Shown here: in pieces, positions 1 to 64,000 of the stretch
How positions within the stretch are numbered: position 1 is the first letter of the stretch
Layout: each line of letters opens with the position of its first letter
Assembly: GCA_016742095.1 (NCBI GenBank)
Contig: JACVCJ010000018.1
Span: 19,675 to 83,674, forward strand
Source: Bacteroidia bacterium
GTDB lineage: Bacteria; Bacteroidota; Bacteroidia; CAIKAF01
DNA length: 64,000 nucleotides
Reading direction: 5' to 3'
The notes under the pieces: generated by a model
The model's input: the letters and a program-made list of their open reading frames with translations, nothing else
Told to the model about the DNA's origin: nothing
The model's database searches: none
Position numbers and translations under genes: made by a program

Positions 1-1245
1 ATTGAAGCCCACTACTTCCAGGCCATAGATCAGACGGTCGCGGCGGAAGAAGCTGTTGAAATTGAGGCCGAAGTTAAAACCGTTGATGCTGCTGGAACGG
101 GGCGAGTTATTGCCTTCGAGCAGCTGTATCTTGTAGCTGGAGTAACCGAAGTTACCATCGATCTTCAGGTTGCTGCTGTTCGGTACCAGGGTAAAGTTCA
201 GTCCGCCGCCGTACTGGTTCCATTTTACATCGGAAATGCCCTGGAAATTGGCACGGTCTGTATACGTAAAACCGAACATGCTCACTTTATTTCCTTTACC
301 GGCATTCAGTGATATTTTACCGTAGATGTCGCCATAACCGAAAGGCAGACCGTCTTTACCGCGCTCGCTGTACTGGTACAGCAGTTTGGAAGAGTATGGC
401 AGGTACGAATATTTACCGGCGATCATGTACGAAGCGCTTACGTTCGACTTTTCGCTGATCTTTTTAAAAGGTCCTTCCAGGATCAGTTTACTGCTGAAGG
501 TATTGGCCGAGATCTGGCCGGAATGTCTTTTCAGGTTACCGTCCTTGGTGGTAATGTCCATGATGGACGAGATACGTCCGCCGTAGTTGGCGTTATAACC
601 GCCTGTATATACCTCGGCGCTGCGAATGGCCTCGGTTTCGAGTACGGAGAACAGACCGATGCTGTGGAAGGGATTGTAGATGATCATACCGTCGAGCAGG
701 AGCTTGTTCTGTACGGGCGTACCCCCGCGTATGTACAGCTGACCGCCCTGGTCGCCCGTCATATTTACCCCGGGTACTACCTGCAGGAACTGTGCAAAGT
801 CCGGGTCGCCCATGGTGGGCAGACGTTTTATGTCATCGGGCGTTACATTGATGGTAGACACCCGCGTATCTTCCTTTTTATTTACCGTTTCCCCAACGAT
901 GGTGGTACCCGAAAGACCTTTGGCCTCGGGCTTCATCAGGTAGTTCCGTATCACGGCCTCCCCTTCTTTAACGGTGATCTGTTCGCTGATGGTCTCATAG
1001 CCCAGGTAGGTCACCTTAAGCGTATAGGAACCCGCAGGCAGCTGGTTGAGTGAAAAGAAACCCGACGCATCCGAAGTAATACCGTACTTGGTCCCTTCCA
1101 GTTTTACGTTGGCCGAGAAGATGGGTTCCCCGTTTTTGTCATTCTTAATAAAACCTTTGATGGTGGCCGGTTTCTGGGCAAGAAGCGCCGCCGCCGGCAT
1201 ACATATGAGGGTGATAAGGAATGTATATAACTTTCTCAACAGCAT
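1..1245 (-). CDS. TonB-dependent receptor with N-terminal carboxypeptidase-like regulatory domain (partial, C-terminus outside window)
   Basis: Minus-strand reading from ATG at 1245: MLLRKLYTFLITLICMPAAALLAQKPATIKGFIKNDKNGEPIFSANVKLEGTKYGITSDASGFFSLNQLPAGSYTLKVTYLGYE...; plug motifs follow (GDQGGQLYIRGGTPVQNKLLLDGMIIYNPFH). Absent from the ORF track because it runs off the edge. Confidence 0.9.
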   Translation of the reverse strand, partial: MLLRKLYTFLITLICMPAAALLAQKPATIKGFIKNDKNGEPIFSANVKLEGTKYGITSDASGFFSLNQLPAGSYTLKVTYLGYETISEQITVKEGEAVIRNYLMKPEAKGLSGTTIVGETVNKKEDTRVSTINVTPDDIKRLPTMGDPDFAQFLQVVPGVNMTGDQGGQLYIRGGTPVQNKLLLDGMIIYNPFHSIGLFSVLETEAIRSAEVYTGGYNANYGGRISSIMDITTKDGNLKRHSGQISANTFSSKLILEGPFKKISEKSNVSASYMIAGKYSYLPYSSKLLYQYSERGKDGLPFGYGDIYGKISLNAGKGNKVSMFGFTYTDRANFQGISDVKWNQYGGGLNFTLVPNSSNLKIDGNFGYSSYKIQLLEGNNSPRSSSINGFNFGLNFNSFFRRDRLIYGLEVVGFN

Positions 1246-1351
1246 GGAATTTTTGTAGATTAACCCTGCAAAGTTATTCGTTCAATTGAGAAAAAGAACA
1301 GACAAATAATACTGTTTATCGCAGGCTTTCGTTTTTAAAGCTTTTTATGAA

Positions 1352-3364
1352 CTACAGGGTTTCTTCGGTCATCTCCGGCTCCAGGGCCCGCGCATTCCTG
1401 GGCGGACGGATAAAATCGAGCGGTTTGCTCCGGGCGTGCAGCCAGAGTTCATGCATAAGCGCGCGGGTCTGCCTGAAATCTATGTTGCGCGAGCGGATGG
1501 CCACAAACAGTGCCAGGCCGAAGCTTACGGCAAAGTTCATGATGCCGATACCGACAATACCGGCTATGGAGATCAGGATCACCTGCCAGCTCAGCTGATG
1601 TTCCAGCCCCGCCATGGCCAGGCCGAAATTACCCGATACAAAGCTGATGTGCCGTATATCCAGCGGCAGGCCGAAAAAGGCACCCAGGGTACCGATACTG
1701 CCCAGGAAAATACCCAGGAAAAAATTCCCCGCCAGGCTGCCCATATTGTGTTCCAGGTAACGGCTCAGCTTGTCGAGGGCCCGGGCCGGCATAATGCGGC
1801 GCAGCAGGGGATGTTCCTTTACGCGCTGCGGTATCTTATTGAATATGACCCCGTTGTCGTAATAACCGGAAATGAGTCCCGACAGGAACAGGCACACCCC
1901 GGCAATACCGGCATGGAACAGGGCCAGGCTCTTCCAGGGATGCAGTTCATCGATCATGTGATGTGCCTTTTCGGGGCCGGCAAGGTGCTCACCGAACACA
2001 AAATAGTATATCCATGCCAGTATATACGCTATGGGAAATGCAACAAATACGTTACCCACAAAGGCAATAAGCTGACTGCGCGACACCTTCACGATCAGTT
2101 CGGACAAACCGGGGATATCGGCCTTATCACGCTCCTTGCTGTCGAGCGAGGCGGCAATGTGTGCGGCCGTCATGGCGGGCTGCTTGGTGGCGATGGTACC
2201 CCGTATCAGCAGCACGGTGATGAACCCGAAAGAATAGTTCATACTGTAGAGGAACGCCGTACCGAAAGGCGATAGTTTCAGGTAATAGATCAGGGTTTTG
2301 ATGGCACTGAGAAAACCCACGATAAAACCGCCTTTCATGGCCGAATACAACATGGTAATGTATTCCCGGCGGGAAGACGTGATGTAGTGCTCACCCGTTT
2401 TACCGGCATGCTCGGTGATCTGGTAGGCCAGCATACCCAGGTTCTCGGAAAGGTGTTTACCCAGGTCGTTGCGCAGGTTTTCCTGTCGTACCGTAGCCTT
2501 AAAAAAGGAAATGATACGCTGGTTGCGGCGTTCGCTCTTTTCTTCGGGCAACAGCAGTCCGAAAAGAATTTTAATACGGTCGATGCTCTGGTGCAGACGT
2601 ATCAGCAGGTAGGTAAGGCTCAGGCTGGTACCGTTCACGTAGCGCTGTTTGCGCAGGGTATGCAGTACATCCTCGCAGATCATCAGTTCTGCATGGATAC
2701 GCAGCCAGTCCCGGTTAACGTCTTCGGCAGCGATGCCCTCTTCACGGACCTTATCGGTAAAGGCCACAATTTTTTTATTCTGGCTGATGAAGGGCGAACT
2801 GTTCTGTTCCAGTTCGGGCATCTGGTTGGTAAGCACGGGTTCTATGCCCATGGCGGCAATGCGGTGCGATACAAACAGCACCGAATCGAGCAGGGAATTC
2901 TCTATCTCTTCTTCCTTGCGGTCGGCCGAAGGGTCTCCGAATTCGATCTCTTCAAAGAGCTCGGCCCAGAGGCTGTCAGGCACGGCGTATACCCATTCAT
3001 GATCCGATTCACGATGAAAAATGCGGATAATGACGTCTTTCAGTTCATGATCGTCGAGAACGGGCGGAAATATCTTATAGGATATTTTGCGGAAAGTTTC
3101 GGTAAAAAAACCTTCGTTGGAAAGAATGCCCGATTCGGCCAGCAGGTCCATATGGGCACGGGAATTCAACAGGTCCAGTATACAGTTGCGCAGGCCTTCC
3201 TTCAGTTCGGGGTAACTCTTAAGCAGGGCTATGAGATTTTGTACCTGCGAAACGGCAAATGCCTTCTTTTTAAATCTTCCGGGCCGGATATGATCTACCA
3301 GGCGGATCATGAGTTCCAGCGAACTTTCGTCTCCCTTACATGCTTTCTCCAGTATCTCTTTCAT
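1352..3364 (-). CDS. Gcr-type 'site-specific recombinase' family membrane protein (SpecificRecomb-like)
   Basis: 670 aa; soluble N-terminal half and several long hydrophobic segments in the C-terminal half; family recognised by overall layout. Confidence 0.7.
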   Translation of the reverse strand: MKEILEKACKGDESSLELMIRLVDHIRPGRFKKKAFAVSQVQNLIALLKSYPELKEGLRNCILDLLNSRAHMDLLAESGILSNEGFFTETFRKISYKIFPPVLDDHELKDVIIRIFHRESDHEWVYAVPDSLWAELFEEIEFGDPSADRKEEEIENSLLDSVLFVSHRIAAMGIEPVLTNQMPELEQNSSPFISQNKKIVAFTDKVREEGIAAEDVNRDWLRIHAELMICEDVLHTLRKQRYVNGTSLSLTYLLIRLHQSIDRIKILFGLLLPEEKSERRNQRIISFFKATVRQENLRNDLGKHLSENLGMLAYQITEHAGKTGEHYITSSRREYITMLYSAMKGGFIVGFLSAIKTLIYYLKLSPFGTAFLYSMNYSFGFITVLLIRGTIATKQPAMTAAHIAASLDSKERDKADIPGLSELIVKVSRSQLIAFVGNVFVAFPIAYILAWIYYFVFGEHLAGPEKAHHMIDELHPWKSLALFHAGIAGVCLFLSGLISGYYDNGVIFNKIPQRVKEHPLLRRIMPARALDKLSRYLEHNMGSLAGNFFLGIFLGSIGTLGAFFGLPLDIRHISFVSGNFGLAMAGLEHQLSWQVILISIAGIVGIGIMNFAVSFGLALFVAIRSRNIDFRQTRALMHELWLHARSKPLDFIRPPRNARALEPEMTEETL

Positions 3365-3591
3365 AACAAAAAACAGGGGTTTGCGCGTACAAAGTAAAAG
3401 AATTCTGTGACAATGGCCCTGCAGAAGCGAATTTCATAAATTACACTTATCAAAAATTTAAAACCATAAGAAAAATATATCACGAAATAACGCTAACTTA
3501 TAAAATGTGGCATCATACTTGCATATCACCTATCACCAATTGTATTTAACAACAGTCAAATAACACCTCCATCACCTTCCTTTATTAATTT

Positions 3592-4908
3592 ATGAAAAAG
3601 ATCACTGTATTGTACGGCACAATCGCTGCTGTGTGTATGTTATTGTCGTGCCCCTCCTTCAGCCAGGCACAATGTTTTTCAGCACCCGTGGCCGGTGTCT
3701 GCAGCGGCGGAAACGGCACCCTGGGCAACAACGCAAATGTGAACGGCGGCCAAACCTATATTTACGGAGGTTCCGGCTCGGTAAGCAATGTAAACCTGAA
3801 CGGGGGTACCATACGTGTGTGTGGCACACTTACCATCTATTCGTTAAACTTCAACAGCGGACGCATCCTTGTGGAAAGCGGCGGCAGCCTTACCCTGATG
3901 AACGGGTTCAACATGAACGGTAATTCGATCATCGTTAACCGTGGACTGCTTGATATCCGCGGAAGTATTACCATGCAGAACAGCAGTAACTATGTGCTGA
4001 ACCTGGGCGCTTCGGCAGTGCTGCAGATGAACAATACCGGTACCCGCCTGGAACTGAACTCTTCCTCCGCCTATTTTTCCAATGAAGGCGTGGCCAATAT
4101 TTACGAACTGCGTATACAGTCGCAGGCTGCGGCCGGCAGCGTATGCCTGGGCAAAAGCAGCTGCACACAGACCCAGTACATCAACAACAACCGTGCAGGC
4201 GCCGTAACGGCCAACAGCCAGAAAGCGGCCATCAGCGTGGGACAGAATATTTACCTGAACCAGCCGCTCACCAGCGATACCGCCCTGGTCATCTGTCAGC
4301 GCAGCGGGAGCAGCAAAGGCGGTCCGGCGGCCTACGGTACTCCGAAGATCTATACCGACTGCCCCTCCTGCAGCGTGGCTCTGCCCGTATCACTCACTTC
4401 TTTTGAAGCCGGATACCAGGACCGCGATGTGGTCCTGACCTGGAGCACGGCCAGCGAAAGCAACAACGCCTACTTTACCATTGAACGCAGCAGCGATAAC
4501 AGCAACTGGGAAGAGATCGGCACCGTAAGCGGACAGGGAAATTCCAACGAAGTGGTGGAATACAGCTATACCGATGCCGCTGTACCTGCAGGTACCTGGT
4601 ACTATCGCCTGCGCCAGACCGACTACAACGGGCAGTCCGAGGTTTTTGCCCCCCTCAGCGTACTGGTACAGTCTGCTTCAGACGCGAAGTTCTCGGTATA
4701 TCCCGTGCCTTTTTCCACGCAGCTTACGATACAGTTCAGCGGCGAAGAGGACAGCCACCTGGTGGAAATACTCAACGGCGTGGGCCAGGTGATCAGCAGT
4801 ACGCGTATAACAGGCAATATGGCCCAGTTATCTACCGAAAACCTGCAGCCCGGCTTTTACTTTGTACGTTCCGGCGCCGAAACCCTGAAGGTGATCAAAA
4901 AGGGATAA
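3592..4908 (+). CDS. T9SS type A sorting domain-containing protein, Asn/Gly-rich beta-helix-like N-terminus (copy 1)
   Basis: Signal peptide; NVNGGQTYIYGGSG...NLNGGTIRVCGTLTI repeats; C-terminal Por_Secre_tail ending LQPGFYFVRSGAETLKVIKKG. Confidence 0.85.
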   Translation: MKKITVLYGTIAAVCMLLSCPSFSQAQCFSAPVAGVCSGGNGTLGNNANVNGGQTYIYGGSGSVSNVNLNGGTIRVCGTLTIYSLNFNSGRILVESGGSLTLMNGFNMNGNSIIVNRGLLDIRGSITMQNSSNYVLNLGASAVLQMNNTGTRLELNSSSAYFSNEGVANIYELRIQSQAAAGSVCLGKSSCTQTQYINNNRAGAVTANSQKAAISVGQNIYLNQPLTSDTALVICQRSGSSKGGPAAYGTPKIYTDCPSCSVALPVSLTSFEAGYQDRDVVLTWSTASESNNAYFTIERSSDNSNWEEIGTVSGQGNSNEVVEYSYTDAAVPAGTWYYRLRQTDYNGQSEVFAPLSVLVQSASDAKFSVYPVPFSTQLTIQFSGEEDSHLVEILNGVGQVISSTRITGNMAQLSTENLQPGFYFVRSGAETLKVIKKG

Positions 4909-5136
4909 GCTTAAGCATTTGTATATAAAGGATAAAAGATTCTTTTTTTATGTCCTGGCAAGACATTTCGCCTCTGCTTACGGCGCTCAAAATAACCGTA
5001 TTTTCTGTTAAGTGCTTTTATAATTCATAACTATGCCGTATCTTTTCTCAAAAAAACAGGTATGCGGTAAAACTATCGCGCCAGACCTGTTATTATTTGT
5101 ATGAAGATAGTTTAACCATTTAACCTTCATATACAT

Positions 5137-6456
5137 ATGAAAAAAACGGCCGTTTCGTATGTTAATGGCCTTTCTGTCACCTTTTATTTTTACCTGCTGC
5201 TGTATGGCCTTTCCCATGCACAGTGTATGTCCGGTCCGCCACCGGCCCCCTGCAGCGGGGGAAACGGCCCCCTGGTCAGCAATGCCAATGTAAACGGCGG
5301 CGAGACCTATTATTACAGTGGTTCCGGCACGATCAGCAACGTGAATATGAACGGTGGAACGATACAGGTCTGCGGTACACTGACCATCAATTCCTTCAAT
5401 TTCAACAACGGACAGGTGATCGTGGAAAGCGGGGGAAGTCTTACCATAACCAATGGCTTCAACATGAACGGCAGTTCCGGTCTTATCAACCGCGGCCTGC
5501 TTCATATCACGGGAAACGTGATCATGCAGAACGGCAACAACTTTATTATGAACCTCGGCAGTTCGGCATTGCTCCAGATCAACAGCGCAGGCACGCACCT
5601 GGAACTGGAGGCTGCCACCGACCATTTTGTCAACGAAGGTACCGCCGATATTTTTGACCTGTACATAGACCAGGTGAGCAGCGGCAACATCTGCCTGGCG
5701 CATAACAGCTGCCTGCAGGCCCAGAACATTCATAACAATGCCCTCAACCCGGTAACTGCCAGCGGGCAAACGGCTGCGATAAGCGTAGGACAGCAGATAT
5801 ACCTGAACCAGCCCCTGACCAATGATACCGCCTTAGTCGTCTGTATGTACCCCGGCAGCATCAAAGACGGCCCGGCCCCCTACGGTACAGCCCATGTATA
5901 CAACAATTGCCCCTCCTGCAGCTTTGCACTTCCGGCCTCGGTCGTCTCGTTCCTGGCATGGGTGAATGGCCGGGATGTGCATATAGAATGGACCACCGCC
6001 AGCGAAACCAATAACGCTTATTTTTCCATAGAGAGAAGCAGCAATAGTACAAACTGGGAAGAGATAAAGACCATAAACGGACTTGGACATTCGAACAAGA
6101 CCGCTCACTATACATATACCGATGCCGGCGTACCTGCGGGTACCTGGTACTATCGCCTGCGCCAGACCGACTACAACGGCCAGTTCGAGGTTTTTGCCCC
6201 ACTGAGCGTACTGGTACAGTCTGCTTCAGACGCAAAATTCTCGGTATACCCAGTGCCTTTTTCTACCCAGCTCAGCGTACAGTTCAGCGGCGAAGAGGAC
6301 AGCCACCTGGTAGAGATACTCAACGGTGTGGGCCAGGTGATCAGCAGTACCCGCGTAAACGGTAACCTGGCCCAGTTATCTACCGAAAACCTGCAACCCG
6401 GCTTCTATTTTGTACGTTCCGGCACCGAAACCCTGAAGGTGATCAAAAAAGGATAA
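5137..6456 (+). CDS. T9SS type A sorting domain-containing protein (tandem paralogue, copy 2)
   Basis: Full-length paralogue of 3592..4908; near-identical C-terminal region and 3' flank. Confidence 0.85.
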   Translation: MKKTAVSYVNGLSVTFYFYLLLYGLSHAQCMSGPPPAPCSGGNGPLVSNANVNGGETYYYSGSGTISNVNMNGGTIQVCGTLTINSFNFNNGQVIVESGGSLTITNGFNMNGSSGLINRGLLHITGNVIMQNGNNFIMNLGSSALLQINSAGTHLELEAATDHFVNEGTADIFDLYIDQVSSGNICLAHNSCLQAQNIHNNALNPVTASGQTAAISVGQQIYLNQPLTNDTALVVCMYPGSIKDGPAPYGTAHVYNNCPSCSFALPASVVSFLAWVNGRDVHIEWTTASETNNAYFSIERSSNSTNWEEIKTINGLGHSNKTAHYTYTDAGVPAGTWYYRLRQTDYNGQFEVFAPLSVLVQSASDAKFSVYPVPFSTQLSVQFSGEEDSHLVEILNGVGQVISSTRVNGNLAQLSTENLQPGFYFVRSGTETLKVIKKG

Positions 6457-6544
6457 GCTTAAGTATTTGTATATAAAGGATAAAAGATTCTTTTTACCTC
6501 CGCAGTAAAACATTTATCCCGCACTCTCCGTATACTCAGGTACT

Positions 6545-6934
6545 ATGAAATTCATACTCAAACTACTCATTACAGCCCTGAGTGTGGTAATATGCGCATG
6601 GCTGCTGCCGGGAGTTTCGTTCCCGGCCCTCGAACAGAACGACTGGCAATTCAGTGCCCTGCTGGGACCGCTGTTGTTTGCACTGGTACTGGCCCTGCTC
6701 AATACGTTCATAAAGCCGGTGCTCAAGGTGCTTACCTTTCCCATTACGCTGGTCACCTTCGGACTTTTCCTGCTGGTGATCAATGCGCTTATGATCGGTA
6801 TTGCCGACTGGCTGCTGGATTCCATCGAGGTTACCTCGTTCTGGTGGGCCATTCTCTTCAGCATACTGCTCTGGGCGGTGAACGGACTGCTCGACAAAGT
6901 TCTGGGCCTCAACGAGGACGACCGCGAAGAGTAA
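6545..6934 (+). CDS. phage holin family (4-TMS, superfamily IV-like) membrane protein
   Basis: 129 aa, four hydrophobic segments, NTFIKPVLKVLTFPITLVTFGLFLLVINALMI signature. Confidence 0.8.
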   Translation: MKFILKLLITALSVVICAWLLPGVSFPALEQNDWQFSALLGPLLFALVLALLNTFIKPVLKVLTFPITLVTFGLFLLVINALMIGIADWLLDSIEVTSFWWAILFSILLWAVNGLLDKVLGLNEDDREE

Positions 6935-6935
6935 C

Positions 6936-8321
6936 TTACACCATACGGGCAGCGCTCTCTCCGGTTTCGAGGGCTCCTTCCATAAATCCCTGCCAGTCGG
7001 CCAGGTGTTCTCCCGCAAAGAAAATGCGGCCTTCCGGGGCCCACAGGGTTTCCCGTATGCCAAACCACTGCCCGGGCCGGTACATGGCATAGGCTCCGTA
7101 CGAATACTTGTCCGTACCCCAGTAATAGCGTGCTTCTTCCTGCAAAGACCGGCGACGCTCACGGAAAGCCGGTCTCAAAGTTTCCAGGAACATATCTCTG
7201 CGGTATGCTTCCGTCTGATTGTGCAGCAATTCGGCCTTATCGCCCGTGCTGTATGCGATGAGTGCTCCCGAACCAGGCATCTGGGCTTTGGTGGCATGGT
7301 ATATATAATGACTGCAGGTATCGCTCACCGCGCTGAAATCTTCTTCCCAGAACTTTTCACTGAAGGCAAAGGCATGCTTCTGTATACGGGCATATTGCAG
7401 GCTGCGCAGGGCCGTGCTTTTTTCTTCGCTGAGACCAGGTTCCCAGCCGATCTTCAGCACAGCGGGCGCAGGCAGGGTACATATAATATGGGTGCCGGTA
7501 TAGGACTCTGTACCCGGGCGGGCGGTACTTTCGCAATATATCGTATATTCATCGTTGCTGTACCGCACCTGTTTTACCAGTTTGCCCGTGAGTACCGTAC
7601 CCGCATTTTCCACGCGCGACCGCAGGGTTTCAGCCAGACGTGTATTGCCGCCCTGTATCTTTTTATCCATCTGGTTACGGGTCGGTATATGGCCATAGTT
7701 CTCGGCATATTCGGCCAGTGCGGCATACGCGGATACATGACGCAGGTTTTCCCCGAAATCGGTACTGTCGTTCAGTTCATGTTTCCAGAGGTCGGGTTCG
7801 GGACATCCGTTCTCGCGCAGGTACGTATACCAGTCATAGCTGTCGAAACGGCGGATGTATTCTTCGTCCTCCCGCCGCCCGTAAAAATTCTTCAGCAGGC
7901 CGTTCAGCTTCTCTGTCCAGTCCGGGCTGTAGATATCTTCTGCCGGCGGCGTATAGCTATTCTGCAGCAGCCGGGCGGTGCGCAAACTATTGTCGATCAG
8001 GGGCAACTCCAGTTCATCACAGAGCGTGAGCAGAGTACTGTGACTGTTTCCCACCCATTCGGCGCCGAGTTCCACCTGGTGCCCCGTTCTCATGGTATGT
8101 GTGCGTACCCGGCCGCCCACGCGGGTCTGCGCTTCGAGCAGTGTATAGGGTATCCCTCTTTTTTGCAGGGTATATGCAGCCGACAAACCGGCAAGTCCTC
8201 CGCCGAGGATCAGTACATGGGGCGATCTGCCGATAAAAGGTGCGGCCATCAGGTCAGTGCCCAGGGCAGAGCCCAGGCCGGCCAGGCCCAGGGTTTTAAT
8301 AAAGGTCCTACGGGTATTCAT
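6936..8321 (-). CDS. FAD-dependent amine oxidase/oxidoreductase
   Basis: 461 aa; N-terminal RRTFIKTLGLAGLG signal; VLILGGGLAGLSAAYTLQKRG dinucleotide fold; C-terminal GRIFFAGEHLADWQGFMEGALETGESAA. Confidence 0.85.
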   Translation of the reverse strand: MNTRRTFIKTLGLAGLGSALGTDLMAAPFIGRSPHVLILGGGLAGLSAAYTLQKRGIPYTLLEAQTRVGGRVRTHTMRTGHQVELGAEWVGNSHSTLLTLCDELELPLIDNSLRTARLLQNSYTPPAEDIYSPDWTEKLNGLLKNFYGRREDEEYIRRFDSYDWYTYLRENGCPEPDLWKHELNDSTDFGENLRHVSAYAALAEYAENYGHIPTRNQMDKKIQGGNTRLAETLRSRVENAGTVLTGKLVKQVRYSNDEYTIYCESTARPGTESYTGTHIICTLPAPAVLKIGWEPGLSEEKSTALRSLQYARIQKHAFAFSEKFWEEDFSAVSDTCSHYIYHATKAQMPGSGALIAYSTGDKAELLHNQTEAYRRDMFLETLRPAFRERRRSLQEEARYYWGTDKYSYGAYAMYRPGQWFGIRETLWAPEGRIFFAGEHLADWQGFMEGALETGESAARMV

Positions 8322-8476
8322 TGAGGTTTAAGGATTTAAGGCCAAGATAACCAAAAAAACATACAAATACTTTTCGCCGCATTTATTAAAGGACTTGTTA
8401 CAAAAGGCCGGGCGCTTCTTTCAGAGGCCCCGGGCCAGACGGGTATATTTTGCTGCTTTGCAGGTAAAAACCGACA

Positions 8477-8926
8477 ATGCAGATCCATTTCTACTCCGGC
8501 GTCCCCCGCTTTCGTTCCCTCTTTTTTGCCCTGCTGTGCATACTGGCAGGCAGCAGTCTGTATGCCCAGGATAACGCCGCCGACAGTACGGCCAAAGCCC
8601 GGCCGAAGGTAAAGCCGGCCCTGTTCGACGGCAGCGTGATCGTCGGGTATGTAGACAAAGGCGCTTTCCTGAACTTTACAGGGCCCAATATCAATATGAG
8701 CATCGGGAGATCGCGGATCGTGCTGGGCATGCTGCCCTCCCTGCGCTTTAAAAAAGACCATTCCCCCGTGCGCAATTCCCTGGTCACACCCAACCTGGGC
8801 GCAGGCATTACATATAGTTACGGGCGCATTATTGCCATACAGATTCCCGTTTACTACAACACCAAAACAGCTACCAGTAACGGCCGCTGGGAAGTAGGCA
8901 TAGGCCTGGGCGTACGGCTCAAATAA
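8477..8926 (+). CDS. secreted/outer-membrane hypothetical protein
   Basis: 149 aa with signal peptide (LFFALLCILAGSSLYAQ), beta-rich C-terminus. Confidence 0.6.
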   Translation: MQIHFYSGVPRFRSLFFALLCILAGSSLYAQDNAADSTAKARPKVKPALFDGSVIVGYVDKGAFLNFTGPNINMSIGRSRIVLGMLPSLRFKKDHSPVRNSLVTPNLGAGITYSYGRIIAIQIPVYYNTKTATSNGRWEVGIGLGVRLK

Positions 8927-8928
8927 AA

Positions 8929-8957
8929 AAAGGCCTCCCCTTTCGGAGAAGCCTTTC
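8929..8957. terminator. stem-loop terminator between convergent genes
   Basis: AAAGGCCTCCCCTTTCGGAGAAGCCTTT (imperfect stem) between + gene ending 8926 and - gene ending 8975. Confidence 0.65.
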
Positions 8958-8974
8958 CTTACTGAACTAAGGTA

Positions 8975-10603
8975 TTATTTTTCGGGTTCCAGGAAGGGGT
9001 AGCGGTAATCTACCGGTGGAACGAATGTTTCTTTAATGGTACGCGGACTGAGCCATTTGTACAGGTTGATCCTGGAACCTGCCTTATCGTTGGTACCGCT
9101 GCCCCGGGCTCCGCCGAAAGGCTGCTGACCTACCACGGCACCGGTCGGCTTATCGTTTATGTAGAAGTTACCGGCCGATTGTTTCAGTTTTTGCGTGGCC
9201 AGGGTAATGGCATAGCGGTCGGTGGCCAGTATCGCACCTGTAAGTGCGTAGATAGACGTGCTGTCCACGATCTCCAGCGTTTTTTCAAATTCGGCCGCAG
9301 GATATACGTAAATGGTAAGCACCGGACCGAACAGCTCTTCGCACATGGTCACATAGTTCGGATCTTCGGTACGGATCACCGTAGGCTGAATAAAGTAGCC
9401 CTTGCTCTTGTCGTAGGTACCGCCCGCCACGATCTCGGCGCCGTCGGCCCTGGCACGGTCGATGAAACCGGCCAGTTTATCAAAGGACTTTTCGTCGATC
9501 ACGGCATTGATGAAATTACCGAGATCTTCGGTCCCGCCCACTTTAAAGCTGCCCAGGTCGCGGATAAGGCCGGCCTTTACCTCTTCCCACATATTGTCGG
9601 GGATATAGGCACGTGAAGCAGCGCTGCACTTCTGGCCCTGGTATTCGAACGCTCCGCGCGAAAGTGCGGTAATGACCTCCTGCGGATCGGCCGAAGCATG
9701 GGCCACCACAAAGTCCTTACCACCGGTTTCGCCCACGATACGCGGGTAAGAATGGTATTTGTGAATATTGTTGCCGATGGTCTTCCAGATGTTCTGGAAC
9801 ACTTCGGTAGAACCTGTAAAGTGAATACCGGCAAACTGCGGATGGCTAAAGATCACATCAGCCGCATCCGGGCCGGAAGGATAAATGAGGTTGATGACAC
9901 CGTCGGGCAGACCCGCCGCCTTAAAGATCTTCATAAGCACATGGGCCGAATATACCTGGGTATTGCTCGGTTTCCACACTACCACGTTGCCGCCCATAGA
10001 CGAGGACGTGGGCAGGTTACCGGCAATGGCCGTAAAGTTGAACGGTGTAAGTGCGTATACAAAACCTTCGAGCGGGCGCCATTCCAGGCGGTTCCACATA
10101 CCGGGGCCGCTCTCGGGCTGTTCGGCATATATCTCACTCATATACTGCACATTGAAACGCAGGAAGTCGATAATTTCGCAGGCGCTGTCGATCTCGGCCT
10201 GGTAGGCGCTTTTCGACTGACCCAGCATGGTGGCGGCATTCAGTTCGGCACGGTAAGGACCGGCGATCAGATCGGCCATTTTCAGGAAGATGCTCATGCG
10301 GTGTTCCCAGGGCATCTGCTCCCATTTGCTTTTGGCGGCCAGGGCGGCATCAATGGCACGGGTAACGTCTTCCTTGCTGCTCTTGTAAAAATACCCCAGG
10401 GTGTGGGCATGATCGTGCGGGGGTGAAATACGTACCTTCTGTTCGTTACGTACTTCCTCGCCGCCTATGAACATAGGTATGTCCCGTACTTCGGCGCGCA
10501 TTTCGGCCAGTTTGGCCTGCAGGGCTTTTCTTTCCGGGCTGCCCGGGGCATACGATCTAACCGGTTCGTTCTTAGCTACCGGCACTTTATAATGACCACT
10601 CAT
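8975..10603 (-). CDS. pruA: L-glutamate gamma-semialdehyde dehydrogenase (1-pyrroline-5-carboxylate dehydrogenase)
   Basis: 542 aa; aldehyde dehydrogenase motifs (GETGGKDF, GQKCSAASRAYIP, EELFGPVLTIYVY) typical of PruA. Confidence 0.92.
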   Translation of the reverse strand: MSGHYKVPVAKNEPVRSYAPGSPERKALQAKLAEMRAEVRDIPMFIGGEEVRNEQKVRISPPHDHAHTLGYFYKSSKEDVTRAIDAALAAKSKWEQMPWEHRMSIFLKMADLIAGPYRAELNAATMLGQSKSAYQAEIDSACEIIDFLRFNVQYMSEIYAEQPESGPGMWNRLEWRPLEGFVYALTPFNFTAIAGNLPTSSSMGGNVVVWKPSNTQVYSAHVLMKIFKAAGLPDGVINLIYPSGPDAADVIFSHPQFAGIHFTGSTEVFQNIWKTIGNNIHKYHSYPRIVGETGGKDFVVAHASADPQEVITALSRGAFEYQGQKCSAASRAYIPDNMWEEVKAGLIRDLGSFKVGGTEDLGNFINAVIDEKSFDKLAGFIDRARADGAEIVAGGTYDKSKGYFIQPTVIRTEDPNYVTMCEELFGPVLTIYVYPAAEFEKTLEIVDSTSIYALTGAILATDRYAITLATQKLKQSAGNFYINDKPTGAVVGQQPFGGARGSGTNDKAGSRINLYKWLSPRTIKETFVPPVDYRYPFLEPEK

Positions 10604-10705
10604 CTGTTTAAATTTTGGTGCAAAGATAACCTTTTGAATACAAATAAATAGGCAAAACGCCCATAAGTGCGGACTATACCTTTATAAGTAATTGTTACCA
10701 TGGGG

Positions 10706-10773
10706 AGTCCGGAAGTCCGAAGTCCGATAGTCTGAAGTCCGATAGTCTGAAGTCCGATAGTCCGATAGTCCGA
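10706..10773. repeat. short tandem repeat array, unit AGTCCGAT / AGTCTGA (7-8 bp, about 9 units)
   Basis: agtccggaagtccgaagtccgatagtctgaagtccgatagtctgaagtccgatagtccgatagtccga read directly. Confidence 0.9.
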
Positions 10774-10780
10774 AACAGGA

Positions 10781-11170
10781 TTAGTTGCCTTTCCAGGGTA
10801 CTTCCATGCGGAATTCGGGGATATCCACCATCAGGTTCTCGTGTGTTTCGAGGTCCTGCATCAGGTAGGAGCCTTCCATGAGGCCCAGGTCGGTGGTAAA
10901 ATTACAGCCGCTTTCGTAGGTAAAATGATCGCCGGGGTGCAGTACGGGCTGCTGCCCGATAACGCCGGAACCTTCCACCTCGCGGAATTCGCCGCTGCTG
11001 TCGGTGATCTGCCAGTGCCTGTAGAGCAGCTGCAGAACACGGTTGCTTTTGTTCTCGATCGTAATGAAATACCGGAAAAAGTAAAAATGCCGGCGCGGAT
11101 CGCTCTGTTCGGGATCGTACTGGGTTCGAACGCTCACGTTCACGTCTTTTGTAAGTCGGGCCTGTGTCAT
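10781..11170 (-). CDS. apaG: ApaG family protein
   Basis: 129 aa: FFRYFITIENKSNRVLQLLYRHWQITDSSGEFREVEGSGVIGQQPVLHPGDHFTYESGC. Confidence 0.92.
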   Translation of the reverse strand: MTQARLTKDVNVSVRTQYDPEQSDPRRHFYFFRYFITIENKSNRVLQLLYRHWQITDSSGEFREVEGSGVIGQQPVLHPGDHFTYESGCNFTTDLGLMEGSYLMQDLETHENLMVDIPEFRMEVPWKGN

Positions 11171-12456
11171 CTGTCCAGAATGGTATTAAATGCAGCTACG
11201 CCGATGAGGCGGTCGTTGCGTTGATATCGGTCACGGTAATATACCAGCACCACGTACGTATTTTCGGTACGGGCAAAATCGCCCTCGAATTTGCGTGTAT
11301 GGCTGTAGCTGGCATAGGGACTCGTGTTCAGAAACATAAAGTTATAATAGCCGGTCTTGAGCTTTTTCTCCAGGAAGAACTCACGGCGGTCGTAGTCGTA
11401 ATCCATCTTCCATTCGGGCGAAAGCTGGTAGTTGGACATCTGTCCCATTACGTACACGTCGCCCATTCCCTGCGGACTTTCGTCGTAGGCCAGGGCAAAG
11501 CGTACATAGCTGTAATCGCCGTCGGTATTGTTGTTAAAACCGTCGCGGGTCTCTATGTAATACACCCCGTTCAGGTCCGGCAGGGGCGAATATTCCGTAT
11601 TCCCTCGCGAAGGCAGGGCAAACAGCTGCGAATAGGCCAGGCCGTTCTTTTCGGTAAGTTCGCGGGTAATATTGGTCTTCTGCCGCAGGGTACGCAGGTC
11701 CAGGAAGCGCCATTCATTGCCCCCGGGGAAGGTGGCCGAGTTATCCAGGTTATCGAAGGTAAGCTGTGTACCTACCTGTATGGCCGGTTTTACACCACGG
11801 CGGGCATTGTCTTCGCGGCCGTCCTGCAATATGTCCACAAAAATGTCCATACGCGGGTTCACGTTCTGTATAGCGGCCAGGTCCATTTCGAACACCACGT
11901 CCTGCGAGCTGAGGCGCAGTTCGGCATTAATGGCATCGCGGGTGCGGCCGGTAATGTTCAGCAGGGGCTCCACCACGCGGAAGCGTTTTACAAAAACGGT
12001 ATCGGTATTATCGTACTGGCGGAACACCACCAGCGCGTAGTTGCCGCTCATCTTGGGCCGCATATCGGCATTGGGAAAATCGATGGAATAATGCGTGTAC
12101 GACTGTTTGGTACCCATGGAAAAATCCATCTGGGTGATATTGGCCTGCATAAAACCGTTCAGGTACATGATGGGTTCCAGGGGCGAAGGCGTCCAGTCGT
12201 AATTGCACATCACCATGGTATAGTTATACACGTCGCTGCCGGCATTCAGGTCATCGAAATGCAGGGAAAAGGTCTCGGCGGAGTGCAGCTGTACAAAAGG
12301 CACCATGGAAGGTTTGCCCTCGCGCAGCAGCTGAACGGTGGCTATGTTGTCCTTATATATACTGTCACGGAACACACGGGCCTCCAGCAGGGCCGGCGAA
12401 GTAACAGCGAGCAGTAACAGGGCGAAACGGTATAACATAGGACAATATAACTCCAT
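11167..12456 (-). CDS. type IX secretion system plug protein-like (DUF5103)
   Basis: Long ORF 11167..12672; signal peptide begins at MELYCPMLYRFALLLLAVTSPALLEA (start about 12456 or 12438). YNYTMVMCNYDWTPSPLEPIMYLNGFMQ matches the DUF5103 family. Confidence 0.8.
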   Translation of the reverse strand: MELYCPMLYRFALLLLAVTSPALLEARVFRDSIYKDNIATVQLLREGKPSMVPFVQLHSAETFSLHFDDLNAGSDVYNYTMVMCNYDWTPSPLEPIMYLNGFMQANITQMDFSMGTKQSYTHYSIDFPNADMRPKMSGNYALVVFRQYDNTDTVFVKRFRVVEPLLNITGRTRDAINAELRLSSQDVVFEMDLAAIQNVNPRMDIFVDILQDGREDNARRGVKPAIQVGTQLTFDNLDNSATFPGGNEWRFLDLRTLRQKTNITRELTEKNGLAYSQLFALPSRGNTEYSPLPDLNGVYYIETRDGFNNNTDGDYSYVRFALAYDESPQGMGDVYVMGQMSNYQLSPEWKMDYDYDRREFFLEKKLKTGYYNFMFLNTSPYASYSHTRKFEGDFARTENTYVVLVYYRDRYQRNDRLIGVAAFNTILDR

Positions 12457-12641
12457 TTTTCGGTTTAGCGTATACATGAGGGTAAAAGTAGGGTATCCGG
12501 GGCATATTAAAAAACAGGCCGGCGTTAAACAAATGGTAAAAAAAAGCCCTGCGGGAAACACATCGCATAAAAAGGGGATGCATTGGGTATCCGCCCGCAA
12601 TTTTTGGGGATATTTTTGTTCTTTTCCAATAAAAAAATGTG

Positions 12642-12649
12642 TACGTTTG
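12642..12649 (+). promoter_or_regulatory. putative Bacteroidota -7 element of nqr operon
   Basis: TACGTTTG (TAnnTTTG) 38 bp upstream of the nqrA start. Confidence 0.45.
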
Positions 12650-12687
12650 CCGCAAAATAATCTACCAAACAACGTATGTAAAAGCGT

Positions 12688-14037
12688 ATGGGGAAGTCAA
12701 TAAAAATAAAGAAAGGGCTTGATATCCGGTTGATTGGCGAAGCTGAGAAAGTAACGGTATCTCCCGATTCGGTGGACTCAGTGGTCATCCGTCCTACGGA
12801 TTTTCATGCACTCGTTCCGAAATGTCTGGTAAATCCCGGCGATGTTGTAAAAGCCGGAACACCTCTGTTTTTCAGCAAGAAACACCCTGAAATCCAGTTC
12901 TGTTCACCGGTAAGCGGCGAAGTGACCGAGGTAGTACGCGGTGCCAAGCGCAAGCTGATGGCCATTCGCATACTGGCCGACAAGGAAACACAGTACCAGC
13001 AGGCAAACGTACCTTCTGCCGAAGGCGCCTCCCGCGAAGAACTGATCGCAGCGCTCTGTGCCAACGGTCTGTGGCCGTACATCAGGCAGCGTCCGTTCGA
13101 CGTGATCGCAAACCCGAACGTAGCGCCCAAAGCGATCTACATTTCGGCCTTCGACAGCAATCCGCTGGCTCCGGACCTCGATTTTGCCCTGCAGGGTTAT
13201 GGTACGGAATTCCAGAAAGGTCTGGACGTCCTGGCCAAATTAGCCCCGGTAAACCTTACCGTGCATACCTCACGTACCAAGAGTGAGATATTCCTGAAAG
13301 CTAAAAACGTTGATATTCATACGATCTCCGGTCCGCACCCGAGCGGGAACACCGGGGTACAGATCCACCACATTTCACCGGTGAACAAAGGCGAGGTGGT
13401 ATGGACAGTAAACCCGCAGGACGTAGTGATCATCGGCCGCCTCTTTACCGAGAACCGCTACAATGCCCTGCGCGTGGTGGCCATTACCGGCAGCGAGGTC
13501 ACACGCCGCCGCTATGCCAAAGCCATTACCGGCGTGCCCATGCGTGCCCTGCTGAGCGGCAACCTGAACCACGAGAACAATGTACGCATCATCAGCGGCA
13601 ATGTACTCAGCGGTACCAAAGAGAGCATCGACGGCAACCTGGGCTTTTACGACAGCCAGGTGACCGTGATCCCCGAAGGGTACGAACCCGAACTGTTCGG
13701 CTGGGCCCTGCCCGGTTTCGGCAAGTTCTCGCTGAACCGCTCCTTCTTCTCCTGGCTTATGCCCGGTAAAAAATATACCCTGGATACCAACCAGCACGGC
13801 GAAGAGCGCGCCTTTGTGGTATCCGGCGAATACGAGAAGGTATTTCCCATGAACATTTACCCCGTGTACCTGCTGAAATCGATACTGGCCAACGATATCG
13901 AACGCATGGAACAACTGGGTATCTACGAAGTGGCCCCCGAAGATTTCGCCCTGTGCGAGTTTGTATGTACATCCAAGATCGAGACACAGAGCATCGTGCG
14001 TAAGGGTCTGGACTTTGTAATGTCGGAAACCGAATAA
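12688..14037 (+). CDS. nqrA: Na+-translocating NADH:quinone reductase subunit A
   Basis: 449 aa; IKIKKGLDIRLIGEAE, PTDFHALVPKCLVNPGDVVKAG; first gene of nqrABCDEF. Confidence 0.95.
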   Translation: MGKSIKIKKGLDIRLIGEAEKVTVSPDSVDSVVIRPTDFHALVPKCLVNPGDVVKAGTPLFFSKKHPEIQFCSPVSGEVTEVVRGAKRKLMAIRILADKETQYQQANVPSAEGASREELIAALCANGLWPYIRQRPFDVIANPNVAPKAIYISAFDSNPLAPDLDFALQGYGTEFQKGLDVLAKLAPVNLTVHTSRTKSEIFLKAKNVDIHTISGPHPSGNTGVQIHHISPVNKGEVVWTVNPQDVVIIGRLFTENRYNALRVVAITGSEVTRRRYAKAITGVPMRALLSGNLNHENNVRIISGNVLSGTKESIDGNLGFYDSQVTVIPEGYEPELFGWALPGFGKFSLNRSFFSWLMPGKKYTLDTNQHGEERAFVVSGEYEKVFPMNIYPVYLLKSILANDIERMEQLGIYEVAPEDFALCEFVCTSKIETQSIVRKGLDFVMSETE

Positions 14038-14065
14038 TAATTAACGTAAAACGAAATAAATACAA

Positions 14066-15292
14066 GTGAAAGCGTTACGTAATTTCATGGAAAAGAAACT
14101 GGAACCCAGCTTTAAAGAGGGGGGAAAGCTTCACAAATTCTGGCCACTTTATGATGGTTTCGCTACCTTCCTGTTCGTACCTGGTCACGTGACCCACAAC
14201 GGGGTGCATGTACGCGACTCCATCGACCTGAAACGCACCATGTCCGTGGTGATCCTGGCCCTGGTACCCTGCCTGCTGTTCGGTATGTACAATACCGGTT
14301 ACCAGCATTTCCTGGCACTGGGACAGACGCCGGAACTCGGGGCCAGCTTTTTATACGGCCTCCTCAAGGTACTGCCCATCGTGGTGGTTTCCTATGCGGT
14401 AGGTCTGGGTATCGAATTTGCCTTCTGCATCATTAAAAAACACCCGATCAGCGAAGGTTACCTCGTTTCGGGCATATTGATCCCCCTGGTACTCCCCGCC
14501 GATATTCCGCTCTGGATGGTAGCCCTGGCCGCCGCCTTTGCCGTGATCATCGGGAAAGAGATCTTCGGCGGTACCGGTATGAACGTGCTGAACGTGGCCC
14601 TGGTGGCCCGCGCCTTCCTGTTCTTTGCCTATCCTACCTATATGAGCGGTGATATGTGGGTTTCCATGAACGACCGCAACGGGTACGAAGTGATCAAAGA
14701 AGGTCTCGTGGACGGTTATTCCGGTTCCACCCTGCTGGGACAGGTAGCCGACGCCGGCTTTAACGGCACCTTTAAGAACGTGGCGGGCGCCGATATCACA
14801 AGTACCGTGTTCAGCGATGCCTTCTTCGGGTTTATTCCCGGTTCTATCGGAGAGACCTCTACCCTGGCCTGTCTCATCGGTGCAGCTATCCTGATCATCA
14901 GCGGTATCGGCAGCTGGAGAATTATCTTCTCTACCTTCCTGGGCGCCTATGCCATCGGACTGCTCTTTAATGCAGTGGCAGGCAGCAATGCCTACATGGC
15001 CATGCCGGCCCATTACCACCTGGTATTCGGCGGACTTGCCTTCGGTGCCGTATACATGGCCACCGACCCGGTCTCGGCCGCACAGACCAAACTCGGAAAG
15101 CTCATCTACGGCTTCGGTATCGGGGCCTTTGCAGTGATCATCCGCGTGGTGAACCCGGCCTACCCCGAAGGTGTAATGCTTTCGATCCTGTTCTTCAACG
15201 TAATGGCTCCCATTATCGATTACTTTGTGGTACAGTCTAACATCAACAAAAGAGTTAAACGTTTTAAATTAGCTTCCAATGGCGTTAAATAA
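14066..15292 (+). CDS. nqrB: Na+-translocating NADH:quinone reductase subunit B
   Basis: 408 aa, GTG start; flavinylation motif region DGYSGSTLLGQ. Confidence 0.95.
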   Translation: MKALRNFMEKKLEPSFKEGGKLHKFWPLYDGFATFLFVPGHVTHNGVHVRDSIDLKRTMSVVILALVPCLLFGMYNTGYQHFLALGQTPELGASFLYGLLKVLPIVVVSYAVGLGIEFAFCIIKKHPISEGYLVSGILIPLVLPADIPLWMVALAAAFAVIIGKEIFGGTGMNVLNVALVARAFLFFAYPTYMSGDMWVSMNDRNGYEVIKEGLVDGYSGSTLLGQVADAGFNGTFKNVAGADITSTVFSDAFFGFIPGSIGETSTLACLIGAAILIISGIGSWRIIFSTFLGAYAIGLLFNAVAGSNAYMAMPAHYHLVFGGLAFGAVYMATDPVSAAQTKLGKLIYGFGIGAFAVIIRVVNPAYPEGVMLSILFFNVMAPIIDYFVVQSNINKRVKRFKLASNGVK

Positions 15293-16118
15293 GGAAAGTA
15301 ACGGCTATGTGATCATGTTTTCCGTTATACTGGTACTGGTTACATCGGTGGCACTGGTAATTGCTTTCGGTTTTACCAAAGACACCATTGCTAATAACCA
15401 GAAGCTGGAAAAAATGCAGAACATACTGCAGGCGGCCCGCATCGACGTAGAGCGTGACCAGGCCGAACCCGAGTACAAAAAATCCATCATCGACGCTTTT
15501 GCCCTTACGGAAAAGGGAGAGGTAAAAATGAAAGGTGAGATCGACAACGTATTCAACATCGACCTGGCTACCGAACTGAAGAAAAAAGAAGGCGACGAAA
15601 AACTGTTCCCCGTGTTCGTTTGTAACAAGAACGACAGCACCTTCTACATTCTCGGCATGCGCGGTAAAGGTCTCTGGGACGCTATCTGGGGTTATGTGGC
15701 CCTGCAGAGCGACATGAACACCATTTACAACGCGGTATTCGACCACAAGGGCGAAACGGCCGGTCTGGGCGCCGAGATCAAGGAAACCTGGTACACGGCC
15801 CAGTTCCCCGGTAAAAAAATTGCCAATGAAAAAGGCGAATTCGTTTCCGTTTCCGTTATTAAAAAAGGAACGGCCCCGGCCAGCGATTACAATGTGGACG
15901 GCGTATCGGGAGGTACACTTACCTCGAACGGTCTGCACGACATGCTGAAACAGTTCTTCAGTGCGTTCTTCGAGTATTCCAAAACGCAGAAGAATGCGGC
16001 TCCGGTTAAACCGCAGCCCGTGCCTGCCGCCAACGACAGCATTCCGGCCGACAGCCTGGCCGTAAGCGCCCCGGCAACGGATTCTTTACATACAAACACA
16101 ACAACCACAAATCATTAA
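15279..16118 (+). CDS. nqrC: Na+-translocating NADH:quinone reductase subunit C
   Basis: 279 aa; flavinylation motif VDGVSGGTLTSNG; overlaps nqrB by 14 bp. Confidence 0.95.
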   Translation: MALNKESNGYVIMFSVILVLVTSVALVIAFGFTKDTIANNQKLEKMQNILQAARIDVERDQAEPEYKKSIIDAFALTEKGEVKMKGEIDNVFNIDLATELKKKEGDEKLFPVFVCNKNDSTFYILGMRGKGLWDAIWGYVALQSDMNTIYNAVFDHKGETAGLGAEIKETWYTAQFPGKKIANEKGEFVSVSVIKKGTAPASDYNVDGVSGGTLTSNGLHDMLKQFFSAFFEYSKTQKNAAPVKPQPVPAANDSIPADSLAVSAPATDSLHTNTTTTNH

Positions 16119-16122
16119 TACG

Positions 16123-16788
16123 ATGGCAGAAGTTGCAGTACAACAGGAAAAAGAGGCGATCTTCAGTAAGAAGCGCATCAAGCTGCTTACCGACCCTCTG
16201 AACGACAACAACCCGGTTACCGTACAGGTACTCGGTATCTGTTCCTCCCTGGCGATCACCGTACAGCTGAAACCCGCCCTGCTCATGTTTGCAGGCGTGC
16301 TTTTCGTGGTGGCCATGGGTAACGTAGTGGTTTCGGCCCTGCGTAATCTCATTCCCAACCGTGTACGTATCATTGCCCAGCTGGTGATCGTAGCGGGTCT
16401 GGTATCGATCGTGGACATGCTCCTGAAAGCTTACCAGTACGACGTAAGTAAACAGCTTTCGGTTTTCGTAGGTCTGATCGTTACCAACTGTATCGTAATG
16501 GGCCGCCTCGAGGCCTTTGCCATGGCCAACAAGCCCTGGCCTTCGTTCCTCGACGGCGTGGGTAACTCGGTAGGTTACGGTATCCTGCTTATCATTGTAG
16601 CCTTCGTACGCGAACTGTTCGGTTCCGGCAAACTGCTGGGCTTTACCATCGTTCCGCCTTCGTTCTACGAACACGGTTACGTGAACAACGGTATGATGAT
16701 GATGCCTCCCATGGCCCTGGTGCTGGTGGGGATCATTATCTGGGTGCAGCGCAGCCGCAATACCAAACTCATCGAAGTAGAAGAATAA
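16123..16788 (+). CDS. nqrD: Na+-translocating NADH:quinone reductase subunit D
   Basis: 221 aa, DPLNDNNPVTVQVLGICSSLAIT; operon position. Confidence 0.95.
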   Translation: MAEVAVQQEKEAIFSKKRIKLLTDPLNDNNPVTVQVLGICSSLAITVQLKPALLMFAGVLFVVAMGNVVVSALRNLIPNRVRIIAQLVIVAGLVSIVDMLLKAYQYDVSKQLSVFVGLIVTNCIVMGRLEAFAMANKPWPSFLDGVGNSVGYGILLIIVAFVRELFGSGKLLGFTIVPPSFYEHGYVNNGMMMMPPMALVLVGIIIWVQRSRNTKLIEVEE

Positions 16789-16809
16789 TAACATTCAACT
16801 GGAGAAGAA

Positions 16810-17427
16810 ATGGAAAATCTGCTAAATATATTTGTTAAGTCGATCTTTATCGACAACATGATCTTCGCTTACTTCCTGGGTATGTGTTCCTACCTGGCCG
16901 TTTCCAAACGGGTAAGCACGGCCATTGGTCTGGGTGCCGCGGTAATTTTTGTACTGGGTATCACCGTTCCGATCAACTGGCTGCTCGAAAACTATGTACT
17001 GAAAGCCGGCGCCCTCTCCTGGATGGGCGAACAGTTCAAAGACGTAGACCTTTCGTTCCTGTCGTTCATTATGTTCATTGCCGTGGTAGCCGCTATTACG
17101 CAGCTGGTAGAAATGGTGGTGGAAAAATTCACGCCTTCGCTCTACAACTCCCTCGGTATCTTCCTGCCGCTGATCGCCGTGAACTGCTCTATCCTGGGCG
17201 GTGCGCTCTTTATGCAGTCACGCGGGTACGAATCCATCGGTGAGGCATCGGTATTCGGTATCGGTTCCGGTATAGGCTGGTTCCTGGCTATTGTGGCCAT
17301 TGCCGCCATACGCGAAAAAATGCGTTATAGTAAAGTACCTGCTCCCCTGCGCGGACTGGGTATCACGTTCATCTTAACCGGGCTGATGGGACTGGCGTTC
17401 CTGAGCTTTGCCGGTATCAAACTGTAA
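16810..17427 (+). CDS. nqrE: Na+-translocating NADH:quinone reductase subunit E
   Basis: 205 aa, [26 protein letters not shown]. Confidence 0.95.
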
Positions 17428-17458
17428 TTGTAGAACCTAAAGAAAAACAGAAGAAAAC

Positions 17459-18757
17459 ATGGATGTAACACTCTTAATAGTAGCATCGGTCGCGTTCCTG
17501 GTGATCATTATGCTTCTCGTAGGTATGCTTTTGTTTGCCAAATCAAAGCTTACCAATTCAGGTCCTGTAAAAATTACCATCAATGGCGAAAAGACCATCG
17601 AGGTAAATGCCGGTTCTACCCTGCTCAGTACCCTGAGCGCCGAAAAAATATTCCTGCCTTCGGCCTGCGGGGGCGGTGGTACCTGCGCCATGTGTAAATG
17701 CCAGGTGATAAGCGGCGGCGGAGAGATCCTGCCTACCGAAACCGGGCACTTCACACGCCGTGAGATCCAGGAGAACTACCGTCTGGGCTGCCAGGTAAAA
17801 GTGAAACAGGATATGGACATCCGTATCCCGGAAGAGATCTTCGGTATCAAAAAATGGGAATGCGAAGTGGTTTCGAACTACAACGTGGCCTCTTTCATTA
17901 AAGAATTCGTGGTGAAACTGCCCGAAGGCGAGACCCTGCACTTCGAATCCGGCGGTTATATACAGATCGACGTTCCCAAGATCGAAGTAGACTTCTCTAC
18001 CATCGACATCAAACCGCTGCCGGACGACCCGGCCGGTCCGGATAAATTTAAAACGGAATGGGACAAGTTCAAACTCTGGGACCTGAAAATGAAGAACCCC
18101 GAGCCCATCTTCCGCGCCTATTCCATGGCCAACCACCCTGCCGAAGGAAACATCATCATGCTGAACATACGTATTGCCACTCCCCCCTGGGACCGTGCCA
18201 ATAACCGCTGGATGAACGTAAATCCGGGTATCTGTTCTTCCTTCGTGTTCTCCCGCAAACCGGGCGATAAAGTGACCATCTCCGGTCCCTACGGGGAGTT
18301 CTTTATCAAGGATACTAAAAACGAAATGATCTACATAGGCGGTGGTGCCGGTATGGCCCCCCTGCGTTCGCACATCTTCCACCTGTTCCATACCCTGAAA
18401 ACCGACCGCAAGGTTAGTTTCTGGTACGGTGGCCGCAGTAAACGCGAGCTGTTCTACGTAGACCATTTCCGCAAGATCGAAAAGGAATTCCCGAACTTTA
18501 AGTTCTATATCGTACTGTCTGAGCCCCTGCCGGAAGACAACTGGAAGGTGAAGGACGGCCTCGACGGCGAAGGAGACGGTTTTACCGGCTTCGTTCACCA
18601 GTCGCTCATCGACAACTACCTGGGCAAACACCCCGATCCGGAAGAAGTGGAGTACTATTTCTGCGGACCGCCTATGATGAATGCCGCCGTACTGAAGATG
18701 CTCGACGATTTCGGGGTTCCGAAAGAAAAGATCGCCTTCGACGACTTCGGAGGATAA
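17459..18757 (+). CDS. nqrF: Na+-translocating NADH:quinone reductase subunit F
   Basis: 432 aa; 2Fe-2S motif [22 protein letters not shown] domain [10 protein letters not shown]-terminal DDFGG. Confidence 0.95.
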
Positions 18758-18770
18758 AAAATAAATCACA

Positions 18771-18798
18771 AAAAAGACCGGCATGTACCGGTCTTTTT
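18771..18798 (+). terminator. intrinsic terminator of nqr operon
   Basis: AAAAAGACCGG-catgta-CCGGTCTTTTT, 11-bp perfect stem plus T-tract. Confidence 0.9.
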
Positions 18799-18810
18799 TT
18801 ATTTTAGGCC

Positions 18811-20616
18811 ATGCCCAAACACAGCCCGCTCTATCTCCTCTTCCTGTTGCTGTCGGTACAGCTCCCTGCCCAGGACCTGCCCGAACTGAGCCCCGAAGCC
18901 CTGTACCATAACGACAGCCTCTGGAACATGACCCTTGAAAATCCGCCACTGGCAGTACCTTACGGGAAACAACTCCTCTCCAGGGCCCTGAAAGAAAGAA
19001 ATATAGAATGGTGTGCCGATATCAGCGCCCGCCTTTCCGTAGCGTACGACCTGCTCGGGTACAAAGATTCGGCCGCCTATTTTGCCCTGCGCGCCCTGCC
19101 CGTGTACGAAACGCTGGAAGACCTGGCCGATATGGCCTTTGTATACAACGGGCTCGGACTCATCTACTACAGCCAGAAACAATATCCGCTTGCCATTTCC
19201 TATCACAAAAGATCACTCGATACCGAAATACAGCTGAAGAACCTGGAAGGGGTAGCCAGTTCCATGGTAAACCTGGGCATCTGCTACGCGTACCTCGACA
19301 GTACGGAACGTACCATACGCTACTACCTGCAGGCCGACAGTATTTACAGGAACAACGGCATGGAACAAATGCGCTCCGGCGCCCTCTCCAACCTGCTCAA
19401 TATGTACCTGCGGCTCAAAGAGTACGACAGGGCACGGACCATTATGAACGAGCTGAAAAAATTACCTCCGAAAGGCTTGGAACTGCCCGAGGACCGGATC
19501 ATGCAGCTGAACCTGGAGGCCAGCCTGCTGCTGAACACGGGACAGCCCCAGGCCGCCCTGGCCCTGCACCGCAAAGCCACGGCCCTGGCCGAACAGTTCC
19601 GCATGCGCGAAAAAATGAGGGAATGCTACGAAAAACTGGCCGAGAACCACGCCCGCCTGCAGCGGTACGATTCCGCCTACCATTACCTTTTTAAAAGCAC
19701 CGGCATCGGCGATTCGCTCTACAACGTACAACTGGCGGCCCAGGTGAACGATCTCAGCCTGCAGTACGAGACCGAAAAAAAAGACCGGGCCCTGGCCGAA
19801 CTGCGTGTACGCAACCTGCAGGACATACAGAAACAGCGTTTGCAGGACGAAGAACTGCGCGAAAAAAAATTACAGATCTACATCCTGGGCCTCCTCATCT
19901 TCATTGCTTCGGGCACCGTACTTGCCCTGGCCTACATTGTACGTACGAACCGCCGCAATAACCGCCTGTTGCAGGAAAAGAACCGCCTCATCGAGGAAAA
20001 CCTTCAGCACCGCGAAATACTGCTGGGCGAAGTACACCACCGGGTAAAGAACAACCTGCAGCTGGTGGTGAGCATACTGCAGTTACAGGCCCGTTCCCTG
20101 GACGACGAGAAGGTGCGCTCCGTCCTCGACGACTGTATACACCGCATCCATACCATGGGCCGCATACACCGGCAGCTGTACACGGGCGATAATCCCGAGA
20201 CCGTGGCCATACGCCCTTTTATACAGGAAATAGCCGAAGTACTGGGCGAGAACGGCAAACCCGGTGCCCCCGTCCGTTTCGAAAGCGATATCGAAGCCCT
20301 GCAACTCCCCCTGGAATACGCCGTACCGCTGGGACTCATCATCAACGAACTGCTTACCAATGCCGCCAAATATGCCTTCGACGACAACACGGCAGGGACC
20401 ATCGGCGTAAGCCTGCACCGGGACGGAGAACAACTGCGGCTGAGCGTTTACGACAACGGCAAAGGCATGGACCCCGGCAGCACGGGCGATTCCTTCGGGT
20501 TCCGGCTCATCGGCAGTATGGTACGCCAGATCGGCGCTGAGTGGAATACCGGATACAGCGGCGGCACCCGGCACATTTTTTTCATACCTTTCACAGGCCA
20601 ATTTAAAACCACATGA
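18811..20616 (+). CDS. TPR-containing sensor histidine kinase (HisKA_2 type)
   Basis: TPR-like N-terminus, one TM, H-box LLGEVHHRVKNNLQLVVSILQLQAR, HATPase motifs NELLTNAAKYAF and DNGKGMDPG. Confidence 0.88.
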   Translation: MPKHSPLYLLFLLLSVQLPAQDLPELSPEALYHNDSLWNMTLENPPLAVPYGKQLLSRALKERNIEWCADISARLSVAYDLLGYKDSAAYFALRALPVYETLEDLADMAFVYNGLGLIYYSQKQYPLAISYHKRSLDTEIQLKNLEGVASSMVNLGICYAYLDSTERTIRYYLQADSIYRNNGMEQMRSGALSNLLNMYLRLKEYDRARTIMNELKKLPPKGLELPEDRIMQLNLEASLLLNTGQPQAALALHRKATALAEQFRMREKMRECYEKLAENHARLQRYDSAYHYLFKSTGIGDSLYNVQLAAQVNDLSLQYETEKKDRALAELRVRNLQDIQKQRLQDEELREKKLQIYILGLLIFIASGTVLALAYIVRTNRRNNRLLQEKNRLIEENLQHREILLGEVHHRVKNNLQLVVSILQLQARSLDDEKVRSVLDDCIHRIHTMGRIHRQLYTGDNPETVAIRPFIQEIAEVLGENGKPGAPVRFESDIEALQLPLEYAVPLGLIINELLTNAAKYAFDDNTAGTIGVSLHRDGEQLRLSVYDNGKGMDPGSTGDSFGFRLIGSMVRQIGAEWNTGYSGGTRHIFFIPFTGQFKTT

Positions 20617-21326
20617 GCACAACCCGCATCCTCATCGTAGAAGATGAGGCCCTCATTGCCGATCACCTCGAGATACTCCTGCGCGAGAAAGGCTATACCG
20701 TTACCGGCATCTGCGACGAAGCCGGCGCGGTTATGACGGCCATTGCCGCCGAACGGCCCGACCTGGTGCTGCTCGACATCATGCTGAAAGGCGCCCTCGA
20801 CGGGGTGGACATAGCCCATACCCTGCGCCATAAACACGGCATTCCCTTTGTTTTCATCACCTCTTCGGCCGACGAAAAGACCATTGAACGTGTAAAACAT
20901 ACCGACCCGGAAGGCTTTATCCTGAAGCCTTTCCAGGAAACCGACCTGCTTACCCAGGTAGACATCGTTCTGCACCGTCTGCGCCACAGCGCCGGGAATA
21001 CCGCGGAACACGATCCCGATAGCATTTACGTAAAAGACAAACACGCCTGGGTAAAAGTACGGCTCGGCGATATCCTGTTCGTAAAGGCCGAGGACAACTA
21101 TACCCTGCTCTGCACCGCACAGCAGCGCTACATTGTGAACCGAAACCTGAAATCGGTGGAAGAGAACCTGCCCGCCGGCCGTTTTTTACGCGTACACCGT
21201 TCCTATATCGTCAACACCGATTACATTACCCGCCTGCAGCCCAATTCGGTACTGGTGCAGGAGGAAGAGATCCCCATCGGTAATACCATGCGCAACGAAC
21301 TCATGAAACACATCCGCACGTTGTAG
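20613..21326 (+). CDS. LytTR-family response regulator
   Basis: Receiver domain (ILIVEDEALIADHLEI, DLVLLDIML) and LytTR domain; ATGA overlap with the kinase gene. Confidence 0.9.
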   Translation: MSTTRILIVEDEALIADHLEILLREKGYTVTGICDEAGAVMTAIAAERPDLVLLDIMLKGALDGVDIAHTLRHKHGIPFVFITSSADEKTIERVKHTDPEGFILKPFQETDLLTQVDIVLHRLRHSAGNTAEHDPDSIYVKDKHAWVKVRLGDILFVKAEDNYTLLCTAQQRYIVNRNLKSVEENLPAGRFLRVHRSYIVNTDYITRLQPNSVLVQEEEIPIGNTMRNELMKHIRTL

Positions 21327-21380
21327 AAAAATAGCTGTTAATTAAGAAACATTCCGTCACAAAATACGTACACAATAAGT

Positions 21381-21749
21381 ATGCAAAAATTACCTGCTCA
21401 AAGCAAAAATTTCGACAAGAGGAAGCGTCTGGCCCTCATTCTGAGTATCGTTTTTGATGCCGTCGGTATGATCTCGTATATCTTTCCGGCGCTGGGCGAA
21501 TCGTTCGACTTTGTGTGGGCCCCGATAGCGGGTCTGGCCAATATACTGCTGTTCGGCGGGTGGGCCGGTATACTGGGTGGCGTAGGCACCTTTGCCGAGG
21601 AACTGCTGCCTTTTACCGATTTTATCCCGAGCTTCCTGATCATGTGGTTCGTGAAGTTCATCCTGCTCGAAAAACGTACCCGTCAGCAACTCGACGGCGA
21701 GGCCGCCGACGCGTCAGAAACCCGCGAACTGGCAGGGCAGAACAAATAA
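21381..21749 (+). CDS. small membrane protein, unknown function
   Basis: 122 aa with three hydrophobic segments. Confidence 0.6.
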   Translation: MQKLPAQSKNFDKRKRLALILSIVFDAVGMISYIFPALGESFDFVWAPIAGLANILLFGGWAGILGGVGTFAEELLPFTDFIPSFLIMWFVKFILLEKRTRQQLDGEAADASETRELAGQNK

Positions 21750-21822
21750 GGGCATCGATAAAATTTATTTCTCGAAACTAAAGGTTAATTCTACCTTTGT
21801 TTAAATCTTTCGTAATTCAACA

Positions 21823-23229
21823 ATGAACAGTTATGATGTTGCCGTGATCGGCTCGGGACCGGGTGGGTATATTGCCGCCATCCGTTGCGCACAGTTAGGA
21901 ATGAAAACAGCTATTATCGAACGGTATCCCTCACTGGGCGGCACCTGTCTGAACGTAGGATGTATTCCTTCCAAGGCACTGCTCGATACTTCGGAACATT
22001 TTTACAATGCCGGTCATAGCTTTGCCCAGCACGGCATCCTGCTGGATAACCTGCGCCCTGATTTCGGTCAGATGATCGCCCGCAAGGCCAAAGTGGTAAA
22101 GGACAACTGCGACGGGGTGGCCTACCTGATGAAGAAGAACAAGATCGACGTATATACCGGTCACGGTTCCTTCGAGAACGCCAATACCCTGCTCATTACC
22201 AAGGATGACGGCAGCAGCGATAAAATTTCAGCCAAAAAAGTGATCATTGCCACGGGCTCCAAACCTTCGACCCTGCCCGGGCTGGAGATCGATAAAAAAC
22301 GCATCATCACCTCTACGGAGGCCCTGGAACTGAAAGAGATACCCAAACACCTGGTGCTGATCGGCGGCGGGGTCATCGGTATCGAGCTGGGTTCCGTTTA
22401 CGCACGCCTCGGCAGCAAGGTTTCGGTAGTGGAATATGCCGACAGCATCATCGGCAGCATGGACCGTGAACTGGGCAAGGAACTGCAGAAAATATGCAAA
22501 AAACTGGGCTTCGAGTTCTACCTGAAACACAAGGTGACGGGCGCGGAAAACACCGGTGAAGGCGTAGTGGTGAAAGCCGAGAACATGGCCAATAACGAAA
22601 CGGTAAGCATCGAAGGCGATTACTGCCTGGTAGCCGTAGGCCGCCGCCCCTACACCGATAAACTGGGACTGGAGAACGCCGGTCTGCAGACGGACGAACG
22701 CGGACGTATCCCGGTAAATGCCCATAAAGAGACCAAAGTACCCGGTATCTTTGCCATCGGCGACGTGATCGAAGGCGTGATGCTGGCCCACAAAGCCGAA
22801 GAAGAAGGCGTATACGTGGCCGAATACCTGAACGGCCAGAAGCCGCACATCAATCCTCTGCTGATCCCGGGTATCGTATATACATGGCCCGAAGTGGCTG
22901 CGGCAGGCTATACCGAGGAACAGCTGAAAGAAAAAGGAACGGCTTACAAAAGCGGTAAATTTCCCTTTATCGCCAGCGGCCGCGCCCGTGCCAGCATGGA
23001 CACCGACGGTTTTGTAAAAGTACTGGCCGACGCTGCCACCGACGAGGTGCTGGGCGTGCACATTATCGGGGCCCGCGCGGCAGACCTGATCATGGAAGCC
23101 GTGGTTGCCATGGAATTCCGGGCCAGCGCCGAAGATATTGGTCGAATTTGTCACGGTCACCCCACCTTTAGCGAAGCCCTGAAAGATGCGGCCTTAAATG
23201 CCAGTGACAAAAGGGCTTTGAACATGTGA
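21823..23229 (+). CDS. lpdA: dihydrolipoyl dehydrogenase
   Basis: 468 aa; GGTCLNVGCIPSKALL redox-active disulfide, C-terminal CHGHPTFSEALKDAAL. Confidence 0.95.
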   Translation: MNSYDVAVIGSGPGGYIAAIRCAQLGMKTAIIERYPSLGGTCLNVGCIPSKALLDTSEHFYNAGHSFAQHGILLDNLRPDFGQMIARKAKVVKDNCDGVAYLMKKNKIDVYTGHGSFENANTLLITKDDGSSDKISAKKVIIATGSKPSTLPGLEIDKKRIITSTEALELKEIPKHLVLIGGGVIGIELGSVYARLGSKVSVVEYADSIIGSMDRELGKELQKICKKLGFEFYLKHKVTGAENTGEGVVVKAENMANNETVSIEGDYCLVAVGRRPYTDKLGLENAGLQTDERGRIPVNAHKETKVPGIFAIGDVIEGVMLAHKAEEEGVYVAEYLNGQKPHINPLLIPGIVYTWPEVAAAGYTEEQLKEKGTAYKSGKFPFIASGRARASMDTDGFVKVLADAATDEVLGVHIIGARAADLIMEAVVAMEFRASAEDIGRICHGHPTFSEALKDAALNASDKRALNM

Positions 23230-23290
23230 TACTACCTGTAATCGTTACCACAGGCTAAAAATAATAGTATGGTAATATTATAGAAAAGTT

Positions 23291-23319
23291 GTTTGTTCAA
23301 TTTTAATTGTATAGATTTG
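23291..23319 (+). promoter_or_regulatory. putative promoter of T9SS cargo gene
   Basis: TTG ending 23291, 20 bp, then TAGATTTG (23312-23319). Confidence 0.4.
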
Positions 23320-23347
23320 TAAGAGTAAATTTATAATAATTAGCAAA

Positions 23348-24532
23348 ATGAAGAAAAGATTACTATTTCTGGCCTTAGGCGCCTCTTTGGGATTTACAGC
23401 CTACAGCCAGGTACAAACACAATCTGCAATGCCTAATTTAAAGTACAGAGTTGCTCCGACTCAGAAATACACGGTTTCTGACAAGGCAACAGGCTCTTAC
23501 TATGTGGATGCCGAAGGTTATGACAGCTACCTGCTTTCTAACCCGAACAGCACTTTCGTAGCGCCTGTGAACCGCAACTTTGCTGACTCTTTCGAGTTCG
23601 GGGTTACTTACCAGGTTTACAAACAAATTGCCCGTACTACGGACTACACGAACTTTGAGCTGGTACCGAACGCGAACATCACCTCCATGACCATCGACAG
23701 TATCTTCATCAATACCGCTCACTTCAGAAGTTCTACCACGCCTTCCAACGTAAACGACTCCCTGTTCGTTGCACTGGTACGTGTAGACGCTAACGGCCGT
23801 CCGGTTGACGCCACAGCTGCTGACGTATACTGGAGAGATACCATCGTTACCAACGTTGACCTGGTTGGTCAGCCTTCAGGTACAGGTTATCCGACCGCAC
23901 GTCTGATCTTTACGCCGAACATCACACTGCCGGCTGCTGCCCAGGGTGCTTTCGCCATCCGTATGGAATACCGCGCTCCGATCGGTGACTCCCTGATGCC
24001 CGTAGTATCTTATCCTACAGATGGTACTTCACAGTGTCTGACCACAGACGGTATCTTTGAATCTTTCTTCTACCCGTCTGCTTTCTACAGAGTAGTTCTG
24101 CCTCCGGCGATCTCTGTAATGGTTCCGACCACTTCAGGTGACTATGTATGGTACTATGACTGTAACAACAGCGGCGCTCCCGACGGTCCTGCCGAAAACC
24201 CCTACCAGACATGGTCTCAGTGGGCTTATGTAACGATGGCCGATAACGTATCTATCGAAGAGCACGCCGCTGCCGGTCTGAACTACATCTACGCCGCTCC
24301 GAACCCGGTAACCGATATGGCGAACATCAACTTTGCCGTTAGCAAAAACATCGAGAAAGCCGAACTGAAAATTACCGATATCACCGGTAAAGAACTGCAG
24401 CGTATGAACCTGGGTTCACTGACCAACGGTAAATTCGTTCGTTCGATCGACTTCAACCAGTATCCTGCCGGTATCTATTTCTATACCCTGATCCTCGACG
24501 GTCAGAGCACAACAGGAAAACTGATCAAATAA
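23348..24532 (+). CDS. T9SS type A sorting domain-containing protein
   Basis: 394 aa; C-terminal YAAPNPVTDMANINFAVSKNIEKAELKITDITGKEL...GIYFYTLILDGQSTTGKLIK. Confidence 0.85.
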   Translation: MKKRLLFLALGASLGFTAYSQVQTQSAMPNLKYRVAPTQKYTVSDKATGSYYVDAEGYDSYLLSNPNSTFVAPVNRNFADSFEFGVTYQVYKQIARTTDYTNFELVPNANITSMTIDSIFINTAHFRSSTTPSNVNDSLFVALVRVDANGRPVDATAADVYWRDTIVTNVDLVGQPSGTGYPTARLIFTPNITLPAAAQGAFAIRMEYRAPIGDSLMPVVSYPTDGTSQCLTTDGIFESFFYPSAFYRVVLPPAISVMVPTTSGDYVWYYDCNNSGAPDGPAENPYQTWSQWAYVTMADNVSIEEHAAAGLNYIYAAPNPVTDMANINFAVSKNIEKAELKITDITGKELQRMNLGSLTNGKFVRSIDFNQYPAGIYFYTLILDGQSTTGKLIK

Positions 24533-24552
24533 TTATCGTACATACGATATCG

Positions 24553-24578
24553 AAAAGGCCGGTACACACCGGCCTTTT
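24553..24578 (+). terminator. intrinsic terminator
   Basis: AAAAGGCCGG-tacaca-CCGGCCTTTT. Confidence 0.9.
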
Positions 24579-24592
24579 TTTGTGTCTTTTAA

Positions 24593-24623
24593 TTTGGGAT
24601 TGCCAAAGGAAACTTTATATTTG
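24593..24623 (+). promoter_or_regulatory. putative Bacteroidota housekeeping promoter
   Basis: TTTG (24593-24596), 19 bp, TATATTTG (24616-24623). Confidence 0.55.
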
Positions 24624-24652
24624 TGTTATAAACACAACAACATATATAAGAA

Positions 24653-25645
24653 ATGAAGAAAATTTTTACAATTGCAGCCATTGCTGTAAGTGTTAGTGCA
24701 TTTGCACAGAGAAATGTAAGTAACATTACCTCCACCACCAGCCGTACTATCGGTAACACATTCGCAGCCAAAGCCGACACCTTATTACTTCCGGGTGCAG
24801 CAAGCGACACAGCCTGCTCCAGCCTTGCCACATATACGTTTAACCAGGGCGGTCAGCCGGGTGGTTTTATCACCGGCGTGAACGTATTCGCCGATGCTGA
24901 AAAAGGTCAGGTATTCAGCACCAACCTGCCGGGCGCCAGTGTAACAGGCGCTATCGGGTTCTTTGCGATTAAAGCGGTAATGACCCCTGCAGGAGCTGCG
25001 GATAACTATGTAGCCAAAGTGTACAGCCTGAACTCAACCGACACTACCGTTACCCTGCTGGGTACAAGTCTGCCGGTTGCACTCTCCGCTATCGACACCA
25101 CATTCGGTCCCAGTGGTCCGGCCGCTACTCCATTCCTGTTTGCCTCACCCGTTTCCGTTCCTTCTACCTTCGTGGTAACGTTCGAAGTAGTAAAACTGAA
25201 CGCGAACGATTCCATCACTTCAGGTGTTGTACTTTACTCATTTGAAGACGGCTGTGGCGACGGAGCTTTCGAGATCTGGAACGACGGTACACCTTCCTAT
25301 ATTTCTGCAGCATGGGGACTGAATACAGACCTGCTCACTGCCGTAAGCATCCAGTACGGAACCGTAGGCCTGGACAACAACGTAGCTGAAAACAGCTTTA
25401 GCATGTTCCCGAACCCTGCTTCCAATAACGCTACCATCAACTACAACCTGACCGAAGGCGGTAAAGTGACCATGCAGGTTACCAATATGGCCGGACAGGT
25501 AGTAATGAACCTGAACGAAGGCGTTAAAGGTGCCGGTAACTACACACGTAACCTGGACCTGAGCAGCCTGAGCAACGGTATCTACGTGTACAGCATCAAC
25601 GTTGACGGTAAGATCAGCAAAGGAAAATTCGTAGTAGCCAAATAA
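24653..25645 (+). CDS. T9SS type A sorting domain-containing protein
   Basis: 330 aa; signal peptide; C-terminal FSMFPNPASNNATINYNLTEGGKVTMQVTNMAGQVV...GIYVYSINVDGKISKGKFVVAK. Confidence 0.85.
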   Translation: MKKIFTIAAIAVSVSAFAQRNVSNITSTTSRTIGNTFAAKADTLLLPGAASDTACSSLATYTFNQGGQPGGFITGVNVFADAEKGQVFSTNLPGASVTGAIGFFAIKAVMTPAGAADNYVAKVYSLNSTDTTVTLLGTSLPVALSAIDTTFGPSGPAATPFLFASPVSVPSTFVVTFEVVKLNANDSITSGVVLYSFEDGCGDGAFEIWNDGTPSYISAAWGLNTDLLTAVSIQYGTVGLDNNVAENSFSMFPNPASNNATINYNLTEGGKVTMQVTNMAGQVVMNLNEGVKGAGNYTRNLDLSSLSNGIYVYSINVDGKISKGKFVVAK

Positions 25646-25669
25646 GGCATTGCGATAAAACAATATGCG

Positions 25670-25693
25670 AACCGCTTCCGCTACGGAGGCGGT
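25670..25693 (+). terminator. intrinsic terminator
   Basis: AACCGCTTCCG-cta-CGGAGGCGGTT followed by T-tract. Confidence 0.85.
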
Positions 25694-25723
25694 TTTTTTA
25701 TTTCTGTAAGGACTGTTTACGGA

Positions 25724-26203
25724 TCATGGACCGGGAGGAATTCCCCGGCTGTATCTCCGGACCATATTGTCGATCTGTCTTTTGTTCTGCTGCTGCAGTA
25801 AGGAGGGATACAAATTCAGCGGTATGTTCATGAGCATACCGGCCGCGGCGTGCAGGTATAGGCCATCCATGAGTTTTATCACCGCAAAAACTGCAACGAA
25901 TACAAACCCGATCAGGTGGCTTATCTCTGAAAAGGTCATTTCGTTCCGTAATTCCTGCAGCCGGCTTATGCCCGTACTGCCTTTCAGCTGCAGTTTCTGG
26001 TTCAGGTATTTAAAGAAAGTGTTTTTTACGATCCACTTAAATACACCCAGCCCGATCGCTTTATTCAGGGCCCCGCTCTTTATAAAGTTCAGGCTGGAAC
26101 GCTTGTAGTATGCTGTATTTCTCAGGAACACGGTAAGGAGCATTCCCGCCGTCCAGGAAATAACGGTTATGGAAAGGCCGAATGTAAAAGCTTTGATGAT
26201 CAT
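25724..26203 (-). CDS. membrane protein, CrtO-like acyltransferase-family-like
   Basis: 159 aa; three to four hydrophobic segments and C-terminal NIPLNLYPSLLQQQNKRQI. Confidence 0.45.
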   Translation of the reverse strand: MIIKAFTFGLSITVISWTAGMLLTVFLRNTAYYKRSSLNFIKSGALNKAIGLGVFKWIVKNTFFKYLNQKLQLKGSTGISRLQELRNEMTFSEISHLIGFVFVAVFAVIKLMDGLYLHAAAGMLMNIPLNLYPSLLQQQNKRQIDNMVRRYSRGIPPGP

Positions 26204-26238
26204 TGTTCTGTAGTAACCTGGAAGTTATTGAGTCAGAC

Positions 26239-27111
26239 TTATTTTAGGAGACGGTAGTTCCGGTAGGAGAAATCGAGCCCGAGGTACCTGCGCAGGAAAC
26301 TTTTGGCCCGTTCCTTGAACGAAGTACGGTTAAAGGCGATATCATAGTCGAATTTCCAGTTTTTACGCCTTATACGCTCTTCCATTACCTTCGGGTGGGT
26401 TCCTGTATACCTTTCGAGCTGATCGATGCCGCTGTAGTGAAATTCTTCGGCTTTGGCCACGTGTTTTTCGAGCCAGGCATCGTCGTGCCACATTTTATGA
26501 AAGTTCTCCTGCTTGCGTTGCATGGCCGCAGGCTCTTTTACCCAGCCGTAATGGTGTATGTAGGCCGGCATGGCCACTACGTTCAGTTTCTGGTCATTGT
26601 CCTTGCGAAAGCCCTGGGCATCGCGGTACGAATAGATACCGGCCCGTTTCCGCACTACCCGTATCTCGTTGCGGTACCAGGAAGAACTGGCCCCGGTGTA
26701 ATCGTAGGACCCGTAGAAATGCCGGTAACGGAACAGCAGTCCGTCCACCCGTTCATCATCCTTATACCTGTGCATAAAGGTATACACGGTCTGTGCATCG
26801 CTTTCGGGCAGTACTTCATCGCCCTGGATGTAAAAAGCCCAGTCGGCATCTTCGGGTACGGCGGCATAGGCCTTGTCGGTCTCCTGTGCCAGCACGCGGC
26901 CGCCTTCGCGCAGACTGTCGTCCCACACCGTATCGATAATGCGGACCCGTCCCGGGGCGATCTGCTCCACCAGTTCACGTGTGCCGTCGTCGGAATTACC
27001 CACGGCCACAATGACCTCGCTGCACAGCGGCAGTATGGACAGGACGGCCTCCCGCACGGGATAATCGTACTTTACCGCATTGCGTATAAATGTGAAACCT
27101 ACTACTTTCAT
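26239..27111 (-). CDS. family 2 glycosyltransferase
   Basis: MKVVGFTFIRNAVKYDYPVREAVLSILPLCSEVIVAVGNSDDGTRELVEQI, DADWAFYIQGDEVL; likely start 27111 rather than 27129. Confidence 0.8.
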   Translation of the reverse strand: MKVVGFTFIRNAVKYDYPVREAVLSILPLCSEVIVAVGNSDDGTRELVEQIAPGRVRIIDTVWDDSLREGGRVLAQETDKAYAAVPEDADWAFYIQGDEVLPESDAQTVYTFMHRYKDDERVDGLLFRYRHFYGSYDYTGASSSWYRNEIRVVRKRAGIYSYRDAQGFRKDNDQKLNVVAMPAYIHHYGWVKEPAAMQRKQENFHKMWHDDAWLEKHVAKAEEFHYSGIDQLERYTGTHPKVMEERIRRKNWKFDYDIAFNRTSFKERAKSFLRRYLGLDFSYRNYRLLK

Positions 27112-27137
27112 GCCCTGCAAAGAACGCAAAAAGTGGC

Positions 27138-27620
27138 TTAACGGCCTTCGCGGTCCGAATAAAGTTGTCCCGTTCTCATTTTGTACAGTATCTCCAGCGA
27201 GCGTTTTATACGGCTGTCCACGTTCTTTACGCTGGTAACATAGTGCACTACGCCGCGCTTTTTGCCGGTGGTAAAGGTCTCGAATATGGCACGGGCCTCA
27301 TCGTCCTGTTCCAGGGCCGCCTGGAGCTCTTCGGGGATCTCGAGGTATTCGTTATCGATCCAGCTGAACTGCACGTGCACTTCGTCGCCCTGTTTTATTT
27401 TAGCTTCCCGGCGCAGGGGACCGCCTACCATAAAGAATTTGCCGCCGGAGCGTTCGCTCTGCACGGCCAGGTTAAAGGGCGTAACCCCGTTGAGCAGTCC
27501 CCGGGCACGCAAACGGCCTTTGGGCAGCACCGCCACGATCTCTTCGGGCAGGTACAGACCGGTGTGGGCTTCTTTTTCGAGCAGCTCCAGGCGGGTTATG
27601 AAGGAAAATGTGTAGTCCAT
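27138..27620 (-). CDS. DUF1905/YdeI-OmpD-associated family protein
   Basis: 160 aa; LRARGLLNGVTPFNLAVQ...EELQAALEQDDEARAIFETFTTGKKRGVVHYVTSVKNVDSRIKRSLEIL. Confidence 0.65.
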   Translation of the reverse strand: MDYTFSFITRLELLEKEAHTGLYLPEEIVAVLPKGRLRARGLLNGVTPFNLAVQSERSGGKFFMVGGPLRREAKIKQGDEVHVQFSWIDNEYLEIPEELQAALEQDDEARAIFETFTTGKKRGVVHYVTSVKNVDSRIKRSLEILYKMRTGQLYSDREGR

Positions 27621-27624
27621 AGCG

Positions 27625-28674
27625 TCAGAACCATTTTTTAAAGCGGAAATACAGGAAAAGCACGGCGGCGATCAGCACCATGGAAAGGATCACGATGATA
27701 AAACCGTAGGGATGGTCCTTGAGCGGCAATACCTCGAAGTTCATGCCATAGATACCCGCCAGCAGGTTCAGCGGGATAAATACCGCCGACACAATGGTAA
27801 GCACCTTGGTAATGTTGCCCAGGCGTGTATTGGAGGTACTGATGTACACGTCCATAAGTCCGTTGGCCATATCGCGTACGTTCTCCGTATTTTCGGCCAC
27901 CTGCACAATATGTTCGTGCAGTTCTTTCAGGTATTTTAGGGTACGTTTTTCGAACACCTTCTCTTCGGCATGCAGCATGAGAAATACGGCCTCCTTGAGC
28001 GGGAAAACGGCCTTACGCAGCAGCAGGGCCTCTTTTTTGAGGCGGCGTATATCGCCCAGGGATTCCTTGTCGGGATTGCTGAGGATGGAATCTTCGGTGC
28101 TGACGATGTTCTCCTCTACGAGGTCGAGCACCCAGAAATAATTATCGATCATTACGTCGAGCAGGGCGTAGAACAGGTAGTCGGACTTCCGTTGCCGGAT
28201 CCTGCCGCCGGAGCTGCGGATGCGGTCGCGCACCTTGTCGAACACATCGCCGTGCTTGAACTGGAAAGTGAACAGCATATTGCCGATGAGCAGGAAGGAA
28301 ACGTGTTCTTCGAGCACATAGCCCTCGCTGGGTTCGCGGTACAGCATTTTGGCCACGGCAAAGGCATAGCCTTCGTACACCTCGAATTTGGGGCGGGTAT
28401 CGGCATCCAGTATATCTTCCACTACCAGGCGGTCGATGCTGTAGGCTTCCACGATCTTTTCAAAAACGCTGATGTCCGATGTGCCTTCTACGTTCACCCA
28501 CACGGTTTCGCCGCTGTCGCGCAGGGCAAACACCTCTTCGATGGAACCGCACACCTGTTCGCTGAGCGCGCTCTCTGCATATTTTATGTAAGAAATGCGC
28601 ACAGGCCCCCTGTCGTCTGACAGAGAAATGATGGTACCCGGCGGCAGTCCCATTTTTTTGGCAGCAAATGTCAT
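27625..28674 (-). CDS. corA: CorA family Mg2+/Co2+ transporter
   Basis: 349 aa; NLLAGIYGMNFEVLP (GMN motif) and two C-terminal TMs. Confidence 0.93.
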   Translation of the reverse strand: MTFAAKKMGLPPGTIISLSDDRGPVRISYIKYAESALSEQVCGSIEEVFALRDSGETVWVNVEGTSDISVFEKIVEAYSIDRLVVEDILDADTRPKFEVYEGYAFAVAKMLYREPSEGYVLEEHVSFLLIGNMLFTFQFKHGDVFDKVRDRIRSSGGRIRQRKSDYLFYALLDVMIDNYFWVLDLVEENIVSTEDSILSNPDKESLGDIRRLKKEALLLRKAVFPLKEAVFLMLHAEEKVFEKRTLKYLKELHEHIVQVAENTENVRDMANGLMDVYISTSNTRLGNITKVLTIVSAVFIPLNLLAGIYGMNFEVLPLKDHPYGFIIVILSMVLIAAVLFLYFRFKKWF

Positions 28675-29363
28675 ACGTCCTCCCTGTTAAAAGGTGAATT
28701 CTGGTTGTGGATCCGGATGGCACGCACCGAAAACCAGATGCCGAGTACCAGGGATACCGCGGCTCCGATCCATGCGTATGCCGAATTCGTTACAAATAAA
28801 GTAAAATCATAGGCACCGTGCATCAGTACAGGTATCAGTAACGAAAGACCGAACTGCAGGCTGCGTTTGTGGTCCCGGTGTTTGGCCTGGCCCAGGTAAA
28901 AACCCATGATGATGCCGAACACGGTATGAGCCGGTATGGCCGTAAACATGCGCAATACGGCAATAGGTACGCCACCGGCATTGATATACAGTACGTTCTC
29001 CACGAAGGCGAAGCCCAGCGAAACCATGACGGCATAGGTAATACCGTCGTAGGGTTCGTTAAAGTCCTTGCTGCGGTAGGCCAGCAGGATCACCACCACC
29101 CATTTCCAGAATTCTTCGATAAGGCCTACAAAAATAAAGGCGGATACCAGTATGCCACCGATACCGGCTTCGCGCGGTTTGTTGAAAATAAGGTCGGCCG
29201 TGAGTTCCATAATTACGATGGGTATACAGCTGAGCATACCGCCCAGGAAACAGAAGACCAGGCGTCTGACAGGTTCCTTTTCCCATTTATCTCTCCAGTA
29301 TATCAGGGCCGCCGCTGCCAGTACGGGGGCCAATGCCAGTGCTACTACCTCCAGAAAATTCAT
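28671..29363 (-). CDS. PrsW family intramembrane metalloprotease
   Basis: 230 aa; FVGLIEEFWKWVVV (EExxK), AIPAHTVFGIIMGFYLG, LLIPVLMHGAYDF motifs; ATGA overlap with corA. Confidence 0.85.
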   Translation of the reverse strand: MNFLEVVALALAPVLAAAALIYWRDKWEKEPVRRLVFCFLGGMLSCIPIVIMELTADLIFNKPREAGIGGILVSAFIFVGLIEEFWKWVVVILLAYRSKDFNEPYDGITYAVMVSLGFAFVENVLYINAGGVPIAVLRMFTAIPAHTVFGIIMGFYLGQAKHRDHKRSLQFGLSLLIPVLMHGAYDFTLFVTNSAYAWIGAAVSLVLGIWFSVRAIRIHNQNSPFNREDV

Positions 29364-29403
29364 ATGACTAAAGATACTACTTTTTTTAAAACGCAGTTAT
29401 ACC

Positions 29404-29438
29404 TTGTACCAGGTACAAAAACCACAGGACACATGTGT
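29404..29438. promoter_or_regulatory. two palindromes in the prsW/ECF sigma divergent region
   Basis: TTGTACC-A-GGTACAA (29404-29418) and ACACATGTGT (29429-29438); TATCTTCG (29448-29455) resembles a -7 box for the + gene. Confidence 0.5.
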
Positions 29439-29467
29439 TCTTTTTGTTATCTTCGTAACCTGAAGCA

Positions 29468-30046
29468 ATGACCCGTTACAGCAGTGATATAAGCGATGAA
29501 GAGCTCATGCAGAAAGCCTCGCAGGGCGACCGCCTGGCCTTTGCCGCTATTTATGACCGCTGGTCGGAACGCATCTTCCGTTTTTTCCGGAAAATGCTCT
29601 GGCAGAACGACGATGTGGCGGCGGACTTTACGCAGGACCTCTTCCTGAAGATCGCCGAAAAACCGGGCGCTTTCAACCCGCAGTACCGTTTTTCCACCTG
29701 GGTATATACCCTGGCCTCGAACATGTGCAAGAACGAGTACCGCAAGCAAAGCATACGGCACCACGTAAGCGCCGACGACAGCGGGGTAAGCCGCAGCGTG
29801 GCCGATACCGGCTACGAAAACCCCGAACGTACGGTAGACAGCGCTAATTTTGAACGTAAACTGCAGCAGACCCTCGGTACCCTGTCGGAAGAACACCGTA
29901 CCGTTTTTGTGCTGCGCTATAAAGAAGAACTCAGCCTGAAAGAAATAGCCGATGTGACGCAGGTCTCCGAAGGCACCGTGAAATCGCGCCTGTTCTATGC
30001 CATTAAAAAGATCAGTGAACAGGTAAAAGATTTCCAGTTTGATTGA
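29468..30046 (+). CDS. ECF RNA polymerase sigma factor
   Basis: 192 aa; sigma-70 r2 (FFRKMLWQNDDVAADFTQDLFLKI) and r4 (LRYKEELSLKEIADVTQVSEGTVKSRLFYAIKKI). Confidence 0.92.
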   Translation: MTRYSSDISDEELMQKASQGDRLAFAAIYDRWSERIFRFFRKMLWQNDDVAADFTQDLFLKIAEKPGAFNPQYRFSTWVYTLASNMCKNEYRKQSIRHHVSADDSGVSRSVADTGYENPERTVDSANFERKLQQTLGTLSEEHRTVFVLRYKEELSLKEIADVTQVSEGTVKSRLFYAIKKISEQVKDFQFD

Positions 30047-30081
30047 ACCAAAAAACCGGCCATGTGTAAATACGAATAACC

Positions 30082-31275
30082 GTGAATGAAGAACAGCATA
30101 TAGAACGTATCGAAGCCCTTCTCCGCAAAGGCTCCTTCGCACAGCTCAGTGCAGAAGACAAGGCCTTTATGCTGGAACAGGGCATCGATGAACAGGCGTT
30201 CCGTTTCCTGGCTCAGGGTATCGGGCCCGACCCGGAACCTGTTCCTGCGCTCCCGGAAGCCATGCGCGCGGCCGTGCTCAGCCATTTTGACGCACATGCC
30301 CCGCAGAGCACTTCTTCCAACGGATCTTCTTCCTCCGCTGCCGGAAAAACAGGCGGCTCTGCCCTGCGTATGCAGATCTTTAAGTACAGCGCCATAGCGG
30401 CCGTGTCCGTTGGCGCGGTGCTCAGTGTGTTCTTCCTGCTGAATTCCAATAAACAGAGCATGCATGAGGACGTAGCCGTGGTGCAGAAGCACGACAGCAT
30501 GCACACTTCGGAGGCCGCAAAAACAGCGCCTATGGTTCCGCCGTCACCCGCCGATACCCTGCGCAGCGCAAACGCCGCGGAGCTCAGCGTGGCCGGCTCC
30601 TATGCCGATGACGCCTACGCGGTACCTGAAGTATCTTACGGATACGGCGCCTCTGCTCCAGCCCCTGCGACAGAAGAACTGCCTTTTGAACAGGAACAGG
30701 CGGTCCGCGACGAAATAGTGAAGGAAGCCGAGAAAAAAACGGGGTCTGACCTGAACACCGACCTTAACGGGTACTATAAGACTTCCGCATCCAATACCAT
30801 TGTACAGGCAAATAAATTACAGCGCAGGGACAAAGAAGGTAAATGGAGCAGCAAGGGAACTAAAAACGAAGCTTACGACAACGATAAAGAAGAAGACGCC
30901 AAAGTGAAAAAGGAAAACCAGCAACTGGATGAAATAGTTGTTTCGCAGAGTAAAGGCCCCGGCAGAACTGCCATGCCGCAGTACCCGAGCATTGAAGAAG
31001 TGGCCAACACACGCTACCAGGGCGGCTACCCGGCCTTTGACAAGTTCCTGGCCGATAACCTGAAATTACCGGCGTACCGCAGTAACTATACGCAGATCGA
31101 GAATACCGTAGTGATGGAGATCGATATCAATAAAAACGGGATCATTTCGCGCAGGGCGCTGGTATCCTCACCCGACACGCAGCTTACCCGCGAGGTAAAC
31201 CTGGTGCTGGATAAAATTCCGCCCTTTACCAAAGGCAGGAACGTAACCGTACAGATCCCCTTCCGCTTCCGTTAG
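30082..31275 (+). CDS. anti-sigma-like single-TM protein with TonB C-terminal domain
   Basis: 397 aa (GTG start); N-terminal cytosolic region, TM YSAIAAVSVGAVLSVFFLL, LDEIVVSQSKG, C-terminal VVMEIDINKNGIISRRALVSSPDTQLTREVNLVLDKIPPFTKGRNVTVQIPFRFR. Confidence 0.7.
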   Translation: MNEEQHIERIEALLRKGSFAQLSAEDKAFMLEQGIDEQAFRFLAQGIGPDPEPVPALPEAMRAAVLSHFDAHAPQSTSSNGSSSSAAGKTGGSALRMQIFKYSAIAAVSVGAVLSVFFLLNSNKQSMHEDVAVVQKHDSMHTSEAAKTAPMVPPSPADTLRSANAAELSVAGSYADDAYAVPEVSYGYGASAPAPATEELPFEQEQAVRDEIVKEAEKKTGSDLNTDLNGYYKTSASNTIVQANKLQRRDKEGKWSSKGTKNEAYDNDKEEDAKVKKENQQLDEIVVSQSKGPGRTAMPQYPSIEEVANTRYQGGYPAFDKFLADNLKLPAYRSNYTQIENTVVMEIDINKNGIISRRALVSSPDTQLTREVNLVLDKIPPFTKGRNVTVQIPFRFR

Positions 31276-32699
31276 GGATGGGCCGCGTACATACGCGCGT
31301 AAAAGGACGAAAGCACTTCTTTCATCACCACATCGGGCAGTACGTTCAGTATGCGGTTTATATTGGCCATGCGTTTGGGCAGGGTATTCATGTCTACGCC
31401 CAGGCGGCTCATGATGCGGTACAGCACTTCTTCGGAATATCCGCCGGCCGATTCTTCCGCCACGATCTTTTCCACCTCGGGATATACGCCGCTGCGCACT
31501 TTCTGCACGCAATAGACCAGGTCGTGCAGGAACTCCTCTTCCACCCCGGTATGCGAACGGTTTATGGTAAGGTGTATATTGGCCGGACAGGCATCGGAAG
31601 CCAGCTGTAACTGCACTTTCCAGCCCAGTTCATCCAGTTCGTCGTTCAGTTCAAAGATGTTCACGTCGCTTTCCGTCACAAAATCGAGCAGGCTGGCTTC
31701 GGGATCGCTCACGATACGCAGCCCGGGAATGGCTTCGATACCGGCGCGTATCTTACGTACGGTGTGCATGGTTTCCCGGGCCAGGCGGGCATAGCCGTCT
31801 TCGCCGTAATAATTGAGTACGGCCCAGGCTCCGGCGGTAGGTCCGCCCGTTTTACTGCTGAGCATGGTGGGGTTCACAATGCTGTAGCCCGTCCAGTCGG
31901 TACACACAAAATACTGGTATTTACGGTGGGCATGGTTGCGGTGCATGAGCACGCTGCAGCCTTTGGCGGCATAACCATATTTGTGCAGGTCCAGCGATAT
32001 GGACGTTACACCCGGCACACTGAAGTCCCAGGGGCGTACCTGCATGCCTGCCAGGCGCATACCGGCCAGCATCAGTCCGCCGATGCAGGAATCCACATGC
32101 AGCGGAATATTTTTTTCGAGGGCCAGCAGACCCAGTTCTTCTATGGGATCGATCACCCCGAACGCGTAGGACGGCGCCGAGGCTACCAGCAGAACGGTAT
32201 TGGGCGTAACGGCACGGCGCATGGCCTCCACATCGGCACGCATATCGGCACGCACCGGCACGGTAACCGCTTTTACATTAAAATAGGAACAGGCCTTGTA
32301 AAACGAGGAATGCACGGTGTAGGGCAGGATGATCTCCGGCTCGGTGATACCTTTTTCGGCACGGGCGCGGTCGCGGGCCGTTTTTACACTCAGCAGCAGA
32401 CTTTCGGTGCCCCCGGTGGTAAGGTGACCTACGGTTTCGGCATCGCCCTGCAGCATGGTACGCAGAAAATCCATGATATCGTTCTCCATATGCATCAGCG
32501 AAGGAAAGGCGGTGGGATCGAGCCCGTTCTCGCTGAGGTATTCGGTATATGCCTTCTTGATGAGCTGTTCCACTTCGGGCTCGGCCGGGTACACATAGCT
32601 GAAAAGGCGTCCGCTGCGCCAGTTGATATCGTTCTCGCGGAGCGTTTGTAAACGGTTTAAGATGTTCTGTGCAGATTGTCCTGTTTTAGGGATAGCCAT
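31272..32699 (-). CDS. PLP-dependent decarboxylase/aminotransferase class V-like, sphingosine-1-phosphate lyase-like
   Basis: 475 aa; GHLTTGGTESLLLSVKTARD, HVDSCIGGLML, SISLDLHKYGYAAKGCSVLMHR (PLP Lys). Confidence 0.8.
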   Translation of the reverse strand: MAIPKTGQSAQNILNRLQTLRENDINWRSGRLFSYVYPAEPEVEQLIKKAYTEYLSENGLDPTAFPSLMHMENDIMDFLRTMLQGDAETVGHLTTGGTESLLLSVKTARDRARAEKGITEPEIILPYTVHSSFYKACSYFNVKAVTVPVRADMRADVEAMRRAVTPNTVLLVASAPSYAFGVIDPIEELGLLALEKNIPLHVDSCIGGLMLAGMRLAGMQVRPWDFSVPGVTSISLDLHKYGYAAKGCSVLMHRNHAHRKYQYFVCTDWTGYSIVNPTMLSSKTGGPTAGAWAVLNYYGEDGYARLARETMHTVRKIRAGIEAIPGLRIVSDPEASLLDFVTESDVNIFELNDELDELGWKVQLQLASDACPANIHLTINRSHTGVEEEFLHDLVYCVQKVRSGVYPEVEKIVAEESAGGYSEEVLYRIMSRLGVDMNTLPKRMANINRILNVLPDVVMKEVLSSFYARMYAAHP

Positions 32700-32754
32700 T
32701 GTTTTGTTACGGAAAATATTGATTACGAAATACGCAGAGGAACAATTGCAGGAG

Positions 32755-34584
32755 TTATATACTGAATTTTTCGGGCAGGGTATGCGTTCTGCCTTTATTC
32801 TGTTCTTTCAGGTACACCATCAGCGGCTCAAAATAATCGAGCATCGGTTTGGCGGAAATACCGCTTCCCAGGTGCTTTTTCATGTCTTCGCGCCAGTCTA
32901 CGGTAGCTCCCGTCTTCATCACGTCCGACAGGAATTTGCCCACCTCTTTGTTACCGTAGTAATTGGTATTGTGCGGGTCCTGTTTCAGGATGTTGCGGGC
33001 GATGTGATCGTGGAACTGGAACAACAGCACGCCGGAAAGAGCATAATCGTAATACTGTGCCGGATCGTCGTTGATATGCGTTTTGGTAGCGGCATCGCAG
33101 TACTCTTCGCCACGGGCCGAAGGCGGTACAATACCCTGACATTTTTCAACGATCTCCCACCAGCGTTTATTGTACTGATCCGCAGGTAAATTTTTGGCGT
33201 ACAGTTCGTGCTCAAATTCCGTCATGGTACCGGCCGCCCAGGGCAGCAGCACCACGTAGTTCAGCGCTTCTTTCAGCAGTACGCGGGTTTCGTCGGTCTG
33301 TGCATCGGCAGGCACCAGTTTGTATTGCTGCAGGAAGGGCTTCTGCATGGAGGCCAGCCCGATCATGGTACCGAAGGCCTCGTGGTAGGCCCGGTTGGCG
33401 CCGTTACGCAGCACCAGGGGTACCTCGGGGTTCGAGTAGCTCATGTAGTAATAGATATGCCCCAGCTCGTGCAGGGTGGTCTCCCACCATTCCGAATTGG
33501 GTTCCACGCTCATGAGCGAGCGGATGTCCTTATCATAATCCATGTGCCAGGCCGAGGCATGCGTGTTCTTTTTATAAGCGGCGCCGGCCGGCAGCGGGTA
33601 CAGGTCTGACTTTTCGTAGAAAGAGGCGGGTAGTTTCGGGAAGCCCAGGCTTACGTAGAACGCTTCGCCCTGTTCCACGATCCATTCCGGTTTTTTCGTC
33701 TTCAGCGAATCGTCGGCATTCAGGCCTTCTACCTGCACCAGGGCCGTCCAGTCCTGGCCCCAGCGGTTGGGCAGCCAGTGGGCGGGCAGCATCTGCGGCA
33801 CGGGTTGTTTGTATTTTTCAGCCAGGGTATAACGCGCCCAGGTATGCAGTTCGCGGTACAGCGGCCATACTTCGCCGACCAGCTGGCGGCAGAGATCGGT
33901 CATTTCCCGGGAGCTCATGCCGTAATCCGACACCTGGTATTCGAAATAATCCTTGTAATCGAGGGCCTGTACGGTACGGTTCCGCAGCGACTGCAGTTCC
34001 ACCAGGCCGGGTTTCAGGCTTTTGCCCACTTCCTTGCTGGCATTCCATACGGCCAGGCGTTTTTTCACGTCCGTTTCGGTACGCAGGGCCTCGTCGATCC
34101 CGTTCGGCGTAATTTCCTTACCGTTGAGCATAAAACGATACCCGAACAGGGCCTTGGTCTGGCGGTTCTGCGCATCGATGCGCTCCTTTACCAGTTCCCC
34201 GGCCGTTTCAGGATTATTGCCGGCCATATACAGGATGGCATTCAGCTGCCGAACCTGCAATGGGGTCAGCTGCTCTTTTTCTTTCAGGAAACCCCGCACT
34301 TTTTCAATGACCTCTGCATTGCCCGTAAATTTCGAGTACGCCTCATCCGCGGCCGCCGCTTCCTTTTCGGTAAGCGTATCGCCCTCCACAATACGTGTGT
34401 TCAGCTTCCACTGGGCCTCCGAAGAAGCCGTTACGTAGCGCTGCCAGTCGGTATTGTACGTATCGAGCCAGGTCTGTACTTCCTTCTGCTTTTCCATATT
34501 GCCACCGTTTCCGGAATCATTTTTTGGACCTTTACAGGCTGCCAGTAAAAAAAGGCAGGCCGCGGCCAGGGTAATTTTTTTCAT
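32755..34584 (-). CDS. M2 family (ACE-like) peptidyl-dipeptidase lipoprotein
   Basis: Likely start MKKITLAAACLFLLAACKG (34584), lipobox LLAAC; TTLHELGHIYYYMSYSN and NRAYHEAFGTMIGLAS zinc site. Confidence 0.88.
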   Translation of the reverse strand: MKKITLAAACLFLLAACKGPKNDSGNGGNMEKQKEVQTWLDTYNTDWQRYVTASSEAQWKLNTRIVEGDTLTEKEAAAADEAYSKFTGNAEVIEKVRGFLKEKEQLTPLQVRQLNAILYMAGNNPETAGELVKERIDAQNRQTKALFGYRFMLNGKEITPNGIDEALRTETDVKKRLAVWNASKEVGKSLKPGLVELQSLRNRTVQALDYKDYFEYQVSDYGMSSREMTDLCRQLVGEVWPLYRELHTWARYTLAEKYKQPVPQMLPAHWLPNRWGQDWTALVQVEGLNADDSLKTKKPEWIVEQGEAFYVSLGFPKLPASFYEKSDLYPLPAGAAYKKNTHASAWHMDYDKDIRSLMSVEPNSEWWETTLHELGHIYYYMSYSNPEVPLVLRNGANRAYHEAFGTMIGLASMQKPFLQQYKLVPADAQTDETRVLLKEALNYVVLLPWAAGTMTEFEHELYAKNLPADQYNKRWWEIVEKCQGIVPPSARGEEYCDAATKTHINDDPAQYYDYALSGVLLFQFHDHIARNILKQDPHNTNYYGNKEVGKFLSDVMKTGATVDWREDMKKHLGSGISAKPMLDYFEPLMVYLKEQNKGRTHTLPEKFSI

Positions 34585-34666
34585 GAGTTGCAGGTTACGT
34601 TGTTTCCCACGAAGATAGAAGAAAAATAGGGTTTTACATAGCCATTGAGCGCATTCCTTTATATTT

Positions 34667-35905
34667 ATGCCGATGAAACTGCTGATCAGCCTCCCCGTTT
34701 TTTGTATCTCCGTACTTACTGCCTGTGCGCAAACCCTGCTCAGCGAAAAAGTGACCGCAGACGCACATGCTTCCTTTGAACCACGGGCCATGGCGCTGCA
34801 CAACAACGGCAACGTGTACGTAACCGGCCGTTATGAAACCAGCGTGGGTTACTATACCAGGCGCAACGGCGTTACGGTAGTGGCCGATACCAGCCTGCCC
34901 TACGGTACGCGTATGTTCGTGATGCGGCTCGATTCCACGGGTAAAATGCAGCAGCGTATATACCTGCCCGCCCTGGAAGGACTCGATATACGCATTACCC
35001 GCAGCGGCGATATACTGGCCTGCGGATTCCTGAACGGTTACCGCGAAGAAAATTACGAAGGCGACCGCACCCAGGGCGTTTTTGCGGCCCTGCTGAACCC
35101 GCAGCTGGAACTGATCTGGAAACGGCTCTATCCCCTGCCCTATAATTCCACCCCGCGAAAGATCGTGGAAGCGGCCGACGGAAACATTTTAATTCTGGCA
35201 AATGCCCAGGTAAAAGCACAGCCCAACAGCTTCGGACAGAACGACCTGATGGCTACCCGTTGTATACTGACCGATGCACAGGGCAAACTACGGAAAGACT
35301 CCCTGATGTATGCACCGGTATACCAGGTGCCGCACAGTCTGTACCCTTACGATGCCTGCCCGGCCGACAGCGGTTTTATGCTGCTGGGCCAGTACCAGTA
35401 CCCGGGCGCAGGCGAGGTACTGCTCGTGAGTGATCTGGACTCCGAACTGAAGGCGCGCCGCGGGGCAAATGTTGTATATTACAAAGAGAACAGCACTGAC
35501 CGGGAGAATGTGATCGCCGGACATATGTGCATAAACCAGGGCCGGATCTTTGTAGCCGGACTGAGCCAGTTTGCCGAACAGAAGTTCTTTGTACGGGCCC
35601 TGAACCCCAAAAAGCTGGACTCGGTGTTTACACAGCGTATGCCCGGCAAAATACTGGAAATGCCCATCATTTGTGCCCTGCCGGATGGCGGTGTGGTCGT
35701 GTTCAGCCGGAACGACCAGAAAAAGCCCCTGCTGCATTTCATAACTGCAGAAGGAAAAATGCATACCCTGACCCTCAGCAGCAGCCAGCACAGTATTAAA
35801 GATCCGCAGGCAGCCGCCGTGCGTGGCAATACCCTATACATCCTTGCTGAAATACACAGGGGCGAGGAAGACGGCGTATACCTGGCGCGCTTACGCTTAA
35901 AATAA
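34667..35905 (+). CDS. secreted hypothetical protein (repetitive beta-propeller-like)
   Basis: 412 aa with signal peptide; repeated NGNVYVTGRYE / GDILACGFLNG / DSGFMLLGQY segments. Confidence 0.6.
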   Translation: MPMKLLISLPVFCISVLTACAQTLLSEKVTADAHASFEPRAMALHNNGNVYVTGRYETSVGYYTRRNGVTVVADTSLPYGTRMFVMRLDSTGKMQQRIYLPALEGLDIRITRSGDILACGFLNGYREENYEGDRTQGVFAALLNPQLELIWKRLYPLPYNSTPRKIVEAADGNILILANAQVKAQPNSFGQNDLMATRCILTDAQGKLRKDSLMYAPVYQVPHSLYPYDACPADSGFMLLGQYQYPGAGEVLLVSDLDSELKARRGANVVYYKENSTDRENVIAGHMCINQGRIFVAGLSQFAEQKFFVRALNPKKLDSVFTQRMPGKILEMPIICALPDGGVVVFSRNDQKKPLLHFITAEGKMHTLTLSSSQHSIKDPQAAAVRGNTLYILAEIHRGEEDGVYLARLRLK

Positions 35906-36814
35906 GGTGTTGTTACGGATAAGTCCGGGGCGTTTCAGTTGCAGGCCACATACGGTATTTACGCGTTCCACCAGGTAATCGGTGAGTTCGGGCGAGTCTT
36001 TTTCATCGTGCTGATGCATGAAGAAGTACACCTTGTGTATGCCGCGTTCTATCCAGTCGTTGAGACGGTCCACCCAGGCATCGATGCGCTCATAATCCGT
36101 TTTATGCAGGTTATTCCCTACAAAACGTACAAAGGTTTCGGGGATGGTCAGTTCCATATGCGCACAGTCGCGGCGGCCCGAGGTATCGGTGATCACGGCG
36201 CCCACAGAAAGCTCTGCCAGGATATTAAAAAGTTCGCGCCGCAGCTCTTCATCGGCAAACCAGGACGGATGCCGCAGTTCCAGGAAAAAACGTATATCCT
36301 TCGGCAAGGATCGCAGGTAGGTATAAAGCTGCTCTTTACGTGCCGGTGCATACTTTTCGCTCAGCTGCAGGAAAACGGGGCCCAGCGTGGGACCAAAAGC
36401 CTGTATCCCGGCCAGGAAGGCATCGGTAAGGCGGCGGGCCTGTTCCCCGGAAAGATCGCTGTAATGACTGATGACCTGGGGCACTTTGGGACAGAACTTA
36501 AAGTCACGCCCGGCAGCTTTCTCTGCCCAGCGGCCAATGACCTGCTCCGGGTAGATCTGGTAATGCGTGGCATTGAGTTCGATGCAGTTAAAATGCCGCA
36601 CGTAATGGTCCAGGAACGCACTTTCTTTGGTACCCTGCGGATACAATTTGCCGATCCAGTCCTTGCGCCCCCATTTGGCACAGCCGATGTATACCTCCAG
36701 GTCTGCATGGCGCTTTCCCTTCAGTACTTCCTTTACCAGGGGGCCGTCCGGGGCCAGTGTAAAATCCGTTTTCTCAATATCCCGTTCCTCTATTTTGCCG
36801 AAATCCATATTCAA
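35897..36814 (-). CDS. DUF72 domain-containing protein
   Basis: 305 aa; VYIGCAKWGRKDWIGKLYPQGTKESAFLDHYVRHFNCIELNATHYQIYP...YFFMHQHDE. Confidence 0.85.
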   Translation of the reverse strand: MNMDFGKIEERDIEKTDFTLAPDGPLVKEVLKGKRHADLEVYIGCAKWGRKDWIGKLYPQGTKESAFLDHYVRHFNCIELNATHYQIYPEQVIGRWAEKAAGRDFKFCPKVPQVISHYSDLSGEQARRLTDAFLAGIQAFGPTLGPVFLQLSEKYAPARKEQLYTYLRSLPKDIRFFLELRHPSWFADEELRRELFNILAELSVGAVITDTSGRRDCAHMELTIPETFVRFVGNNLHKTDYERIDAWVDRLNDWIERGIHKVYFFMHQHDEKDSPELTDYLVERVNTVCGLQLKRPGLIRNNTLF

Positions 36815-36914
36815 AAATACGTATTTCCGTTCATCTTCGGAGCTTCTATTGTTACGTAAAACAATACACGACGGCCCTACAGGTTAACGGACACGCGTGG
36901 GAACAGCGCTCCGG

Positions 36915-37517
36915 TCAGGCTTCCACCGGGGCAAAGACCGAGGCCAGGTGTGCCAGGTATTCTTTCCGGTAGGCTTCTACCCGTTCCGGAGTAGCATTTT
37001 TTTCCATATCGTGAAAATGGAATCCCGGCAGTTTTTCCATACCGGTAAAGGCGTTCATACGGTGAAAACCAAACATTACCCCATCGTCTACGGAAGTTTC
37101 CAGGAAGAATTCACCCGGCAGCGTAAATGCTGTGGCCGGGGCATTCCAGCTGGTGGTGAGCATGTATTTGCGGCCCTGCATCATACCGCCCGTGCCGTAA
37201 TTGATGTCCGGATTGCTGCGACTGCGGCCGTCGCTGCGGTAAATGCCCTTCTGATGGCCGGCGGTGAACACCTCGTCGAGGTATTGTTTAAAACGGAACG
37301 GCAGCTGGAACCACTACACCGGCGTATGATATATAATGACGTCGGCCCACACGAACTTTTCCGCTTCCTCATCCGCGTCCCATTCGTCATTGATATCCGT
37401 AATACGCAGTTCAGCATCTGTAAAAAAGCCCGCTGTCCATTCTGTGATCGTTTTATTGAATGTTCCGCCTGAATGCGCGAATTTCTGTCCTCCGTTAATA
37501 AGCAGTATTTTTCTCAT
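36915..37517 (-). pseudogene. NAD(P)H dehydrogenase, flavodoxin fold (MdaB-like quinone reductase), interrupted by in-frame TAG
   Basis: MRKILLINGGQKFAHSGGTFNKT...FVWADVIIYHTPV*WFQLPFRFKQYLDEVFTAGHQKGIY... One frame is open on both sides of TAG (37314-37316); 201 codons in total. Confidence 0.8.
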
Positions 37518-37609
37518 TGTTATGCATTTGCCGGGATCTGTTGCCCGGTCTTTTGTTTGACGGTACAAAATTAGGGCAGCCAAATTCATCATCAAAATAA
37601 TTTAAATTG

Positions 37610-37617
37610 TACATTTG
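37610..37617 (+). promoter_or_regulatory. putative -7 element of lysR gene
   Basis: TACATTTG. Confidence 0.4.
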
Positions 37618-37638
37618 TATTATAAAAGTGATGATTTT

Positions 37639-38541
37639 ATGATCCTCAACCTGGAATGGCTGCGCACCTTTAAAGCGATCTACGAAGCAGGCACGCTCAC
37701 CGGCGCGGCCCAGGCCCTGTATATATCCCAGCCCGGCGTAAGCCTGCACCTGGGTTCACTGGAAGCCTATACCGGCTATAAACTGTTCGACCGTTCCGCG
37801 CGTAAAATGGTGCCCACGGAACGGGCCAAAGTGCTGTACAATTTTATCCTGGAACCCCTGGGCAAACTGGAAACGGCCGAGCAGCTGTTTCACCGCAGTT
37901 CCCGTACAGACCGGGCCACCATCAGTATCGGCATGTGTTTTGAGACCTTTCAGTTCACGCTGGAACAGCACATTTCGCAGCTGCCCTTCAATGTGATCAT
38001 TAAATTCGGCGAATACCCCGAAATGCAGCAGGACCTGGACAAAGGCCTGCTCGACCTGATCATAACCCCGCAGAAAGGCAACCAGAAGAACCTGGAATAC
38101 CAGCCTTTTTCCAGTGAAAAGATCGTACTCATCAGCGGCGGCAGAACGGATACCCGCAACCTGGAAAAACTGCTGAAAAAGGGTGCTACAGACGAGGCGC
38201 GCGCATGGCTGAAACAGCAGATCTGGTACAGTACGGCCGGCGATATGGAGAACCTGAAAAAGTTCTGGAAAACGAACTTTGGCGAACATCCTGATTTTAA
38301 GCCCAATTACATCGTGCCCAATATCTGCTCCATTGTACGCTGCCTGAGCGATGCGGAGGGTTTTGCCATTGTGCCCGATTTTCTCTGCCGCAGTGAGCTG
38401 GAGAACGGCAAAATAAAACAGGTGTGGGAAGGCAGTAACCCTATCGGGAACACCCTGTATTTCGGTACCCGCAAAAAGACCATGTATGCCCCGGAGATCG
38501 GCCGCATAAAGCAGATCTTTGAACAGGGCCCCTTAGCCTGA
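37639..38541 (+). CDS. LysR family transcriptional regulator
   Basis: MILNLEWLRTFKAIYEAGTLTGAAQALYISQPGVSLHLGSLEAYTGYKLFDRS; divergent from the MdaB-like gene. Confidence 0.9.
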   Translation: MILNLEWLRTFKAIYEAGTLTGAAQALYISQPGVSLHLGSLEAYTGYKLFDRSARKMVPTERAKVLYNFILEPLGKLETAEQLFHRSSRTDRATISIGMCFETFQFTLEQHISQLPFNVIIKFGEYPEMQQDLDKGLLDLIITPQKGNQKNLEYQPFSSEKIVLISGGRTDTRNLEKLLKKGATDEARAWLKQQIWYSTAGDMENLKKFWKTNFGEHPDFKPNYIVPNICSIVRCLSDAEGFAIVPDFLCRSELENGKIKQVWEGSNPIGNTLYFGTRKKTMYAPEIGRIKQIFEQGPLA

Positions 38542-38549
38542 ACAAAAAT

Positions 38550-38586
38550 TGTTTGAATTTCGCAAGTATGTGTTTGATTCGCGTAA
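38550..38586 (+). promoter_or_regulatory. AraC-type operator A (direct repeat, 21-bp period)
   Basis: tGTTTGAatttcgCAAgtatgtGTTTGAttcgcGTAA; followed 22 bp later by TACATTTG (38609-38616). Confidence 0.65.
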
Positions 38587-38660
38587 ATACCGGCCGGAGG
38601 ATACATCCTACATTTGTATCCCTGTAACAATGCCGTTACAGCACACAGAATATACACAAT

Positions 38661-38933
38661 ATGGAAGCGGAAAACAACTTTACAGGCATGTGGGTTACCG
38701 CCAACGGCTATATACGCCAGGAACTCCTGCCCGACGGACGTTACGACGAAACCCGGGGTACGCGTAAAAGCGCCTATACCGGGCGTTACCGCGTCACAGG
38801 CAATTACATTATGTACTGGGACGATATGGGCTTTACAGCCGACGGCAGCTTCATCGACGGAGATACCCTGCATCACGGAGGCTATATATTTTACCGGGAA
38901 AATAAACCGGCAACAGCCACCACCATTCAATGA
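38661..38933 (+). CDS. Atu4866-like small protein
   Basis: 90 aa: FTGMWVTANGYIRQELLPDGRYDETRGTRKSAYTGRYRVTGNYIMYWDDMGFTADGSFIDGDTLHHGGYIFYR. Confidence 0.8.
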   Translation: MEAENNFTGMWVTANGYIRQELLPDGRYDETRGTRKSAYTGRYRVTGNYIMYWDDMGFTADGSFIDGDTLHHGGYIFYRENKPATATTIQ

Positions 38934-38952
38934 TCTGCAATATCTTTAACCT

Positions 38953-39852
38953 ATGGCAAAGACGGAAACACTCGAAGATTTCTACAGACAAAAGTTCAAC
39001 TGGCTCCCGGAGAACCTCCAGAAGGACATCGGGCATTTTAACGTATTCCGTACCGAAGATTGCAGCGGGCCCGGCAAAGCGCCGGTACGTTATAGCCGCC
39101 GTGACTATTACAAGATAGCCCTGATCCGCGGCCGCAACGCCTATCACTATGCCGACCGCAGTATCGAGGTGAACGGCAGCACGCTCCTGTTCTTCAGTCC
39201 GCTGGTGCCTTATACCTTTGAACGGCTCACAGACGACAACAGCGGCTTTTTTTGTATATTCAAGGATGCCTTTTTCGATGAGCGTCTGCGCGGCGGCATA
39301 CGCGATATGCCTATGTTTCAGCCGGGCAGCAAGCCGGGCTATGAACTCAATGCCGAACAGGAAAAGGTAATTTCAGGCATCTTTGAAAAAATGCTGGAGG
39401 AGATCGGTTCCGACTATACCTATAAGTACGATCTGATCCGCAATTACGTGACGGAAATGATCCATTACGCGCTCAAAATGCAGCCGGCGGAGACCCTGTA
39501 CCATCACGCGGACGCCAATTCGCGCATTACGGCCGTGTTCACCGAACTGCTGGAACGACAGTTCCCCATCGAATCGCCCGAACAGCGTTTTTCCCTGCGT
39601 TCGGCCCGTGATTTTGCCGAAGAACTTTCGGTACACGTGAACCACCTGAACCGGGCCATACGCCTCACTACGGGTAAGACCACCAGCGCCCATATCTTCG
39701 AACGCCTGGCCACAGAGGCCAAAGCCCTGCTGCGCCACACCAACTGGAACATTTCGGAGATCAGCTACTGCCTTGGTTTCGAAGATCCCGCGCATTTCAA
39801 CCATTTCTTCAAGAAGCAGACCAGTCTTACACCGTCTGCCTTCCGGGCCTGA
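38953..39852 (+). CDS. AraC family transcriptional regulator
   Basis: 299 aa; C-terminal HTH FAEELSVHVNHLNRAIRLTTGKTTSAHIFERLATEAKALLRHTNWNISEISYCLGFEDPAHFNHFFKKQTSLTPSAFR. Confidence 0.92.
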   Translation: MAKTETLEDFYRQKFNWLPENLQKDIGHFNVFRTEDCSGPGKAPVRYSRRDYYKIALIRGRNAYHYADRSIEVNGSTLLFFSPLVPYTFERLTDDNSGFFCIFKDAFFDERLRGGIRDMPMFQPGSKPGYELNAEQEKVISGIFEKMLEEIGSDYTYKYDLIRNYVTEMIHYALKMQPAETLYHHADANSRITAVFTELLERQFPIESPEQRFSLRSARDFAEELSVHVNHLNRAIRLTTGKTTSAHIFERLATEAKALLRHTNWNISEISYCLGFEDPAHFNHFFKKQTSLTPSAFRA

Positions 39853-39862
39853 TCCGACTGCT

Positions 39863-40189
39863 TTGATACAGATCACGTCCATAGAGAACCTCCTGGTCAT
39901 ATGTCATTTACCGGCATATAAGGGCAAGGGAGCGGCCTGCTACCTGCACAGCCGCTTTTTTCCGCCCGGACTCTGGCAGCGCCTGCGTGCCCTGCCTTTT
40001 TTCAGTACGGCAGACGGCGCTTCGTACATGCTGAACAGCAAAGAAGACCGGGAAGCCGGCCTTATCTTCGGCAAAATGCAGCAGGAAGCCGCTTCCGATT
40101 ACCTTTTCACGGCCGATCTGCAACGCACCTACCTCATCGAACTGGTACACCTGCTGCTGAAAGTACACCAGAAACAACAACCGGCCTGA
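39863..40189 (+). pseudogene. truncated AraC-type sensor-domain fragment, no HTH
   Basis: FFPPGLWQRLRALPFFSTADGASYMLNSKEDREAGLIFGKMQQEAASDYLFTADLQRTYLIELVHLLLKVHQ is colinear with FFDERLRGGIRDMPMFQPGSKPGYELNAEQEKVISGIFEKMLEEIGSDYTYKYDLIRNYVTEMIHYALKMQ of the upstream AraC protein. Confidence 0.55.
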
Positions 40190-40199
40190 TCCGCATTCA

Positions 40200-40263
40200 A
40201 AAAAACGTATATCCATAAAAGGCACAACCGATGTGCCGGTAATATCCATGCATATACGTTTTA
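40200..40263. repeat. nested inverted repeat
   Basis: Outer arms AAAACGTATAT (40202-40212) / ATATACGTTTT (40252-40262); inner GGCAC (40221-40225) / GTGCC (40233-40237). Confidence 0.75.
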
Positions 40264-40278
40264 CAACGGACGGAATTT

Positions 40279-40315
40279 TGTTTGAATAATACAATTTTTC
40301 GTTTGAATGCTGTAA
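40279..40315 (+). promoter_or_regulatory. AraC-type operator B (direct repeat, 21-bp period)
   Basis: tGTTTGAataataCAAtttttcGTTTGAatgctGTAA; followed 22 bp later by TACCTTTG (40338-40345). Confidence 0.65.
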
Positions 40316-40391
40316 GTCGCGGCCCGGAAAGCCGCTCTACCTTTGTCCCATTCCATTATGTATAAAAACGATCCTTTAAACACGACAGATC

Positions 40392-41234
40392 ATGAAGAAC
40401 AACGTATGGTTCGTAACGGGCGCCTCGAAAGGACTGGGGCTGTCCCTCGTAAAAAAACTCCTGGACGCGGGTTACCGGGTAGCAGCCACATCCCGCAATC
40501 CCGAACGTCTGCAACGGTCCGCCGGAGCAGGGCCTGAGCGCTTCCTGGCCCTGGACATGCGTCTTACCGATGAAAACAGCGTAGCCGCTGCCGTACAACG
40601 TACCGTGGAACATTTCGGACGTATCGACGTAGTGGTGAACAATGCCGGTTACGGTATGATCGGCGCCCTGGAAGAACTTTCGGACGAAGAGGCCCGCGCC
40701 AATTTTGACGTGAACGTCTTCGGCAGCCTGAACGTCATCCGCAAAACCCTGCCCTACCTGCGTGCACAAGGCTCCGGGCATATTTTCAACGTAGCTTCCA
40801 TCGGCGGATTCAGCGGCGCCTTTCCCGGATTCGGCATTTACTGTGCCACCAAATTTGCCATGCATGGTTTTTCTGAAGCCCTGTCCGAAGAAGTAAAACC
40901 TTTTGGTATACAGGTAACGGTGGTGTCGCCGGGCTATTTCCGAACTGATTTTCTCAGCAGCAATTCCCTGGCAGTACCACAGCAGGAAATGGATGTATAC
41001 AAAAACGTACGTGAAACCCAGACCGTACACCAGAACAGCTACAACGGTCAGCAGCCGGGCGACCCCGACAAGGCTTCCGACGTAATGATCCGGGTGTCTG
41101 AAAGCAGCGACGCTCCCCTGCATCTTTTCCTCGGACAGGATGCCTATACCATGGCCGGACTGAAGATAGAGGCGATAAAGAAAGACCTGCGTTCGGTACA
41201 GGACCTCGCTACGGCCACCGGCTTTGAAATGTAG
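40392..41234 (+). CDS. SDR family oxidoreductase
   Basis: 280 aa; FVTGASKGLGLSLVKKL, VVNNAGYG, IYCATKFAMHGFSEAL. Confidence 0.92.
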   Translation: MKNNVWFVTGASKGLGLSLVKKLLDAGYRVAATSRNPERLQRSAGAGPERFLALDMRLTDENSVAAAVQRTVEHFGRIDVVVNNAGYGMIGALEELSDEEARANFDVNVFGSLNVIRKTLPYLRAQGSGHIFNVASIGGFSGAFPGFGIYCATKFAMHGFSEALSEEVKPFGIQVTVVSPGYFRTDFLSSNSLAVPQQEMDVYKNVRETQTVHQNSYNGQQPGDPDKASDVMIRVSESSDAPLHLFLGQDAYTMAGLKIEAIKKDLRSVQDLATATGFEM

Positions 41235-41272
41235 AATATTTTTCGTATCTTAATGGTTTATAAGGTAGTCCT

Positions 41273-41836
41273 ATGGCAAAAAAGGTATATAAAAAAACGG
41301 ATTTCCCCGTGTGGGAGGTCCGGCGTTTCCTGGAACCGGGGCCTGTTGTCCTCGTAAGCTCGTCCTGGAAGGGAAAGTACAATATCATGAGCATGGGCTG
41401 GCATACGGTCCTTGAGTTTTCCCCTTCGCTCATCGGTTGTATGATCACCTCGGCCAATCACAGCTTCGGGATGATCGAAAAAAGCGGGGAATGCGTGATC
41501 AATATACCCACTACCGAACTCATGGACGAAGTGATCGGCATTGGCAACTGCAGCGGAAAAGACACGGATAAGTTCGAAACCTTCGGGCTCCGTCCGCAAA
41601 AGGCCTCTGTGGTAAGTGCCCCGCTCATTGCCGAATGTTATGCCTCGTTTGAATGCAAACTGGTGGAAAAGCGCCTGCTGAAGGCCTACAACTTCTTTAT
41701 TTTCGAAGTGGTAAAAGCCCATGCGGCCAAACGCCCGAAATATCCCGAAACGATGCATTACCGCGGGGACGGCGTGTTTATGATCTCCGGCAAAAATGTA
41801 TCGCGCCGCAGTAAATTCCGGCCGGAAAAGCTTTAA
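41273..41836 (+). CDS. flavin reductase family protein
   Basis: 187 aa; PVVLVSSSWKGKYNIMSMGWHTVLEFSPSLIGCMITSANHSFGMIEKSGECVINIP. Confidence 0.87.
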   Translation: MAKKVYKKTDFPVWEVRRFLEPGPVVLVSSSWKGKYNIMSMGWHTVLEFSPSLIGCMITSANHSFGMIEKSGECVINIPTTELMDEVIGIGNCSGKDTDKFETFGLRPQKASVVSAPLIAECYASFECKLVEKRLLKAYNFFIFEVVKAHAAKRPKYPETMHYRGDGVFMISGKNVSRRSKFRPEKL

Positions 41837-41855
41837 AAAACGTATATTCATAAAA

Positions 41856-41880
41856 AAGCCGGGATAGTTCGTCCCGGCTT
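41856..41880 (+). terminator. intrinsic terminator
   Basis: AAGCCGGGA-tagttcg-TCCCGGCTT followed by TT. Confidence 0.85.
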
Positions 41881-41973
41881 TTCGTTAAGTGCTTTTTCAA
41901 GAAACCTGATGAAAGCGCCGAAACGTATACGCAGTTTTTGCAGGTAGTGTGTTCCTTTCATCCGGTCTGTATT

Positions 41974-44025
41974 TTATTCTATGCCTCTCAGTTCTTCGGC
42001 GCGCTTCAGGATGCGGGGCAGCAGGGCTTCGTATTCCTGCAGGTCCGTACCGGCAAAAAGCTCTGCATCGGCCTGGTAATCGGAAATGAACAACTGCTCA
42101 CTGCGGGCGCCCGTAAGGGTATATACATAAAGTTCCAGCGCCTTGTCGCGCTCGCCCATCATGAAGTGTGCATGCGCCTTATTGAAGGGACAACTGTACT
42201 CATCACCTTCTTCCATACCCCGGCCGGAATAATAGGCGGCTTCTTCGGGGCGACCGAACTTAATGAGGTAATAGCCCAGGTTCACGTACGAAATTGTATA
42301 CGAAGGTGCGGTTTCGATCGCTTTTGCATAACAGGCCATACCTTCTTCGACCTCGTTGCGGCGGAAGTGCATTTTACCCAGCTCCGACCAGGCCGCGCCA
42401 AACTCCGGGTCCAGGTCACGTGCGTACGTAAAGCTCTCTTCGGCAGCCTCCATCTGGCCGGAATCGCGCTGCAGCACACCCTTGTTAAACCATATCTTGC
42501 TGTTTTCCGGGTACATTACCGTAAGCACTTCGTAGCACTTCAGGGCCATATCGTGTCGGCCTGCGCGTGTATATTCGGTACTGAGCCGGTCCCAGGCGGC
42601 TCCGTCCGCAGGGTTTTCATACAGCTCTCCGATCAGTTGGTTCAACGCATCTCTGCCTGGGAGGGTTTCGAGTACGCCAAGCTCTATAAGGGGCAGGGCC
42701 TCTTCGTTCCAGTCTTCGTCTTCCCCTTCTTCTCCGGCTGCGCTGCCGGTCTCCCAGATACGTATGCAGCCGCCATAGCCGGTATTACCGTCCACATGCT
42801 GTATGGCAAAATACATTCCGTCGGGCGACCAGAGCGCGGGGCCCATAAAACTGCCGTCGGGCGGGCCCGTGCGGAATACTTCGCGGCCGCTTTCCCATTC
42901 GTAAATGCGCAGGGGCCCGTTCATAACGCAAACCGCCAGCAGCTTTGCCTGCGGATGAAAGGCCAGATCGGAGACACGGCTTCCTTCGGGTAATGTGAGC
43001 GTTTGCAGCAGCGTTGCCGTAGCCGCTTCGTATATATATACGTTATTGAAATCGCCGCCTGTGGCGAAATAGGTTTCATCCGGTGTAAAAGCCAGGGCTG
43101 CGGCATAACCCGGCAGTTCCAGGCGTTGTGTTTCACGGCCATCCGCGTCGGTAAAGGACAGGGTCTCTTCATCACCGAACACTGCAAAATAACGGCCCAG
43201 CGGAGATACATAACGCGCCGCGGACAAGGGCTTTTCGGCACTTTGTGTGCCGTTTTCCGTATTCCACACGTGTTGTATCTCTCCGTCGTAGCAGATCCAG
43301 GCGATGCCTTTACGATCGTCCCGGTTCAGGAAAGAGAGCATGCTTCTGCCCGGACTGCGCCAGCGTTCTTCCCAGCTGCCGGTTTCCAGGGCCAGCAGTT
43401 CGTTTTCCTGACTCAGCAGGAACAGACGGCTTCCGTCGGCCGAAAACTGCATGGTACCCGGGGTCCCGGCTTCCTGCGGACCTTCGAAAGGCGCTAACTC
43501 CACAGGTTCTCCGCCGGGGAAAGGCAGCGCAGCGACAAAATTGCGGTCGATGCGCAGTGCACGGGTCTGGTAGGCCGTGGTGCCCCAGGACATGCCTTCG
43601 TACAGGTGCTCTATATACCGTTCATCGCTCACGTACACGTCAAATTCGGCCTGAACGAGTTTATCCTCGTCCTGCCAGCGGCCGTCGCGTTCGTAATAGA
43701 AATCGTTCATGCCCGCATACGTTCCCAGCGGAAAATTACGGGTCTGCAACAGCTCCACACCATCGATAAAACGCCAAGTATTGGCATCTACCCAGTTCTC
43801 GTCCAGGATATCGTCCACATCGATCGCATCGCCGATGGGCCCTCCCCTGCCAAAACGGGTATCGCCCTTATCCCACAGCACTCTCAGGAAAAAGCTGTGA
43901 TCTTCGGGGATGGGTTCATGACTTTCATACGCTGCATCGTAATACACAACAAATACTTTCAGACGCACGCGGCGCTCTTCGGGACTTGTTTCCAGTACCC
44001 GTATTCCATATAGATCCGTAGACAT
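41974..44025 (-). CDS. WD40-like/TPR repeat protein
   Basis: 683 aa; propeller-like repeats (GRYFAVFGDEETLSFTDADG, AALAFTPDETYFATGGDFNNVYIYEAATATLLQTLTLPEGSRVSDLAFHPQAKLLAV) then TPRs (EFGAAWSELGKMHFRRNEVEEGMACYAKAIETAP). Confidence 0.7.
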   Translation of the reverse strand: MSTDLYGIRVLETSPEERRVRLKVFVVYYDAAYESHEPIPEDHSFFLRVLWDKGDTRFGRGGPIGDAIDVDDILDENWVDANTWRFIDGVELLQTRNFPLGTYAGMNDFYYERDGRWQDEDKLVQAEFDVYVSDERYIEHLYEGMSWGTTAYQTRALRIDRNFVAALPFPGGEPVELAPFEGPQEAGTPGTMQFSADGSRLFLLSQENELLALETGSWEERWRSPGRSMLSFLNRDDRKGIAWICYDGEIQHVWNTENGTQSAEKPLSAARYVSPLGRYFAVFGDEETLSFTDADGRETQRLELPGYAAALAFTPDETYFATGGDFNNVYIYEAATATLLQTLTLPEGSRVSDLAFHPQAKLLAVCVMNGPLRIYEWESGREVFRTGPPDGSFMGPALWSPDGMYFAIQHVDGNTGYGGCIRIWETGSAAGEEGEDEDWNEEALPLIELGVLETLPGRDALNQLIGELYENPADGAAWDRLSTEYTRAGRHDMALKCYEVLTVMYPENSKIWFNKGVLQRDSGQMEAAEESFTYARDLDPEFGAAWSELGKMHFRRNEVEEGMACYAKAIETAPSYTISYVNLGYYLIKFGRPEEAAYYSGRGMEEGDEYSCPFNKAHAHFMMGERDKALELYVYTLTGARSEQLFISDYQADAELFAGTDLQEYEALLPRILKRAEELRGIE

Positions 44026-44051
44026 ATTTTTTAGGTTTCAGAAGGTTATTT

Positions 44052-44252
44052 TTATTTTCTGCTATAGATCTGGCTGCAAAAAAGATGCCATTTCTTCATA
44101 CAGCCATGGCTGGCGGCCAGCTGTAGCGGGTAAAACTGCCGGGTATCGGGGTTATCGGGACTGGCGCCGTGTTGCAACAACATGCGTGCCCTATCTTCCG
44201 GGCGGCCGTCCCCGGCAACCCTTACAATGGCCTGAGTGAGATCGAGTGACAT
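44052..44252 (-). CDS. short ankyrin-repeat protein, possibly truncated or frameshifted
   Basis: MSLDLTQAIVRVAGDGRPEDRARMLLQHGASPDNPDTRQFYPLQLAASHGC... Confidence 0.45.
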   Translation of the reverse strand: MSLDLTQAIVRVAGDGRPEDRARMLLQHGASPDNPDTRQFYPLQLAASHGCMKKWHLFCSQIYSRK

Positions 44253-44282
44253 GAGAAGGATATGATTTTGTGCGTTAAGGGA

Positions 44283-44834
44283 TCAGGAATTGTAATAACG
44301 GCTCATCCATGCGGCAAATTCCGCGGCGTATTTCTCCTGGGCATGGCGCACCACCTGGTCGGGCAACGCAGGATGTATACCCGCCAGCTGTTCCGATACC
44401 CAGTTGCGGAAAGCGGAACTGTGTACACTGGCGTCTTCAGGCTCTGTTTTGAAATACGTAACACCGTCCCAGTCTACCATGGGCTCTGTATCGAAAAGCA
44501 ATATCTCCAGCAATTCGGGCAGGTTACGGGCCACGATATGAAAACCGCCTTCGCTGCCGAATACGGCCACGGGTGTTTCCGTTTCACTCTTGTGCCAGAG
44601 CACATACATGGAGCCGGTGCCATCGGCCTGGGCAAATTCGGTGAGTTCATCCAGGAAGGTCTCATCTTCGCTGTAGGTACGCAGCAGGCCCTGTCCGGAA
44701 GCGGGCAGCAGTTCAAAACCCTGGGCGTAATAATCGCGGGACGGCAGGCCGTTCTCAAAAATCACCAGGTTCTGCAGGAGCTCAGGTACGGGTTTATGCC
44801 CGAAGTTACCGTTAAAATCGGCAGGATTGATCAT
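44283..44834 (-). CDS. hypothetical protein, possibly SMI1/KNR4 (SUKH)-like
   Basis: 183 aa; TPVAVFGSEGGFHIVARNLPELLEILLFDTEPMVDWDG; family call is weak. Confidence 0.45.
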   Translation of the reverse strand: MINPADFNGNFGHKPVPELLQNLVIFENGLPSRDYYAQGFELLPASGQGLLRTYSEDETFLDELTEFAQADGTGSMYVLWHKSETETPVAVFGSEGGFHIVARNLPELLEILLFDTEPMVDWDGVTYFKTEPEDASVHSSAFRNWVSEQLAGIHPALPDQVVRHAQEKYAAEFAAWMSRYYNS

Positions 44835-45040
44835 AAGTTGTTATCTGGTCAGTATGTGGTTTACGGACTAAATATACTAAAATATCCGGATGCGGACTCC
44901 CCTGTTTTCGTATATAAGTTACATGGTCTTCCCCTATTACGCTCGGTTCGTGTGAAAAAGGAATTGTACACATACAGGAGGCAAAGGCCGGAATACAGAA
45001 AAAAAAATCCCCCGGAATGCCGGGGGATAAGGATGTGTTA

Positions 45041-46087
45041 TTATTTGTTGTAATATGTGACCGGCGGCGGGTTCAGCGTAAGATTGCCCCGCTGGTGCCA
45101 GTACGGATAAATGGTAGGCGTTTCGCTGGCCTGGTCCAGGCGTTTTACCTGTTCTGCATCCAGGTTCCAGCCGGTGGCGCCGAGGTTCTGCTTCAGCTGT
45201 TCCTCATTGCGGGCCCCGATGATGATGCTGGATACCGTAGGACGCTGCAGCAGCCAGTTAAGGGCTACCTGGGCCACGGTCTTACCGGTTTCGGCAGCAA
45301 TTTCGTCGAGTACGTCCACGATATTGTACAATATTTCGTCGCTCACGGCCATCTGCGGAACGGGACTGCCTCCCTGTGCCACGCGGCTGTTTGCCGGCAT
45401 GGGTGTTTTGCGGCGGTATTTTCCGCCCAGGCGGCCTGCGGCGAGAGGCGACCAGATAATGGCTCCCAGGTTCTGGTCATTTCCCAGGGGCATCAGCTCC
45501 CATTCGTACTCACGGTTGGCCAGTGAATAATACACCTGGTGCGCCACGTAACGGTTCCAGCCGTACTTTTCGGATACGGATAAGGACTTCATCAGGTGCC
45601 AGCCCGAGAAATTGGAAGCGGCGATATACCGTACCTTACCGCTCTGTACCAGGTCATCGAGCGTGCGCAGGGTCTCTTCCACAGGCGTATTGCCATCGAA
45701 CCCGTGCATATGGTAAATATCGATGTAATCGGTCTTCAGGCGTTGCAGGCTGCCCTCGATCTGTTGCAGGATGCGGTAGCGCGAAGAACCCTGGCGGTTG
45801 GGCCCCTCCCCGAAAGGAAAAGTGGCCTTGGTGGAGAGAATAAGCTTATCCCGTTTGCCCTGTATGGCCTTACCCAGTATTTCTTCGGCAAGTCCGTCGG
45901 AATAAATATCGGCTGTATCGAAAAAGTTTACACCGGCGTCGATACAGAGGTCTGTCATACGTGTAGCTTCTTCCACCTGGGTACTGCCCCAGGCCTTAAA
46001 AAAATCGTTGCCTCCTCCGAACGTAGCGGTACCGAAACTCAGTACCGGCACGTACAGGCCGGAAGCGCCCAGTTGTCTGTATTCCAT
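45041..46087 (-). CDS. aldo/keto reductase
   Basis: 348 aa; MEYRQLGASGLYVPVLSFGTATFGGG, DAGVNFFDTADIYSDGLAEEILGKAI, YIDIYHMHGFD. Confidence 0.92.
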   Translation of the reverse strand: MEYRQLGASGLYVPVLSFGTATFGGGNDFFKAWGSTQVEEATRMTDLCIDAGVNFFDTADIYSDGLAEEILGKAIQGKRDKLILSTKATFPFGEGPNRQGSSRYRILQQIEGSLQRLKTDYIDIYHMHGFDGNTPVEETLRTLDDLVQSGKVRYIAASNFSGWHLMKSLSVSEKYGWNRYVAHQVYYSLANREYEWELMPLGNDQNLGAIIWSPLAAGRLGGKYRRKTPMPANSRVAQGGSPVPQMAVSDEILYNIVDVLDEIAAETGKTVAQVALNWLLQRPTVSSIIIGARNEEQLKQNLGATGWNLDAEQVKRLDQASETPTIYPYWHQRGNLTLNPPPVTYYNK

Positions 46088-46107
46088 ATCTCTTTATTTT
46101 AGTATAT

Positions 46108-46490
46108 TCATTGTTCATAGATCTCCAGCGGGAGTCCGTCGGGGTCGGCAAAAAAAGTAAAGCGTTTGCCCGTATGTTCATCGCTGCGCAGGGTTTCTGT
46201 TCCTATGCCCTTTTCGTTGAGTTCAGCCACCGTTTTTTCAATATCCGCAACGGCAAAGGCCAGGTGCGCAATCCGCAGGCTTCAGGATACGAAGGGCGCG
46301 GCGGCGGGTCGGGGAATGAAAAAAGTTCCAGCACGTACTCTTTGCCCAGGGCCAGGTCCAGCTTCCAGGAACGGCGTTCCGGACGGTATACTTCCCGGAT
46401 GATGCGCAGGCCCGGCAGCTCTGTGTAAAACGTTTTGGAACGTTCGTAATCCGAGCAGATCAGGGCTATGTGATGCAGACGCAGCTCCAT
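46108..46490 (-). pseudogene. VOC family (YaeR/glyoxalase I-like) protein, single-base frameshift
   Basis: MELRLHHIALICSDYERSKTFYTELPGLRIIREVYRPERRSWKLDLALGKEYVLELFSFPDPPPRPSYPEACGLR then, in another frame, HLAFAVADIEKTVAELNEKGIGTETLRSDEHTGKRFTFFADPDGLPLEIYEQ*. Confidence 0.8.
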
Positions 46491-46792
46491 CAGTTCTGTA
46501 CGATGGTAAATTCGGGCGCGTCGAGCCGGTGTACTTCCACCGGGGCCAGCAGCATAGGCCCGATGGTCTCCCGGAAAGCCGCCAGGTGGGCACTGCCGTT
46601 GTGGGTATCGAGCGCGTCTTCTTTCCAGCGTTCGTAAAAGAAAAAAAGGCCGTTATTGTCTTTGCCCCGGTGCAGGTCGTACTGCACGCAGCCGGGTTCC
46701 AGGCGGCTGGCCTGTACCAGTTTTTCGAATATGGGCATGGCTTCGTCCGCCTGTTCGGGCCGGACCTGTATTCTGGCTATGATCGTGATCAT
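46490..46792 (-). CDS. putative quinol monooxygenase (ABM domain)
   Basis: 100 aa: MITIIARIQVRPEQADEAMPIFEKLVQASRLEPGCVQYDLHRGKDNNGLFFFYERWKEDALDTHNGSAHL. Confidence 0.87.
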   Translation of the reverse strand: MITIIARIQVRPEQADEAMPIFEKLVQASRLEPGCVQYDLHRGKDNNGLFFFYERWKEDALDTHNGSAHLAAFRETIGPMLLAPVEVHRLDAPEFTIVQN

Positions 46793-46906
46793 CGTTCTAT
46801 CGCTTTAGCGGAGTATCGTGCAACGAACCCCATGTACGAAGATACAGCGAAAACGGCAGAAATCCTTGTATCTTTTAAGGCTATACTTGTACCTTTTTGT
46901 TACAGA

Positions 46907-47764
46907 TCAGAACTCGATCTCGGGACGGTTCTCCGGCGAAGGTTTGCGGTAACGGCCGAAGGGCAGCAGCAGCAGGCGGCCCAGGTTACTGTGTTCTGCC
47001 TTAGTGGGATAGGTATCCAGCCCGTAACGCAGGGTCTTAATGTCTTTTACTTCGGTAAAGGTGCGGAACATGCGGTCCCAGATGGAAAAGATATTGCCGT
47101 AATTGCTGTCGGTATACGGCAGTTTGTAGTGATGGTGCACCTTGTGCATATCGGGCGAAATGATAAACCAGCTGAGGGCCTTGTCCAGTGCCTTGGGCAG
47201 ACGGATATTGGCATGATTGAACTGCGAAAGGATGACGGAAAGCGACTGGTACATCATAACGATCCACATGGGTGCACCGAGTATGGCCACCCCGGCCATG
47301 GTAAAAATAACGCGTATCACCGATTCCAGCGGGTGGTGACGGTTGGCGGTGGTGGTATCTACCAGGGGATCGGAATGGTGAATGAGGTGAAAACGCCAGA
47401 GGAAGGTGATGCGGTGCTCCAGCATATGCGGCAGGTAGGCGCCGATGAGGTCGAGCCCCAGGAGGCCCGCCAGCATGAACAGCCACAGCGGCATATCCAC
47501 CAGGTGCAGCAGGCCCAGTTCATGCGCTACGGTATAATCGCTTATTTTCAGGATGAGTACGGCGAACAAAAAGTTCACCACCACCGTGGTAAGCGTAAAG
47601 AACAGGTTGATGCCCGTATGTTTTACCCGGTTCTTTTTGAAGCGGAACAGAGGTATAATGGTTTCCAGCAGAAAGAAAAAAGTAAGACCGCCTACCAGTA
47701 TGGCCGAACGGTGCGAGGACGGGATGTGCGTGAAATAGTCTACAATAGTTTCCATAGGTTTCAT
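46907..47764 (-). CDS. sterol desaturase/fatty acid hydroxylase family protein
   Basis: His clusters HMLEHRITFLWRFHLIHHSD, NRHHPLE, HKVHHHYKLPYTDSNYGNIFSIWDRMFRTF. Confidence 0.88.
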   Translation of the reverse strand: MKPMETIVDYFTHIPSSHRSAILVGGLTFFFLLETIIPLFRFKKNRVKHTGINLFFTLTTVVVNFLFAVLILKISDYTVAHELGLLHLVDMPLWLFMLAGLLGLDLIGAYLPHMLEHRITFLWRFHLIHHSDPLVDTTTANRHHPLESVIRVIFTMAGVAILGAPMWIVMMYQSLSVILSQFNHANIRLPKALDKALSWFIISPDMHKVHHHYKLPYTDSNYGNIFSIWDRMFRTFTEVKDIKTLRYGLDTYPTKAEHSNLGRLLLLPFGRYRKPSPENRPEIEF

Positions 47765-47824
47765 AAAGATACGGAACTTCTGAAAAAAATACCAGCAGAA
47801 AATAAGCACGCTGCAGAACATTTT

Positions 47825-48040
47825 TCAGTCCAGGCGCTCGCAGTGGTAACCCGATGCCAGCAGAAGCCCGCGCACCTCTTCGGGGCATACGAAGGCCGCT
47901 TCCACGCGCAGCACGCGGTCACAGTCCTCCAGGTCGAAATTAATGCGGCTGCCGGGAAGCTTTTCTGCCAGTTTCCCGGCCATTACCGCCGCTTCTTTTA
48001 CCGTATCGATATTGGTACGGAACACTTCGATCATATTCAT
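47825..48040 (-). CDS. small hypothetical protein
   Basis: 71 aa, MNMIEVFRTNIDTVKEAAVMAGKLAEKLPGSRINFDLEDCDRVLRVE; 4-bp overlap with the upstream DoxX-like gene. Confidence 0.55.
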   Translation of the reverse strand: MNMIEVFRTNIDTVKEAAVMAGKLAEKLPGSRINFDLEDCDRVLRVEAAFVCPEEVRGLLLASGYHCERLD

Positions 48041-48417
48041 GCAGGCACTGCGCTGTTTTTAGCCTTCAGCAGTTTATGAAAACAGATGTACGAAGTGACC
48101 AGTATAGCCAGCAGCGGAAAGCAGGACATGGCACTGAACCCGTCCACGGCCACATGCGCTACAAAAGCCGAGATCATAGATATACCAAAACCTGTGTAGG
48201 CCCATTCCTTGTAACGCGGCGGAATACCCGGAATGATCAGCGCCAGGGCGCCCAGCACCTTGCAGATGGCCAGCTGTACCCCGAAATATTCCGGGAAACC
48301 CAGGTGACTGATACCTTCCTTTGCCATATCCGTCTGAAAGGTCAGTGCCGGCATCACGCCTTCAAAAAGAAAGATAATTACCGTGCTGATCCAGTAGATA
48401 ATGCGGTATTTTTTCAT
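48037..48417 (-). CDS. DoxX-like family membrane protein
   Basis: 126 aa; EGISHLGFPEYFGVQLAICKVLGALALIIPGIPPRYKEWAYTGFGISMI. Confidence 0.82.
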   Translation of the reverse strand: MKKYRIIYWISTVIIFLFEGVMPALTFQTDMAKEGISHLGFPEYFGVQLAICKVLGALALIIPGIPPRYKEWAYTGFGISMISAFVAHVAVDGFSAMSCFPLLAILVTSYICFHKLLKAKNSAVPA

Positions 48418-48836
48418 ATGTATCTTTCGTTTTCCTGGTTAAACATCCATACTTTGCCAAAACGGTCGAGCAGTACACCGAACAGCTATCCCCAGAACGA
48501 AGGGGCCAGCGCTTCGATCACCCGGCCGCCTTCAGCCAGTCTGTCAAAGGTTTGCCGGGCTTCTTCCTCCGATCCAAAATGCAGGCTCAGCGCCATATCG
48601 GTGCCCTGCAGGTAGCCCTGCGGACCGGTCATATCGGTAGCCATCAGCACCATATCGCCGCTAACGAGCATGCTGTGCATAATGTGTTCCTGCATACCTG
48701 CCGGACATTGTGCCGATACCGGGGTTTCGGCCACGGTCTGCATGCTGAGTTCACCGCCCAGGCATGCGCGGTAAAAGTTCATGGCCTCGCGGCAGTTGCC
48801 GTTGAACGTAAGATAAGGAGCCAATTTTACAGACAT
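48414..48836 (-). pseudogene. VOC family PhnB-like protein, interrupted by in-frame TAG
   Basis: MSVKLAPYLTFNGNCREAMNFYRACLGGELSMQT...VIEALAPSFWG*LFGVLLDRFGKVWMFNQENERYI*; TAG at 48486-48488; the post-TAG frame ends in an ATGA overlap with the next gene. Confidence 0.8.
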
Positions 48837-48859
48837 ATACATTCGTTTTAGTTGATTTT

Positions 48860-49270
48860 TTACGGCTTCGGGATCTGGCTTTCGTCCATGAAACAGATCT
48901 CCCACTGGTGCCCGTCCGGATCGGCAAAGCTGTGCTGGTACATCCAGCCGTGATCGTCCGGTTCCCGGTAAAGACTTCCGCCGGCTGCCAGCGCCCGGCC
49001 TATCATTTCGTCCACTTCGGCGCGGCTGTCCACGCTCAGGGCGATCAGCACCTCGGTATGCGTATGGGCATCGCAGAGTTCTTTCTTTGTAAAGCCTTTA
49101 AAAAAAGGCTCCGTAAGCAGCATCGCATAAATGCTTCCCTCGCGGATCACAAGGCAGGCGCCCTGTTCATTGGTAAAATCCTTGTTGAAGGAAAATCCCA
49201 GCGCTTTAAAAAAATCCATAGAGCGCTGCAGGTCTTTTACAGGCAGGTTTATAAATACTTGAGACGGCAT
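48860..49270 (-). CDS. VOC family glyoxalase-like protein
   Basis: MPSQVFINLPVKDLQRSMDFFKALGFSFNKDFTNEQGACLVI...WMYQHSFADPDGHQWEICFMDES; likely start 49270. Confidence 0.87.
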   Translation of the reverse strand: MPSQVFINLPVKDLQRSMDFFKALGFSFNKDFTNEQGACLVIREGSIYAMLLTEPFFKGFTKKELCDAHTHTEVLIALSVDSRAEVDEMIGRALAAGGSLYREPDDHGWMYQHSFADPDGHQWEICFMDESQIPKP

Positions 49271-49397
49271 ATTGATAGCTTTATCTGGTTTTACAGGACA
49301 AAGGTAAAAGGCCCGGCAGCAAGACCGGATACGATAAAAAGTCAACTTTCGGGGCATTCGGGACAAAATACTATCTTTGTAAAAATACCTTCCTGCG

Positions 49398-50369
49398 ATG
49401 CGAAAAACAGCACTGATCGTCCCTTACGACTATAAACTACTAAGTGTAGCGGCCATACTGGACGTTTTTGAGACCGTGAACCGCCTGTATGCCGAACGTG
49501 GCGAAGAGGCCCCCTACCAGCTGCATATTTACCAGCAGCCCGAACAGATGCGTGCGGGAAGATCGGCCTTTCACGGCTACGATATCTTTTCTGCAGAAGA
49601 TAAACAACAGATGGACCTGGTGCTGATACCGGCCTTCAGTACGGAAGATATGCGGCAGACCCTGGAACGCAACCGGGTGTGGATACCCTGGTTACAGCGC
49701 CAGTTCGAAGGCGGGGCCGAAACCGGCAGTTTTTGCACCGGAGCCTTTCTTTTTGCCGCGTCCGGACTACTGAACAAACGCGCCGCCACTACGCATGTAG
49801 ACGCGTCAGACGCGTTCGGGCGCCTGTACCCGGAGGTAGTGCTGCAGTCCGAACATACGGTCACTGCCGACGGCCGGGCTTACACCAGCGGAGGTTCCAC
49901 TTCTACTTTTCACCTGTTGTTACTGCTGGTGCAGAAGCATTGCGGCGCCGATACGGCCATACGCATCGCCAAGATATTTGCCATCGACATGGACCGCTAC
50001 AAGCAGAGCTACTTCAGCACGTTCCGGCCCGACTATACCCACAACGACGAGCTGGTGAAAGACGTACAGAAAAAGATCGAGAACGCCTACCGCGAGGCCG
50101 AGACCATTGAAGAGATCATTAAAGATATTCCCGCCAGCCGCCGCAACATCGTACGGCGTTTTACGCAGGCCACGGGCATTCCGCCCATCGAGTACCTGCA
50201 GCACGTACGCATCGAATCGGCCAAACGCCTGCTGGAAGGTACCAACCAGAGTATTACGGAGGTGATCGATAATACGGGTTATTCCGATCCCAAATCGTTC
50301 CGCAAGACCTTCCGCCGCATTGTGGGCATGGCTCCCCAGGAATACAAAGAGAAGTTCAGGGTAAAATAA
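49398..50369 (+). CDS. GlxA family (DJ-1/PfpI + AraC HTH) transcriptional regulator
   Basis: 323 aa; FCTGAFLFAASGLLNKRAATTH then ASRRNIVRRFTQATGIPPIEYLQHVRIESAKRLLEGTNQSITEVIDNTGYSDPKSFRKTFRRIVGMAPQEYKEKF. Confidence 0.92.
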   Translation: MRKTALIVPYDYKLLSVAAILDVFETVNRLYAERGEEAPYQLHIYQQPEQMRAGRSAFHGYDIFSAEDKQQMDLVLIPAFSTEDMRQTLERNRVWIPWLQRQFEGGAETGSFCTGAFLFAASGLLNKRAATTHVDASDAFGRLYPEVVLQSEHTVTADGRAYTSGGSTSTFHLLLLLVQKHCGADTAIRIAKIFAIDMDRYKQSYFSTFRPDYTHNDELVKDVQKKIENAYREAETIEEIIKDIPASRRNIVRRFTQATGIPPIEYLQHVRIESAKRLLEGTNQSITEVIDNTGYSDPKSFRKTFRRIVGMAPQEYKEKFRVK

Positions 50370-50406
50370 CCCCAGACTTCTCTGCAACAAATAAAGATGA
50401 AAAAAG

Positions 50407-51102
50407 CTACGCAATTTTAGCCAGCCATTCTCTGGCCGGACCCACGGGTACGCTCCAGCGACGGTCTTTAAAGGCTTGCAGCAGTTCTTCGGCTACTTCG
50501 GACGCGGGTATGCCTTTTTCACCCCCGATGGCTTTGGAGAATTCCGTATTCACCAGCGGCGGGATCAGTTCGTATACTTCCACACGACCGTCCAGGCCCT
50601 GGCGCAGCAGATCGGTATAGACATGCAGGGCCGCTTTGATGGCCGAATAGGTAGGCAGTATCTTCGCCGGAAAAAAGGCCACCACCGAGGTCACGTTCAC
50701 AACGGCTGCATCGGGTTTACCCAGTAATACGGGCAGCAGCGCGTCCGTCATACGGATCACCGAGAGATAATTGGTGTCCATTTCACGTCCGGCACGTTCC
50801 CAGGCAGAGCCGACACCACCGAGCTCATAGGCTTCGGCATAGCCGGCATTGTTAATGAGTATATTGAGTTCGGGATAATTACGCTCTATTTCTGCACGCA
50901 AAGTCTCTACATCGGCGGCGCTGGTCACATCCGCACGAAAGGGGATAATATTGCCGGAAAGGGCCGCCGCACGGGTCAGGCGCTCTTCGTTGCGACCGGT
51001 GATGATCACGGTATTATCCTGTGCGACCAGTAATCTGGCTATTTCCAGCCCGATGCCGGCCGATCCGCCCGTAACCAGTACGGTATTCTTCGTCGTTTTC
51101 AT
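50407..51102 (-). CDS. SDR family oxidoreductase (DltE-like)
   Basis: 231 aa; VLVTGGSAGIGLEIARLL, ILINNAGYAEAYEL, YSAIKAALH. Confidence 0.88.
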   Translation of the reverse strand: MKTTKNTVLVTGGSAGIGLEIARLLVAQDNTVIITGRNEERLTRAAALSGNIIPFRADVTSAADVETLRAEIERNYPELNILINNAGYAEAYELGGVGSAWERAGREMDTNYLSVIRMTDALLPVLLGKPDAAVVNVTSVVAFFPAKILPTYSAIKAALHVYTDLLRQGLDGRVEVYELIPPLVNTEFSKAIGGEKGIPASEVAEELLQAFKDRRWSVPVGPAREWLAKIA

Positions 51103-51138
51103 TTGTATATCCTGTATATTTTTTGTATATTAAAAATT

Positions 51139-52338
51139 TCAGGAACGCTGTAAATTCTCTATCAGCAGTGCCGAAGCCCCGCCACCGCCGTTACAGATGG
51201 CCGCCATACCATAGCGTCCGTTGCAGTTTTTAAGGATATGCGCCAGGCTCACCAGGATACGCGCACCGGAAGCGCCCAGGGGGTGACCGATGGACACTGC
51301 TCCCCCGTTCACATTGAGGCGGGCCGCATCGATACCGGAGAGGCGCGCATTGATCAGGGGCACATTGGCATAGGCCTCATTGATCTCGAAAAAGTCGATA
51401 TCTGCCATGCTGAGTCCGGCTTTCTGCAAGGTTTTGGCAATGGCCAGCGAGGGCGACGTGCTGAACCATTCCGGGGCCTGGGCCGCATCGGCAAAAGCCG
51501 TGATGGCCGCCAGAGGCTGCAGGCCGTGTGCCTGTACATATTCTTCCGAAGCGAGCAGCAGCGCCGCCGCACCATCGTTCAGGTTAGAGGCATTGGCCGC
51601 CGTAATGGAACCTTCGGCCTCGAAAATGGGTTTCAGCTTCGTCATTTTTTCCTCGTTCAGCTTCAGTACGTCCTCGTCGAGGTCGTAGATAGTGCTGCCC
51701 TGTTTGCCGGGCAGTTCCAGCGGGGTAATTTCTTCTTTAAAGAAGCCGTTTTCCTGCGCCTGACGGGCTTTTCGATAGGAATTCAGGGCGTATTCGTCCT
51801 GTTCGACGCGGCTTACGCTGTATTTACGGTTGGCCATTTCGGCCGCATTGCCCATATGAAAATTGTGGTAGGGATCCCAGAGTCCGTCCTTCAGCATACC
51901 GTCCACCAGGTTTTGGTTACCGGTTTTAAGGCCGGAGCGGTGATCTTCGAGGTAGTACGGCGCATTCGACATACTTTCCATGCCACCGGCCATCACTACT
52001 TCAGCATCTCCCATCGCTATGGACTGTGCCCCGTACATCACGGATTTCAGGCCGGAAGAACATACTTTATTTACAGTGGTGGCATCGGCTGCATCCGGAA
52101 TTCCGGCGGCGCGGGCGGCCTGACGTGCGGGCGACTGACCCAGGTTGGCCGAAAGCACATTACCGAAGATCACTTCGTTCACATCCGTGGCCGGTATGCC
52201 CGACTTACGGATGGCATCTTTCATTACTTCTGCACCCAGCTGTACGGCGCTGAGGGATGACAGGCTTCCCAGGAAGCCCCCGGTACCCGTGCGGGCTGCC
52301 GATACGATAAATACCCTGCGTTTCATAGTTTCTTTCAT
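51139..52338 (-). CDS. acetyl-CoA C-acyltransferase (thiolase)
   Basis: NKVCSSGLKSVMYGAQSI, NVNGGAVSIGHPLGASGARIL, GMAAICNGGGGASALLIE; start MKETMKRRVF (52338) or MKRRVF (52326). Confidence 0.93.
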   Translation of the reverse strand: MKETMKRRVFIVSAARTGTGGFLGSLSSLSAVQLGAEVMKDAIRKSGIPATDVNEVIFGNVLSANLGQSPARQAARAAGIPDAADATTVNKVCSSGLKSVMYGAQSIAMGDAEVVMAGGMESMSNAPYYLEDHRSGLKTGNQNLVDGMLKDGLWDPYHNFHMGNAAEMANRKYSVSRVEQDEYALNSYRKARQAQENGFFKEEITPLELPGKQGSTIYDLDEDVLKLNEEKMTKLKPIFEAEGSITAANASNLNDGAAALLLASEEYVQAHGLQPLAAITAFADAAQAPEWFSTSPSLAIAKTLQKAGLSMADIDFFEINEAYANVPLINARLSGIDAARLNVNGGAVSIGHPLGASGARILVSLAHILKNCNGRYGMAAICNGGGGASALLIENLQRS

Positions 52339-52343
52339 TTTAA

Positions 52344-52363
52344 AATATACCATTCGGTATATT
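52344..52363. promoter_or_regulatory. palindromic operator 1
   Basis: AATATACC-attc-GGTATATT, perfect 8-bp arms. Confidence 0.65.
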
Positions 52364-52423
52364 AAAGGTTAAAAATTTTTGCCGTATACATTTAAAAGGT
52401 TTTCCGCATTTGGCAGATCAAAA

Positions 52424-52441
52424 TTATACCAATCGGTATAA
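52424..52441. promoter_or_regulatory. palindromic operator 2
   Basis: TTATACC-aatc-GGTATAA, perfect 7-bp arms. Confidence 0.65.
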
Positions 52442-52660
52442 ATATGCAAATAAATTTTCAGGGAACAGCACGAAGTATAATTTTCGGCAATAGAGGCATA
52501 AGAAAAACATATGATACAAAAATAGAGAGCAAAATAAAAATTCTGAATTACAGTCATTTAAATAAAATATAATTTTATATTTATTCAATATTTGAATTTT
52601 TAAACATACATTTACACTATATAAATCACCAAGTAAAGAACCCTCTAATCTGAAAAGACT

Positions 52661-55543
52661 ATGTTTACGCGCAATTTACCTACGGTTTTTACTACCCTTT
52701 TCCTGAATATTTTATTTATTTTCAACACAAAGGCCCAGATATTTGAATCGGTAGGACAGTTTACGTCGGACAATGTTTCGGAAGTACGCTTCATCCGGAA
52801 TGCACAGGGCGGAAAGCTGTATACAGTAGGCTATATATCCGGCAACACTGATATAGATCCCGGCCCGGGAACCCAGCTCATCAGCAGCAATCAGGAACGC
52901 GTATTTTTAAGTAAATCGGATACCGGAGGTACATTCTATTGGTATAAAACCTTTGCCGATACGATCGCATACAGAGTTACCGCTGTCAAAACAGATATAC
53001 ACGATAACATTTACCTTGCCGGGCAGGAGAAGCCACGCTATACACCCGGTAACGATTATATATATCCGAATTTCCTTATAAAATGTGATCCCCAGGGGAA
53101 TCTGCTCTGGCGTACTACTTTTGGCAATAATGCAGCTACCTTCGGTTCTTCCACGATCAACCAGATCCACGTACTTGATGATGGTTCTGTATTTACCTGC
53201 GGAGAGTACGATGAAAATGAAGACCTTATACCCGGAAACACCATAGAACCATCTCCCACAAGTCAGAACAGCAGTGGGTTTTTACAAAAATTCGATCAGA
53301 ACGGGAACCTCGTCTGGCTGCGCCGGTTCTGGGGGCTTGCGGATCCTTTGTTCACATCTATAACAGGTTCCGGAGCTGATTTATACGTATACGGACGTAA
53401 AATTTACCATACAGATGCCACTTTTGAAAATACGCCGGTCTCTTTTCCCTTTATCAACGCAGCCTCTTTCATACTGAAAGCAGATACTTCCGGCAATCTG
53501 CAATGGATAAAAAGTATAGGCGCCGGCGCTCTTCCTTATGAGATTATGCTTAGTAACAACGGTGAGTACCTGTATTGCAGCGGTACCGTAAACTATATTA
53601 CTGATTTTGATCCGGGACCTGGTCAGTTCGTTGTGGATAATCCCACAAGCGGCCAGTTCATCCTGAAACTGGATACTGCCGCAAACTTTCAGTGGGTGCG
53701 CCCGGTATTCGATGGCAGGGGATATGAATATGCCGGAGGAAAGGTCCTTTCATTAGCTATAGATGCCCAGGATAATGCTTATTTAATCAGTCAGTTCGGA
53801 ACAGACTTTGATATGGATGCCGGGCCTGGAACGCATTTAGAAACAGCAAACGGACCGGATCTGCATGCTTATGTAGTCTCTGTGACGGCTGCCGGTGATT
53901 TTTCCTGGGCAGCAGCCATCAAAGGTTCGGGAATGGCTATTGTTCATAGCCTGCAGGTATTGCCCAACCAGAGTCTATTACTGGGCGGAGCTTTCAGCGG
54001 CACCAATGATTTTGACCCGCAGACCGGTGTACATAACCTCACAGCAACACAAACGGATGGATTCCTGTTACGCCTGCGTAAGGATCCCTGTGCCGATCTC
54101 CTTGTAAGGACCGACAGCGTTACCGGTCTTACCTGCCAGGCAGTTGCCGGTATATACCTGCACAGCCTCGGCGGTACGGCTCCCTATACCTATACCTGGA
54201 ATAATAATGCCCCCACGGCCGACTCTGTTTTTTACACCGCTACACCCGGTATACATAATGTAGTGGTAAATGATGCCGGCGGATGCAGCCGTTCGCTCTC
54301 CTTCCTGATGAACGGGCCGCTGCCTGCCACTGATTTTGACCTGGAGGCGAACCTGGAAACCGGTTCTTTTCAGCCGGGTTTCACTACCCAGACACGGCTT
54401 TTCCTGCTGAACAATACCTGCATACCGGCCAACGGGCAGCTGATGCTGGTTTGTGATTCTGCCCTTAGCTTCAACAGTGCTGTACCGGCTCCGTCCTCAG
54501 TTTCCGGCGATACGCTTATCTGGGATTTCAGCAACTTTAAATGGGATACGCCATTCAGCGATCCGCTAATCTCATTCACCACCGCTGTATCTACTCCGCT
54601 GAACGATACGCTCCACCTGGTACTGCTCGCTGTTCCGCTTTCCGGGGATGGTGACACCAGCAATAATATCCGTACCTATACCATACCTGTAACTGGCGCA
54701 TACGACCCCAACGACAAGAAGGTATACCCGGCAGGAGTATGTACCCCGGGATATATTGAACAGGACCAGACACTCACCTACACCATCCGCTTCCAGAATA
54801 CAGGTACCGCGCCTGCACACAATGTGTATATTGAAGATGCACTGAGCCCGGCACTGGACCTGAATTCCCTGCAGGTGACCGGCACCAGTCACGACATGTA
54901 TACTAAAATAATGCCCGGCAATGTTCTTCACTTTATGTTCGACAATATCATGCTGCCTGACAGCAACAGCAATGAACCGCTGAGTCACGGTTATGTGGTG
55001 TTCCGCATAAACCCGCTCCCCGGCAGTACACCCGGTAGCGAAATACGTAACAAAGCAGGCATCTATTTCGACTACAATGCGCCCGTGATCACCAATGAAG
55101 TGCTGAATACCATTGCCGACAGCAGTTATATCGGTAATCATACCCAGACCACCGTAAGTACGGCCAACAGCAGTTATACCTGGCATGGTGTTACGTACAA
55201 CGCTTCAGGGACCTATACCCGTGTATTCCAGAACATGCAGGGTTGCGACAGCATCGTGGTCATGACCCTTTCCCTGAACGCCAGCAGCCTGGCCGGGTAC
55301 GGACAGAACGGCATACGCCTCTTCCCGAATCCCGCGCAGGATCAGCTGCAGCTGGAAAGTAAAGAGCATGTGGACGGCGGTATACTGCGTATATATAGTA
55401 TCACCGGTCAGCTGGTCCGCGAACGGAAGAACGTTTCGGGCACGCAGTTCAGCATCGACCTTACAGGACTCGCTCCGGATGTATATACCATAGAATTGTA
55501 CGACGGACAGCAGAACCGTCGCAGCCGTTTTGTGAAACAGTAA
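52661..55543 (+). CDS. large T9SS type A sorting domain-containing protein
   Basis: 960 aa; SBBP-like repeats, YDPNDKKVYPAG...YTIRFQNTGTAPAHNVYIEDALSPALDLNSLQV domain, C-terminal LFPNPAQDQLQLESKEHVDGGILRIYSITGQLV. Confidence 0.87.
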   Translation: MFTRNLPTVFTTLFLNILFIFNTKAQIFESVGQFTSDNVSEVRFIRNAQGGKLYTVGYISGNTDIDPGPGTQLISSNQERVFLSKSDTGGTFYWYKTFADTIAYRVTAVKTDIHDNIYLAGQEKPRYTPGNDYIYPNFLIKCDPQGNLLWRTTFGNNAATFGSSTINQIHVLDDGSVFTCGEYDENEDLIPGNTIEPSPTSQNSSGFLQKFDQNGNLVWLRRFWGLADPLFTSITGSGADLYVYGRKIYHTDATFENTPVSFPFINAASFILKADTSGNLQWIKSIGAGALPYEIMLSNNGEYLYCSGTVNYITDFDPGPGQFVVDNPTSGQFILKLDTAANFQWVRPVFDGRGYEYAGGKVLSLAIDAQDNAYLISQFGTDFDMDAGPGTHLETANGPDLHAYVVSVTAAGDFSWAAAIKGSGMAIVHSLQVLPNQSLLLGGAFSGTNDFDPQTGVHNLTATQTDGFLLRLRKDPCADLLVRTDSVTGLTCQAVAGIYLHSLGGTAPYTYTWNNNAPTADSVFYTATPGIHNVVVNDAGGCSRSLSFLMNGPLPATDFDLEANLETGSFQPGFTTQTRLFLLNNTCIPANGQLMLVCDSALSFNSAVPAPSSVSGDTLIWDFSNFKWDTPFSDPLISFTTAVSTPLNDTLHLVLLAVPLSGDGDTSNNIRTYTIPVTGAYDPNDKKVYPAGVCTPGYIEQDQTLTYTIRFQNTGTAPAHNVYIEDALSPALDLNSLQVTGTSHDMYTKIMPGNVLHFMFDNIMLPDSNSNEPLSHGYVVFRINPLPGSTPGSEIRNKAGIYFDYNAPVITNEVLNTIADSSYIGNHTQTTVSTANSSYTWHGVTYNASGTYTRVFQNMQGCDSIVVMTLSLNASSLAGYGQNGIRLFPNPAQDQLQLESKEHVDGGILRIYSITGQLVRERKNVSGTQFSIDLTGLAPDVYTIELYDGQQNRRSRFVKQ

Positions 55544-55546
55544 AAG

Positions 55547-56653
55547 CTACACCGCGCATTTCTCGCGGTACACATCGCCCAGGCAGGCATTGGGCATATG
55601 CGGCAGCACCAGGTTCCCGAAGTGATCGCACTCTTCGCGCAGCGGGAAACCGGAATGGATAAAGGCCCGGAAACCGATGTCCATATATTGCTGCAGCTTG
55701 TCCTGCACCTGCGCGGCACTGCCTACCAGCGCGCTTCCGCAGCCGGAGAACACCTTGCCCACGGAACTCCATACCAGGGGCTCGATAAAACCTTCGCTGT
55801 CGGCCCCTTTCCGCAGCTCGTCCTGCCGGAACACACCGTAGGAAACAGCATCCTGGTGGCGGGCACGCTGAGCATATGCCTCCGTATCGTTGAGCCTGGA
55901 AACCAGGCGCCGGGCATAGGCACGGGCTTCGGACTCCGTCTCACGTACGATCATGTGTATACGTAAACCGAAATCGATCACGCGGCCGTGTTTATACGCA
56001 CGCTCGGACACATCTTCGATGGTCTGCCGCATCATTTCCATTTTCTCCGGCCACATCAGGTATACATCGGCATATTGGGCGGCAATTTCCTTTGCCTCCG
56101 GCGATATGCCCCCGAAATACACGAGCGGGCTTCCGCTGTAACGGCATTTGGCCGGGGCGGAATCGAGATGTATATTGTAAAACGAACCGTCGAAACGGAT
56201 CTCGTCCTTTTCCCAGCCCTGGCGCAGGATGTTCAGTATCTCGCCCGTACGGCCGTAGCGCGTCTGTGCGTCGGTCTTCTGCCCGGGGAGATCCGAAGAA
56301 ATGGCATTGATGATCACCCGCCCCTGCGAAACTTCGTCGAGCGTGGAAATAGCGCGGGAAAGCGTAGTGGGATAGATCTCGCCCATGCGCAGGGCCACGA
56401 TCGGCTTTATCTGCCGGGTAAGCGGCAGGGCGGCCGCGGCGAACGTAAGCGGGTCCATGCCCGTATCGTAGGCGGCCGGCAGCAGTATGCCCCGGAAGCC
56501 ATGTTTATCGGCGGTCTGTATAATATCGAGGCAATGCGGAAAAGAGCTGCGGCGGCCCGGATCACGCTCTCCCAGGAACTCCGTATCCCCGTCGCTCATG
56601 TCATCAAACCAGGAAAACTCGGCGATACGTTCGGTCGTTTTAATATGGATCAT
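55547..56653 (-). CDS. LLM class flavin-dependent oxidoreductase (alkanesulfonate monooxygenase-like)
   Basis: 368 aa; EFSWFDDMSDGDTEFLGERDPGRRS, DPLTFAAAALPLTRQIKPIVALRMGEIYPTTLSRAISTLDEVSQGRVIINAIS. Confidence 0.87.
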   Translation of the reverse strand: MIHIKTTERIAEFSWFDDMSDGDTEFLGERDPGRRSSFPHCLDIIQTADKHGFRGILLPAAYDTGMDPLTFAAAALPLTRQIKPIVALRMGEIYPTTLSRAISTLDEVSQGRVIINAISSDLPGQKTDAQTRYGRTGEILNILRQGWEKDEIRFDGSFYNIHLDSAPAKCRYSGSPLVYFGGISPEAKEIAAQYADVYLMWPEKMEMMRQTIEDVSERAYKHGRVIDFGLRIHMIVRETESEARAYARRLVSRLNDTEAYAQRARHQDAVSYGVFRQDELRKGADSEGFIEPLVWSSVGKVFSGCGSALVGSAAQVQDKLQQYMDIGFRAFIHSGFPLREECDHFGNLVLPHMPNACLGDVYREKCAV

Positions 56654-56654
56654 C

Positions 56655-56683
56655 TATTAGTCTACTAAAATAATGGACTAATA
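56655..56683. promoter_or_regulatory. inverted repeat directly upstream of LLM gene
   Basis: TATTAGTC-N13-GACTAATA, perfect 8-bp arms, 1 bp from the start codon. Confidence 0.55.
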
Positions 56684-56723
56684 TACTTTAAAAAACGGAC
56701 CTGCCGAAAAAAATGCGTTCTTT

Positions 56724-58205
56724 TCAGGATTCGGGGATATCCATGCGCAGGCTTTCGTATACACGGTCGATACCGTCTTTGGTATCGGAAAGCACAATAA
56801 GTCCGTCGCCGGCTTCGAGCACGGTTGAACCGCCGGGGGTCAGGTACTGGTCGCCCCGCTTGATCATGGCAATGATGGCCGAACGCGGAAAATTCAGGTC
56901 CACGATCTTTTTGCCCTGTGCATAGCCGTCCACCGAAATTTCGATCTCCCGCATGACCGCTTTGGGATTGTGATCGGCCATAAGGATCTCGGTAAAGGCC
57001 GGGGCCGGTTTCACCTTTTCGGGCAGGGCCACGTGCAGCCAGCGGGCCACCGTAGACAGTGAAGTACCCTGTATCAGCAGTGAGGTAACGGATATAAAGA
57101 ATACGAGGTTAAAGATCATGTCGGCCTTTTCGATACCGGCCAGCAGCGGATAGGTGGCAAATACGATGGGTACCGCTCCGCGCAGCCCCACCCAGGATAT
57201 GTACAGCCTGCGCCGCATTTTCATTTTAAAGGGTATCAGGGTGATAAATACGCTCAGCGGACGTGCCAGCAGGATCAGGAAGAGCGAGATGAGCATACCG
57301 ATGCCCAGCACAGGCACCATACGTGAGGGAAATACAAGGAGGCCCAGCGTAAGGAACAGTACGATCTGCACCAGCCAGGCAAAACCATCGTAGGTCTTGA
57401 GGATGGTCCTTTTGTGGATCAGTTTCTGGTTCCCGAGGAAAATACCACAGATATACACGGCGAGGAAGCCGTTACCACCGATAAAGTCGGTTGCGGAGAA
57501 GGTAATGAACATGAGCGAGATCACCAGTACGGGATACAGTCCCTCGAAGCCGAGTTTGATACGGTTGATGACAAAAAGGCTCAGGCGTCCGAACAGGAAA
57601 CCGGCCAGTCCCCCCAGGAGCATCTGCTGCAGGAAGAGCAGCAATACCGACCAGAAACTCTGCTCCGGGTTTTGTACCAAGCCCAGGAACACGATGGTAA
57701 GTACATAGGCCATAGGGTCGTTACTTCCGCTTTCCAGCTCCAGCAGCGGCCTCAGGTTACTTTTCAGGCCCAGGCTTTTGGAACGCAGCAGTGAAAACAC
57801 CGCCGCCGCATCCGTAGAAGATACGATGGAGCCCAGCAGCAGGCTTTCATAGATGGTAAAATCGGTAATGAGCCAAACGAAAAGGCCCAGTGAAAATGCA
57901 GTGACCAGCACCCCGGCGGTAGAAAGCACCAGTCCCTGTGCCAGTATGGGTTTTACGCCGTTCCAGTTGGTATCGAAACCGCCGGAAAAAAGGATAAAAT
58001 TCAGCGATACCACGCCGATGAACTGTGCAATGGCCGGGTTGTCGAACTGTATGCCGCCGATGCCTTCGGAACCGGCCAGCATGCCGATAAGCAGGAAAAG
58101 GATCAGGGTGGGTACACCGTAACGGTAAGATACCCGCCCGGCCATGATACTGATGAAAAGCAACAGCGATCCTGCCAGTAATATATTCTCGATGGTTAAA
58201 TTCAT
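56724..58205 (-). CDS. potassium/proton antiporter (CPA1, NhaP2/CvrA-like) with C-terminal RCK-type domain
   Basis: MNLTIENILLAGSLLLFISIMAGRVSYRYGVPTLILFLLIGMLAGSEGIGGI; LGSIVSSTDAAAVFSLLRS; C-terminal TrkA_C-like PRSAIIAMIKRGDQYLTPGGSTVLEAGDGLIVLSD. Confidence 0.9.
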   Translation of the reverse strand: MNLTIENILLAGSLLLFISIMAGRVSYRYGVPTLILFLLIGMLAGSEGIGGIQFDNPAIAQFIGVVSLNFILFSGGFDTNWNGVKPILAQGLVLSTAGVLVTAFSLGLFVWLITDFTIYESLLLGSIVSSTDAAAVFSLLRSKSLGLKSNLRPLLELESGSNDPMAYVLTIVFLGLVQNPEQSFWSVLLLFLQQMLLGGLAGFLFGRLSLFVINRIKLGFEGLYPVLVISLMFITFSATDFIGGNGFLAVYICGIFLGNQKLIHKRTILKTYDGFAWLVQIVLFLTLGLLVFPSRMVPVLGIGMLISLFLILLARPLSVFITLIPFKMKMRRRLYISWVGLRGAVPIVFATYPLLAGIEKADMIFNLVFFISVTSLLIQGTSLSTVARWLHVALPEKVKPAPAFTEILMADHNPKAVMREIEISVDGYAQGKKIVDLNFPRSAIIAMIKRGDQYLTPGGSTVLEAGDGLIVLSDTKDGIDRVYESLRMDIPES

Positions 58206-58602
58206 AATCGGTAGTATTTGGCGGAGGCCCGGCAAAATACGAATAATATGCTAAAAAAAGCGCCAAGCCCCCGTAATATCTGCATTATATACTAAAAAAC
58301 GACTTTCTCAATGCAAAAAACACCTGCACATTGCTTTCCGCAGAAGGCAATATGCGGGCACCCGTACAACTCAGTACCAGCCTGCAAGACCGGGCATTCA
58401 GTCCGGGCAAAAGTACAAATATTATTCGCAAAGCCTTACCCATGGCGAAGATCAATTTCAACGAATTCATTTACAACCATTTAAACCAACCTGAAATTCA
58501 GGCACTGCAAACCGTTTAATTTATCTATATTTAGCTGCCCCGTTTCTGCATGCCGCGACTCTTATACCTTCTTCACCGGTATACATTGTAAACCGTAACG
58601 CG

Positions 58603-60861
58603 ATGCATAAACTGTACACTGTTGTCTTCCTGTTTCTCACTTTTTCTTTTGCCCGTGCGCAGGACCTGTCCAATCCCTGTCTGCGGAACCGGAGTTTTCA
58701 TGTGGTGGTGCTGGGCTCTTCCACTTCGGCAGGTACCGGCCCGTCCGTTCCGGACAGTGCCTGGGTAAACCGCTACCGGAAACACCTGCAGTCCATATCG
58801 CCTTCCAATACGGTAACCAACCTGGCCATCGGCGGTACCACCACCTATCACATCATGCCCGACGGTTTTGTGCAGCCTCCGGGCAGACCGGCCACAAACC
58901 CGAACAATAACATCAGCAAAGCCATCAGCCTGGGTGCCGACGCCATCATCATCAATATGCCTTCCAACGATGCGGCCAACGGATTTACGCTCCAGGAACA
59001 GATGTCGAACTTTAACCTGCTGGCGGCTACGGCCGCAGCCGCCAGTATACCGGTGTGGATCACGACCACACAGCCCCGCAACAGCCTGAGCGCTGCCGGA
59101 GATCAGCTGCAGCTCGATGTACGCGACAGTATATTCAGCCGTTTCGGCAGTTATGCCGTCGACTTCTGGAACGGCATTGCCGCCGCCAATAACGATATAC
59201 TGCCCCAGTACAACTCCGGGGACGGTACACACCTGAACAATGCCGGGCATGCGGTCCTCGTACAGCGCGTTATCAGTAAAAATATACTGAGTACCATTTA
59301 CGATACACTCCCCCAACCCGACCTGGCCATTACAGACTGGCAGGTGCTGAACCCTTCTGCCTGCGGAGATACGCTCACCCTGCTTCGGGGACTGCTCAGT
59401 AATTACGGCACGGCTTCCACAGCCGATATTCCCGTACAGCTGATGGTCAGCGATCTTTCCACCGGCATTACGAACAGCCTGTACGACACGTTGTACGGCG
59501 GCACCGGCAGCTGCCTCAGCGATACGTTCTATTTTGGCATCAACACTTCGATCGCAGGCACATTACAACTACAGTCCGTATTGCAGGGTTCCGATACCGA
59601 TCCGCAGAACGACAGCAGCAATGTGCTTGTGTATACCAGCAGCGGACTTCCCCAGCTCAGCGTACAGCATGATACCGTTTGTCTCAACAGTGCGGCCCTG
59701 CTGCTTGCCCAGGCTTCTGCCGGGGATACCGTTGTGTGGTACGATCAGGCCCTCGGTGGCAGCATACTGGCCTGGGGCGACAGCCTGCTGCTATCGTCCG
59801 TAGGGCAGTCCCAGCATTTTTATGCCGAAGCCGTACGTTTACCGCTCCATTACACAGGCTCGCTCGCTGCGGCACAAAGCGCTGCCACCAGCTGGAACGG
59901 CGTTATGTTCAACATCATCGCCCTGGACACCCTGGTGATCGACAGCCTGGGCCTGGAAGCCGGAAGTACCGGCACACAGGGAATACGCGGCTATACCCGG
60001 AACGGTTCCTATGTAGGCCATGAAAACAATGCCGCCGCCTGGACCCTCTGGGGCAACGATACCCTGCAGATACCTGTTGCCAATACCCGGCATTCTGCAT
60101 ATTTCGGGCCGAAAAACCTGCTGCCGGGAGATACCCTGGGCGTGTACCTGCACATGCAGCAAAGCGGCTCTACCCTGCGCTACCGTAGCGTTACACAGGC
60201 CCAGACCTACACCAATGCCCATATACAGCTTGTTTCCGGCGCCGGCATTGCCTATACCTTCGGTACGGTGTACAGTCCGCGCGACTGGACCGGCGAAGTG
60301 TATTACCATTACGGCTTTAACCCCGACGGACAGTGCCGCTCGGCACGGGTAGCCGTACAGGCTGTGCTCAGCACGCCACAGATCGCTCTGGGGAACGATA
60401 CGGCCATCGGTAGCGGGGAAACCCTGCAGCTGGACGCAGGCAGTAACTTTGTACACTACAGCTGGAGTAACGGGGACACTACGGCTGTTTCGCTTATCGA
60501 TACAAGCCGTTACCCGCCGGGTACGCACCTCATCTGGGTAAATGTACAGGATGTCAATGGCTGCGAAGCTGCGGACAGCATAGAGGTAACCGTCGGTGCG
60601 CCTGTATCCCTTGAGAATGCCTCCGTCCAGGACTTTCGCATCTACCCGAACCCCGGGAACGGCATTTTTACCTTCAGCAGCAGTCAGGGGATAGCTCCTC
60701 AGCGTATCCGCATTTACGATCTTTCGGGGCGGGAGGTATTTTACCGCGTACAGCCGCAGGAAGGTCAGTGGATCGATACCGGTCTGCCACCCGCCCTGTA
60801 CATCCTGGAGTTCAGCCGGGGTCCATATCCGGAACGACACAAATGGCAGGTGACAGAGTAA
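58603..60861 (+). CDS. SGNH/GDSL hydrolase with T9SS type A sorting domain
   Basis: VVVLGSSTSAGTGPSVPDSAWVNRY, MPSNDAANG, GDGTHLNNAGHAVL; C-terminal DFRIYPNPGNGIFTFSSSQGIAPQRIRIYDLSGREV. Confidence 0.88.
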   Translation: MHKLYTVVFLFLTFSFARAQDLSNPCLRNRSFHVVVLGSSTSAGTGPSVPDSAWVNRYRKHLQSISPSNTVTNLAIGGTTTYHIMPDGFVQPPGRPATNPNNNISKAISLGADAIIINMPSNDAANGFTLQEQMSNFNLLAATAAAASIPVWITTTQPRNSLSAAGDQLQLDVRDSIFSRFGSYAVDFWNGIAAANNDILPQYNSGDGTHLNNAGHAVLVQRVISKNILSTIYDTLPQPDLAITDWQVLNPSACGDTLTLLRGLLSNYGTASTADIPVQLMVSDLSTGITNSLYDTLYGGTGSCLSDTFYFGINTSIAGTLQLQSVLQGSDTDPQNDSSNVLVYTSSGLPQLSVQHDTVCLNSAALLLAQASAGDTVVWYDQALGGSILAWGDSLLLSSVGQSQHFYAEAVRLPLHYTGSLAAAQSAATSWNGVMFNIIALDTLVIDSLGLEAGSTGTQGIRGYTRNGSYVGHENNAAAWTLWGNDTLQIPVANTRHSAYFGPKNLLPGDTLGVYLHMQQSGSTLRYRSVTQAQTYTNAHIQLVSGAGIAYTFGTVYSPRDWTGEVYYHYGFNPDGQCRSARVAVQAVLSTPQIALGNDTAIGSGETLQLDAGSNFVHYSWSNGDTTAVSLIDTSRYPPGTHLIWVNVQDVNGCEAADSIEVTVGAPVSLENASVQDFRIYPNPGNGIFTFSSSQGIAPQRIRIYDLSGREVFYRVQPQEGQWIDTGLPPALYILEFSRGPYPERHKWQVTE

Positions 60862-60983
60862 GTCCCTGAAAGTAAAGCAGAAAAAAAGACAAGTCTGGCA
60901 AGATTTTTGTGCTGAACAAAAAATTGGTTATACTTGTCCTGCCTTGCAGGCACCCCGTCTTTTTTATACGGAGATATAATTTC

Positions 60984-62264
60984 ATGACATTCGACGACTT
61001 CGATTTTGCGCCGGCCCTTTCGGAAGGCATATTTTACCTGGGTTTCAGTAAACCGACCCCTATTCAGGAACAAGCTATTCCCGTGATCCTTTCGGGCAGG
61101 GACCTGATCGCCTGTGCCCAGACCGGCACGGGAAAAACCGCAGCCTATGTGCTTCCCCTGCTGCATAAGATCATCGACCACCGCCAGGAGGGCCTCAATA
61201 CCCTGATCCTGGTGCCTACGCGTGAACTGGCCGTACAGATCGACCAGCAGATAGAAGGACTTTCCTATTTTACGGAAATCAGTTCCATACCGGTATACGG
61301 CGGCGGCGACGGTGCTGCCTGGGACCAGCAGAAACGTGCGCTGCTGAGCGGTGCCAACATCGTTATTGCGCCTCCCGGACGCCTGATCTCACACCTGGCA
61401 TCGGGGCAGATCAATCTGAAACATATACGCCACGTGGTGCTCGACGAGGCCGACCGCATGCTGGACATGGGTTTCTTCGAAGACATCATGCGCATTATGA
61501 GCTACCTGCCGCCGGAACGTCAGACCCTGCTTTTTTCGGCCACCATGCCGCCGCAGATGCGTAAACTGGCGGCCAACCTGCTGAAGGAACCGGCCGAGAT
61601 CAATATTGCCGTTTCGGTACCCAATGCCGGGATCAACCAGCAGGCTTATATGACCCACGATCCGCAAAAACTGCCCCTGCTGCTGAAAATACTGAAGGAA
61701 GGCGATTTCGGCAGTGTGATCATTTTTGCATCGACCAAAGACAAAGTAAAAAAACTGGAACAGACACTGCGCCGTTCCGGGATACAGGCCAGCGCCTTTC
61801 ACTCGGACCTGGACCAGAAAGAACGCGAGGAACTGCTGCTGAAGTTCAAGCACCGGCAGATACCCGTACTGGTAGGTACCGACGTACTTTCGCGCGGGAT
61901 CGATATCGAAGGCATCAGCCTGGTGGTGAATTACGACGTTCCTCCCGATCCGGAGGACTATGTACACCGCATCGGACGTACGGCCCGCGGAGAGCGCACC
62001 GGCACGGCCATCACCTTCATCAATGACCAGTGCCGTCCTAAATTTCAGCGCATCGAACGCCTGATCGGCCGCGAGATACCCAAGACACCCCTGCCCGAAG
62101 GTATGGGCGAAGCGCCTTCGTACACAGCAGCCATGACAGCGCGTAAATCCAACCATAATAACAACAAAAAAGGCGGCGGATACTGGAAAAACCGCAAGAA
62201 AAGCGGACGTAAAGGTCCGGGAACTGCCGGCAAAAGCAGCGGAGAAGCCCCCAAAGCTTCCTAA
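60984..62264 (+). CDS. DEAD/DEAH box RNA helicase (RhlE-like)
   Basis: Start MTFDDFDFAPALSEGIFYLGFSKPTPIQEQAIP; AQTGTGKTAAY, VLDEADRMLDMGF, SATM, HRIGRTARGERTG; basic C-terminus. Confidence 0.93.
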   Translation: MTFDDFDFAPALSEGIFYLGFSKPTPIQEQAIPVILSGRDLIACAQTGTGKTAAYVLPLLHKIIDHRQEGLNTLILVPTRELAVQIDQQIEGLSYFTEISSIPVYGGGDGAAWDQQKRALLSGANIVIAPPGRLISHLASGQINLKHIRHVVLDEADRMLDMGFFEDIMRIMSYLPPERQTLLFSATMPPQMRKLAANLLKEPAEINIAVSVPNAGINQQAYMTHDPQKLPLLLKILKEGDFGSVIIFASTKDKVKKLEQTLRRSGIQASAFHSDLDQKEREELLLKFKHRQIPVLVGTDVLSRGIDIEGISLVVNYDVPPDPEDYVHRIGRTARGERTGTAITFINDQCRPKFQRIERLIGREIPKTPLPEGMGEAPSYTAAMTARKSNHNNNKKGGGYWKNRKKSGRKGPGTAGKSSGEAPKAS

Positions 62265-63328
62265 GCGTTCACCAGCAGGCGTTTTTCCTGTGCAGCGGTA
62301 AAGTGTCCGATAGGCTCTGTAAATGCCGCATAGCCATTGGCCGAGAGTATTTCCTGCACATCTTTCAATGCGTGGGGCGCCACCGCCAGCAGCATACCGC
62401 CATTGGTCTGCGGATCGGGAAGCAGCTGAAAAGCTTCCATGGCATCTACTCCGGCCCCCAGCTGTATTTTTTCATGCATGGACTTCCAGTTGCGGAACGT
62501 AGCATCGGGGATGGTCTGTTTCGACAGGTAATAGGCCAGGGATTCCACCCTGGGCAGGCGGGAATATTGAATTTTTGCACTCAGACCACTGCCTTCGGCC
62601 ATTTCGAGCAGGTGCCCGGCCAGTCCGAAACCGGTTACGTCCGTCATGGCGTTTAGGCCCTTTACCGGGCCAAGCAATGCTCCCACGCTGTTGAGGCGGG
62701 TAAGCTGTGCATACAGGCCGGCTTCATCTTCGGGGCGCAGCTGTTCTCTTTTGGCCGCCGTGGTAAGCAGGCCCACGCCCAGCGGTTTGGTAAGCAGGAT
62801 CAGGTCGCCTTCACGGGCGGTATTGTTGCGGACGAGGTGTGCCGGTTTTACCCTTCCGTTCACGGAAAGGCCGAAAAAGGGTTCCGGGGCATCGATGCTG
62901 TGTCCGCCGGCCAGGGGAATTCCGGCTTCGAGGCACAGTTCGCGGGCACCTTCCATGACGCGGTTGGCAAGGGCGGCGGGCAGTTTTTCAACAGGCCAGC
63001 CTAATACGGCCAGGGCCATCAGCGGCGTTCCGCCCATGGCATACACATCGCTGAGCGCGTTGGCAGCCGCCACTTTACCGAACATATAGGGATCGTTGAC
63101 CACCGGCGTAAAAAAATCGGTGGTACTGATCAGGGCTTCTTCGGGATTCAGCAGGTACACGGCGGCATCGTCGTGGCTCTGGTTGCCTACCAGCAGATCG
63201 GGATAAGAGCCCGCCATCTGGCCCTTGAGTATCTCGTCCAGCACGAGGGGAGCTATTTTACATCCGCAGCCGGCGCCCCGGGCATATTGGGTAAGACGGT
63301 AAGGGGTATTTTCGGTAGCGTTCGTCAT
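62261..63328 (-). CDS. selD: selenide, water dikinase
   Basis: MTNATENTPYRLTQYARGAGCGCKIAPLVLDEIL (Cys form, TGC/TGT, no TGA); DDAAVYLLNPEEALISTTDFFTPVVNDP. Confidence 0.95.
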   Translation of the reverse strand: MTNATENTPYRLTQYARGAGCGCKIAPLVLDEILKGQMAGSYPDLLVGNQSHDDAAVYLLNPEEALISTTDFFTPVVNDPYMFGKVAAANALSDVYAMGGTPLMALAVLGWPVEKLPAALANRVMEGARELCLEAGIPLAGGHSIDAPEPFFGLSVNGRVKPAHLVRNNTAREGDLILLTKPLGVGLLTTAAKREQLRPEDEAGLYAQLTRLNSVGALLGPVKGLNAMTDVTGFGLAGHLLEMAEGSGLSAKIQYSRLPRVESLAYYLSKQTIPDATFRNWKSMHEKIQLGAGVDAMEAFQLLPDPQTNGGMLLAVAPHALKDVQEILSANGYAAFTEPIGHFTAAQEKRLLVNA

Positions 63329-64000
63329 CCTGTATATTTTTTTAACTGCGCAAGGAGGCCGGGGATATCCCTGCCGTCCCACTCTGTGTGTTGTACTTTT
63401 CGTTCTCCGCTGAGGCTGCTGTTGCGGTAAAATTTATCATAATAACGCAAGAGTATACGAAAACAGCCGGCGGTGTCGCCTTCTTCCAGGAACTGCAGGG
63501 CATTTCGCGTATACTCATCACCCAGGCGGCGGCGTATGCGGTTCACCGGGTTCGACAGTTCTTCTGCCGAAAAGCGGCCATAGTCCTTCAGCACATTTTC
63601 CAGGCGTACCTCAAAGGGAATGTCGAGGAAAACAAAAGGTACGGCACGCAGCTGACTGAAAAAAGCCTCGGGCAGGTTTATGTTACCGATGCGCCGGCTT
63701 TCATCCTCGAGCCATATGTGGGTGTTACCTTTTTCGATACGTTGCTGTTCGGTCTTAAGCAGGGCCAGGGCCAGGTTATTTTCTACCTGTTCGGCACCCG
63801 GCTGCGGAGGCAGGCCCAGGTTACCAAAGGCCGAACCTTTGTGCCCGGCCAGTTTTTCCAGGTCGATCACGCTTTCACCGGACTCTTCGAGGGCAGCGAG
63901 CAGCATGGTCTTTCCGCTGCCGGTATAGCCGCCCAGCACGGCAAAGGGACGGGGTTCCCTGAACAGGTCCAGCGCCCAGTTCCGGAAGGCCTTATAGCCT
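63325..64000 (-). CDS. mnmH: tRNA 2-selenouridine synthase (partial, N-terminus outside window)
   Basis: ...AVLGGYTGSGKTMLLAALEESGESVIDLEKLAGHKGSAFGNLGLPPQPGAEQVENNLALAL...; ATGA overlap with selD. Confidence 0.93.
   Translation of the reverse strand, partial: GYKAFRNWALDLFREPRPFAVLGGYTGSGKTMLLAALEESGESVIDLEKLAGHKGSAFGNLGLPPQPGAEQVENNLALALLKTEQQRIEKGNTHIWLEDESRRIGNINLPEAFFSQLRAVPFVFLDIPFEVRLENVLKDYGRFSAEELSNPVNRIRRRLGDEYTRNALQFLEEGDTAGCFRILLRYYDKFYRNSSLSGERKVQHTEWDGRDIPGLLAQLKKYTG

Follow-up and report, generated by a model that had tools for sequence, protein, structure and literature searches.

A conserved tandem operator, probably read by an AraC-family activator, precedes carbonyl-reductase genes in Bacteroidota

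Introduction

At araI1-araI2, the AraC protein of Escherichia coli occupies two tandem half-sites spaced by 21 bp, of which the one nearer the promoter lies at the edge of the core promoter. For the AraC-type HTCS regulators of Bacteroides, operators were predicted to be direct repeats spaced 21 bp on average, an arrangement interpreted as two monomers bound to a single DNA face (PMC3878776). In E. coli, the AraC-family activator YqhC is encoded beside an NAD(P)H carbonyl reductase gene and also controls an aldo/keto reductase (AKR) (PMC5297802). A different kind of control is exerted by Aar, an ANR protein whose attachment to the central linker of AraC proteins leaves them unable to bind DNA (PMC5570504).

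Here we analyse a locus within a 64-kb stretch of Bacteroidota DNA (the window, taken as a whole). The locus resembles YqhC with its targets yqhD and dkgA/yqhE in having an AraC-type regulator, a carbonyl reductase neighbour and a probable AKR target; judged by sites and genes alone, the operator stands before carbonyl reductases including an AKR, as in a YqhC-type system. However, the neighbouring target is an SDR rather than the YqhD aldehyde reductase and the promoter is of the Bacteroidota type; the likeness is one of regulon logic. With the HTCS operators the locus shares the 21-bp direct-repeat geometry, but HTCS proteins are glycan sensor kinases with a periplasmic sensor, whereas the regulator here would be a soluble one-component protein governing reductases. 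The two tandem half-sites, 21 bp apart at a core promoter, also recall araI1-araI2; unlike in E. coli AraC, no looping site was seen, the half-site sequence differs and the regulator has no sensor domain recognised by Pfam. Systems of this kind are known. In the literature searched, however, we found no paper on the regulon, and both the regulator and the operator appear undescribed. An operator, a promoter spacing and a target list can now be specified for a widespread one-component regulator of Bacteroidota, a phylum rich in SDR and AKR genes, few of which have been linked to a signal.

Two operators with the same architecture in one locus

Two near-identical sites at equal distance from two promoters had been noticed in the initial annotation. 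Both were recovered exactly, matching a 36-bp pattern without mismatch on the + strand. The features of the locus are as follows.

37639-38541: LysR-family gene (Pfam), directly upstream of operator A
38551-38586, + strand: operator A, tandem half-sites GTTTGAATTTCGCAA / GTTTGATTCGCGTAA, 21-bp period, exact pattern match
38609-38616, + strand: -7 box of promoter A, TACATTTG, 22 bp between operator and box
38661-38933, + strand: Atu4866-like protein, 90 aa (Pfam PF11512, E 5.9e-35; PDB 2jmb), first gene behind operator A
38953-39852, + strand: AraC-family regulator, 299 aa (Pfam HTH_18/HTH_AraC; co-occurrence of orthologues and operator)
39863-40189, + strand: HTH-less small protein, 108 aa, putative TTG start, homologous to AraC residues 98-180
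40202-40262, + strand: hairpin separating the araC operon from operator B, folding z -3.8
40280-40315, + strand: operator B, tandem half-sites GTTTGAATAATACAA / GTTTGAATGCTGTAA, exact pattern match
40338-40345, + strand: -7 box of promoter B, TACCTTTG, 22 bp between operator and box
40392-41234, + strand: SDR, 280 aa (Pfam adh_short), proposed target of operator B
41273-41836, + strand: flavin-reductase-like protein (Pfam PF01613)

Each site had been described as four spaced elements. Their positions hold, but the description is better reduced to a single half-site: the CAA at +12 is the same element as the TAA at +33, within the GTAA, one 21-bp period apart, and hence the operator is a tandem duplication of the 15-bp half-site GTTTGANNNNNNYAA, set twice head to tail with a 21-bp period. 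Both operators consist of two same-strand half-sites, two turns apart, adjoining a core promoter. In A and in B alike the first base of the -7-like box lies 23 bp beyond the end of the operator, as first reported. Flanks and spacers differ between the two. With the window left out of training, operators A and B scored 47.7 and 44.0 bits, respectively, in a PWM. No further match was found in the 64-kb window at up to 3 mismatches (0.05 expected from shuffles), and across the 3.7-Mb genome A and B are the sole exact matches as well as the sole matches at up to 2 mismatches.

Operator A lies upstream of the Atu4866-araC-small ORF genes and operator B upstream of the SDR and flavin reductase genes. 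The initial annotation had placed site A before the Atu4866-like gene and araC, which is correct, although a third, HTH-less gene that it did not report precedes operator B. The order that it gave behind site B also stands, but the flavin reductase is not conserved in the module, a single homologue (40%, on the opposite strand) being present in 80 related loci. In the window it is probably cotranscribed with the SDR gene. The SDR reached 293 bits against NCBIfam PRK06180, just under the cut-off of 298. Between the two operons, the hairpin is stable and terminator-like, without a long U run. A near-identical element, AAAACGTATATYCATAAAA, occurs at 40202-40220 and 41837-41855, the 3' ends of both operons, and has 14 matches genome-wide at up to 2 mismatches versus 1 for the control. 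The LysR gene has its own TACATTTG box and lies outside the conserved module. In the literature searched, the term Atu4866 occurred solely in a legume-rhizobium symbiosis study.

The operator is conserved beside AraC orthologues

Eighty related loci were fetched by similarity of the AraC protein alone (48-79% identical). They span Chitinophagaceae, Cytophagales, Sphingobacteriaceae and Flavobacteriaceae, the source genera including Chitinophaga, Niastella, Dyadobacter, Spirosoma, Runella, Chryseolinea, Hymenobacter, Mucilaginibacter, Pedobacter and Flavobacterium, among others. Using a PWM built without the tested locus, an operator of at least 24 bits was found in 80 of the 81 loci, window included; only the tested locus was left out and its kin were kept, and the 80 cases are not independent events. 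Nearly all competing unrelated positions scored below 10 bits in the same leave-one-out procedure. The lone exception among the 81 loci was L032, where no site was found beside an AraC orthologue of 73% identity. A class-wide protein search yielded nine more loci, eight with the operator. The expectation that orthologous upstream regions carry the repeats was thus borne out, also for loci found by protein alone.

At up to 3 mismatches, 95 sites were obtained versus 0 for the reversed pattern. A TAnnTTTG-like box followed 22 bp downstream in 68 of these and 21 bp downstream in 15 (together 83/95). In Bacteroidota, TAnnTTTG serves the main sigma factor as its -7 box (PMC9723704, PMC7366714). Since both this box and an AATT after the first GTTTGA lie outside the search pattern, their conservation is not circular. 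Across the 95 sites, the bases between operator and box hold almost no information, and no conserved -33 element was found there. The regulator is absent from 15 other genomes of the same family, and none of them has the exact site. Three of the 15 have one match each at 2 mismatches; only that of L004 exceeds 10 bits, reaching 24.7 bits without a spaced box. With its length of about 36 bp, the motif is specific enough for regulon assignment across the phylum. Upstream of araC in L080 (3878-3934), three half-sites possibly stand in tandem at 21-bp steps.

Gene arrangements and target genes

The first gene behind the site encodes an SDR in 57 cases, AraC in 28, an AKR in 6 and an ABM-like protein in 1, with a few others; for site A of the window, where the script chose an overlapping spurious ORF, direct reading gives Atu4866. 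Three gene arrangements share the one operator. By script, operator-SDR..araC was counted in 24 loci, operator-araC..operator-SDR, the type of the window, in 18, araC..operator-SDR in 13 and operator-araC in 10, the remainder including six AKR loci. The araC stop codon falls within the operator in 13 loci, again by script. At 4898-4933 of L020, L034, L035, L040, L086 and others, it lies in the first GTTTGA of the operator, such that coding end and site overlap.

A scan of the whole genome had been proposed as a check for unrelated matches. These are few, and a refined pattern added one site, at 7259-7294 of contig C62 (L149 4260-4295), with a PWM score of 29.4 bits. A gap of 22 bp separates it from CACCTTTG, behind which lies an AKR gene; the second half-site of this operator is weaker (GTTTCG...ACAA). 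The AKR is 60-61% identical to AKRs directly behind araC-linked operators in L049-L052 and L075-L076, and in Runella and Ferruginibacter relatives of it stand under the operator beside araC. By this comparison the regulon probably includes the unlinked AKR. The "local regulon" postulated initially is therefore drawn too narrowly.

As a loose pattern scan of 20 relatives gave control counts that were not negligible, only sites that had both a high PWM score and a -7 box at the proper spacing were considered. Unlinked strong sites in relatives lie mostly before SDRs and before AKRs of a second group, about 34% identical. Other genes behind such sites, named by eye, encode an apparent iron-sulfur oxidoreductase subunit and, in single cases, outer-membrane efflux-type and sodium/proton-antiporter-like proteins. 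AraC paralogues adjoin near-identical sites in L096, L097 and L102, and several regulators may share one operator motif in those relatives.

The AraC-family regulator

The protein encoded at 38953-39852 has the AraC/XylS two-HTH C-terminal domain (Pfam HTH_18, E 2.2e-17; HTH_AraC, E 9.4e-13), and its relatives in the PDB are SoxS, Rob and AraC. In its N-terminal half no Pfam sensor domain was found; the AF2 model is strand-rich there, with two helices. Among 43 homologues, numerous positions in the HTH region do not vary. Cys101 is at least 90% conserved and is a candidate for electrophile sensing, nothing more. At E <= 1e-90 the regulator occurs in 15 of 295 genomes of the class. Such a patchy spread and the 79% identity shared with a Chitinophaga protein point to possible horizontal transfer.

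Proposed mechanism and alternative readings

Very probably, A and B are operators of this AraC protein, which would act as a class II-type activator of its own operon, of the SDR gene and probably of the C62 AKR gene. The assessment builds on the conserved operator, its constant spacing to the promoter, its co-occurrence with the regulator and the nature of the target genes. That araC controls its own operon and the SDR gene had been suggested from the window; comparison of about 80 relatives strongly supports it. In the proposed mechanism, two AraC monomers would bind head to tail on one DNA face, each touching GTTTGA and, about one helical turn away, YAA. The half-sites would be two turns (21 bp) apart, and the downstream one would end 22 bp before the TAnnTTTG box. 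The bound protein would occupy the position of the -33 element, consistent with class II-type activation. Predicted targets are the operon of Atu4866, araC and the small HTH-less protein, the SDR gene (with flavin reductase) and, probably, the C62 AKR gene. We infer binding, activation rather than repression, autoregulation and an inducer, which may be a reactive carbonyl compound (aldehyde or ketone) or a different electrophile. Because the SDR and AKR target set resembles the YqhC regulon, we favour a role in carbonyl stress, the function probably being an inducible carbonyl-reductase response.

It is unlikely that the AraC protein binds both sites and represses, or that it has a ligand-dependent dual role as at araBAD/araC. 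Several AraC proteins are dual regulators, and an operator only 22 bp from the -7 box is near enough to block polymerase. However, no conserved -33 element lies between operator and box, and besides A and B the PWM listed no site in the window that could serve looping. The fixed place at the -33 edge on all target types would moreover correspond to the usual layout of an activator.

Still less probable is recognition of the sites by a regulator other than this AraC protein. One candidate is the LysR protein, whose gene immediately precedes site A, but a homologue is present in 0 of the 80 related loci, though the operator is kept. LysR sites are normally inverted, whereas those here are tandem. 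Owing to its absence from the related loci, LysR was rejected as the cognate regulator. A paralogue might be considered instead, given 19 first-look AraC-like candidates in the genome and the paralogues beside similar sites in relatives, but the AraC query has no second match at E <= 1e-30 among the proteins of this genome. Finally, although there are only two exact copies, at one locus, the probability is negligible that the pair arose by chance or that a promoter region was recently duplicated with no regulatory role: A and B do not resemble each other in their flanks or spacers, and the comparative data contradict such a reading, the architecture recurring over several orders of Bacteroidota.

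A small HTH-less protein encoded after araC

The ORF at 39863-40189 matches residues 98-180 of the AraC protein (BLASTP E 2e-14; hhalign 99.1%), a part comprising the last cupin strand and the helical dimerisation hairpin. Ten such proteins of about 106-116 aa, from the window and nine further loci, are encoded downstream of araC orthologues. They form one clade (support 100/99, with long branches and few columns) with 12 invariant columns, and dN/dS is about 0.05 for the closest pair, L015 and L016. On these grounds, a decayed araC remnant is disfavoured. The AF2 model shows strands and a two-helix hairpin at pLDDT 80. No credible Pfam or NCBIfam match was found, and a PDB fold search with the model returned nothing significant (RhaR regulatory domain, TM 0.47, E about 1).

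The small protein is, hypothetically, a feedback partner of the regulator. We tentatively propose, as a possible reading that we do not hold to be the likelier one, an undescribed family of short proteins that stem from the dimerisation region of the regulator, are encoded in the activated operon and form inactive heterodimers, giving negative feedback on the carbonyl-reductase regulon. If true, it would be a bacterial counterpart of the dimerisation-domain microproteins that control their parent transcription factors; with a piece of the regulator co-encoded, the feedback idea is directly testable. ANR proteins such as Aar are likewise small, devoid of a DNA-binding domain and linked to an AraC protein. 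The small protein here, in contrast, is a shortened paralogue that corresponds to the dimerisation region of its regulator, and ANR proteins are not known to be of that kind.

The L041 copy of the small HTH-less gene (4904-5225) carries a frameshift in the assembly. In L044 (4913-5467, Filimonas zeae), a 184-aa HTH-less copy of the AraC N-terminal domain, 42% identical, is encoded directly after araC and lies outside the clade of the smaller proteins.
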